Shown in pieces: positions 1 to 36,137 of a DNA stretch of 36,137 nucleotides (within the stretch, counting starts at the first letter, position 1; each line of letters begins with the position of its first letter). A program made the translations under genes and the position numbers. The DNA comes from Pseudomonadota bacterium. GTDB lineage: Bacteria; Oederibacteriota; Muellerivitia; Muellerivitales; Muellerivitaceae. The DNA is taken from assembly GCA_021324075.1 (NCBI GenBank), contig JAJPJW010000028.1, positions 1 to 36,137 on the forward strand. Reading direction: 5' to 3'. Below the pieces are notes generated by a model, which saw nothing but the letters and a program-made list of their open reading frames with translations, was not told the DNA's origin and ran no database searches.

Positions 1-728
1 ATCTCGTCCAGGAAGATGCTGCCGAACTGGGCTTCCTCGAAGAGGCCGCGCTTTTGTTTCTTGGCGTCGGTGAAGGCGCCCGCCTCATATCCGAAAAGCT
101 CGGACTCCAGGATGGTCTCGGGCAGGGCCCCGCAATGCAGCTCCACGAAGGGCTGGGAGGCGCGGGGGGAAAGGGCGTGGATGAGCTTGGCGATGTGCTC
201 CTTGCCCGTGCCCGTCTCGCCCAGGATGAGGGCCGTCACCTTCTCCTGTTCGGCCACCTGTTCGATCTGGTCGTAGATCTTCTGCATCTGAGGGTCGGTG
301 AGGAAGAGGTAGTCCTTCTGGTAGATCTCCCGCCGCTGCTTCTTGAGGGCCGAGACTTCCTTGAGAAGGCCCTGCTTCTCGCCGATCTTCTTGATGACGA
401 TCTTGAGCTTCTCAACGTTCAGGGGCTTTTCCAGGTAGTCCTCGGCCCCCATCCGCATGGCCTGCACCGCCGAGTCCACCGACCCCTCGCCGGTGATCAT
501 GACTACCTGGGCGCGGATCTTCCGCTCGTTGAGCTGGGTGAGGACGTCCAGGCCCTTCATGTCCGGCAGGTTGAGGTCGAGGAGGATGATGTCGGGGTTG
601 AGCATCTCGCTGCGCTCCAGGCCTTCCTGGGCGGTGTGGGCGGAAAAGGCCTCGTGGCCTTCCTGTTGGATGAACTTGGAGAGGATCTTCGCGATGGCTT
701 CTTCGTCGTCGATGATGAGGACTTTCAT
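1..728 (-). CDS. sigma-54-dependent response regulator, NtrC family (3' part outside window)
   Basis: Reading the minus strand from ATG at 728 gives 242 residues with no stop before the window edge. The N-terminal receiver has the acidic pair IDDEE, the phospho-acceptor Asp in ILLDLNLPD (about residue 51) and the conserved Lys in EDYLEKPL (about 101). An AAA+ sigma-54 interaction domain follows, with Walker [10 protein letters not shown] near residue 168, then the loop [13 protein letters not shown] and the start of Walker B (GSIFLDE). The sigma-54 contact loop is GAFTDA, not the canonical GAFTGA; this variant also occurs in other activators. The helix-turn-helix end is off the window. The start is supported by AGGAAGG about 5 bases upstream. 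It should activate RNA polymerase-sigma-54 after phosphorylation by an unseen histidine kinase. The ligand or target genes cannot be told from here. Confidence 0.95.
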
Positions 729-884
729 GCCGACCTTCCTAAAATGAATTTCCGCCCGCCTTGGCGGGCGGAAAATAATCGGGTTCGGTATAGTACCGGA
801 TTCATCGTTTTATTTTCCTGAAAGAGAATCGGTACATGCCGACCTTCCTAAAATGAATTTCCGCCCGCCTTGGCGGGCGGAAAA
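726..884. repeat. 50-bp perfect direct repeat (726-775 and 835-884), each copy with a GC-rich hairpin
   Basis: Bases 726-775 and 835-884 are identical. Each copy holds, read on the minus strand, a hairpin built from CCGCCC and GGGCGG arms, then AGGAAGG and an ATG. Further out, each copy is preceded by a short palindrome, CGGTA-NNN-TACCG (786-798 and 894-906), so the duplicated unit is about 109 bp with a diverged centre. The result is two successive ribosome-binding sites and start codons in front of the NtrC-type gene. Confidence 0.9.
802..837 (-). CDS. possible 11-residue leader peptide upstream of the NtrC-type gene
   Basis: The upstream copy of the 50-bp repeat carries the same ribosome-binding site and ATG as the regulator gene. 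Translation from ATG 837 runs [11 protein letters not shown] and stops at TGA 804-802, followed by the second hairpin and the true start at 728. It is basic and has no recognised family. It may be a regulatory leader peptide or only a by-product of the duplication; nothing else in the sequence shows that it is functional. Confidence 0.3.
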
Positions 885-1088
885 CAACGGGGCCGGTATC
901 GTACCGACTCCACTTTCGGATTTTTCAATAAAAGATCGGTGCATGTAAGCCTTTATTCCGCAGGAAGTGATGGATGGGTTGATTCAGTTTATGGGCATCA
1001 GGGTTACGCCTCAATTATAAAAAGCCCTCCGGGAAAAAGCGCACAAACTGTGACCAGATAGAAAACGCTTTTTAGGGGCATTTTTGGC

Positions 1089-1519
1089 TTATTGAGGTTT
1101 TTCCCAGGGTTCAACAGGCCCTGGAACGGGCTTTAACAGGGGATGGGCCTGGAGGGGTGTTAAACGGAGGGTTTTGAGCCATTGGGGGGAGCGCTTTTTG
1201 AGTTTCCGGGTCAAATGGGCGGCTTCGTACCGTAGTTGGCCCCGCGTGACGGCCAGGGGCCGCACCCGGTGCGGGCATTTTTGACCTTGCGGTGTTCGAA
1301 GGCGTAACCCCGCCGGTCGGCTTCCTTCCAAACTTCCAACAAGTAACGGCCGATGGCCCGCCGGGGCTGGGGATGGGCCTTGAAGCGGTCCAGTTGGGGG
1401 TGGTTGCGGTAGCCCTTGGTCTTCCCGGCCAGGACTTTTTGGGCCAGCAATCCTTCCCGCCAGAGGGCCAGGAGGCCCTTGGTGTCGAGGTAGCGGGGAT
1501 GGAGGGACCAGAGGCGCAA
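1089..1519 (-). pseudogene. pyrimidine-dimer DNA glycosylase (Pyr_excise family), frameshifted
   Basis: The minus strand from TTG 1519 encodes RLWSLHPRYLDTKGLLALWRE and then TKGYRNHPQLDRFK, hallmarks of the Pyr_excise family (relatives of T4 endonuclease V), which removes UV-induced pyrimidine dimers. The frame is lost near 1280, in a run of five A residues. The family C-terminal part (LAVTRGQLRYEAAHLTRKL, then AHPLLKPV) continues in another frame to TAA at 1089. Adding one A to the run restores a product of about 143 residues, the normal family length. So this is either a recent single-base deletion or a sequencing error in a homopolymer. It follows ndh by 2 bases and is the last gene of the tkt-ndh operon. 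Confidence 0.8.
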
Positions 1520-1521
1520 GG

Positions 1522-2766
1522 CTAAAACCGGCTGATGTCCCGGCCGAAAAGGCCGGTCTTGAGCCAGTCGAAGAGCACGAGGATCTTGTTTTTCCAGCTC
1601 ACCAGGCGGGTCAGGTAGGCCGAGCGCCAAAGCAGGTAGGTCGTGCGCCCCTTGCCCTTGATGACCGAAAGGTCCGCGATGGCCGCGTCATCCCCCACGT
1701 AGGCCAGCATGCCGTGGTGGTTGTATTTGAAGGGCGAAACCGCCCTGCCCTTGGCCAGGCGGTTGAAGGCCTTGGCCAGGTAATCGCCCTGCTGCATGGC
1801 CACCTGGGCCGTGGCGGGGTGGTTTTTGCCCACCACGCAGGAACAGTCGCCCATGGCGTAAACCGAATCCTGGCCCTGGACCTTGAGGGTTTCGTCCACC
1901 AGGATGCGGGAAGCCTTGTCCTTGGGCAGGTTGAAGTTGCCCACGGCGATGGTGGGGCCCAGGCCCGTGGACCAGACCACCATGCCGAAGGGTATTTCGG
2001 ATCCGTCGTTGAGGACGGCCTTGTCCTTTTCCAGCCGCACGGTGCGGATGCCCGTGCGCACGTTGATGTTCTGGCGCTGGAAGTGCTTGGTGGTGTAGTC
2101 GCTCAAGGACTTGTCGAAGGCGCCCAGGATGTGGTCGGCGGCGTCCACCAGGGTGATGCTCACGTCCTCCATCAAGTGGGGATAGCAGGCGCGCACTTCC
2201 TTCATGACGAAATCGTGCAGCTCGGCGGCGAATTCCACGCCCGTGGGGCCGCCCCCCACCACCGCGAAATGCAAAAGCTGCCGGCGCTTTTCCGGGGACA
2301 AGCCGGGCTCGGAGGCCTGCTCGAAGCACTCGATGGTGCGGCGGCGGATCTTGCGGGCGTCCTCGGCGGACTTGAGGAAGAGCGCGTTTTCCGCCACGCC
2401 CGGAATGTTGAAGGTGTTCACCTTGGCCCCCACGGCGATGACCAGGATGTCGTAGGCCACGTCGAAGCTTTCCTGGCCCAGGGTGGAAACGAAGCGCACC
2501 CATTTGCCTTCCGTGTCCAGTTCCCGGGCCGAGCCCTGGAAGAAGCGGATGCCCTTACAGGCGCGGCGGATGGGCTCGATGATGCTGCGGAATTCCACGG
2601 TCCCCACCGTGGAGCTGGGAAGAAGGGGGGTAAAGAGGAAATGGTTGCGGGAACTGATGACCGTGACGTCGTAAAGCTTCTGGTCGAGTTTTTTGAGCAG
2701 GCTGAAGCCCGCGAAGCCGGTCCCTAAGATGACCAGCTTCGGCTTGGCCGGCCGGAGGGGTTCCAT
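1522..2766 (-). CDS. ndh: type II NADH:quinone oxidoreductase (NDH-2)
   Basis: This 414-residue flavoprotein oxidises NADH and reduces membrane quinone without pumping protons. The FAD-binding fold is at the N-terminus (VILGTGFAG, residues 12-20). The NADH-binding fold is VVGGGPTGVEF (169-179). Further motifs are VVWSTG (263-268), the FAD-contacting YAMGDCS (303-309) and the quinone-site signature AQVAMQQG (320-327). The C-terminus has the amphipathic membrane-anchor region ending GRDISRF, which resembles mitochondrial-type NDH-2 enzymes. ATG 2766 overlaps the tkt stop as TGATG, so the two are translationally coupled. The frame stays open far upstream inside tkt, but the homologous part starts here. 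Its place in a tkt operon ties respiration of NADH to central carbon flow by inference only. Confidence 0.95.
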   Translation of the reverse strand: MEPLRPAKPKLVILGTGFAGFSLLKKLDQKLYDVTVISSRNHFLFTPLLPSSTVGTVEFRSIIEPIRRACKGIRFFQGSARELDTEGKWVRFVSTLGQESFDVAYDILVIAVGAKVNTFNIPGVAENALFLKSAEDARKIRRRTIECFEQASEPGLSPEKRRQLLHFAVVGGGPTGVEFAAELHDFVMKEVRACYPHLMEDVSITLVDAADHILGAFDKSLSDYTTKHFQRQNINVRTGIRTVRLEKDKAVLNDGSEIPFGMVVWSTGLGPTIAVGNFNLPKDKASRILVDETLKVQGQDSVYAMGDCSCVVGKNHPATAQVAMQQGDYLAKAFNRLAKGRAVSPFKYNHHGMLAYVGDDAAIADLSVIKGKGRTTYLLWRSAYLTRLVSWKNKILVLFDWLKTGLFGRDISRF

Positions 2767-4769
2767 CACCCCGCCATACTTTCCTTGGCCGCCTTGACCA
2801 CGGCCTCGGGCGTGAAGCCCAGGTTTTTCAGGGCCACGCCGCCGGGGGCGCTGGCGCCGAAGCGCTCCAGGGTGACGAACCTGCCCTTGGACCCGGTCCA
2901 ACGTTGCCAGCCGAAGGAGGTGGCGGCTTCCACCGCCACGCGGGCGGTCACGGCCGGGGGCAGCACTTCGTTCTGGTAGGCGGCGGGCTGGGCGGCGAAA
3001 AGCTCCCAGGAAGGGAAGCTGACCACCCGGGCGGCGACACCCTCCTTTTCCAGCATCTCCTGGGCCTTCACGCAAAGCTGCAATTCAGAGCCCGTGCCCA
3101 TCAGGATCACCTGGGGCTTGCCGCCCTTGGCCTCCGAGAGGGTATAGGCGCCCTTGAGGGTGCCGGATGCGGGGGCGAACTTGGTGCGGTCGAAGGTGGG
3201 CATGGCCTGGCGGGAGAAGACCAGGGCGGTGGGGGCGTTCTTGCGCTGCAAGGCCGCCAGCCAGGCATAGGGCACCTCGCCTGAATCCCCGGGGCGCAGG
3301 ACGCAGCCGTTGGGGGTGGCGCGCATGGCCGCCAGGGTTTCAACGGGCTGATGGGTGGGCCCGTCCTCGCCCTGGCCGATGGAATCGTGCGTGTAGACGA
3401 AGATGGACTGCACGCCCATCAAATGGGCCAGGCGGTAGGCGGGCTTCATATAGTCGTTGAACATCAGGAAGGTGGCGCCGAAAGGAATGACGCCCCCGTG
3501 CAGGGCCATGCCGTTCAAGGCCGCGGCCATGCCGTGCTCGCGGATGCCGAAATGGAAGATGCGGCCCAGGTAGTTGCCGGCTTCGAAGTCGCCGCCCTTG
3601 TCGATCAGGGTGTCGTTGGAGCCGGCCAGGTCGGCCGAGCCGCCGTAGAAGAAGGGGACTTCCTTGGCGATCGCGTTGATGGTCTTGCCCGAAGCCTGGC
3701 GGGTGGCCAGGCCCTTTTCATCGGCGGGGAAGGTGGGGAGCTTGCTTTCCAAATCCGCCGGAAGCTCCTTGGCCAGGGCCTGCTGGAACTGCTTGAACTT
3801 GTCCGCATTGGCCTTGGCATAGGCGTCGCGCTGGACGTTCCAGTCGGCTTCCGCCTTCTTGCCCTTTTCCACCGATTCCAGGCAGCGCTTCTTGGCTTCC
3901 TCCGGAATATAAAAAGTGGGTTCCTGGGGCCATTTGAAGAATTCCTTGGTCTTGACGATCATGTCGGCCGGGATGGCGCTCCCATGCACCTTGGCGTTGT
4001 CCTGCAGGGGGCTGCCGTAGCCGATGTGGGACCTCACGGCGATGATCGTCGGCCGGGTGGTTTCGGCCTCGGCCTCGGCCATGGCCTTGTCCAGGGCTTC
4101 CAGGTCGTTGGCGTCCGCGACCCTCAAGGTATGCCAGCCGTAGGCCTCGTAGCGCTTCAGGACGTCTTCGGAGAAGGCCAGTTGGGTGTCGCCCTCGATG
4201 GAAATATGGTTGTCGTCGTATAGAACCTTGAGGTTGGCCAGCTTCAAATGGCCGGCCAGGGAACCGGCCTCATGGGAGACGCCCTCCTGGACGTCGCCGT
4301 CGGAGGCGATGACCCAGGTGCGGTGGCTCACCAGTTCCTTCCCGAAGCGGCCGGCCATGATGGCCTCGCCCATGGCGAAGCCGGTGGCGGTGGCGATGCC
4401 CTGGCCCAGGGGGCCGGTGGTGGTTTCCACGCCTTCGGTGTGGCCGTATTCGGGGTGGCCGGGGGTCTTGCTGCCCCATTGGCGGAAGTTCTTGAGCTCC
4501 TCCAGGGGCAGGTTGTAGCCGTGCAGGTGCAGCAGGGCGTAGATGAGCATGGAGCCGTGGCCGGCGGAAAGCACGAAACGGTCCCGGTCCACCCAGTGGG
4601 GGTTGGCGGGGTTGTGCTTCAAGTGGCGGCTCCAGAGCACGTGGGCGACGGCCGCCATGCCCATGGGCATGCCCGGGTGGCCGGAGTTGGCCTTGGCGGT
4701 GGCGTCCACGGCCAGCATGCGGATGGTGTTGATCGCGAGGGTGTCGGCCTGGTCAAAAGCTTTGGACAT
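2766..4769 (-). CDS. tkt: transketolase
   Basis: This thiamine-diphosphate enzyme of the pentose phosphate pathway moves two-carbon units between ketose and aldose phosphates. The 667-residue length is usual. Visible motifs in order are [32 protein letters not shown] and the ThDP-binding stretch SDGDVQEG...DDNHISIEG. In the second half come [13 protein letters not shown], the catalytic-Glu motif [19 protein letters not shown] and [17 protein letters not shown], which contacts substrate phosphate. The start is ATG 4769, with GGAG 6 bases upstream. An upstream in-frame extension to 4817 has no homology and no better ribosome-binding site. It is the first gene of a minus-strand operon with ndh and a frameshifted DNA glycosylase gene. 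The 137 bases upstream of it hold no gene. Confidence 0.97.
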
Positions 4770-4906
4770 GGGAGGCTCCTTGTCGAAATAAGTGAAACGG
4801 GATGCACAAATTAGCACAATTCATTTTGAAGAAACAGGGAGGAAGGACCCCAAAAGAACCTGAAAAAACGGCGAAGTTGAAGGAAAAAACCATGCGGCAG
4901 GACGGC

Positions 4907-5329
4907 TTATAAAGGCTTGCGGTTCTGGAAACCGCCCTGGAGGCTGTGCCAGTTGAGGATCTCTTCCTCCCCTTCCTTCCAGCACAGAAAGATGATCTCA
5001 TTGCCGCGGCGGCTGTAGAAATCCACCAGGCCCGTGTCCAGGTCCTTCAGGTAGGCGCCCATCTGCAGCAATTCGGAGAGCCTTTCCTCGAATTGGCGGG
5101 TCTGGTAGTGGAAGGTCTCCATCTGCTTGGTGACGGCGGCGCGGCCGGCGGGGGAAAGCTCCCCTTCGGAAGAGGTGCCGGTCATCTCCTCGATCTCAAT
5201 TTGGGCCTGGGTGCGCAGGATCGCGGCGCGCTGTTCCCTCAAGGAACGCAGGGAAAGGCGCACCTGGGGAAGGAGGGCGTTGGCCTCCTCCAAGGTGAGC
5301 ATTTTGATCTTCGTTTCGTCGTTGGACAT
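4907..5329 (-). CDS. DUF2203 family protein
   Basis: The protein has 140 residues. It starts with LTLEEANALLPQVR, continues as a charged, probably coiled-coil helical stretch, and ends with LKDLDTGLVDFYSRR, then IFLCWKEGEEEILNWH. These N- and C-terminal motifs are the signature of DUF2203, a family of unknown function found in many phyla. ATG 5329 is preceded by GAGAGG. It lies upstream of tkt on the same strand with a 137-base gap, so co-transcription is possible but not shown. No transmembrane segment or signal peptide is seen. Confidence 0.88.
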   Translation of the reverse strand: MSNDETKIKMLTLEEANALLPQVRLSLRSLREQRAAILRTQAQIEIEEMTGTSSEGELSPAGRAAVTKQMETFHYQTRQFEERLSELLQMGAYLKDLDTGLVDFYSRRGNEIIFLCWKEGEEEILNWHSLQGGFQNRKPL

Positions 5330-5414
5330 CGGGAATCCTCTCCACTTATTGTAACAATCTTCCGGGAGGCTTCACAATGACAGAAGAGCTCTTCACTTAT
5401 ATGTAAAGCTTCGC

Positions 5415-5604
5415 TGTCATTCCGAGGAGCAGAGCCGATAGGCTCGGTTTGCGACAATCTTGTGGCGCGTTGGCCCTTTGGGCCAAGTGTGGTTGGCCTG
5501 CGGCCAACTAGAATCCCAGGTTTTGTCGTTGAGGTTGTCCGTATCAATGCCTGAGATTGCCACGGTTCAAATCGCCCCGATTGGGGCTGAACCTCGCAAT
5601 GACG
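5415..5604. repeat. dispersed inverted-repeat element (GTCATTCCGAGGAGC type)
   Basis: The stretch opens with GTCATTCCGAGGAGC and ends with CTCGCAATGACGG, an imperfect terminal inverted repeat. Internal palindromes include GGCCCTTTGGGCC and TTGGCCTGCGGCCAA, and AGATTGCCACGGTT appears near the right end. It resembles the common 'GTCATTGCGAGGAGC ... GCAATGAC' non-coding repeats of many bacterial genomes. A second partial end, TTCACAATGACAG, lies at about 5373. Together these fill the 335-base gap between the DUF2203 gene and the perR-like gene; no gene is seen there. Confidence 0.6.
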
Positions 5605-5629
5605 GCAATCCGGACTCGACTTTTATTAA

Positions 5630-5658
5630 TTGACATCTATTACCGTTTGCAATAAATT
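5630..5658 (+). promoter_or_regulatory. candidate promoter of the perR-like gene
   Basis: TTGACA (5630-5635) and TAAATT (5653-5658) are separated by 17 bases, a good sigma-70 arrangement. The predicted transcription start is within a few bases of ATG 5666, so the mRNA may be nearly leaderless. No Shine-Dalgarno precedes ATG 5666, which fits. The spacer and flank contain the near-repeat ATTACC twice (5639, 5657), possibly an autoregulatory site. Confidence 0.5.
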
Positions 5659-5665
5659 ACCATCT

Positions 5666-6130
5666 ATGAAAAGCGCCCCTTCCCTCCATGAAAAAATGAA
5701 AGGTTTCGAGGAACTCTGCCGGGAGCAGGGCGTGCCCTTGACCGTCCAACGCCGGGCCATCCTGGAATCCCTGGCCCAGCGGGAGGACCACCCCACCGCC
5801 GACCAGGTCTATGAGAAGGTGTCCCCAAGCCTGCCGGGCCTCTCGCGCACCACGGTTTACCGGGTGCTGGAAACCCTGGTGGGGCTGGGCGTCATCCACA
5901 AGGCCAACCACCTGGGCTCGGCGGCCCGCTACGACCCCAATACGGAACGGCACCACCACCTGACCTGCCTCTCCTGCCACCGGGTCGTGGACGTGGAGGA
6001 CGACAAGCTCAAGCGGGTGGACCTGCCCAAAGCGCGCGCGCAGGGCTTCGAGATCACGGATTATTCGGTGCATTTCAAGGGCACCTGCCCGGATTGCGCC
6101 GCCAAGTTGAAGGCGGGCCGCAAAGCTTGA
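5666..6130 (+). CDS. perR: Fur-family peroxide/metal regulator, PerR-like
   Basis: The 154-residue protein has an N-terminal winged helix (LTVQRRAILESL ... HPTADQVYEKV ... SRTTVYRVLETL) and a C-terminal metal-binding domain. The sensing-site candidates are the His in HPTAD, the Asp in ARYDP, the histidines in ERHHHLTC and the Asp in HRVVDVED. The last position is Asp in Bacillus PerR and Glu in Fur. The structural zinc site is CLSC plus CPDC. The neighbouring gene is a peroxiredoxin, the usual PerR target. So peroxide sensing by Fe-dependent oxidation is a reasonable inference, though Fur or Zur cannot be excluded. ATG 5666 is preferred; an in-frame TTG at 5630 coincides with the promoter -35 box. 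Confidence 0.85.
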   Translation: MKSAPSLHEKMKGFEELCREQGVPLTVQRRAILESLAQREDHPTADQVYEKVSPSLPGLSRTTVYRVLETLVGLGVIHKANHLGSAARYDPNTERHHHLTCLSCHRVVDVEDDKLKRVDLPKARAQGFEITDYSVHFKGTCPDCAAKLKAGRKA

Positions 6131-6211
6131 TGCCGAACGGCGACGTGACCCCCGGTTCGGGGTTTAAATTTATCCCAGGGGCTTGAACCGGAGCCCGGGG
6201 GTTTGGATACT

Positions 6212-6228
6212 ACCGCTCTCAAAGTGGT
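6212..6228 (+). promoter_or_regulatory. possible operator upstream of the peroxiredoxin gene
   Basis: An imperfect inverted repeat, ACCGCT-N5-AGTGGT (one mismatch), lies 34 bases before the peroxiredoxin start, in the intergenic stretch after the perR-like gene. The location suits a repressor site, but the sequence does not match a standard PerR box. Confidence 0.25.
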
Positions 6229-6262
6229 GGAATTTTTTTAATGAAAACAAGGAGGTTGTGCG

Positions 6263-6784
6263 ATGCCAGCTCAAGTGGGACAAAAGGCCCCCGATTTCCA
6301 GGGCCAAGCGTTGATGCCGAACGGCGAATTCAAGGATATCAAGCTTTCCGATTACAAGGGCAAGTGGGTGGTCCTGTTCTTCTATCCCCTGGACTTCACC
6401 TTCGTCTGCCCGACGGAGATCAAGGCCTTCAACGAGAAGTTCGACGAGTTCAAGAAGATGAACGCCGAGATCATCACGGCCTCGACCGACAGCGTCTACA
6501 GCCACAAGGCCTGGCAGGAAAGCAGCCTGGGGAAGCTTAAGTTCCCCCACCTGGCCGACACGGCCCACCACGTCTCCCGCTCCTACGGCGTCTTGATCGA
6601 GGACAAGGGCATCGCCCTGCGCGGCACCTTCGTCATCGACCCCGAAGGCAATTTGAAGCACGCCACCGTGAACGATACGGCCGTCGGCCGTAACGTCGAG
6701 GAGACCATCCGCACCCTGGCCGCCTTCGAAACCGGCAAGCTCACCGGCTGCGGCTGGACCCCCGGCGCGAAGACGTTGAATTAA
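6263..6784 (+). CDS. 2-Cys peroxiredoxin (AhpC/Prx1 type)
   Basis: This 173-residue cytoplasmic thiol peroxidase reduces hydrogen peroxide and organic hydroperoxides. The peroxidatic Cys49 sits in PLDFTFVCPTEI. The proline and threonine of that loop and the later Arg in LRGTFVIDPEG complete the active site. The resolving Cys163 is in LTGCGWTPGAKTL, a shortened form of the usual VCPANWxPG end. The electron donor (AhpF, thioredoxin or AhpD) is not in the window. AAGGAGG lies 8 bases before ATG 6263. The gene sits downstream of the perR-like gene on the same strand and ends in a strong terminator, so a peroxide-induced unit is likely. Confidence 0.95.
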   Translation: MPAQVGQKAPDFQGQALMPNGEFKDIKLSDYKGKWVVLFFYPLDFTFVCPTEIKAFNEKFDEFKKMNAEIITASTDSVYSHKAWQESSLGKLKFPHLADTAHHVSRSYGVLIEDKGIALRGTFVIDPEGNLKHATVNDTAVGRNVEETIRTLAAFETGKLTGCGWTPGAKTLN

Positions 6785-6800
6785 GTTTTAGGCCTTAATG

Positions 6801-6835
6801 AAGGGGAACTCCCGCAAGGGGGTTCCCCTTTTTTT
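6801..6835 (+). terminator. rho-independent terminator after peroxiredoxin gene
   Basis: AAGGGGAAC and GTTCCCCTT form the outer stem, with CCC/GGG pairs continuing inward around GCAA, followed by seven T residues. It begins 17 bases after the stop codon. Confidence 0.92.
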
Positions 6836-6886
6836 ATTTCGGAGCCTTGTCTTTGAAAAAGCAAAAGGACAAACGGCCATTTTTTA

Positions 6887-7004
6887 GCCACAGATGCATG
6901 GGATTCACAGGGATAAGGCAAAATTAAAAAGATTCTTAGGTTACGACCTATGTCTCTTGATCGATTCTCTTGAAGTCATCCCATTTATCCCATGCATCTG
7001 TGGC
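6887..7004. repeat. inverted-repeat element A, copy 1 (GCCACAGATGCATGGGAT ends)
   Basis: The left end GCCACAGATGCATGGGAT is matched by ATCCCATGCATCTGTGGC on the right, with about 80 unrelated bases between. Two further copies lie at 26915-27028 and 27735-27925. All are intergenic and follow an A-rich stretch containing GCAAAAG or GCAAAGG. It behaves like a small non-coding mobile or palindromic repeat. Apart from this element the gap 6836-7044 holds nothing recognisable. Confidence 0.85.
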
Positions 7005-7044
7005 AAATAGTCTTTTCTTTACGGTGTATATAGTTTCCTTTTGT

Positions 7045-8187
7045 TTAAAGGGCCGGCCGAGTTGTTGAAACATCGTCCGAGGGCGGGGGAGGGGCGGCGG
7101 GCTCTTCCGGTGGCCGGACGATCAGGCTTTTGCCCTTCAAGAGCGGGAAAAAGAAGCGGCTGGAAAGCCGGGGCGCGTAAAGGTAATTGGAAAGGCCCGT
7201 TCCCTCCAGGGTCTTTCCCCCCGACACCCATCGGACCCTGTCCCCGAAGACCAACTGGACCGGCCCGTCGCCGAGGACCTGCCGGTGGCCGATGCGCAGG
7301 GAATCGGCATCGGTGAATTCCAGGGTCTTTTGGTAGGGAAGGGCGAAAAAATTCCAGCGGCTTTGGGAAGCCTTGAAGGCCACGTTCCAGACCCGGGTCT
7401 CCCCCGGGCCGGCGTTGAAAAAAAGCCCCTCCGACGGCTCCCGGGGATCGGCCGGAACGCGGAAGGAATAAACCAGGGTTTCCTCCCCCAGGAAGGCCCT
7501 TCCCCAGTGCCAGGATTTGACGAATTGGCCCAGGGGAACCGATCCGAAATGGTGGTCGTGATAGCCCTTGCCCACAAAGGCCACTGTCCGGCCCGATTCC
7601 CCCTCGCCGTCCACCCATTCCAAGGTTCCTTCCACGTGGCAAAGGGGCGCGGCCAGGATCCAGCTATGGGTGGAAGGGGTCTCCGGCTGGGGGAAGGCCG
7701 TGGTGTTTTTCAGGAGCGGCGTGAAAAAAAGCCGGGCCCGGATCGTCGTTTTGCCGCCGGACAGGGGGGCCTGGGCGGTCAGGATGTAGGAAGGCGGATC
7801 GCCCCTTTCGTCCCAGTTGAAACGGTTGGGCCCCAGCAAAACCGCGCCATGCTTGTCGGAGGCTTTCAGGGATTTCTGGGAAAACTCCTGCAGGCTCTCC
7901 GCAACCTGGGCGCCCTTATGGAAAAGCCGGAAAGAGACGCCACAGTAGTCCAGGGGATTGGGAGGATCGGGGCGCAGGGAAGAATCCACCAAGGGTGATT
8001 TCGTTTTTTCCCAATAGGTTCTTAGGCTATCTTGGTAATAAGCGGAAAAAAGATTGCCCGCGTGGAACCGGATGACGAAGGAATAGCCGGACTGGTCGTC
8101 TGTTCCGTCGAAGTGCCACCATTCGTAGGCCCCCGGGGATTTTTGGGGGCGGTGGAAATCCTGCTCGACTCCCGTTAAGAGGTTCAT
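7045..8187 (-). CDS. CrtC-like carotenoid 1,2-hydratase (hydroxyneurosporene synthase family)
   Basis: This 380-residue protein has the tandem lipocalin-like architecture of the CrtC/AttH family. The N-terminal half shows GAYEWWHFDGTD and FVIRFHAGNLFSAYY. The second half shows the family signature GKGYHDHHFGSVPLG and then WHWGRAFLGEETLVYSF. CrtC adds water to the terminal double bond of acyclic or monocyclic carotenoids, giving a tertiary hydroxyl. ATG 8187 is used because family homology starts just after it; the ribosome-binding site is weak. The C-terminal end is Pro-rich and unlike the family. The gene is divergent from a glycosyltransferase, which suggests hydroxylation followed by glycosylation, as in CrtC/CruC of green sulfur bacteria. 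Other AttH-like roles remain possible, and no carotenoid synthase is in the window. Confidence 0.78.
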   Translation of the reverse strand: MNLLTGVEQDFHRPQKSPGAYEWWHFDGTDDQSGYSFVIRFHAGNLFSAYYQDSLRTYWEKTKSPLVDSSLRPDPPNPLDYCGVSFRLFHKGAQVAESLQEFSQKSLKASDKHGAVLLGPNRFNWDERGDPPSYILTAQAPLSGGKTTIRARLFFTPLLKNTTAFPQPETPSTHSWILAAPLCHVEGTLEWVDGEGESGRTVAFVGKGYHDHHFGSVPLGQFVKSWHWGRAFLGEETLVYSFRVPADPREPSEGLFFNAGPGETRVWNVAFKASQSRWNFFALPYQKTLEFTDADSLRIGHRQVLGDGPVQLVFGDRVRWVSGGKTLEGTGLSNYLYAPRLSSRFFFPLLKGKSLIVRPPEEPAAPPPPSDDVSTTRPAL

Positions 8188-8198
8188 AACCACACCGT

Positions 8199-8302
8199 TA
8201 AAAAGTAATGAAAAACGAAGAATGTAAAATGAATAATGATGGGGGAAAGGCACGCCTTTCTTCCGTTATTTTCCATTGTTCATTGTACATTTTTCATTTT
8301 TG
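8199..8302. repeat. AT-rich inverted repeat C1 between divergent genes
   Basis: AATGAAAAACGAAGAATG and AATGAATAATG on the left face CATTGTTCATTGTACATT and TTTCATT on the right, around a central hairpin GAAAGGC-AC-GCCTTTC (8245-8260). The layout is the same as the element at 11131-11233. It fills the intergenic space that must hold both divergent promoters. Confidence 0.65.
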
Positions 8303-8313
8303 AGGCGGTTCCT

Positions 8314-9444
8314 ATGATCTTTTTGGCGATTTACTGGTGGTTCCTGGCGGCTTACCTGCTTTACTGCGCCTGGGACAATACCCGGCTTTTTGAAAAGCCC
8401 CCCGCCGCCGACCTGAAACGCAAGAAAGGGCCCCTGGTTTCCGTCCTCATCCCGGCCCGCAACGAAGAGGGGCGCATCCGGCCCTGCCTGGAAAGCCTGC
8501 TGAAGCAGGATTACCCCGCCTTCGAGATCCTGGTCCTGGACGACCGCTCCACCGACGGCACCTTCAATCTAGTCAAGGGCCTCTCCCGGCGCAACTCCCG
8601 TCTCAAGGTCCTTCCGGGCAAGGAACTGCCCCCCGGCTGGCTGGGCAAGCCCTGGGCCTGCTTCCAGCTTTCCAAGAAAGCCCGGGGCGAATGGTTCCTC
8701 TACCTCGACGCCGACACCTGGCACCACCCGCAAATGCTCCGGCGCACGGTGCAGATGGCGGAAGAAAAGGAGGCGGAGGTGCTGACCCTTTTCACCCGGC
8801 AGGTCACCCAAACCTGGATGGAGGCCCTGGTCATCCCGGTCATGGCCTATACCCTCCTGGCCTTCCTGCCCGCCCGGTGGTCGCTGAGGAAGGACAGCTT
8901 CTTCAACCGCTTCGCGGGCGTCAGCGGCCAGTTTGTCTTCATCCGCAAGCGGGTCTACCGGGCCTTCGGCGGCCATGAGACCGTCAAAAACGAAATCGTG
9001 GAGGACCTGAACTTCGGCAAGCAGGTCGTCCTCAGCGGCCACCGGCTGGTCTATGGGGACGGTTCGGAACTTTCCTTCTGCCGCATGTACACCAACGCCC
9101 GGGAGGTCTGGCAGGGCTTTTCGAAGAACTTTTTCCCGGCGGTGGCCTTTTCCCCGGTTTATTTCCTGAACGCCCAGGCCGCCCTCCTCCTGGACGGCGT
9201 CCTGCCCTTCGCGGCCTTGGGGCTGGGGCCCGGATCCATGCTTTTCGCGCCGGCCCTGGCGATGGTCCTGGTGGCCTTCAGCGTGCGCAGCCTGCAGGCG
9301 GTCCGCTATGGTTTCAGCAAGGGGTCAGTGCCCTTCCACCCCCTGGGCTGCCTGCTCTTTGCCCTGATCGGGTTCAATTCGGTGCTGTGGTTCTGGACGG
9401 GCCGGGGCCATTGGAAGGGAAGGGCCCTGAGAGCCAGGGTTTAG
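8314..9444 (+). CDS. family 2 glycosyltransferase, membrane-bound (CruC/CrtQ-like)
   Basis: This 376-residue GT-A glycosyltransferase begins with one membrane segment (IFLAIYWWFLAAYLLYCAW). The catalytic domain has VSVLIPARNEE, LVLDDRSTDGT, the DxD-type YLDADTW for nucleotide-sugar and metal, and a later acidic motif, EIVEDLNFGK. Two to three hydrophobic segments at the C-terminus (about residues 285-365) anchor it to the membrane. The architecture matches carotenoid glucosyltransferases such as CruC and CrtQ and also hopanoid-linked transferases. The divergent CrtC-like gene favours a carotenoid acceptor. ATG 8314 has GAGG 8 bases upstream; the frame is open to 8236 but that extension is repeat-derived. 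Confidence 0.85.
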   Translation: MIFLAIYWWFLAAYLLYCAWDNTRLFEKPPAADLKRKKGPLVSVLIPARNEEGRIRPCLESLLKQDYPAFEILVLDDRSTDGTFNLVKGLSRRNSRLKVLPGKELPPGWLGKPWACFQLSKKARGEWFLYLDADTWHHPQMLRRTVQMAEEKEAEVLTLFTRQVTQTWMEALVIPVMAYTLLAFLPARWSLRKDSFFNRFAGVSGQFVFIRKRVYRAFGGHETVKNEIVEDLNFGKQVVLSGHRLVYGDGSELSFCRMYTNAREVWQGFSKNFFPAVAFSPVYFLNAQAALLLDGVLPFAALGLGPGSMLFAPALAMVLVAFSVRSLQAVRYGFSKGSVPFHPLGCLLFALIGFNSVLWFWTGRGHWKGRALRARV

Positions 9445-9456
9445 GTGGTCCTATGG

Positions 9457-9567
9457 TTCCCCCTCTGAAAGAGGGGGATTGAGGGGGAGTTAGCCTTTGG
9501 TTCATTTGAAAACTTCTAATACCCCCTCTTTCCCCCTTTTTCAAAGGGGGAGGTTATTCAAATTGAC
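9457..9567 (+). repeat. dispersed repeat B, copy 1 (CCCCCTCTGAAAGAGGGGG)
   Basis: The left half has the hairpin CCCCCTCTGAAAGAGGGGG followed by ATTGAGGGGGAGTTAG. The right half has CTAATACCCCCTCTTT and CTTTTTCAAAGGGGGAGG, so the whole element can fold on itself. Related copies are at 10493-10600 (opposite orientation), 25581-25739 and 31906-32055. It lies between convergent genes, where it could also act as a terminator. Confidence 0.85.
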
Positions 9568-9579
9568 CACTACCAAGGT

Positions 9580-10446
9580 TTACTCCGAATAGTCGCCCGA
9601 TCCGCTCCCCGGAAGGCGGAAGCGGGTTCCCACGGTGAGGACCTCGAATTTCAAGTTCTGCGTCCTGTCATATCCGGCGATGATGCGGTCGGATTCGAAA
9701 GTGCTTTCCTTTTTATCCGAATAAAAATAAAAGCGGTCCCCGGGGGGGATGACGGGTTCTGAAACAGGATTCTCCTTCGAGCCGTAGAGGGTCAAATAGG
9801 CGTCGTCGGGCGGCGGGGTGGGGAAGCGGTGCGTGACGTAAAAGGCCTGGTTGAAGGACTCGATGGAAACGGCCTGGTTCGTGCTCAGGTCGATGGACCA
9901 GAGGGTGACAAAGTTGTCCCGGTCGTGGGTGAAGGCATAGAGGTTGTTCCCCTCCTTCGGGAAGCAGTGGGAAAGCTCGGTGCCGGATTGCTCCTCCGGG
10001 AAGTCCGCGAGGACGGAGGTGTGCTTCTCCTGGTAGTCGTAGACCACCAGGTGGTTCTCGTTCAAAAAGTAGATCTTGTTCCCGTCCTGCGACCAAAGGG
10101 GCGAGCAGGCCGTGCCGAATTCCCCCATGGCCTGCAGGGAATCGGCGTTGTAGACGGTCTTGGGTTTGCCGTCGAGGTCGTATTGGGCGTTCAAGTTGAA
10201 GATGGTGATATGGAAATCGCCCGGCTGGACGCAGGCGATCTTGGTCTTGTCGGGCGAGAGGGTGGCCTGGGCCCAACCCCCGCCGATGAGCTGCTTGGGG
10301 CCGCTGCCGTCCCCGTGCACCAGGTAGATGCTGCCGTGGTCGGCCAGGGCGAAAACCATGTCGGCGGGCGCCAGGGAAGGCGGGGGGCTGCTGCAGCCTG
10401 CGGCCAGGAGGCCCAGGAGCGGCAGGAGTAGGAGTGGCTTTGGCAT
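9580..10446 (-). CDS. lipoprotein with PD40/beta-propeller-like repeats
   Basis: The 288-residue protein opens with KPLLLLPLLGLLAAGCSS, a lipoprotein signal with Cys at about residue 18. The body alternates motifs such as LADHGSIYLVHGDG, ATLSPDKTKIACV, PLWSQDGNKIYFL and SHCFPKEGNNLYAF. These resemble the PD40/TolB-type beta-propeller blades, in which 'S-DG-kI-f' recurs. It is likely an envelope-anchored propeller of unknown binding partner. ATG 10446 follows GAGG by 8 bases; an earlier ATG at 10464 is less well placed. It stands alone between two copies of repeat B. Confidence 0.8.
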   Translation of the reverse strand: MPKPLLLLPLLGLLAAGCSSPPPSLAPADMVFALADHGSIYLVHGDGSGPKQLIGGGWAQATLSPDKTKIACVQPGDFHITIFNLNAQYDLDGKPKTVYNADSLQAMGEFGTACSPLWSQDGNKIYFLNENHLVVYDYQEKHTSVLADFPEEQSGTELSHCFPKEGNNLYAFTHDRDNFVTLWSIDLSTNQAVSIESFNQAFYVTHRFPTPPPDDAYLTLYGSKENPVSEPVIPPGDRFYFYSDKKESTFESDRIIAGYDRTQNLKFEVLTVGTRFRLPGSGSGDYSE

Positions 10447-10492
10447 TTTTACCGCCTCACACAAACGGGACTGTTTAATTGGAAACTTAGGC

Positions 10493-10600
10493 CGTCCCCC
10501 CTTTGAAAAAGGGGGGGTAGGGGGGTATTAGCAGTTATTAATCTTCTTCCAAAAGACTAACTTCCCCTCCAGCCCCCGCTTTCAGAGGGGGAAGTTATTT
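10493..10600 (-). repeat. dispersed repeat B, copy 2 (reverse orientation)
   Basis: Read on the minus strand it has AACTTCCCCCTCTGAAAG, then GGGGAAGTTAG, CTAATACCCCCC and CTTTTTCAAAGGGGG, in the same order as the other copies. It lies between the beta-propeller lipoprotein gene and the DUF1844 gene. Nothing else is seen in this gap. Confidence 0.8.
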
Positions 10601-10643
10601 TCTCGCGCCGAGATCACCATTGGTTGCCGATCCGGTGGCTTTA

Positions 10644-11105
10644 TCAACTTTTCGGCGGCGACGACGGCGGGTTTTGTTTTTTCTTGGCGATTTCCTGCTG
10701 GACCAGGGAGATCCATTCCTTGACGTCCCTTTTGGGCTGGGGCGGCGGGGCGGGCACCAGCGGCCGGGGAGCCATGTTATTGGGGCTGACCAGGCTCGGG
10801 CCGTTGGCCTTGATCTTTTCCTTGGTCTTGTCCACGTAGGTCTTCTGGAGGTCGTCCAAAACCTCCCGCAGCACCTTTTTTTCCTCCACGTTCAGGTTGC
10901 CGCCGGTCTTCTTGACGAGGGAGGAGATCATGTTGATGGAGGTGCGGGCGCGGGGAAGGTTGATTTCCTTGTCGTGGTAATAGGGGTGCACCAGTTCGCC
11001 CAGGTCGATCTTGGCGGAGGAGGCCAGCATCAGGATCAGGTCGATGAAATAGTAATCGGTGGTGCCCCAGTCCCGGTTTTCCTTGTAATTTTGAGGTTCG
11101 GCCAC
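10644..11105 (-). CDS. DUF1844 family protein
   Basis: This 153-residue protein has the DUF1844 core: YFIDLILMLASSAKIDLGEL, then INLPRARTSINMISSLVKKT and NLNVEEKKVLREVLDDLQKTYVD. The family is small, helical and of unknown function. The C-terminus is a Pro-rich extension (PAPPPQPK) with a Lys-rich end, longer than usual. GTG 11105 is the start, with AGGAG 6 bases upstream. The next gene upstream on the same strand is separated by an AT-rich repeat, so it is probably transcribed separately. Confidence 0.85.
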   Translation of the reverse strand: MAEPQNYKENRDWGTTDYYFIDLILMLASSAKIDLGELVHPYYHDKEINLPRARTSINMISSLVKKTGGNLNVEEKKVLREVLDDLQKTYVDKTKEKIKANGPSLVSPNNMAPRPLVPAPPPQPKRDVKEWISLVQQEIAKKKQNPPSSPPKS

Positions 11106-11130
11106 TTCACGCTCCTAAAAACAAGTCGCG

Positions 11131-11233
11131 AATTTTTAGTTTTTAATTCTAAATTATGAATGAAGGTGTTTTTCAGCGGGGTTTCCGCTGAAAAATCCAT
11201 AATTTACAACTCAAAATTAAGAATTGAAAATTG
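11131..11233. repeat. AT-rich inverted repeat C2 with central perfect hairpin
   Basis: TTTTAATTCTAAATTATG and CATAATTTACAACTC...AAGAATTGAAAATT form imperfect arms around a perfect hairpin, TTTTTCAGCGG-N5-CCGCTGAAAAA. The layout matches 8199-8302 although the core differs. Confidence 0.65.
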
Positions 11234-11239
11234 CCTTTC

Positions 11240-11902
11240 CTAGTCTTTTTCGCCGCTGATCATGCGCACGGCGCGGATCCAGGCGTCCCATTCGGCGCCC
11301 AAGGACTCATGGGATCGATGATAGTCCTGCTTTTCGAGAAATTCATTTAAATCTTTTTTCACGCGTTTCAGGGCTTTTTCACCCGGTTCGCGCAGCTTTT
11401 GGCGGGTTGAAGCGTCCCTCATTTGGCCCAGGGCCTTTTCCAGGTGGGGAAGGCAGAGGATGCCCTTTTCCTCGAAGGCCTTGCGGAGTTTTTCCGATTC
11501 CGCCCAGCAAAGCGCGAACTCCTTCACGGCCGAAAGGTCCCGCGTCGTTTCGGATTCGCAGAGGGGACAGGCCTTGGCCTTGTCCGATTTCCAGAAACGG
11601 GGCGGATGGGAAAGCTCCTCCAGGCCCTGGTCCAAGAGGCTGCCGTAAATGACCGCCATGCCCAGGGACTGGCGCTGGTGTACGCCCTGCCAGGCGTGGC
11701 GCCGGCAGAAGCCCTTGGACTGGAAAAGTTTCTCGCGGGTGGAAGGGTCGGTGACGCATTCGTCCAGGAGCGATTTGAGGTGCTCGTAGCTATAGGCGCG
11801 GACGGTGAAGCAAAGGGGACAGCGGTCGGGTTGGAGAACTTCGATGAATCTATCAGGATCGGCAAAAGAAGGCCTGCCATCCGAAGTTGGGAAATTCAGC
11901 AC
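11240..11902 (-). CDS. Cys-rich CPLC protein, DUF6062-like
   Basis: The 220-residue protein carries two half-repeats. The first is CPLC (about 28-31) with a later FCRRHAW; the second is ACPLCES (about 112-118) with LCLPHLEKAL. The pairing of CPxC with CxxH suggests two zinc- or metal-binding units in a helical protein. This pattern is typical of DUF6062, whose function is unknown. GTG 11902 is the only reasonable start; GGGGGA is close upstream. It has no signal peptide and many charged residues, so it should be cytoplasmic. The family name is less certain than the repeat itself. Confidence 0.7.
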   Translation of the reverse strand: MLNFPTSDGRPSFADPDRFIEVLQPDRCPLCFTVRAYSYEHLKSLLDECVTDPSTREKLFQSKGFCRRHAWQGVHQRQSLGMAVIYGSLLDQGLEELSHPPRFWKSDKAKACPLCESETTRDLSAVKEFALCWAESEKLRKAFEEKGILCLPHLEKALGQMRDASTRQKLREPGEKALKRVKKDLNEFLEKQDYHRSHESLGAEWDAWIRAVRMISGEKD

Positions 11903-12001
11903 AGGTCCCCCTTCGCTAAAGCTGCGGAGGACATCCTTCGTCTTTTCATAGGGCTTTTAAGGAAACGAAGGATGGCATGGACGGCTATCCGGCCTTGGAC
12001 G

Positions 12002-12562
12002 TCAGAAGAGCTTCTTGGTCCAAACGGAAGGCTTGGATTCGGCTTCGTCCTCGATTTGGTTCTTCAAGGCGGTGAACCCGCTGACCGGCGAAAGGCCTCC
12101 CGTGGGCGGCATGGGTTGGGTGGGCACTTGGTTTTCGCGGCTCTTGTTCCAGAAGTAATAGCCCGCCAGGCCGATGACCAGCAGGACGAGGATCCAGACG
12201 AGCCAGTGGGAGCCGCCGCTGCGCTTGACCGGGGCCGCGGTTTCCACCGCGGGGGTCGGGTTGGTGGCAATGGGGGGAATTGCGGCCGAAACGCCCGCGG
12301 AGGTGACCGGGGTGGTGGTGATGCTCGTGGTCGAATTGGCGTTCTTGGTGCGGTGGATCTTCTCCACGTAGGTGTGCACGCCGGTCTTTTCGCCGCCCAG
12401 GCCGATTTCACCGTTGGAAACGGGGACGGGGGTTTCCTGGTTCAGGACCGTTTGGGAGGCTGTTTCACTGTTGACGTTGGATTTGTTTCCGCAGGCGGGC
12501 AGGAAGGTTAAGGCAATGCCCATCAGAATGAGGAAAAGCCAGCTTCGCGATAAGGTGTTCAA
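12002..12562 (-). CDS. lipoprotein with C-terminal transmembrane helix, unknown function
   Basis: The N-terminus SWLFLILMGIALTFLPACGN is a lipoprotein signal with lipobox LPAC. A low-complexity Thr/Ser/Pro/Ala linker follows. A second hydrophobic helix, WLVWILVLLVIGLAGYYFW, lies about 60 residues before the C-terminal end. A protein that is lipidated at the N-terminus and also spans a membrane is unusual. TTG 12562 is chosen because GGAG lies 6 bases upstream; in-frame GTG codons at 12589 and about 12574 have poorer sites. No family was recognised. The 195 bases upstream (12590-12784) hold no gene I can support. Confidence 0.65.
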   Translation of the reverse strand: MNTLSRSWLFLILMGIALTFLPACGNKSNVNSETASQTVLNQETPVPVSNGEIGLGGEKTGVHTYVEKIHRTKNANSTTSITTTPVTSAGVSAAIPPIATNPTPAVETAAPVKRSGGSHWLVWILVLLVIGLAGYYFWNKSRENQVPTQPMPPTGGLSPVSGFTALKNQIEDEAESKPSVWTKKLF

Positions 12563-12784
12563 AGGCGTCTCCACGCTTAGAATTTCCACGGCCTTATTTT
12601 ACCCGACCCCAAGGGGTCTTGGAAGGGAAAGAAGGCTGGGGAGGCCCAAAAAACCGGCCTGGGACCGGCGGAAAAACGGACCTTACCATCGGTTGAGGGT
12701 TGTCACGGGGATTACTACCAAATACATGGCCCCGCCTAAAACTGAAAGGAAGAAAACACAGGGTTTATAAAGAGAGGATCAGCT

Positions 12785-13051
12785 TTATCCCAAGGAGGCG
12801 ATGAATGCGGCAATTCTTTCAGGTCCCACCAAGATCAATAGGATGCCCAGGATGATGTAGAAGACGCCGACTTTTTTCATGTATTTCAGGTAATTTTCCG
12901 GGGTCATTGTTCGTTGAGCGATGCTTGTCATCGTCCAAATCCCGCGCTTAAAAATATCAGGTTTGAGGATGAAAAGAATCCCGACACCGATGAGCAAAAG
13001 TCCAATGATGTTGATCCAAAAACCGAGTTGTCCAAGCTGGCTGGAATCCAT
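12785..13051 (-). CDS. small membrane protein with two transmembrane helices
   Basis: This 88-residue protein has one helix at about 10-28 (FWINIIGLLLIGVGILFIL) and one at about 62-84 (VGVFYIILGILLILVG). The linker between them is basic and contains MTPENYLKYMKK. AAAGGA lies 5 bases before ATG 13051. Its function is unknown, and no neighbour is on the same strand within 200 bases apart from the tRNA genes. Confidence 0.7.
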   Translation of the reverse strand: MDSSQLGQLGFWINIIGLLLIGVGILFILKPDIFKRGIWTMTSIAQRTMTPENYLKYMKKVGVFYIILGILLILVGPERIAAFIASLG

Positions 13052-13175
13052 AAAAAGTCCTTTATTAAAGAGGGAGAAAACCTAAAGGCTCAAAAGCCAT
13101 TCCCATTTTAAACAAGGGAGGATCAGGTCAAAAGAAACATTTATCTGAATTTTATTCTGAAAGGAGACTTTTGAC

Positions 13176-13268
13176 CCACTGCCTTCGGCAGTGGCGAACC
13201 CTACGGGTTCAAATCCGCCAGCATCATCGCCATACAGAAGAGGTCCTGACAGGACCTCTTCTGTATGG
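13176..13268 (-). other. hairpin cluster at the 3' end of tRNA-Ser(GCT)
   Basis: Three hairpins follow each other. 13176-13194 is CCACTGCC-TTC-GGCAGTGG. 13196-13210 is GAACCC-TAC-GGGTTC. 13230-13268 has two perfect 19-base arms around a single A. The last hairpin includes the CCA end of the tRNA gene as the start of its 5' arm on the minus strand. The big hairpin lacks a T-tract but may stop or process the tRNA transcript. Confidence 0.75.
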
Positions 13269-13357
13269 CGGAGAGGGAGGGATTCGAACCCTCGAGAGGG
13301 TGTTACCCCTCCAACGGTTTAGCAAACCGTCGCCTTAAGCCGCTCGGCCACCTCTCC
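13266..13357 (-). tRNA. tRNA-Ser (anticodon GCT)
   Basis: The minus strand folds into a class II tRNA. The acceptor is GGAGAGG/CCTCTCC with discriminator G, and CCA is encoded in the gene. The D-arm is GCCGAGCGGCTTAAGGC, the anticodon stem-loop ACGGTTTGCTAAACCGT has anticodon GCT, the variable arm is long, and the T-arm is GAGGGTTCGAATCCCTC. It reads AGC/AGU codons. Confidence 0.97.
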
Positions 13358-13610
13358 GGCTTCTTGAACCGCTCAAAGCGACGGAACCGTCGCTTGAACG
13401 AAACGAACATTAAATTTTCCCTTTTGAGAGTTTGGTTCCGACCCTTCGGGTCGAAAGCCGCACGGCCAAACCTCTCAAACCAACGGCAAAGACACGGAGG
13501 GTGCAGATCCGGACGAAAGAAACACTTACTATCGATTCTTCTCGATGGAAACTTTCGTCCCGTCGCCTGCGGCGCCGCGCGAACCTAACGGTTCGACCCT
13601 CGATCCAGCG
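13358..13610. other. hairpin-rich spacer between the two tRNA-Ser genes
   Basis: No gene is supported here. Palindromes are AAGCGACGG-AA-CCGTCGCTT (13376-13395), GACCC-TTC-GGGTC (about 13440-13452) and CGAACC-TAAC-GGTTCG (13580-13595). The last resembles 13196-13210 in sequence, and both stand the same way relative to a tRNA 3' end. GACGAAAGT occurs on the minus strand near 13550. Confidence 0.6.
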
Positions 13611-13650
13611 CCATACTCAGAAGGCAGGCTTGGCTGCCTTCTGAGTATGG
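13611..13650 (-). terminator. perfect hairpin overlapping the CCA end of tRNA-Ser(TGA)
   Basis: Two perfect 17-base arms, CCATACTCAGAAGGCAG and its complement, surround six bases. On the minus strand the first three bases of the hairpin are the encoded CCA of the tRNA. It lacks a T-tract. By position it is the transcript end or processing structure, matching the hairpin of the neighbouring tRNA. Confidence 0.6.
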
Positions 13651-13734
13651 CGGAGGGTGCAGGACTCGAACCTGCAAGGGGTTTCCCCCGGTGGATTTCA
13701 AGTCCACTGCCTTACCAATTAGGACTAACCCTCC
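13648..13734 (-). tRNA. tRNA-Ser (anticodon TGA)
   Basis: The acceptor stem is GGAGGGT/ACCCTCC with discriminator G and encoded CCA. The anticodon stem-loop GTGGACTTGAAATCCAC has anticodon TGA. The variable arm (GGGGGAAACCCC) and T-arm (GCAGGTTCGAGTCCTGC) are typical of serine tRNA. It reads UCA and probably other UCN codons. Confidence 0.96.
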
Positions 13735-13744
13735 AACCGCCCCA

Positions 13745-13773
13745 ATTGTAGCCCGCCAAAGGGGCCAAGTCAG
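13745..13773 (-). promoter_or_regulatory. promoter of tRNA-Ser(TGA)
   Basis: On the minus strand CTGACT (-35) and TACAAT (-10) are 17 bases apart. The -10 box ends 10 bases before the tRNA 5' end, so transcription should start at or just before the mature tRNA. Confidence 0.7.
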
Positions 13774-13868
13774 GGGGCATATTGTAGCTGGATTAAAGGG
13801 GTGCGCAACTGCTATTCACCCCGCGAAATCAAGGAAACTTCCTTTAAGTTCCCACCGTATTGCCGGGC

Positions 13869-14591
13869 ATGAAACCCCATGCCCTCGCCGCGCTCCTGGC
13901 CGGCCTAGCCCTCTCCCCCGCTTATGCGGGGTCCAGCCGGGTGCTGGTGGAGCTTTTTACTTCCCAAGGCTGTTCCAGCTGTCCACCCGCCGAGGCCTGG
14001 CTGAACAGGGAAGGGATGGAGCTTTTTCGGCAGGGAAGGATCCTGCCCCTGGCCTTCCACGTGGACTACTGGGACTACCTGGGTTGGAAGGACCCCTTTT
14101 CCTCCGGCACTTTCACCCAGCGCCAGCGCGTTTACGCCCAGGCCCTCGCTTCCGACTCCCTCTATACCCCTGAAATGGTCGTGGGAGGCCAAGTGGGTTT
14201 CGTGGGGTCGGATGGGGATAGGGCCCGGGATGAAATCGCGGCGGCGGGAAAATCCACGACGGGAACGATTCAACTTAAGAAGATTGCCTATGGGAAAGAA
14301 TTGGAAATCACCTTGCCCCCGGGTTTCCCGGAACAAGGGATGAGGCTTTACCTGGCGGTCTTTGAGAATGGGCTGACGACCCAAGTAGCCCGGGGCGAGA
14401 ACGCTGGCAGAACCCTCATGGAAAACTTCGTGGTGCGGCGGCTGGTGGAAATCCCCATTAAAGCCGGGCCGTTACGCGTTCCATTGCCCGAAATGCCCCA
14501 AGGCGATCCCGCCCGCCAGGGAGCGACTGTTTTCGTCCAGGACGCCGCCATGAGGGTCCTGGCGGTGGGTTGCCTTTATCCTTTGCGGTGA
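13869..14591 (+). CDS. secreted DUF1223 thioredoxin-like protein
   Basis: The 240-residue protein starts with a Sec signal (HALAALLAGLALSPAYAGSS). DUF1223 motifs follow: LVELFTSQGCSSCPPAEAWL with a CxxC pair placed as in thioredoxin folds, then LAFHVDYWDYLGWKDPF, FTQRQRVYA and LYTPEMVVGGQ. The family is periplasmic and of unknown function; redox activity through CSSC is an inference. ATG 13869 is used; no good ribosome-binding site is visible. A palindrome, AAGGAA-AC-TTCCTT (13831-13844), sits in the upstream region and could be regulatory. Confidence 0.92.
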   Translation: MKPHALAALLAGLALSPAYAGSSRVLVELFTSQGCSSCPPAEAWLNREGMELFRQGRILPLAFHVDYWDYLGWKDPFSSGTFTQRQRVYAQALASDSLYTPEMVVGGQVGFVGSDGDRARDEIAAAGKSTTGTIQLKKIAYGKELEITLPPGFPEQGMRLYLAVFENGLTTQVARGENAGRTLMENFVVRRLVEIPIKAGPLRVPLPEMPQGDPARQGATVFVQDAAMRVLAVGCLYPLR

Positions 14592-14627
14592 CCCGCCCCA
14601 CTCGCCGTGAAAGGAAGACGGGCCGGG

Positions 14628-15236
14628 TCAGCTTCCGGCGGGTTTGAGATAGACGCTGATGTATTCGTCATAACAGACGCCCCGGAAACAATGGGCCCCC
14701 GGCTCCTGGGGCCGGCCCGTGAGGACGAAGCCGCAGCGGGTGAGGGGCAAACCCTCCAAGGGCGGGGCCGAGGGGTCGGGCTCCGTTCCCACCCTCAACT
14801 GGAAAACCCCGTCCTCCGGTCCTCCCGGGGTCCGGGGGGGCGCCGCCACGCAGGCGATGGGGGGATCGATAAAAAGGTTCCCGAAGAAGTCACCCTCGTA
14901 AATGGAAAAGCCCCGCGTTTCCTCGGACGAAACCTCCAGGAAGGCAAAACCGCTCCCGGGGCGGCGCAGCGAAATGGGTACCTTGACCCCGAAAAAATTG
15001 GTGCGGGCCAGGATACCCGCGGAAACCCAGCGTTGCTCGGTTTCGGTGAGCGGCCTTTCGAGCCACCCGGGCGCCAGGCCCATGCCGCCGGGGAACTCCA
15101 GCCTTTGGCCGTCCACCACCAGGTAAACGCCCTCGTCCTCGGGAAGGGCGCAATTGACCAGGTATTCGAGGAACTTGCGTCCCCCGGCCTGCTCCGCCTG
15201 CTTCGCCGCGTCCGGCGTTATTTCCCGATACCGCAA
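14628..15236 (-). CDS. conserved-looking hypothetical protein downstream of the pentapeptide-repeat gene
   Basis: About 202 residues from TTG 15236, which has AAGGA 7 bases upstream. The frame is open further, but through the terminator of the gene before it. Visible stretches are FLEYLVNCALPEDEGVYLVVDGQR, then LTETEQRWVSAGILARTNFFG, YEGDFFGNLFIDPP, and three Cys near the end (CGF, CFRGVC) before YISVYLKP. It looks globular and has no membrane segment or clear signal peptide in this reading. I do not recognise a named family. It lies on the same strand as the pentapeptide-repeat gene but after its terminator, so any functional link is only positional. Confidence 0.6.
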   Translation of the reverse strand: MRYREITPDAAKQAEQAGGRKFLEYLVNCALPEDEGVYLVVDGQRLEFPGGMGLAPGWLERPLTETEQRWVSAGILARTNFFGVKVPISLRRPGSGFAFLEVSSEETRGFSIYEGDFFGNLFIDPPIACVAAPPRTPGGPEDGVFQLRVGTEPDPSAPPLEGLPLTRCGFVLTGRPQEPGAHCFRGVCYDEYISVYLKPAGS

Positions 15237-15274
15237 TGGCCATTCCTTAACAAAGGGGATGGGTGCCCCATAAT

Positions 15275-15308
15275 AAAAAACGGACCGGCAAGAACGTCTG
15301 CCGGTCCG
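15275..15308 (-). terminator. rho-independent terminator after the pentapeptide-repeat gene
   Basis: On the minus strand CGGACCGGCA and TGCCGGTCCG form a perfect 10-bp stem with an 8-base loop, followed by six T residues. It starts 22 bases after the stop codon of the small gene. Confidence 0.93.
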
Positions 15309-15329
15309 GATCAAAACAAAAAAATCGGA

Positions 15330-15506
15330 TTACTTCACCAGCTTTTGGGCTCCGAGGTCCTTCAACCAGGCGAGGTTGGACATCTCCACGCCATTGAGCT
15401 TGACGCCGTTCAACTTGACGCCATTGAGCTTTACACCGTTGACCTTAACGCCGTTCAATTTGACGCCGTTCAATTTAACGCCATTCGAACTAATTCCTGT
15501 AGGCAT
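15330..15506 (-). CDS. 58-residue pentapeptide-repeat peptide, (NGVKL)7
   Basis: ATG 15506 is preceded by AGGAGG at 4 bases spacing, and the frame ends at TAA 15332-15330. The peptide has a short head (MPTGISS), seven tandem five-residue units (NGVKL, NGVKL, NGVKV, NGVKL, NGVKL, NGVKL, NGVEM) and a tail, SNLAWLKDLGAQKLVK. The period and the Leu spacing recall pentapeptide-repeat right-handed beta-helices, but the usual A(D/N)LxX consensus is absent and only seven units are present. That is less than two turns of a four-unit coil. Codon use varies between units (AAA/AAG, TTG/CTC, AAT/AAC), which argues for selection on the protein rather than recent DNA slippage. It has its own terminator and probably its own promoter. 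Function is unknown. Confidence 0.8.
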   Translation of the reverse strand: MPTGISSNGVKLNGVKLNGVKVNGVKLNGVKLNGVKLNGVEMSNLAWLKDLGAQKLVK

Positions 15507-15745
15507 AAATCCTCCTTTCCTTTCTCATTCAATGCCCGAAAGAGCGAACAGGCACGGTGGAATTGTAACAGGGGTCGATTTGTTTCACAGGCCCTAAAGG
15601 TGTACCCCAGGCGGTTTTTACAATAAATTTCCCAGGCCGGAGCCCCCCAGAGGCGGTTTATGCCCGCCGGCGTCAGTTCCTGGCAGAGGAACCCGGTGAT
15701 GGCGTTGAAGCGGGGACGGTAGGCATCGGGCGGCACCAGGGCCAA
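15470..15745 (-). other. open frame of unknown status between the PUR-domain gene and the pentapeptide gene
   Basis: The frame is open from just after the PUR-domain gene stop (same frame, 33 bases before TTG 15745) to 15470. It contains a protein-like stretch, YRPRFNAITGFLCQELTP, then WGAPAWEIYCKNRLGYTF. After about residue 50 it runs over the candidate promoter and ribosome-binding site of the next gene, where the sequence looks non-coding. It may be a gene remnant or a short gene whose end is frameshifted. I recognise no family. Confidence 0.3.
15562..15590 (-). promoter_or_regulatory. candidate promoter of the pentapeptide-repeat gene
   Basis: On the minus strand CTGTGA and TACAAT are 17 bases apart, with the same -10 hexamer as the tRNA-Ser promoter. 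The -35 box is weak (three matches). The leader would be about 50 bases. Confidence 0.35.
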
Positions 15746-15775
15746 AACGAAGCCGGGCCAGGGGGCCGCCCTCTT

Positions 15776-16048
15776 TTACTGGGGATCGAGGGGTTTAATC
15801 GCCGGCTGTGGACTGTCGCTGGCCGGCTGATTTAAGGCCGCCTTGGCTTTTTGGTACTCTTCATCAAACCCCGGCATCAACTCCGGATAAAGGACGATTC
15901 TTTCCGTGCGGGACTTGCCTTTCTTGATCCGGACGTCCTCGATCAACAGGTAGCGCCCCGAATTGGGGGATTCCTTGACCGTGAACCGGTATTCGCCGCT
16001 TTTGACCTGGAGTGTTGATTCGAAGATTTTCTTGTTTTCCGATTCCAT
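15776..16048 (-). CDS. PUR-domain (DUF3276-like) nucleic-acid-binding protein
   Basis: The 90-residue protein has the single PUR repeat pattern: KIFESTLQVKSGEYRFTVKE, SGRYLLIEDVR, a basic turn KKGKSRTERIVLYPE, and a final helix GFDEEYQKAKAAL. This matches bacterial Pur-alpha-like proteins (DUF3276; Borrelia BpuR is one relative), small dimeric ssDNA/RNA-binding proteins. The C-terminal tail is Pro-rich. ATG 16048 has GGGGGAA 4 bases upstream. Its promoter region is shared with the divergent NHL-repeat lipoprotein gene. Confidence 0.8.
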   Translation of the reverse strand: MESENKKIFESTLQVKSGEYRFTVKESPNSGRYLLIEDVRIKKGKSRTERIVLYPELMPGFDEEYQKAKAALNQPASDSPQPAIKPLDPQ

Positions 16049-16185
16049 GGCTTCCCCCTTAGATAAGGGCTGCATCATAGCACCGTGCCCTGGAACGTGC
16101 CGTTGAACCCGCCCCGAGTCGATTGTTTTTTGGTCCGCCTTCCCCTAGAGTTATTCGCACTTCCCGACGAAAAAGGAGCCGCACC

Positions 16186-17106
16186 ATGAGATACCACTGG
16201 GGAGGACTTCTCCTCCTGATCCTGCCGGCCCTGGGACTGCTGAATACGGGCTGCCCCAGCAAAAGCTCCACTTCCTCTCCCTCGGGCCCCTCCGGACCAC
16301 CCTCTTATAGTTATGGGGTTTCTTTCGGGAACTCCGCGGCTACGACCATGAACGTGCCCAACGGCCTGGCCGTTTCGGGCAGCAACCTCTGGGTGGCCAA
16401 CGAAAACATCTTCGGCTACATCCAGGAATGGACCACCGCGGGAAGCGAAACCCTCTCCTCCACAACCTATAATTCCCACGCCTACAATTTTCCCCGGGAC
16501 GCGGCGGCCGGGCCGGACGGTTATATCTACATTGCGGATGGCAGCCACCTTGTGGTGGAACTCACCTCCACGGGGGGTTATGTGACGGTCTTTGGAACTA
16601 CCGAATTGGGCTCCGACGATCTGGACGGGGTGGCGGTGGGAAACACCGAGGCCTACCTGTTGGACGACACCGTGCCCCAGGTGGTGGCCTATACTATCGG
16701 CGGGTCGGGTGCCAGCAAGACCTTCACCAGCCCCGTCAGCTTCGGGACCGCCTCGCTCGGGGCCTTCCCCCGCGGAATTGGGCTGGATGGCTCAAGCAAT
16801 GTCTATGTCGCCGATTATTCCAACGACCGCATCGTGAAATTCAACAGCGCGGGCGTTAGCCAAACCGTTGTCACCCTGGTTTCCAGCGGCGTGCCCACGG
16901 GCGCTGCGGTGGACGGGGCCGGTTATCTTTACGTTTCCGATAACCACAATCACGAGGTCCAGATGTTCGATTCCATGGGCGGGACGGTGACCCAATTCGG
17001 TGCTGCGGACCTTGCGGCCGCCGACGGCATCGCGATAGACTCCTCGGGTAACCTCTACGTGTCGGACGGCGTGAATAACCGGGTCGTGAAGTTCAATCGG
17101 AATTAA
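16186..17106 (+). CDS. NHL-repeat beta-propeller lipoprotein
   Basis: The 306-residue product has a lipoprotein signal, GGLLLLILPALGLLNTGCPS, with lipobox NTGC. After a Ser-rich linker come NHL-type blades: NVPNGLAVSGSNLWVAN, FPRDAAAGPDGYIYIADG, FPRGIGLDGSSNVYVADYS, VPTGAAVDGAGYLYVSDN and AADGIAIDSSGNLYVSDG, the last closing with NNRVVKFNRN. About six blades would make one propeller on the cell surface or in the periplasm, with an unknown ligand. ATG 16186 has AAAGGAG 8 bases upstream. The final 190 bases are duplicated at 17764-17953. Confidence 0.88.
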   Translation: MRYHWGGLLLLILPALGLLNTGCPSKSSTSSPSGPSGPPSYSYGVSFGNSAATTMNVPNGLAVSGSNLWVANENIFGYIQEWTTAGSETLSSTTYNSHAYNFPRDAAAGPDGYIYIADGSHLVVELTSTGGYVTVFGTTELGSDDLDGVAVGNTEAYLLDDTVPQVVAYTIGGSGASKTFTSPVSFGTASLGAFPRGIGLDGSSNVYVADYSNDRIVKFNSAGVSQTVVTLVSSGVPTGAAVDGAGYLYVSDNHNHEVQMFDSMGGTVTQFGAADLAAADGIAIDSSGNLYVSDGVNNRVVKFNRN

Positions 17107-17117
17107 GGCACTTGCAT

Positions 17118-17729
17118 ATGAAAAAAAGCCTCCTCACCTTCGCGCTTCTATTCACACCTTTTCTTTTACAGTTCGCCTGCGGGCCCAAGGCCCCAACCAC
17201 CCCGGCCCCTTCCGACACCCCCACTTCCACGCCCACAAACCTGAACGGTTATACTTCCACCCCCAGCTATACCCCGACCTATACCCTAACCCCCACCGCG
17301 ACCAATATGGCGGGCTATACCTCGACGCCTTCCTCCCCGACGGCGACCTACACGTTTACGCTTTCCTACACCCCCACCAAAACATTTACGTCCACCTACA
17401 CCCCCACTTCCACCCCGACGACGACCCCGACCGCCACCCCCACCGCCACACCCGTGCCTCCGTCGATCTTTCCCATCCCCCCCCAGACCGCTTCCGACAG
17501 CGGCTCTCCCGTCCACATCACCTTGGGCGCCGCGGACATTTACGGCAATGCCGTCGTCTTCACCATGTACTCCCTGCCGACCCACGGAATCGCGAGCATC
17601 ACGGGGAACACCCTTACCTATACGCCCCCTGGCAGCTATACGGGGGTGGACACTCTTTCCTTCAAAGCCACCGACGGGGTCACGGGCGCCTTCTCGACCG
17701 AGGCCGTCACCATCACCGACACCCCTTAG
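17118..17729 (+). CDS. lipoprotein with Thr-Pro linker and Ig-like domain
   Basis: The 203-residue protein has a lipoprotein signal (SLLTFALLFTPFLLQFACG) and a long low-complexity linker of TPT/STPT units (about residues 28-115). A single Ig/cadherin-like domain follows (PPQTASDSGSPVHITLGAAD, then GNTLTYTPPGSYTGVDTLSF and FKATDGVTG). Such domains usually repeat many times in adhesins; here translation stops after one, just before a fragment of the neighbouring NHL gene. So the gene may be truncated by rearrangement. It begins 11 bases after the NHL lipoprotein gene and probably shares its transcript. Confidence 0.78.
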   Translation: MKKSLLTFALLFTPFLLQFACGPKAPTTPAPSDTPTSTPTNLNGYTSTPSYTPTYTLTPTATNMAGYTSTPSSPTATYTFTLSYTPTKTFTSTYTPTSTPTTTPTATPTATPVPPSIFPIPPQTASDSGSPVHITLGAADIYGNAVVFTMYSLPTHGIASITGNTLTYTPPGSYTGVDTLSFKATDGVTGAFSTEAVTITDTP

Positions 17730-17758
17730 CGGGCCGATGGAATTCCTCCCCCAGTCGA

Positions 17759-17953
17759 ATGGGGCCCGGGTACCTTTACGCGGCGGACAACCACAACCAC
17801 GAAGTCCAGATGTTCGATTCCATGGGCGCGACGGTGACCCAATTTGGCGCGGCGGACCTTGCGGCCGCCGACGACATCGCCCTGGACTCCTCGAATAACC
17901 TCTACGTGTCAGACGGCGTGAATAACCGGGTTGTGAAGTTCAACCGTAACTAG
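17759..17953 (+). pseudogene. duplicated 3' end of the NHL lipoprotein gene
   Basis: From about 17764 to the stop at 17953 the sequence is nearly identical to 16917-17106, including EVQMFDSMG, TQFGAADLAAAD and NNRVVKFNRN. It lacks a signal peptide, the first blades and a ribosome-binding site. Differences such as GCGATAG/GCCCTGG show it has begun to diverge. It is a remnant of a tandem NHL-protein copy, most of which has been lost or replaced. Confidence 0.85.
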
Positions 17954-18029
17954 CGGGGGACACCTAAAGTATATTCTTTAGGCCTGAACCCTTTATTGTT
18001 TTGTGAAGTTGTGGTTTCTTAGGGAAGAA

Positions 18030-19100
18030 TTACAAATTTTCTATCGTTATTTTTTTATTAAAGACTTCGCGTAAAAGAACGCTAAGTCTGAATTTAATTG
18101 CATAAGCGTCATTGGGTGATTGTGCATAACGGTCAAATTCAATCAAATCATAATTTGCGCCGCCAATATCCGTTTCTGCTTTTTGTCTATTCTCCTCACG
18201 CACCATTTCGAAGTCGCCCAGTTTTTTTCTAGTAATGGCTGAGCCCCATCCTTCGTTACGGGCAATTCGAAACAAGTGGTAATAGAGAGTGACAATGCCC
18301 ACTTGGCGAAGGAGCGGATCTTTGTGAGTAAAGACCTTTGACATCAGGCGCACATTTTCTTGAGCAGTTTCTAGGAAACTTGGCATCTTGGTCCGGGGCT
18401 TGCTTGCGTGATCCTTAACGAACTTATCAAGATAAGCTTTTTTTGTATCCACTACCTTATTCTCGGATTCGGCTAATAAAAATTTTGTAGATAGATCGTA
18501 ATGACGATAGCGTTTGTTAGGGAAAGGGAGCCGATTCTTAAAGAAATCGTCTGAAGCCAGAGTTCGAATAGCAGCGGGTAAAGGGCCGCCAAAGGCATTT
18601 CGCTTTTCGGGGGCCGATAGAGGAGCGGATTCATTTAACCGCGAAAACATCTCTTCAATCATTTCGAGCTCGTCGGTTTCGATACAAACAATATTTAGTG
18701 GGAACCCGTCAAATTGAACCTTGAGATCAGGATATGACGTTCCTAGTTCGGAATACTTCATATTGCCGGCTTCGATTGAAGAATTCCTGAAATATTCAAA
18801 ATCCTCATCTAAGGCAATACTTCCATCGATAAAAGCCCATAGCGTTTCTAAACGCTGTTTCCCGTCAATGATTGCGTAATCATAGGATTTCCCGTTTTTT
18901 TTCAAGGGATTGTTGAACTTGTGAAAATAAATTTTAGGTATATCAAAATCATTAAGAATCGAATCTATAAGCAATTGACGTTTGTCGAATGGCCAAATAT
19001 CGCTCAGCCTCTGGTAATCGGGCCTAAGTTGGATGCGATCACGCATCCTATAGATGTTCCAAATGGTCGCGTTATGAAAGGTAGAGATTTCAAATTTCAT
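18030..19100 (-). CDS. DUF262 (GmrS-like) protein, partner of an FRG-domain gene
   Basis: The 356-residue protein carries a DUF262/ParB-like nucleotide-hydrolase fold. LRPDYQRLSDIWPFDKRQLLIDSIL and FDIPKIYF are followed by the catalytic-type motif IIDGKQRLETL (about 77-87), and later by the FSRLNES motif. In GmrSD enzymes DUF262 binds and hydrolyses nucleotides to gate a DUF1524 HNH nuclease. No DUF1524 domain (HxxP/N...H) is seen here or in the neighbours, so an effector must lie elsewhere or in the helical C-terminal half. ATG 19100 overlaps the FRG gene by 11 bases. Base composition is markedly AT-richer than the rest of the window, which indicates transfer. An antiviral role is an inference from the location beside a restriction system. 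Confidence 0.85.
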   Translation of the reverse strand: MKFEISTFHNATIWNIYRMRDRIQLRPDYQRLSDIWPFDKRQLLIDSILNDFDIPKIYFHKFNNPLKKNGKSYDYAIIDGKQRLETLWAFIDGSIALDEDFEYFRNSSIEAGNMKYSELGTSYPDLKVQFDGFPLNIVCIETDELEMIEEMFSRLNESAPLSAPEKRNAFGGPLPAAIRTLASDDFFKNRLPFPNKRYRHYDLSTKFLLAESENKVVDTKKAYLDKFVKDHASKPRTKMPSFLETAQENVRLMSKVFTHKDPLLRQVGIVTLYYHLFRIARNEGWGSAITRKKLGDFEMVREENRQKAETDIGGANYDLIEFDRYAQSPNDAYAIKFRLSVLLREVFNKKITIENL

Positions 19101-19842
19101 CTAGAAGCTCCCTGGTCAAATCCGCTACTTTGTCAAGTTCTGGGAACAAGGTTAATGTCGTGAACCCCAAATGCTTCAACTCTTTAATAATTCCCTTTTT
19201 GGCCCCGCTGGGAATAACCCATCTCCAAACGTGTTTTCTGTCGGCAATTTTCTCGATAGGGGTGTGTACCGTTTGATTTATTGTGAAAGTGCCCTGCTGG
19301 GCGGCCATGCGTGGGGTATTTCTTGGTCCAATTATAGCAACGGGTAATAACTTAGAAGGATTTTGTTGGGTCCTGCTGGGGAGGTAACTATCCAACACTT
19401 GGTCTTTACCGAAGCTGGGAATTTCTTCGCCAAAATCGAATTTAATGTTAGCCGCTTTGTTCAAGGCTATTGGATCGAGACACCAAACCGCGCCGTCGGT
19501 TCTTAAACGGCCGGGAGAATGAACGGCGAAATAGAGAGCCACCAAAGGGCTTTCGCTCCAATCGAGGAGGCGGGTTTGAGCCCGGTGATGTTGCATTAGA
19601 AAAAGCCACTCCCATTCTTCCATTCGTTGACCCTGCAGGTGCGGGGTCGCATTTTGCATAAATCGCTTTATAAGGGCGCTCTCGGCGACAAGGAATTTTC
19701 TTTCGCGGGCCAAACTTGGGACAAGTTTCCAGTCTTTTTTAGAGTGGCCTCGAAACCATATTGGCCCATTGCGATCAATCTGCGTTTTTAGAGCAGTGAT
19801 CATTTCTGCGACGGATCTAATTTTTCTGTCAGGGTGTCTCAT
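19090..19842 (-). CDS. FRG-domain protein
   Basis: The 250-residue protein has the FRG signature near the N-terminus (PIWFRGHS, F30-R31-G32) and its second conserved block, QHHRAQTRLLDWSESPLVALYFA (about 85-107, written here in part). A third region, GTFTINQTVHTPIE, also fits the family. FRG domains are of uncertain biochemistry and occur repeatedly in phage-defence neighbourhoods and toxins. Translation of the next gene (DUF262) is coupled by an 11-base overlap, so the two probably work together. No strong ribosome-binding site precedes ATG 19842. The gene is AT-rich compared with the flanks. Confidence 0.85.
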   Translation of the reverse strand: MRHPDRKIRSVAEMITALKTQIDRNGPIWFRGHSKKDWKLVPSLARERKFLVAESALIKRFMQNATPHLQGQRMEEWEWLFLMQHHRAQTRLLDWSESPLVALYFAVHSPGRLRTDGAVWCLDPIALNKAANIKFDFGEEIPSFGKDQVLDSYLPSRTQQNPSKLLPVAIIGPRNTPRMAAQQGTFTINQTVHTPIEKIADRKHVWRWVIPSGAKKGIIKELKHLGFTTLTLFPELDKVADLTRELLDEI

Positions 19843-19957
19843 TTAGGAAATTTTACATCCTTTACAATACTATGTTTATAAATTGTGCCCTTTTAATTTA
19901 ACCATAAGCATTCCCTTCGAGCTTGCGCCCTAAGGGTAAAGCGATACTTGCCGAAAT

Positions 19958-20758
19958 CTAAAGCCGTCGAAACGGTGGCCGTCGCGGAGGCCTCATAAGT
20001 TTTCTAAACAGCTGTGGATCAAGCTGTCTTAATGCATTAATGTTTAAAGTCGCTCTTTGAATGGGAGGTTGAGGCAGGGGCTGACGCGTTTGAATGGGTT
20101 GTGGCGGCCTAGAGGCCGCTTCCACAAAATGCTCACGTGCCATTGCCACAATCACGGCATTTCCTTCTCTGCGGCCCGGAAGGAGTTGCCAAAGCGGATT
20201 TCGTATTGCGTCAGGTGCATTAGTCACTACCGTACCTAGAAAGTCAAAAAACACAGGTACCGGACAATTGAGCCATAGGGCAGGAAAAGATTCTTCAGGA
20301 TTGGGTGAAAGATAGTAGCCCTGTGTAGTTGTACGTTTGAAGTTCTTCAGTCCATTTTGAAAACGAGGGTAATCTTTTTTTAGACGAATGCCATCGACAA
20401 CCCAAACGATCTTCTTATGGAAATTCTCGCGCACTTCACGTTCTTTTGGTTCAAGATGTGAATGTTGAAACTCAAGTACAAGGCCGTGTGGGGTGCGGAT
20501 ATCTGCGATGTGCTTCTCGCCTGATTCGTCGTGCTGGACATACTCTCGCCAATCGGAAGGAAACCTATTTTTCCAATCTCGGTGCCACTGGGTCTCATTT
20601 TCTTTCCAGGAATCGCAATTCTTGAGGCCTTCGTGAGCCCAATGGTGAATCCTTCGCGTCCCGCACTTAGCAATAACGGTTGTGTGGCAAATAGGGCATA
20701 AGGCCTTTGCCTTTGGCGAAGGTTCAATCCGCTGATCATTTTTAAGGGCATATTGCAT
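19958..20758 (-). CDS. CoiA-like nuclease-domain protein
   Basis: The 266-residue protein resembles competence protein CoiA. The N-terminus has a zinc-ribbon-like CPICHTTVIAKCG followed by RRIHHWAHEG. The nuclease region shows WHRDWKNRFP, KHIADIRTPHG and VLEFQHSHL, which gives a PD-(D/E)xK layout with Asp in ADIR and Glu/Gln in LEFQ. The C-terminus is Pro/Gln- and Arg-rich. It starts 12 bases after vsr and is on the same strand, so it is part of the restriction operon rather than of a competence locus. It may assist restriction or process cleaved DNA; that is inference. Confidence 0.78.
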   Translation of the reverse strand: MQYALKNDQRIEPSPKAKALCPICHTTVIAKCGTRRIHHWAHEGLKNCDSWKENETQWHRDWKNRFPSDWREYVQHDESGEKHIADIRTPHGLVLEFQHSHLEPKEREVRENFHKKIVWVVDGIRLKKDYPRFQNGLKNFKRTTTQGYYLSPNPEESFPALWLNCPVPVFFDFLGTVVTNAPDAIRNPLWQLLPGRREGNAVIVAMAREHFVEAASRPPQPIQTRQPLPQPPIQRATLNINALRQLDPQLFRKLMRPPRRPPFRRL

Positions 20759-20770
20759 ACGTTGTTCTCA

Positions 20771-21232
20771 CTAGTTTGATAAAGAGGCTTTGATCGTTTT
20801 TATTAACTCGTAAGATTTGTTTCGAACATCATGTTCCCAAAACCTAAGAACTGTCCAACCAGTTCTTCTTAGGTAAGTTTGAGTTCTTTTGTCCCGGCGA
20901 CGGTTTCCCTCGATTTTGTCCTTCCAGAATTTATTTTTCATTTGGTGTTTCCACCGGGGAAATTGCCAGCCGTGCCAGAAATCCCCATCCAGGAAGACGC
21001 AAACTTTTTCTTTCTCGAAAACAATGTCGGGGGTTCCGCGGATGGCTTTGACGTGGGTTTTGAATTTGCGGGACGTGGATTTTTTGAGGAGGCGAAGGAA
21101 GGATTTCTCTAAGCCGGTATTCTTGGACCTGATCTTCGACATCAGACTGGAGCGTTGTTGCTTGGAGAGCTTATCCTTTCGCCTCCGCTTTTTATAATTC
21201 CTGCCGACATAGTTTTTGATACTTGATGACAA
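20771..21232 (-). CDS. vsr: Vsr (very short patch repair) endonuclease
   Basis: This 153-residue protein nicks beside T:G mismatches that arise by deamination of 5-methylcytosine. Motifs are MSKIRSKNTGLEKSFLRLL, HVKAIRGTPDIVFEKEKV (catalytic Asp in PDIVF), FLDGDFWHGWQFPRWK, NRRRDKRTQTYLRRTGW and VLRFWEHDV. The zinc-site Cys residues of E. coli Vsr are not seen. TTG 21232 is the likely start. It sits 12 bases after the restriction enzyme gene, where a C5-methyltransferase makes Vsr useful. A long basic N-terminal extension precedes the core. Confidence 0.92.
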   Translation of the reverse strand: MSSSIKNYVGRNYKKRRRKDKLSKQQRSSLMSKIRSKNTGLEKSFLRLLKKSTSRKFKTHVKAIRGTPDIVFEKEKVCVFLDGDFWHGWQFPRWKHQMKNKFWKDKIEGNRRRDKRTQTYLRRTGWTVLRFWEHDVRNKSYELIKTIKASLSN

Positions 21233-21244
21233 ATGTGTTCACCT

Positions 21245-21859
21245 TCATTCCTTGCCCTTCAGGAAGAAATCCTCGATGTCCTTGAGGATTTGTTTTTCTG
21301 ATTTCGCGCTTGGTTGGCATTTGGCCGCCCAAGCCCTGCCGGGATGTACGGTGTCCCAATTCGGGCGCTTGCCCTCATATCGGCCTTTTCCCGGGTCATG
21401 ATTCCCGAAGCCCTCGACTACCGCGTTCCAAAGAGGATTGAACTTGGTGATAAGTAGGGTTTCCCCCAGGGGGATCCAAATATCGTCCACAACGAGGTAA
21501 CGACAAGTGAAATCTTTAATATCCAGGTTCTTAACAAGCTCGATGCTCTCGGCGTGTTCGCTGAGGCGGGTGTAAAGAACGCTCCCCGCGCTTTCCTCTA
21601 GATCACGGGCACCCTTGCGGCCACCTGAGGGGATAGCCTTTCCAACATAGATTGGTTGTTTGGGGTCCTTTCTTTTATTCTTTGCGGCTATTGGTCTATA
21701 GGCAGGGAAGTCACCGGAATAATAAATGACGTAAATCCCTGCACCCTCAAAGCTCTTATCGATGGGCATGGCTTGGGCCGGGCGTTCTAATAACGCCTTT
21801 TCAACGCTCTCGCCCAGGTTCTTTTTATCGAGAGGGTTATAGATCTTCTCGTCGCTCAA
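21245..21859 (-). CDS. Eco29kI-family type II restriction endonuclease (GIY-YIG)
   Basis: The 204-residue protein follows the Eco29kI family from end to end. GIYVIYYSGDFPAY (GIY motif, Tyr43) and PIYVGKAIPSGGRKG (YIG-like, Tyr71) come first. Arg98 and His102 are in LYTRLSEHAESI, Glu133 in IPLGETLLI, and Asn153 in GFGNHDPGKGRY. These correspond to the catalytic set of R.Eco29kI. That enzyme cuts CCGCGG, so the same or a related site is expected but not proven. TTG 21859 overlaps the methyltransferase stop as TTGA, with AGGA 7 bases upstream, so synthesis is coupled to and follows the methyltransferase. Confidence 0.93.
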   Translation of the reverse strand: MSDEKIYNPLDKKNLGESVEKALLERPAQAMPIDKSFEGAGIYVIYYSGDFPAYRPIAAKNKRKDPKQPIYVGKAIPSGGRKGARDLEESAGSVLYTRLSEHAESIELVKNLDIKDFTCRYLVVDDIWIPLGETLLITKFNPLWNAVVEGFGNHDPGKGRYEGKRPNWDTVHPGRAWAAKCQPSAKSEKQILKDIEDFFLKGKE

Positions 21860-23052
21860 GCGGTTTTCCTGATTGGGACAACCTTTTTGCCAAGGCTATC
21901 CAGTTTCTCCTTAACGCTTTTCGCCACCACGTAACCCAAGGTAACAGGAACGGCGTTCCCCAATTGGCGCATGGATTCGGTCCAAGAGCCCTTGAATTGG
22001 TAATTGTCGGGAAAGGCCTGGAGGCGGGCGGCCTCGCGGACCGTAAAGTAACGCATACGGCCATTCGGGTGGGCGAGGGTGTTCTCGCCGCCTGGAACCC
22101 CATGATCGCCGGCCTTGAGGGTCTTCGCCGGCTCATCAAGGGGGCTTCCTGTATGGCCGGGGTATTTCTTGGCAGAATTGGTGGGGTAGTGGTTGAGGAT
22201 CTTCCCATCCTCGGAGGGCTCGGGAAGGTCCGAAATCGCATCCCGAACAGTTCGCCAAGGTTTTTGGGGCGGCTTAAAAAGGGTGGCTTCCATCCTGGCC
22301 ACGGTGGCTTTGAGGCCCCGGGGAACGTTCGGACGGTCGGCTTTCGGGATTTTATGATTCTTCCAATACTCGCCCGACACCCACTTGGAATAGATCAAGG
22401 CCTCTTGGGAATGGGTCGGCTTGGGGAAGGACCATTCTAGGCCTAGGTTGCTACGGAACCCGACCACGAAAACCCGGTCCCGCTTTTGGGGGACCCCATA
22501 ATCGGCGGCGTTCAAGACCTGGAAAACCACGTTGTAATGGAGGCCGCTACACTTGCCGCGCGTGTGGTATTCCTCAAGGCGGGCGTGGTGTTCCTGCCAT
22601 TTCTCATCATTCCTTTTTAAGACCTCGGGATAGGTGAGCTGGAGGACGATATAACCGAAGTAGTTACCGAAGGAGGGCCGGAGGAGGCCCCGGACATTCT
22701 CAAAGATGAAGGCGCGGGGAGCGGCTTGGAGTACGGCCCTAACGGCCTCGGGGAACATATCCCGGCTATCGGTCGGTCCATTGTGTTTCCCGCCCAGGGA
22801 GAAGGGTTGGCAAGGGGGGCCACCGGCCACTAAGTCGAGCTTGCCCCGGTAGCGGGCGAAGTCCACGCCACGGACATCTTTTTGGGAGACTTCCGGCCAT
22901 TTCGCCACGGGCTTAACGCCCCGCTTCTGGTTCTCGCGGACGGTATCGCAAGCATCTTGGTTCCATTCAACGATTAGTTCATGGGAAAAACCAGCCTTGG
23001 AAACTCCCATTCCTAGACCGCCTGCACCCGCGAAAAGCTCTAAGGCCCTCAT
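21856..23052 (-). CDS. DNA (cytosine-5) methyltransferase
   Basis: The 398-residue enzyme transfers methyl from S-adenosylmethionine to C5 of cytosine and should protect the host from the adjacent nuclease. Motif I is FAGAGGLGMG (7-16), motif IV is GGPPCQPFS with catalytic Cys81, motif VI is ENVRGL (118-123), motif VIII is QKRDRVFVVG, and motifs IX-X are REAARLQAFPDNY and MRQLGNAVPV. The variable region between VIII and IX would set specificity. ATG 23052 has GGGGGGA upstream; an in-frame ATG at 23100 lacks homology. It heads the unidirectional run M-R-vsr-CoiA-like. Confidence 0.95.
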   Translation of the reverse strand: MRALELFAGAGGLGMGVSKAGFSHELIVEWNQDACDTVRENQKRGVKPVAKWPEVSQKDVRGVDFARYRGKLDLVAGGPPCQPFSLGGKHNGPTDSRDMFPEAVRAVLQAAPRAFIFENVRGLLRPSFGNYFGYIVLQLTYPEVLKRNDEKWQEHHARLEEYHTRGKCSGLHYNVVFQVLNAADYGVPQKRDRVFVVGFRSNLGLEWSFPKPTHSQEALIYSKWVSGEYWKNHKIPKADRPNVPRGLKATVARMEATLFKPPQKPWRTVRDAISDLPEPSEDGKILNHYPTNSAKKYPGHTGSPLDEPAKTLKAGDHGVPGGENTLAHPNGRMRYFTVREAARLQAFPDNYQFKGSWTESMRQLGNAVPVTLGYVVAKSVKEKLDSLGKKVVPIRKTA

Positions 23053-23182
23053 GCGTCCCCCCGAAAAATCAATGGTATTCGCCCAAACATTTAGGCGCAT
23101 TTTACTTTAAAAACTAAATTCCAGCCATAAAAAGAATACACTCGTATACCAAAAGAAATTGGTTAAAAACCAAAGAAGTTCA

Positions 23183-23575
23183 TCAGGGCTGGATCTCGAT
23201 GCCGTCCTTGGTCACTTTGACGTTCGGCGGCTTGACCTTCGTCAAAATATGGATGGCCGAATGGCCGCCCGTGAGGGCCAGGACGGCGCCGGAAACGATG
23301 AGAAGGCCCAGCTTGGTGGTGGGCTCCGGGTCGAGGAAGGCCAGGATGACGAACCAAATGCCCGCCGCCGAGATGCCCAGCGCCACGCAAACCCCCGCGA
23401 TTTCCGCCCGGGTAAGGCCCGCCTTGCGGCCCATTTCGAACAGGGATTGGTGGGAGGGGTCGATGCCCACGTTGGCGTCATCGATGATGAGGGCCGGGGT
23501 ATGGTCCTTATAGGCCTTGGCCAGGATGGCGAGCCATCCGGGTTGGGAAGTGCGGACCACCAGTTGGTCGCCCAT
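23183..23575 (-). CDS. membrane protein of unknown function
   Basis: The 130-residue product has a cytoplasmic-looking head and two hydrophobic helices, one at about 61-82 (VCVALGISAAGIWFVILAFL) and one at about 88-110 (KLGLLIVSGAVLALTGGHSA). A short tail ends VTKDGIEIQP. AGGAG lies 8 bases before ATG 23575. The composition is GC-rich again, so the AT-rich defence segment has ended. No family is recognised. Confidence 0.65.
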   Translation of the reverse strand: MGDQLVVRTSQPGWLAILAKAYKDHTPALIIDDANVGIDPSHQSLFEMGRKAGLTRAEIAGVCVALGISAAGIWFVILAFLDPEPTTKLGLLIVSGAVLALTGGHSAIHILTKVKPPNVKVTKDGIEIQP

Positions 23576-23774
23576 ATTGCCGGCTCCTTTTGTTGATAGA
23601 ACCATTATAAATGAGAGGCTGAGGGGTAAAGCCAGAAGGGCCGGCCCCTTTAAAGCCCCCGCCTCCAGGGCCCACACGGTTTTCCATTATAAATTGCTAT
23701 CTATTTCCCGCTGGAGGGCCTAACTTATAGGCCGTTTTGACACTAAGGCCCCACGGGGCTCAAAGGAAATGACA

Positions 23775-24032
23775 ATGGAAACACCGAATAACACTCCCAA
23801 AGAAACCGAGGCAGCCCCGGCTTCCGCGCCTGCTCCCGTAGCGAGCACTCCGGCAGCAGCCCCGGCCCCGGTCGCGGCTCCTACGCCTGCACCCGCGCCC
23901 GCCCCCACGGGAATGGCTCCGCAAACGAAGGGCAACGTGGCCGGCGGATGGAACCGTTTTGCCGGGTACAAACCGGGCCAGCAGAAGGACAAGAAAAACG
24001 ACCGCCGGGACGACCGCAGGGGCCGTCGCTAA
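23775..24032 (+). CDS. Ala/Pro-rich protein with basic C-terminus
   Basis: The 85-residue protein consists of an Ala-Pro low-complexity segment (about residues 14-48), then GGWNRFAGYKPGQ and a strongly basic Lys/Asp/Arg tail. AAGGA is 7 bases before ATG 23775, which is better spaced than ATG 23769. The composition suggests a disordered linker and a nucleic-acid- or surface-binding tail; function unknown. It may be a real small gene because the ribosome-binding site and frame agree, but low complexity limits certainty. Confidence 0.55.
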   Translation: METPNNTPKETEAAPASAPAPVASTPAAAPAPVAAPTPAPAPAPTGMAPQTKGNVAGGWNRFAGYKPGQQKDKKNDRRDDRRGRR

Positions 24033-24138
24033 CCCTTTAAAGGCAGCCGTCAGCCCTTTCGATACAATTTCACTCATTACCCCCCAAGGCATAGTCGGCC
24101 TATAAAAACGGAGATACAAAGAATTTACTTGCACGGTC

Positions 24139-24166
24139 ATTTAGTTTACTATATAGTTAACTAAAT
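24139..24166 (+). promoter_or_regulatory. palindromic ArsR-type operator with overlapping promoter
   Basis: ATTTAGTTTAC and GTTAACTAAAT form a 28-bp palindrome with one mismatch, 15 bases before the arsR-family start. TACTAT (24147-24152) inside it and TTTACT (24124-24129) are 17 bases apart and can serve as -10 and -35. Binding there would block transcription, so autorepression is expected. Confidence 0.75.
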
Positions 24167-24180
24167 AACGGGAGGGCAAC

Positions 24181-24633
24181 ATGAGGTCGAAAAACGCCAC
24201 AGCACCTTTAGACCACATCTTTTACGCCCTGTCGGACCCGACCCGGCGGGAGATCCTCTCGGTACTCTCCAAGGGCGAGGCCCAGGTCGGGGAACTGGCC
24301 CAACGCTTCGACCTTTCCTTGCCGGCGGTGTCCAAGCACTTAAAGGTTCTGGAGCGGGGAAACCTGATCGAGCGCCGGGCCCACGAGACCGACGGCCGGG
24401 CGCAGGTTTTAACCCTGAAAGCAAAGGAAATGGACAAAGCGACCCATTGGCTGGAGAAGCACCGGCAGTACTGGAACGACCGCTTCGATGAACTGGAGAA
24501 ATTCCTGGAAGAACATCCGGAGCCTAAAAAAATCCAACAAAGGAAGTTTGAACCACCAAGCTCACCAAGGGCACCAAGAGAGACAGAGAGAAATCGCCGA
24601 TTTAACGGCGAAAACAGGAATAGGGAATTTTAA
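24181..24633 (+). CDS. ArsR-family winged-helix repressor
   Basis: The 150-residue protein has the ArsR helix-turn-helix: ALSDPTRREILSVLSKGEAQ, then VGELAQRFDLSLPAVSKHLK and VLERGNLIERR, followed by the wing and a C-terminal dimer helix (THWLEKHRQYWNDRFDELEKFL). No metal-binding Cys motif (such as CVC) is present, so it belongs to the non-metal group that regulates AHSA1/SRPBCC genes. The last 30 residues (from KFEPPSSP) are encoded by a CACCAAG-type repeat and are probably not part of the fold. The stop overlaps the next ATG as TAATG. GGGAGG precedes ATG 24181. Confidence 0.92.
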   Translation: MRSKNATAPLDHIFYALSDPTRREILSVLSKGEAQVGELAQRFDLSLPAVSKHLKVLERGNLIERRAHETDGRAQVLTLKAKEMDKATHWLEKHRQYWNDRFDELEKFLEEHPEPKKIQQRKFEPPSSPRAPRETERNRRFNGENRNREF

Positions 24634-25085
24634 TGGCTAAATCCACATTTGTTCACGAAACCTATATCCGGACCACACCGGAAAAATTGTGGTCCACCCT
24701 GACGACCACCGATTCCCTGAAACGGGTTTGGATGGGCACCCGCATTGAAAGCGATTGGAAGGTCGGTTCCCCTTGGCGGGCAATATCCCCGGAGGGAACG
24801 CTCTATGATTCCGGTGAGGTCGTTGAAAGCATTCCGAACCAGAAACTGGCCTTCAAGTGGGTCAACGAATGGGTGCCCGACTTCAAGGCGGAGGGATATT
24901 CCCTCTGCCAATACGAGATGGAGCCGGTAGGGGAAGCCGTCAAGTTGACCATCACCCATTCGGCCGAGCGCCCGGATTCCAAGTTCATCGCGGCGGTGAC
25001 CGGCGCCTGGCCCATGGTGGCTTCGAACATTAAGTCGCTTTTGGAAACGGGGAAAGTGGTTCTCGTCGACAATCCCCGGCATTAA
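24633..25085 (+). CDS. SRPBCC (AHSA1) domain protein 1
   Basis: The 150-residue protein fits the START/Bet v 1-like SRPBCC fold: FVHETYIRTTPEKLWSTLTT at the N-terminus, SDWKVGSPWRAISPEGT, LYDSGEVVESIPNQKLAFKW, and a C-terminal helix, WPMVASNIKSLLETGK. Such proteins bind hydrophobic ligands or assist chaperones, and the ligand is unknown. It is coupled to the ArsR gene (TAATG overlap), so the regulator very likely controls it. This ArsR-AHSA1 arrangement is common in bacteria. Confidence 0.88.
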   Translation: MAKSTFVHETYIRTTPEKLWSTLTTTDSLKRVWMGTRIESDWKVGSPWRAISPEGTLYDSGEVVESIPNQKLAFKWVNEWVPDFKAEGYSLCQYEMEPVGEAVKLTITHSAERPDSKFIAAVTGAWPMVASNIKSLLETGKVVLVDNPRH

Positions 25086-25106
25086 GAATTGAATAGTGAG
25101 GTAAAA

Positions 25107-25544
25107 ATGAACGCGGAAAACCTGGTTTTGGTGGTGCAACGCAAACTAAAGGCTTCCCCGGAGCGGTTGTTCGACGCCTGGACCCGTCCGGAGCTTTTGG
25201 TGCAGTGGTTTCACGCGGGGGAAGCCATGAATACCCAGGCCGCGGAAGTGGACCTGAGGGTGGGCGGGGCCTGGAGCCTGACCATGGACCATACCGATAT
25301 CAACGAGCGCCGGATCACCAAGGGAAAATACCTGGTCCTGGACCGCCCGAACAAGCTGGTCCTCACCTGGATTCCCTGCCTGAAGGATTACGAAACCAAG
25401 GTGACCCTTCTGTTCAGGGAAATCGCTGAGGGGTTCACGGAAATGACCTTGACCCACGAGGGCCTCAGGAACGAAGACTTTAGGGGCCACGAATCGGGTT
25501 GGGATGAGATTTTCAAAACCTTTTCGAATTGGTTTGAGAAATAG
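25107..25544 (+). CDS. SRPBCC (AHSA1) domain protein 2
   Basis: The 145-residue protein has VQRKLKASPERLFDAWTRPE, WFHAGEAMNTQAAEVDLRVGG, TKGKYLVLDRPNKLVLTW and FTEMTLTHEGLRNEDFRGHE, all typical of AHSA1. It is closely related along its length to the gene at 25772, so the two are recent tandem duplicates. GAGG lies 5 bases before ATG 25107, and the gap to SRPBCC 1 is 21 bases, so it belongs to the arsR operon. Confidence 0.88.
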   Translation: MNAENLVLVVQRKLKASPERLFDAWTRPELLVQWFHAGEAMNTQAAEVDLRVGGAWSLTMDHTDINERRITKGKYLVLDRPNKLVLTWIPCLKDYETKVTLLFREIAEGFTEMTLTHEGLRNEDFRGHESGWDEIFKTFSNWFEK

Positions 25545-25580
25545 GCCTTTACTCGGGCGAATTCGTGAGGTCGTTCGCTG

Positions 25581-25739
25581 TTTCTCCCCCACTGAAAGAG
25601 GGGGAATAAGGGGGAGTTAGTCTTTCAATGAAAAGAAGCTAATACCCCTTCCTCCCAACAGCGCTCATAGGGAATAGCCCCTATGTACCCGCTAAACCGA
25701 AAGGCCCTTTTTCAAAGGGGGGAGGACATTCAAATTGAA
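25581..25739 (+). repeat. dispersed repeat B, copy 3, with nested 50-base hairpin
   Basis: The outer parts match copy 1: CCCCCACTGAAAGAGGGGG, GGGGGAGTTAG, GCTAATACCCC and CTTTTTCAAAGGGG. Between CTAATACCCC and CCTTTTTC lies an extra stretch (about 25654-25704) with CATAGGG-N5-CCCTATG and CCGAAAGG. Nearly the same stretch is in the copy at 31906 but not in the copies at 9457 and 10493. The element sits between the two duplicated SRPBCC genes. Confidence 0.85.
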
Positions 25740-25771
25740 CCTCTTAAATAACGAAAGGTGGGAGGAAGCCG

Positions 25772-26212
25772 ATGGCGACAGATAACTTGGTCTTGGTGGT
25801 GCAGCGGAAATTGAAGGCCTCTCCGGAGCGGCTTTTTGACGCCTGGACCAAGCCCGAACTGATGAAACAGTGGTTCCATGCGGGGTCCAAGATGACGACC
25901 CCGGTGGCCGAGGCCGACCTCAAACTGGGCGGCCCCTGGCAGGTGGTCATGCGCCAGTCGGATGGGATCGAACATTTGAACAACGGGAAATACCTGGTCA
26001 TCGAAAGGCCCCACAAATTGGTCTTCACCTGGCATCCGAAGGGCCAGGCCGATTTCGAGACGAAGGTCACCCTGCTTTTTAAGAAAGTTTCCGACGAATT
26101 CACCGAGATGACCTTGACCCACGAAGGTTTGAGGGACCAGGATTGGTACGACAAACACAACGCCGGCTGGACCGGTTGTGTCGCCACCCTGGAAAAATGG
26201 CTCGAGGCCTAA
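25772..26212 (+). CDS. SRPBCC (AHSA1) domain protein 3
   Basis: The 146-residue paralogue of the gene at 25107 shares VLVVQRKLKASPERLFDAWT, KQWFHAG, NGKYLVIERPHKLVFTWHP and [15 protein letters not shown] is 6 bases before ATG 25772. The repeat element between it and its paralogue may end or attenuate the arsR operon, so its control is uncertain. The ligand is unknown. Confidence 0.88.
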   Translation: MATDNLVLVVQRKLKASPERLFDAWTKPELMKQWFHAGSKMTTPVAEADLKLGGPWQVVMRQSDGIEHLNNGKYLVIERPHKLVFTWHPKGQADFETKVTLLFKKVSDEFTEMTLTHEGLRDQDWYDKHNAGWTGCVATLEKWLEA

Positions 26213-26219
26213 AGAAATA

Positions 26220-26260
26220 GTCCAGGCCCTTTTTTGACGCTCACCTGATGGGTGGCGCCG
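26220..26260 (+). repeat. about 41-base direct repeat, copy 1 (GTCCAGGCCC...GGTGGCGCCG)
   Basis: GTCCAGGCCC, a T-run, GACGCTCACC and GGTGGCGCCG follow SRPBCC 3 immediately after its stop. A near-identical copy follows SRPBCC 4 at 26753-26792. The two copies flank the SRPBCC 4 gene as direct repeats. Confidence 0.8.
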
Positions 26261-26285
26261 AGACTTAAAGAAAAGGAAAAGCGAT

Positions 26286-26744
26286 ATGGCTGACATCATT
26301 CACCGGGTAGGGATCAAGGCGCCGCTGTCCCAAGTCTACGAGGCGCTTGCGACGGTCAAGGGCGTGGCGGGTTGGTGGACCCAGGAGACGACGGGTTCCT
26401 CCGAAAAGGGCGGGACGATCGGGGTGCGATTCCTGACGCCGGCGGGCAAGGAAATCGGGGGCATGCAAATGGAGGTCGTGGCGCTGGACCCGGACAAAAA
26501 GGTCCAATGGCGCATCAAGGAAGGGCCGAAGGAATGGATCGGGACGGATGTGGTGTTCGACTTGCGCCGGGAAGGGGACACGACCATCGTTCTCTTCGGC
26601 CACAAGAACTGGAAGGAACCGGTGGAATTCATGGCCCATTGCAGCATGAAATGGGCGACCTTCCTTTTGAGCCTCCGGGAACTGGTGGAGAAGGGGAAAG
26701 GCCGTCCATCCCCCGTTGATCTTAAAATCGACAATTGGAATTAG
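26286..26744 (+). CDS. SRPBCC domain protein 4
   Basis: The 152-residue protein has IIHRVGIKAPLSQVYEALAT, VAGWWTQETTG, the middle KEWIGTDVVFDLRREGD, and a C-terminal helix, MKWATFLLSLRELVEKGKG. It is SRPBCC-like but distant from the other three. AGGA is 8 bases before ATG 26286. It is bracketed by two 41-base direct repeats, which suggests it was added to the cluster as a module. No ligand can be named. Confidence 0.85.
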   Translation: MADIIHRVGIKAPLSQVYEALATVKGVAGWWTQETTGSSEKGGTIGVRFLTPAGKEIGGMQMEVVALDPDKKVQWRIKEGPKEWIGTDVVFDLRREGDTTIVLFGHKNWKEPVEFMAHCSMKWATFLLSLRELVEKGKGRPSPVDLKIDNWN

Positions 26745-26752
26745 TCGAATCA

Positions 26753-26792
26753 GTCCAGGCCCCTTTTGGCGCTCACCCAGTAGGTGGCGCCG
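26753..26792 (+). repeat. about 41-base direct repeat, copy 2
   Basis: It matches 26220-26260 (GTCCAGGCCC, GGCGCTCACC, GGTGGCGCCG) with a few changes. It starts 9 bases after the SRPBCC 4 stop. The rest of the 350-base gap up to the next gene is unassigned DNA followed by repeat A copy 2. Confidence 0.8.
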
Positions 26793-26914
26793 CGGCCTGG
26801 GCCAATCAAATCGTGCCATCCGGCTTGAGGGCCGGCTGGCAGATGGTAAGCGAAGCACCCGCCGGAGAACGCGGGAAAAACGGAACTACGCACTTCAAAA
26901 AGCAAAAGCTATTT

Positions 26915-27028
26915 GCCACAGATGCATGGGATTAATGGGATTGAAATTTAAAGCAACAAATTGATAAGTCTAAGTTGTGCATCAGGATTTTAGTTGCCTT
27001 ATCCCTGTGCATCCCATGAATCTGTGGC
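26915..27028. repeat. inverted-repeat element A, copy 2
   Basis: The left end is GCCACAGATGCATGGGATT and the right end ATCCCATGAATCTGTGGC. The interior differs from the copy at 6887. Flanking AAAAAGCAAAAG is also shared with the copy at 6887. Confidence 0.85.
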
Positions 27029-27095
27029 TAAAAATTAAGATTAAAGCTCTGCTTTGCCAAAGGCATAGTTCTAAAAATAATTGAGGAGGCTGGTG

Positions 27096-27647
27096 ATGAA
27101 AAATCTTTTGAAAAAGGGAATGGCGTTCCTGGCCCTAGCGGCCCTGGTCGCCCTGGTCCCGGCAGTGAAATTGATGGCTGATGACGAGAAGGCCGCCATG
27201 CCGGCGCCCAAGATGCCCGCGGAGTTCGACAAGCTGAAGTCGCTGGTGGGCACTTGGAAGGGCACCGCCATGAAGAATGGGAAATCGATGGACGTGAAAA
27301 ATTCCTTCCAACTGACCAGCGGGGGATCGGCCATCATTGAGAAGGTCGGCGAGGGCGCCGACAACGAGATGATTTCCGTTTATTGCGCCGAGAACGGGAA
27401 GGTCACCATGACCCACTATTGCTCCGTGGGCAACCACCCCAAGATGACCCTGAAGAAGAGCTCGGACAAGGAAATGGACTTTGAGATGAAGGGCACCGAC
27501 GGCATTAGCTCGGCCAAGGACATGCACATGCACGGCATGGATATCACCTGGAAGGATCCGGACCATATCACCGAATCCTGGTACCTCTATTCCGACGGCA
27601 AGAAGCAGGGGAGCTGCCCCTTCGAGTTGACGAGGGTGAAGGAATAA
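27096..27647 (+). CDS. secreted protein, DUF1579-like
   Basis: The 183-residue protein has a Sec signal (GMAFLALAALVALVPAVKL) and, after an Ala/Pro linker, a beta-rich domain. That domain starts EFDKLKSLVGTWKGTAM and ends WKDPDHITESWYLYSDGKK. The 'LVGTWKG ... ESWxxY' frame resembles DUF1579 and lipocalin-like secreted proteins of unknown function. A His/Met stretch (KDMHMHGMDITW) may bind metal, which is speculative. GAGGAGG is 6 bases before ATG 27096. A strong terminator follows, so the gene is monocistronic. Confidence 0.72.
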   Translation: MKNLLKKGMAFLALAALVALVPAVKLMADDEKAAMPAPKMPAEFDKLKSLVGTWKGTAMKNGKSMDVKNSFQLTSGGSAIIEKVGEGADNEMISVYCAENGKVTMTHYCSVGNHPKMTLKKSSDKEMDFEMKGTDGISSAKDMHMHGMDITWKDPDHITESWYLYSDGKKQGSCPFELTRVKE

Positions 27648-27668
27648 TCCGAGGTTAACAAACCCTAA

Positions 27669-27700
27669 GGGAGACGGGAAACCGCCTCCCTTTCTTTTTT
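27669..27700 (+). terminator. rho-independent terminator
   Basis: GGGAG-A-CGG and CCG-C-CTCCC form a stem around GAAA, followed by TTTCTTTTTT. It begins 21 bases after the secreted-protein stop. Confidence 0.92.
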
Positions 27701-27734
27701 CCGAATCAAATACTTCGCAAGGCAAAGGCTTTTT

Positions 27735-27925
27735 GCCACAGATACATGGGATAGATGGGATGGCTTCAAGAAAATAAGTCCAAAAACACAGGCCTCAATC
27801 CGAAAATATTTTTTGGTCCTATCCTGTGAATCCCATGCATGCCGATCCTCTTTTGAAACTCAAAGGAGATCGGTATAGTCCCACAGACCATTAACTCCGT
27901 TAAAGAACTGTGGGACATCTGTGGC
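27735..27925. repeat. inverted-repeat element A, copy 3, split by a 78-base insertion
   Basis: The ends are GCCACAGATACATGGGAT and CCCATGCAT...CTGTGGC, but the right end is interrupted at 27841-27918. The inserted DNA contains two hairpins, CCGATC...GATCGG (27842-27873) and GTCCCACAG...CTGTGGGAC (27878-27916, perfect). CAT occurs on both sides, as a short target duplication would. Nothing else is seen in the 349-base gap except the terminator. Confidence 0.8.
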
Positions 27926-27996
27926 CAGAAAAACAGTCGTTTTGCCGGTCTGTTTTATCAAAGAAACAGTTTCATATTTTTTTGAAAGGTGGATCT

Positions 27997-28731
27997 ATGG
28001 CCAAGTTAAAGACTTTCGCGGGAACGAAGGAACACAAGGTGGTCGCCTCCAAGGCTTGGGACGCGGCACGCAAGAAGCTCCTGCTCGAGGAGAAAAAATT
28101 CACCAAGCTCCGGGACGCGTTGAACGCCAAGCGGCGGGCCCTGCCCTGGGTGAAGGTGGAAAAGGATTATGTCTTCGACGCCCCCGGCGGTAAGGAAAGC
28201 CTGGGGGACCTTTTCGGCGGCAAGCGCCAGCTGATCATCTGGCATTTCATGTTTGGGCCCGATTGGAAGGAAGGCTGTTCCCACTGCTCCCTCTGGGCCG
28301 ACAGCTTCAACGGCAATGTCGTGCACATGGCGGCCCGGGATACGACCATGCTGGCGGTTTCCCGCGCCCCCCTCCCCAAGATCGAACCCTTCCAGAAGCG
28401 CATGGGCTGGGGCTTCAAGTGGGTCTCGTCCTTCAACACCGACTTCAATTACGACTACCAGGCCTCCTTCAGCAAGGAAGACTTCCGGCGGGGCAAGGCG
28501 GTCTACAACTATAAGGTCATCCAGCCCTTTTCCGACGAACTGCACGGCGTGAGCGTGTTCTATAAGGACGGGAAGGACGTCTACCACACCTATTCCACCT
28601 ATTCCCGCGGCGTGGACATGCTCAACAACGCCTACCAGTATCTGGACCTGACCGCCAAGGGGCGGGACGAGGATTGGGACTCGGACTTCGCCTCGGGCTG
28701 GGTGCGCCACCACGACAAGTACGGCCGTTGA
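27997..28731 (+). CDS. DUF899 thioredoxin-like protein
   Basis: The 244-residue protein matches DUF899: LLLEEKKFTKLRDALNAKRR and LPWVKVEKDYVFDAPGGKES, then LIIWHFMFGPDWKEGCSHCS with a CxxC pair, and VSRAPLPKIEPFQKRMGW. The later part shows VSVFYKDGKDVYHTYSTYSRG. The fold is predicted to be thioredoxin-like; the substrate is unknown. AAAGGTGG precedes ATG 27997. The stop overlaps a TTG (TTGA) that may start the DUF2182 gene, and DUF899 and DUF2182 pairs occur in other bacteria. Confidence 0.92.
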   Translation: MAKLKTFAGTKEHKVVASKAWDAARKKLLLEEKKFTKLRDALNAKRRALPWVKVEKDYVFDAPGGKESLGDLFGGKRQLIIWHFMFGPDWKEGCSHCSLWADSFNGNVVHMAARDTTMLAVSRAPLPKIEPFQKRMGWGFKWVSSFNTDFNYDYQASFSKEDFRRGKAVYNYKVIQPFSDELHGVSVFYKDGKDVYHTYSTYSRGVDMLNNAYQYLDLTAKGRDEDWDSDFASGWVRHHDKYGR

Positions 28732-29564
28732 CCCGGAGGCTCAGCTGTTGCCCGCCGCCCGGCGGGTCCTATGGTTCGGCTAAGTTCACCCTGGCGGCGG
28801 GGCTGATCTTTCTCCTGAGCCTGGCCCTCACCCTTGAGATGGCCGCCTCCATGGCCGGGGGTATGGACATGCCGGGCGGCTGGCGCATGTCCATGATGTG
28901 GATGCGCATGCCGGGCCAAAGCTGGGCGGGGTCGGCCGGGATGTTCCTGGCCATGTGGTGGGTGATGATGACGGCCATGATGCTCCCCGCGCTTTTCCCC
29001 AAACTGCTCCAGTTTTACCGGTCCCTGGTCTGGAAAAAGGCGGACCACCCGGGGCTTTCCACGCTTCTCGTGGGCCTGGGCTATTTCGCCGTCTGGTCCC
29101 TGGCAGGGGCTGGCGCCTATGCCTTGGGAATCCCCTGGGCCCTGGCGGCCATGCGCCATCCGGCCCTGAGCCGGCTGGTGCCGCTTTTGACCGGGCTTCT
29201 CCTCATCCTCGCGGGGGCCTTCCAGTTCAGCCCGTGGAAAAGCGGCGGGCTCCACCAATGCCGGGACCTTCTGGTTTTCGCGCCCTACGGGCGGCGCCAG
29301 AAAGGCGTCCAGCTTCTCAAGACCGAGGCTTTCTCCGCCTGCCTCGCCGAAGGGTTCCGCCAGGGGTTTTCCTGCGCCCTTTGCTGCGCGGGGTCCATGG
29401 CGGTCCTCCTGGCCCTGGGGGCCATGAACCTTTTCGTCATGCTGGGGGTGTCCCTGGTGATCGCCCTGGAGAAACTGCTGCCCCGCCCCCGGCCGGTGGT
29501 TTACCTCACCGGCGCCCTGTCCGTGGCCGCGGGAGCCGTCGAAGTGGCCCGGGCGTTGTTCTAA
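28728..29564 (+). CDS. DUF2182 integral membrane protein
   Basis: About 278 residues with six or more hydrophobic helices. Family motifs are WAGSAGMFLAMWWVMMTAMM followed by LPALFP, FQFSPWK, LHQCRDLL, and the conserved SCALCCAGSMAVLLALGAMN with a closing ALEKLLP. The Cys, His and Met residues suggest metal handling, which has not been shown. The start is uncertain: TTG 28728 gives a TTGA overlap with DUF899 but has no ribosome-binding site, and no in-frame ATG precedes the first helix. The 92 bases after the stop hold no further gene. Confidence 0.85.
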   Translation: MTRRLSCCPPPGGSYGSAKFTLAAGLIFLLSLALTLEMAASMAGGMDMPGGWRMSMMWMRMPGQSWAGSAGMFLAMWWVMMTAMMLPALFPKLLQFYRSLVWKKADHPGLSTLLVGLGYFAVWSLAGAGAYALGIPWALAAMRHPALSRLVPLLTGLLLILAGAFQFSPWKSGGLHQCRDLLVFAPYGRRQKGVQLLKTEAFSACLAEGFRQGFSCALCCAGSMAVLLALGAMNLFVMLGVSLVIALEKLLPRPRPVVYLTGALSVAAGAVEVARALF

Positions 29565-29656
29565 AAACCCAAGACTTTCTTTCGATGGGACGCTTGTTTT
29601 CCGCCTGGCTGGGGTTTAAAATTATGTTACTCATTTAAGTTACAAAGGAGCCTGCA

Positions 29657-29911
29657 TTGAAATTCGTGAATATGCGCGACCTGCGCTTAAAAACCCCCTC
29701 GGTGATGAAAGGCGTGGAAAAAGGGGAAAAGTATGTCATCACGAACCACGGCAAGCCCCAGGCCGTCCTGCTGCACCTGACCGAGGATGAAATCGAGGAT
29801 TTGGTTTACAAACAGCCCGAGTTCATGGTCCAAATCCAGGAGTCGAGGAAGGAATACGGAAAGAAGGGCGGAGTTTCACTCTCGGAAGCCCGCAAGCGGC
29901 TGGGACTCTGA
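29657..29911 (+). CDS. Phd/YefM-type antitoxin
   Basis: The 84-residue protein has an N-terminal Phd-like DNA-binding fold: FVNMRDLRLKTPSVMKGVEK, then KYVITNHGKPQAVLLHLT. The tail IQESRKEYGKKGG...EARKRLGL should wrap the toxin. TTG 29657 has AAGGAG at 6 bases spacing. It directly precedes a RelE-like gene (1-base gap), the usual antitoxin-toxin order, and would repress the pair. Confidence 0.88.
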   Translation: MKFVNMRDLRLKTPSVMKGVEKGEKYVITNHGKPQAVLLHLTEDEIEDLVYKQPEFMVQIQESRKEYGKKGGVSLSEARKRLGL

Positions 29912-29912
29912 T

Positions 29913-30185
29913 TTGGCCCTCCTAGTTGAACTTTCACCCCGCGCCTTGAGGGATTTAAAGGCCCTGGAAAAGACCGCCGCAAGAGAGATCCTTGGGGACC
30001 TGGAAGTCCTGCAAATCCGCCCTTGGCCCGCCCCCCCCAAAGTAAAAAAGTTGGAAGGCTATAAGAATCTTTACCGTTTAAGGACCGGAAATTATAGGTC
30101 TCTCTTCGAACCAACCGAAAAGGGTGTAGTGGTCTTACGCGTCCTCGACCGGAAAGAACTCGAAAGAATATTGCGGAATTTGTAA
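29913..30185 (+). CDS. RelE/ParE-family toxin
   Basis: The 90-residue protein has the RelE fold pattern: VELSPRALRDLKALEKTAAR, VKKLEGYKNLYRLRTGNYRS and VVVLRVLDRKELERIL. The Arg residues in YRLRTGNYRS and the basic tail DRKE are typical of the mRNA interferase site. TTG 29913 begins 1 base after the antitoxin stop. The partner genes probably form one operon ending at the terminator at 30240. Confidence 0.88.
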   Translation: MALLVELSPRALRDLKALEKTAAREILGDLEVLQIRPWPAPPKVKKLEGYKNLYRLRTGNYRSLFEPTEKGVVVLRVLDRKELERILRNL

Positions 30186-30239
30186 GAAAGCACCGAAAAC
30201 AGAAAGGTTCTTGTCCACCCGCACGAATTTAAATTAAAA

Positions 30240-30267
30240 GGGCGCGGATTTTTCCGCGCCCTTTTTT
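30240..30267 (+). terminator. terminator between convergent toxin and GH12 genes
   Basis: GGGCGCGGA-TTTT-TCCGCGCCC is followed by six T residues on the plus strand and preceded by an A-rich stretch, so it may act in both directions. Confidence 0.9.
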
Positions 30268-30307
30268 GTGCCCGCTCATCAGGACGCCTTCAAGGAAGGT
30301 TTGTTTT

Positions 30308-31696
30308 CTATTTGACCACGGTCAACCCATCCAGGGCCACGGTGGCCTGGATCCCGGTCTTGGGCTGGAAGTTGAAGCTTTTCACGGCGGACAGGTCCAG
30401 GGGCGCGCCCTTGACCGCGTCCGGCGGGGTGTAATAGGGGTCCAGCTTGAAGGATCCCAGGGGAATCCGCACCGTTTCCCAACCCGTCCCCTTGGTGGAA
30501 GGACCGTCGGCCGTGTACTGGTTGTTGTTCTTGTCCTTGAAGGTGAACCCCATGACCTGGGGGACTTTGGAATAAAGCAGGAAGCGGACGGCTTTGGCGC
30601 CGGTCCAGTCCTGCCCGTTCCAGTCGTTTCCCACGCGGTAAAACATCCCGCAGTAACCGCCCGACACCTCGTTGAACCGCAGGACGAGGTATTTCCCGCC
30701 CGGTTTGCCGGCCTTCGCCTGGACGGAATAAACGAAGGTAGAGCCGTTGGAATCGGCGAAAGTACCCCCCGCCTTGGGATCGTCCGCCGAAAAATCCTGG
30801 AAGACCAAATCCTTCGCGCCGGCGGCAAGCAGGTCCCCGCCTGGCGGCGGTGGAACGGAGTTGTCGACCGGTAGGGGCGTAGGCGTGGGGGGATGGGTTG
30901 TGGCGACGTAGGTGGTCTTCGTCCCGGAGGCCTGGTTGACCGAAACCGAGAAATTCCGGCTGGTGAAAGGAACGCCGTCCTGGCGCATCTCGTTTCCCGC
31001 TTCCACCGCGCAAAGGTACCAATCAGGCTTGATGTAGCCGCGGGAAATGGAATCCTTCAGGAAATCCCCGACCGCCAGGCCCTTCACCGAGGTCACCGGA
31101 GTTTTGGCCAGGTAGGCGATATATTTCCATTTATTGGCCCCGGCCGTCGCGTCATTCTGGTAAACCTCCCATTCCCTCCCGCTCAAATTAACCACCGCGG
31201 CCTTGGCCGGGCCGGGAATGGTGTTGAAATAGTCGAGCCAGATCATGACTTCGGCCCCGCCGCTCTTGTAGCCCTCCGAACCGGGGTCTCCCGGGCTGAC
31301 CCAGATGTCGTAAGCGGCGTCCCAGCTTCCCGTATAGGTGGGGCTGAATGCCCAGTCGCTGGCGACGGACTGGAGGGAGGCCAGGGGGGCGGGAAGGGCG
31401 CTTTGGGCGCTCTTGAGCCCCCAAGCGTTCCCATAAACGACGGAAGGATAGCCGGAAACATCCGGGCAAACGGAGGTGGATTTGGTCACCGTAAAAGCGC
31501 CGGTTTTGTCGTCGATATCCACGCATTGGGTGCCGGGGCATTTGTCCATGTGCCAATAATCGGCTTGGACGATATAGGGGCCCACCTTCACGGTTTCATA
31601 CTGGGCGCAGGTACTGACGGTTTTGCCCCGGGAGGGGGCAGGCCCGGCCAGTCCCAGCGCGGCGAACACAACCAAACAAACGGTGGATTTTTTCAT
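30308..31696 (-). CDS. secreted GH12 endoglucanase with C-terminal CBM-like module
   Basis: The 462-residue protein has a signal peptide (STVCLVVFAALGLAGPAPS) and then a glycoside hydrolase family 12 domain (about 30-255). Visible are VVYGNAWG, AYDIWVSPG, the nucleophile motif AEVMIWLDYF (Glu149), WKYIAYL, and the acid/base in CAVEAGNEMRQDG (Glu236). GH12 enzymes cleave beta-1,4-glucan, xyloglucan or mixed-linkage glucan. After a Thr/Pro linker a galactose-binding-like module (about 297-462) shows VFQDFSADD, GYCGMFYRVG, NGQDWTGAKAVRFLLYS and a closing VALDGLTVVK. Its closest relative here is in the secreted protein at 33529. AAGGGAG precedes ATG 31696. Other GH12 sub-specificities cannot be told apart. 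Confidence 0.9.
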   Translation of the reverse strand: MKKSTVCLVVFAALGLAGPAPSRGKTVSTCAQYETVKVGPYIVQADYWHMDKCPGTQCVDIDDKTGAFTVTKSTSVCPDVSGYPSVVYGNAWGLKSAQSALPAPLASLQSVASDWAFSPTYTGSWDAAYDIWVSPGDPGSEGYKSGGAEVMIWLDYFNTIPGPAKAAVVNLSGREWEVYQNDATAGANKWKYIAYLAKTPVTSVKGLAVGDFLKDSISRGYIKPDWYLCAVEAGNEMRQDGVPFTSRNFSVSVNQASGTKTTYVATTHPPTPTPLPVDNSVPPPPGGDLLAAGAKDLVFQDFSADDPKAGGTFADSNGSTFVYSVQAKAGKPGGKYLVLRFNEVSGGYCGMFYRVGNDWNGQDWTGAKAVRFLLYSKVPQVMGFTFKDKNNNQYTADGPSTKGTGWETVRIPLGSFKLDPYYTPPDAVKGAPLDLSAVKSFNFQPKTGIQATVALDGLTVVK

Positions 31697-31734
31697 ATCG
31701 TCTCCCTTGGGTGGAATGAAACGGATCGCCCCTA

Positions 31735-31763
31735 TTGGACGCGGCTTTTTTTGAAAGTGTCAA
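31735..31763 (-). promoter_or_regulatory. possible promoter of the GH12 gene
   Basis: On the minus strand TTGACA (31763-31758) and GTCCAA (31740-31735) are 17 bases apart. The -10 is a poor sigma-70 match, but a GTC-type -10 occurs in some ECF promoters, so control by the neighbouring sigma factor is possible. The leader would be about 30 bases. Confidence 0.25.
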
Positions 31764-31905
31764 AAAGGTCCGCCGGCCCGCGGGGCTAAGGGAAAAGAGG
31801 GGGCCTAAAAATTTGAAGCATGGCATACTTGTTTTCCGGCCCGGCCGACGAAGGCAGGTCGGAGGCCCCGGATTGTTGGTAATGGGTCAGTTTGAAATAC
31901 CACCC

Positions 31906-32055
31906 ATTCTCCCCCTCTGAAAGAGGGGGATTAAGGGGGAGTTAGTTTTGCACTTTAGTTCGGATAATGGCTAATACCCCCCCTTCCGAACAGCGCTCAT
32001 AGGGAAAAACCCCTATGTACCCTCAAAGCCGAAAGGCCCCTTTTTCAAAGGGGAA
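31906..32055 (+). repeat. dispersed repeat B, copy 4, with nested 50-base hairpin
   Basis: The frame is CCCCCTCTGAAAGAGGGGG, GGGGGAGTTAG, GCTAATACCCC and CTTTTTCAAAGGGG. The nested stretch at about 31987-32036 (AACAGCGCTCATAGGG...CCCCTATGTACCC...CCGAAAGG) matches the one in 25654-25704. It occupies much of the 450-base gap between the divergent GH12 and sigma-factor genes; no gene is seen in that gap. Confidence 0.85.
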
Positions 32056-32148
32056 AATCCAAACGGATCTATTACCGGATTGGCTGACACTTTTAACGCC
32101 GCCTTCGTCCAATCGAGGGACGTTCCAGGGGAAAAGGGCTGGAGGGCC

Positions 32149-32694
32149 GTGATCGACGACAAGGGCCTTATCCTTAAAATCCTACAAGGCGAACAGGAGG
32201 CCTATGCCGACCTGGTCCGGCGCCATGAGACGGCCCTGTTCCAACTCGGCCTGGCCCTTTTGGGCGACCGCCACGAGGCGGAAGAGGCCGTCCAGGAAGC
32301 CCTCCTCAAGGCCTACCGGGGCCTTTCCGCGTTCAAGGGGGAATCCTCCTTCCGGACCTGGGTCACGCGCATTGTCCTGAACCAATGCAAGGATATGCTC
32401 CGGCGCCAAAAGCGCCGCCCCTTCCTTTCCCTGGAGCAATACCTGGAAGAAGGACGGCCGGGATTCCAGCCTTCCCAGGAACCGGCGGAGGAACCGGCCG
32501 GGTTGGGTTTGGAAGTGACTGGGGAAATGATGGAGTCCCTGAACGAAGGGGAGCGGGCCGTCATCCGCCTGATGCGGGAAAAGGGGATCCTGGGCTACGC
32601 GCAAATCGCCGGCGAGCTGGGCCTGACGGTGGACGGGGTGAAGGGAAGACTCAAGAGGGCGCGCAAAAAGTTGAGGCGTTTCCTGAAAAAATGA
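32149..32694 (+). CDS. ECF-type RNA polymerase sigma factor
   Basis: The 181-residue protein has region 2 (LILKILQGEQEAYADLVRRH, DRHEAEEAVQEALLKAYRGL and FRTWVTRIVLNQCKDMLRRQ) and region 4 (MESLNEGERAVIRLMREKG, YAQIAGELGLTVDGVKGRLK, RARKKL). This is a group IV sigma factor. GTG 32149 is chosen because homology starts there and GGAGG lies just upstream; an in-frame TTG at 32080 would add 23 residues without homology. The stop overlaps an ATG (ATGA) that leads into the anti-sigma frame. It should direct RNA polymerase to this operon and perhaps to the GH12 gene. Confidence 0.92.
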   Translation: MIDDKGLILKILQGEQEAYADLVRRHETALFQLGLALLGDRHEAEEAVQEALLKAYRGLSAFKGESSFRTWVTRIVLNQCKDMLRRQKRRPFLSLEQYLEEGRPGFQPSQEPAEEPAGLGLEVTGEMMESLNEGERAVIRLMREKGILGYAQIAGELGLTVDGVKGRLKRARKKLRRFLKK

Positions 32695-32738
32695 AGCTGA
32701 ATGGGTTGCGGGAAGCGCCCAGACGCGAGGAGAAAGCC

Positions 32739-33128
32739 ATGTTGCACGAGGAAATGATCGGCAAGTTTTCGGAATACCGGGACGGAAGCCTGGGCCGGGG
32801 GGACCGGGTCCGCGTCCGGCGGCACCTTCAAACCTGCCTCCATTGCCGGACCTTGTACCAAAGCTGGCCGGAGGGTGGGCCCCCCTTGGGTTTCGCCGAC
32901 AGGGTCATGGACCGCCTGGGGAAGGGGAGTTCCTTACAGGCGCCCAGCCGCTGGTGGGTTCCCTTGACGGGGACGGCGGTGGCGGCGGTCCTGGTCATCG
33001 CGGCGTTCTGGCATCCGGAAAAGTCCTGGTTGAAAGCGGACCATTATTTCGGCCTGTGGAATTCCCGCCAGCAGGCCCGGTCCAATCCCCCGGTCCAAGG
33101 CTGGGGAAAGGAAGAGGGGGCGTTATGA
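32739..33128 (+). CDS. zf-HC2 anti-sigma factor, membrane-anchored
   Basis: The 129-residue protein has the zinc-finger anti-sigma motif HLQTCLHC (His29, Cys33, Cys36) after EMIGKFSEYRDGSL, which binds and holds the sigma factor. One transmembrane helix, VPLTGTAVAAVLVIAAF (about 74-90), is followed by about 40 outside residues. ATG 32739 has GAGGAG 6 bases upstream. An ATG at 32691 overlapping the sigma stop would add 16 residues, so both starts are possible. Its stop overlaps the next ATG as ATGA. Confidence 0.88.
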   Translation: MLHEEMIGKFSEYRDGSLGRGDRVRVRRHLQTCLHCRTLYQSWPEGGPPLGFADRVMDRLGKGSSLQAPSRWWVPLTGTAVAAVLVIAAFWHPEKSWLKADHYFGLWNSRQQARSNPPVQGWGKEEGAL

Positions 33129-33532
33129 GGGCAAGAAACTACGGTGTGGCGTTGCTCTGCTTGACGGCGGGTGTGGCCTTGGGGGCCTGGGCCATGCGGT
33201 TTTATTTCGACCGGACCCTGGGGTCCTGGAACCCCAGCATGCGCTTCCTCGCGCAGCTGGATTCGGACCTGGATTTGTCGAACGGGCAAAGGGGCAAGGT
33301 GGCGGATATCCTGGCCGAGCAGAAGGATCGGATGGAGGAACTACGCAAGCAATGGAAGTTCCAGGTCGAGACCCTGGACCGCCAGGGCGAGAACCAGATC
33401 GTCCAGGTGCTCGATCCCGCCCAAACGGACCGGTTTGTGAAGCTCCACGATTCGATCCACGGCCGAATGGACCGCCTTCTTTGGTCCACTTCCGGCCCAA
33501 CCGCCGTCGCCATCGCACCGGGGGAAAAATGA
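33125..33532 (+). CDS. periplasmic CpxP/CnrX-like sensor protein
   Basis: The 135-residue protein has one N-terminal hydrophobic anchor (YGVALLCLTAGVALGAWAM). The helical outside part contains LDLSNGQRGKVADILAEQKD, then MEELRKQWKFQVETLDRQ and VLDPAQTDRFVKLHD. The 'LT/SxxQR...VLxPxQ' layout is that of Spy/CpxP/CnrX-type periplasmic helical hairpins, which sense metals or misfolded protein. Here it lies between an anti-sigma factor and a binding-module protein, so it may relay a signal to the anti-sigma factor. It overlaps both neighbours by ATGA. Confidence 0.75.
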   Translation: MRARNYGVALLCLTAGVALGAWAMRFYFDRTLGSWNPSMRFLAQLDSDLDLSNGQRGKVADILAEQKDRMEELRKQWKFQVETLDRQGENQIVQVLDPAQTDRFVKLHDSIHGRMDRLLWSTSGPTAVAIAPGEK

Positions 33533-34635
33533 GGAACCTATTGCACCCGTCGACGATAAAAATCCTTGGGGTGGCCCTGATCCTGGCCCTGTTTGCCGGT
33601 CCGGCCCGGTCCCAAACCCTCCAGGACTGGTCGGCCCTGGGCAAGGCCGGGGATTCGGGGGTTTTCTCCGACACGGATGGTTCCTCGGTGGCCGCTTCAG
33701 TCGAAGAGGGCCCTTTGGGCGGGCAGAAGGCCCTTCGGGTCGCCAGCGAACTGAAGGATTGGGGCGGGGCCTGGGTCCGGATGAGGGCGGACCTGGCGGG
33801 CGTATCGGCCATCCGCTTCCAGGCCCGTTCCCCGACGCCGGGCCTGCTGAGGGTGGCGCTGGGGGACGACCAAAAAGCCCGGTACGTCACCGTCATCCGC
33901 GTCCTGTCGGAGGAGTGGCAATGGTTCACGCTGCCTTTGTCGTCCTTCGCCCCGACGCCCTACGCCTTTCCCCAAGCCCCCCGGACCGCGGCCTTCCATT
34001 GGTCGAAGGTGGAGGAAATCCAATTCCAGCCCGAGACCCTGGGAAGCACCAACTTCGCCGTCGGGCCGGTTTCGGCCCTGCGGGGAAAGGCCAGGGCCGC
34101 CACGGGAATGCCCGAAAACGACCCGGCGCGCCTCGTGGCGCAGGACTTCATCCTTCTGGAAAAAAACGCCTATGGGCCCTTCTCCGACGAAAAGTCCGGG
34201 TCCGAAATCACGCTGGCCTTGAAGCAGGACCCGCAAGGCGGGGGCGGCCCTTTCGCCGATTTCCGGTACGACTTGAAAGCCGGCGGCTGGTGCGGCTATT
34301 GGATCCGGGCCGGCCAGCTTTGGGGAGGGCAGGATTGGACCGGGGCCAAGGCCTTCCGGTGCCGGGTCCTGAGCCGTGAGCCCCTCACCCTGCAATTCGG
34401 CTTCAACGACGCGAACCAAAACGCCTATGTGGCCACGGCCCCGCCGACCGCGGGAGGGGGCTGGCAAACGGTGGAAGTGCCCCTGGAGGATTTCCGGTTG
34501 AACCCCTATTACCAGCCCGCGGAAGCCCAAAAGGGCCAGCCGCTGGACCTGTCGCATATCGAATCCTTCAACATCGCTCCGGTCACGAAGGGGGAACATG
34601 ACTTCCAGGTGAGCCGGGTGGAGATTAAAAAATGA
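33529..34635 (+). CDS. secreted protein with two CBM11/CIA30-like modules
   Basis: The 368-residue protein has a signal peptide (IKILGVALILALFAGPARS). Module 1 (about 30-185) contains TLQDWSALGKAGDSGVFSD, VSAIRFQARSPTPGLLRVAL and WQWFTLPLSSF. Module 2 (about 203-368) contains VAQDFILLEKN, GWCGYWIRAG, GGQDWTGAKAFRCRVLS and WQTVEVPLEDFRLNPYYQPA. Both look like galactose-binding-fold carbohydrate-binding modules, and module 2 is clearly homologous to the C-terminal module of the GH12 enzyme at 30308. No catalytic domain is seen. Being last in the sigma/anti-sigma operon (ATGA overlap) suggests it is a ligand sensor or a regulated surface binder. Confidence 0.8.
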   Translation: MRNLLHPSTIKILGVALILALFAGPARSQTLQDWSALGKAGDSGVFSDTDGSSVAASVEEGPLGGQKALRVASELKDWGGAWVRMRADLAGVSAIRFQARSPTPGLLRVALGDDQKARYVTVIRVLSEEWQWFTLPLSSFAPTPYAFPQAPRTAAFHWSKVEEIQFQPETLGSTNFAVGPVSALRGKARAATGMPENDPARLVAQDFILLEKNAYGPFSDEKSGSEITLALKQDPQGGGGPFADFRYDLKAGGWCGYWIRAGQLWGGQDWTGAKAFRCRVLSREPLTLQFGFNDANQNAYVATAPPTAGGGWQTVEVPLEDFRLNPYYQPAEAQKGQPLDLSHIESFNIAPVTKGEHDFQVSRVEIKK

Positions 34636-34703
34636 GGGAAGGGTGTAAACTGGGGTCGCGAGCCGAAACCGCCCCGCACTGAGGGGTAAGAAAGGCCGGG
34701 TTG

Positions 34704-35165
34704 ATGCCCCACCTGCACGAAAAAATCGATTTCACCGTTTCCATTTTCATCGTGAAGGACCGGAAGGTCCTCTTCATCCACCACAAACAATTGAAGAAAT
34801 GGCTTCCCATCGGGGGCCATATCGAACTGGACGAGAACCCCGAAGAGGCCGCCCTGCGCGAGGCCAAGGAAGAAAGCGGGCTGGACGTGGAACTGGTGGG
34901 GGAGCGGCCGCCCTTGAAACCCGAGCCCGGCTTCAGGCCCCTCTTGCAGCCCGCTTATATGGATGTCCACCTGATCAAGGAGCCCCACTGGCATATCGGC
35001 ATGGTCTATTTCGCCCGGGTGAAAAGCGGGGAAGTGACCCTGAACGCCGAGGAACATCACGACATCCAATGGCTGGGCGAGGGGGATTTTGACGACCCAA
35101 AGTGGGATCTCTACGACAACTTGAAGTTTTACGCGGGAGAAGCTTTGAAGAGGGTGGAATTCTAA
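34704..35165 (+). CDS. Nudix hydrolase
   Basis: The 153-residue protein has the complete Nudix box GX5EX7REUXEEXGU. It begins GHIELDENPEEAALREAKEE and ends SGL (about residues 38-60). It starts IDFTVSIFIVKDRKVLFIHH, and the substrate pocket lies between GERPPLKPEPGFRP and WHIGMVYFARV. Nudix enzymes cleave nucleoside diphosphates linked to another moiety; the substrate is unknown. ATG 34704 follows AAAGG. The stop overlaps the next ATG as TAATG, so the two genes are coupled. Confidence 0.93.
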   Translation: MPHLHEKIDFTVSIFIVKDRKVLFIHHKQLKKWLPIGGHIELDENPEEAALREAKEESGLDVELVGERPPLKPEPGFRPLLQPAYMDVHLIKEPHWHIGMVYFARVKSGEVTLNAEEHHDIQWLGEGDFDDPKWDLYDNLKFYAGEALKRVEF

Positions 35166-35893
35166 TGGGATTCGTAGTGGGCCCCCAGGAAATTAAGGTC
35201 CGAATTCGCCAATACCGGGGTTCGGTCCTTTTGACTTTCGGGATCCGGGAGTTTTTCTGGCTCTTCTGGATCGTTTTTATATTGCTGGTGCCGCGCCTGT
35301 TCCGTCCGGACTTCGGGCTTATCATCGGCATTTCTTTCGCCCTCATCGGGTCGCAAATCGTCGTCTTCTTCTGGTCGTTGATCCCCAAATGGGTGGCCAC
35401 CTTGAGGCCTTCCGGCATCGAATTCCGTTCCCGGCTGGCGGCTTCCTTCGGGATCGGCCGTTGGAAGAAGGCGGCCTGGGGCCAGGTGGCTTCCCTTCGA
35501 AGCGCCAAGACCTATGAAGCCAAGGGGGTCGTCACGACTTTGGGAGTGGAGATGGACATCCAGGACCCGGAAAGCCCGTCCGGCCTCTATTGCCTGCGCG
35601 TTTCCTCGGCGGAAATGGGATTCCTGGACTACCTGGAGGCCATGGTGCGGTGGGTCGATCCTTCCAAGGTGGACCCGGACCTGCGCCGGGTTTTGGAAAA
35701 AGAAAACAAACTCGCCTATGCGGAAAGCCGGAAAACCGGCGCGACCTGGGGCGCGGTCATGGGGCTGATCCTGGCGGGCGCGATCTTTTCCACCCGGGCC
35801 CTGCCCCGGGAGGAGAGATGGCCGGTCTACCTCGGAATCTGGATCCTTGCCCTGTTGGCCGGATTTGCCTACCGGCGGATCAGGCGATCCTGA
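35165..35893 (+). CDS. membrane protein of unknown function
   Basis: The 242-residue protein has two N-terminal helices (FWLFWIVFILLVPRLF and IIGISFALIGSQIVVFFW). A soluble domain (about 75-190) includes IEFRSRLAASFGIGRWKKA and LGVEMDIQDPES. Two C-terminal helices follow (TWGAVMGLILAGAIFST and YLGIWILALLAGFAY). The soluble part may be PH-like, as in bacterial PH-domain membrane proteins, but the match is only by layout. It is coupled to the Nudix gene (TAATG). Confidence 0.75.
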   Translation: MGFVVGPQEIKVRIRQYRGSVLLTFGIREFFWLFWIVFILLVPRLFRPDFGLIIGISFALIGSQIVVFFWSLIPKWVATLRPSGIEFRSRLAASFGIGRWKKAAWGQVASLRSAKTYEAKGVVTTLGVEMDIQDPESPSGLYCLRVSSAEMGFLDYLEAMVRWVDPSKVDPDLRRVLEKENKLAYAESRKTGATWGAVMGLILAGAIFSTRALPREERWPVYLGIWILALLAGFAYRRIRRS

Positions 35894-35894
35894 C

Positions 35895-36137
35895 TTATTT
35901 GACCTTCGGCGCCTTGATCTGGCTGATGCGCATGCCCATCTGCTTGGCCGCGTCGAAGATGCGGTCGTCCCGGTAGAACTCCCCGTAATAGATGCCCTTG
36001 ATGCCCGCGTTGGAGACGATCTTGAAGCAGTTCCAGCAGGGGGAGGCGGTGATGTAGATCTCGGCGCCGTCCACCCGCACGCCGTTCTTGGCGGCCTGGA
36101 TGATGGCGTTGGCCTCGGCGTGGATGGTGGCCACGCA
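35895..36137 (-). CDS. dCMP/CMP deaminase family protein (5' part outside window)
   Basis: The C-terminal 80 residues are present, beginning just before the zinc-binding motif. TIHAEANAIIQAAKNG gives the His ligand and catalytic Glu, and ASPCWNCFKIVSNAGIKGI gives the two Cys ligands (PCxxC). This is the signature of deoxycytidylate deaminases (ComEB type), which make dUMP. The tail IYYGEFYRDDRIFDAAKQMG fits. The gene continues past 36137. Confidence 0.92.
   Translation of the reverse strand, partial: CVATIHAEANAIIQAAKNGVRVDGAEIYITASPCWNCFKIVSNAGIKGIYYGEFYRDDRIFDAAKQMGMRISQIKAPKVK

Follow-up and report, generated by a model that had tools for sequence, protein, structure and literature searches.

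The small gene described here, gene A, probably encodes one part of a protein made in two pieces: a pentapeptide-repeat module separated from its partner, which is the product of the downstream gene, gene B. Both genes lie in the window, by which we mean the whole 36,137-nucleotide stretch of DNA that was analysed. The occurrence of fused and split versions of one pair of proteins is classical evidence that the two act together, and it is because this pair exists in both forms elsewhere that we propose that A and B act as one two-part system. The sequence-only reading had found no obvious partner enzyme for the micro-gene; that view is overturned by the fused and split relatives, which point to the adjacent, same-strand gene B as the partner. 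A micro-gene that looked like an orphan would thus supply one half of a protein family that is widespread, multi-copy and without annotation. The features of the locus are as follows.

15562 to 15570, minus strand: possible extended -10 of gene A, TGTTACAAT, weak, from sequence inspection
15511 to 15517, minus strand: Shine-Dalgarno of gene A, AAGGAGG, 4 nt 5' of the ATG
15330 to 15506, minus strand: gene A, a 58-residue pentapeptide-repeat microprotein, from ATG at 15506 to TAA at 15330
15381 to 15485, minus strand: repeat tract of seven NGVKL-like units (residues 8-42), as 15-bp units in the gene A frame
15281 to 15308, minus strand: intrinsic terminator between A and B, an 11-bp stem followed by TTTTTTATTA
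15234 to 15248, minus strand: proposed start of gene B, with AAGGA as Shine-Dalgarno (15248-15244), 7 nt, and an inferred TTG start codon (15236-15234), from sequence
14628 to 15236, minus strand: gene B, about 202 residues, putative partner of A in an unannotated domain family, from profile and sequence comparison (GC3 0.80)

The micro-gene and the constraint on its repeat

The product of gene A is MPTGISSNGVKLNGVKLNGVKVNGVKLNGVKLNGVKLNGVEMSNLAWLKDLGAQKLVK, in which five of the seven repeat units read NGVKL exactly, one reads NGVKV and one NGVEM, with the flanking segments ISSNG and LAWLK keeping the register in degenerate form. An NGVKL micro-gene had been called at these coordinates with no strand given; the call is borne out, and the strand is minus. 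The very strong Shine-Dalgarno and the terminator described in the same reading were also upheld, the latter as a stem at 15308-15281 with TTTTTT after it, and a folding calculation agrees with the predicted hairpin. The promoter, described as plausible, stood only in part: an extended -10 is possible, but no good -35 was seen in the sequence and a promoter scan found no minus-strand site. The encoded protein carries a net charge of +7 (pI 10.3), contains no cysteine and few serine or threonine residues, and shows no signal peptide, lipobox or hydrophobic stretch ahead of the repeats. An amphipathic helix in its tail was considered and dropped, as the hydrophobic moment did not exceed that of shuffled sequences.

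Gene A is a real gene under selection at the protein level. Pairwise changes among its units fall at codon positions 1, 2 and 3 in the numbers 23, 0 and 57, and the 66 codon differences comprise 49 synonymous and 17 non-synonymous ones. Among 100,000 neutral simulations, in which the number of substitutions per unit was held equal, none kept the protein as well as observed, and the probability of seeing no position-2 change was 0.0003. The other five frames of the tract, the antisense TPFNL frame included, all performed far worse than the coding frame, and similarity at a period of five residues extended to 26 of 30 residues in the protein, as opposed to 9-10 in Markov controls. The earlier suggestion that selection keeps the protein repeat is therefore confirmed by the dominance of synonymous differences and by the simulations. 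GC3 is 0.72 in gene A, similar treatment of gene B gives the value listed above, and the spacer of about 90 nt between them has a GC3 of 0.48 and is on that account taken to be non-coding.

Gene A matches the Pfam family Pentapeptide (PF00805), to which MfpA, Qnr and Np275/Np276 belong, at 22.1 bits against a cut-off of 20.2, its units fitting the pentapeptide register as V-K-L-N-G, and a six-frame search of its genome returned gene A alone for this family (21.5 bits). The best PDB matches were designed pentapeptide solenoids and Qnr. Seven units correspond to about 1.75 coils. The superfamily is defined by at least eight repeats (PMC8145042), so that gene A stands one unit short, and the shortest of the examples considered from that review is Np276, with 75 residues. 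The remark that the protein is too short for a normal pentapeptide-repeat helix thus holds in that its units span fewer than two coils, yet the Pfam cut-off is passed. Gyrase-protecting members such as Qnr and MfpA are DNA mimics with an acidic surface and dimerise head to head through C-terminal helices, whereas gene A is strongly basic, and for this reason gyrase protection by gene A is unlikely. AlphaFold predicted no strands and had low confidence both from the single sequence (pLDDT 71.6, pTM 0.27) and with a four-row alignment (pLDDT 55.8, pTM 0.19), and a Foldseek search gave no match.

None of the 44 other genomes of the phylum, among them two of the same genus and five of the same family, yielded a homologue of gene A that shares its architecture; the single weak match, in G007, lies within an ordinary pentapeptide protein of 220 residues. 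Searches of plasmids and phages with gene A gave no match, the tail used alone as a query recovered no relative, and the DNA of the locus was not found in the family genomes. In three of these the surroundings of the upstream 100-residue gene were compared, and no NG-repeat ORF lies nearby. A conserved tail, which had been put forward as a check on the micro-gene, was not observed to a significant degree: its likeness to the tail of the Pseudosulfitobacter split relative described below is at chance level (P=0.14), as it is for the second split relative (P=0.42). The case for gene A rests on selection on the repeat and on the evidence for a partner. The tail tryptophan recalls the F-x-x-W-F motif found after the repeats of fused relatives, a likeness that is only suggestive.

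A further 23 matches to gene A in IMG/VR were rejected as homologues, because they are readings of the strand opposite long phage ORFs. The phage proteins themselves, on the minus strand of these contigs (L014-L036), have fibronectin-III-like domains ahead of pentapeptide repeats of the form TPF(S/G)F, with further sequence beyond the repeats in L035. The antisense of such repeats reads NPNGVKLNGV and can mislead repeat searches. Literature searches on NGVKL, on NGLST with Myxococcus and on the ADYC domain returned nothing useful.

Gene B and its fused and split relatives

Gene B has no match in Pfam, NCBIfam or the PDB, no homologue in the family genomes and none in phages or IMG/VR, and the open frame preceding it contains no hydrophobic N-terminus. 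When the search was widened, four copies turned up in a genome of 9 Mb (G072) and one on each of two plasmids, from Sulfitobacter mediterraneus and Pseudosulfitobacter pseudonitzschiae. B aligned at 35.7% over 97% of its length with NZ_CP069006 (E 6e-24) and at 37% over 88% with NZ_CP022420 (E 2e-23), a further alignment in the plasmid comparison giving 37% over 181 residues. A family profile returned window B at E 6.8e-89, a value to be read with the fact that window B is one of the profile's own sequences. With a profile of B built from five sequences, the domain was located in 78 of 195 genomes of the phylum of G072, a phylum of large genomes that is probably Myxococcota, with as many as 16 copies in a single genome. 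By sequence comparison, B truly belongs to a family without annotation, and the domain so defined is absent from Pfam, NCBIfam and the PDB.

The relatives of B link it to NG repeats in two arrangements. On both plasmids B is directly preceded, on the same strand, by a gene of 62-91 codons whose product has NG-x-x-x repeats behind a signal-like N-terminus that is hydrophobic; this gene lies within 10 nt of B or overlaps it, the overlap being 4 nt in one case (WP_203212383/WP_203212384 on Sulfitobacter mediterraneus P2 and WP_089423449/WP_157729109 on Pseudosulfitobacter pSMR1-5). The order is that of the window; however, the plasmid pairs carry signal-like N-termini on both proteins, their repeats are fewer and irregular, and the two genes are tightly coupled with no terminator between them, whereas a terminator separates A from B. 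In G072, by contrast with these split pairs, (NGLST)n repeats are fused ahead of B in one lipoprotein-like ORF. Across the phylum, 52 of 65 B loci had at least three NG dipeptides in a five-residue register within the B ORF, just ahead of the B domain, compared with 1 of 739 control ORFs; same-genus loci among the 65 are not independent, and the pattern recurs across several families and with many unit sequences (NGLST, NGLSL, NGMTL, NGINT, NGLMP, NGLLS). The association of NG-pentapeptide tracts with B is far stronger than chance would give.

In this unnamed fused family the same B domain directly follows the NG-x-x-x pentapeptides. The family differs from the window pair in being a single polypeptide that is exported and Cys-rich, with repeats that are mostly NGLST (Pfam GLTT) as opposed to NGVKL. 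A lipobox-like site is present in 46 of 54 fused proteins and a hydrophobic stretch before the repeats in 50 of the 54. Two alignment columns of the B family are near-invariant cysteines (column 89, 98%; column 191, 96%), and both are glycine in window B. The window locus therefore shares with the two-part family an NG dipeptide every five residues next to a homologous B, and lacks the export signal and the cysteine pair. Very long NG tracts, of up to 42 consecutive in-register units, are fused to B-like domains at L093 (in G147), L097, L105 and L110.

The repeats most similar to those of gene A come from an independent, parallel case in another species, with a different pairing. Contig L004 encodes an NGVKL-repeat protein (Pentapeptide, 28.2 bits) whose NGVxL units are 53% identical to those of A, and the next gene, within 3 nt, encodes an ADYC-domain protein (PF20032, E 3.9e-48). 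The repeats are again split from their partner gene, but the L004 protein has a signal peptide and its partner domain is ADYC in place of B. Judging from this case, several different domains may serve as partners of NG-pentapeptide modules. The repeat module can be fused or split, exported or apparently cytoplasmic, and joined to B or to ADYC. The secreted NGVKL-repeat protein of L004 occupies positions 111-467 and the ADYC-domain protein 470-1312.

A model for the A-B pair and its alternatives

The comparison of the window pair with its relatives enabled us to propose a model for how A and B may work. In this model, A would form a short, basic, right-handed beta-helix of about 1.75 coils and, because such a helix is too small to stand alone, would stack on itself, dock with B to act as its stalk or scaffold, or both. 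The terminator between the genes may serve to keep A in excess over B. Unlike its exported relatives, the pair is predicted to be cytoplasmic, since signal peptides are absent and the two near-invariant cysteines of B have been lost; if the two are joined by a disulfide in relatives that are exported, their joint loss would fit a cytoplasmic protein. It is also conceivable, although rather unlikely, that the pair is a cytoplasmic two-component assembly in which excess copies of the 58-residue A polymerise into a basic beta-solenoid rod that arrays or displays B, the surface lipoproteins of large-genome bacteria being built on the same plan with the two parts covalently joined. The pair offers a direct test of the minimal working length of a pentapeptide-repeat unit.

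Several observations count against the two-part reading. The tail of A matches those of the split relatives no better than chance, its predicted fold is of low confidence, a terminator stands between the genes, and no A homologue appears in the genus, family or phylum searched. Moreover, NG-pentapeptides evolve easily, and the repeats of A could have come to be paired with B by convergence and not by descent. The most serious alternative is that A is a self-standing minimal pentapeptide protein whose copies polymerise through their ends into a basic fibre that binds nucleic acid or membranes, with B a mere neighbour. Its own terminator and strong Shine-Dalgarno would suit such a gene, as would its high charge and pI and a helix with open ends after less than two coils. 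However, NG repeats adjoin B or sit inside B proteins in three arrangements and stand beside ADYC in a fourth, and A was never found alone in relatives, which leaves a free-standing fibre unlikely.

That A and B are the remains of a decayed fusion gene, an ancestral A-B protein split by a stop codon and now degenerating, is quite improbable. The two genes do share a reading frame with a single TAA between them, B has no ATG and has lost its conserved cysteines, and no signal peptide remains. A shared frame nevertheless has a one in three chance of arising anyway, the spacer combines non-coding GC3 with a clean terminator while A and B keep coding GC3, A is under purifying selection, and split pairs also occur in two Alphaproteobacteria. 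It is possible that a fused A-B ancestor was split, but the non-coding spacer and the selection on A argue against fresh decay.

The order of promoter, short ORF, terminator and gene B on one strand would also be expected if B were under the control of a transcription attenuator with A as its leader peptide. We regard this as very improbable, as the 58 codons contain no run of a single regulatory codon, the amino acids are kept while synonymous codons vary, no significant alternative fold was found (z -1.8 and -1.4), and on the plasmids the small genes, with their signal-like N-termini, abut or overlap B and leave no room for an attenuator. Of the roles floated earlier for A, namely self-assembling peptide, scaffold or precursor, a scaffold is the best guess, and a modified (RiPP) precursor is scarcely credible despite the head, repeats and tail of the short gene, given that no maturase, peptidase, exporter or transporter was recognised among the window proteins scanned, that A has no cysteine and few serines or threonines to modify, and that relatives carry the repeats fused inside lipoproteins.

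Other features of the window

A lower-GC defence island occupies 18030-23100 on the minus strand and encodes an Eco29kI-type restriction enzyme, a C5 methyltransferase and a Vsr endonuclease, together with a GmrSD-like protein, an FRG-domain protein matching the PADLOC candidate PDC-S15 and a CoiA-like protein. On the plus strand, a short ORF (17759-17953) some 650 bp beyond an NHL-repeat protein (16123-17106) duplicates the C-terminal 60 or so residues of that protein, and a lipoprotein-like ORF at 17112-17729 combines a long TPTxTPT tract with a Big_9 domain. Finally, a 109-bp tandem duplication of 1.8 copies, with a GC-rich hairpin inside it, lies at 726-924.
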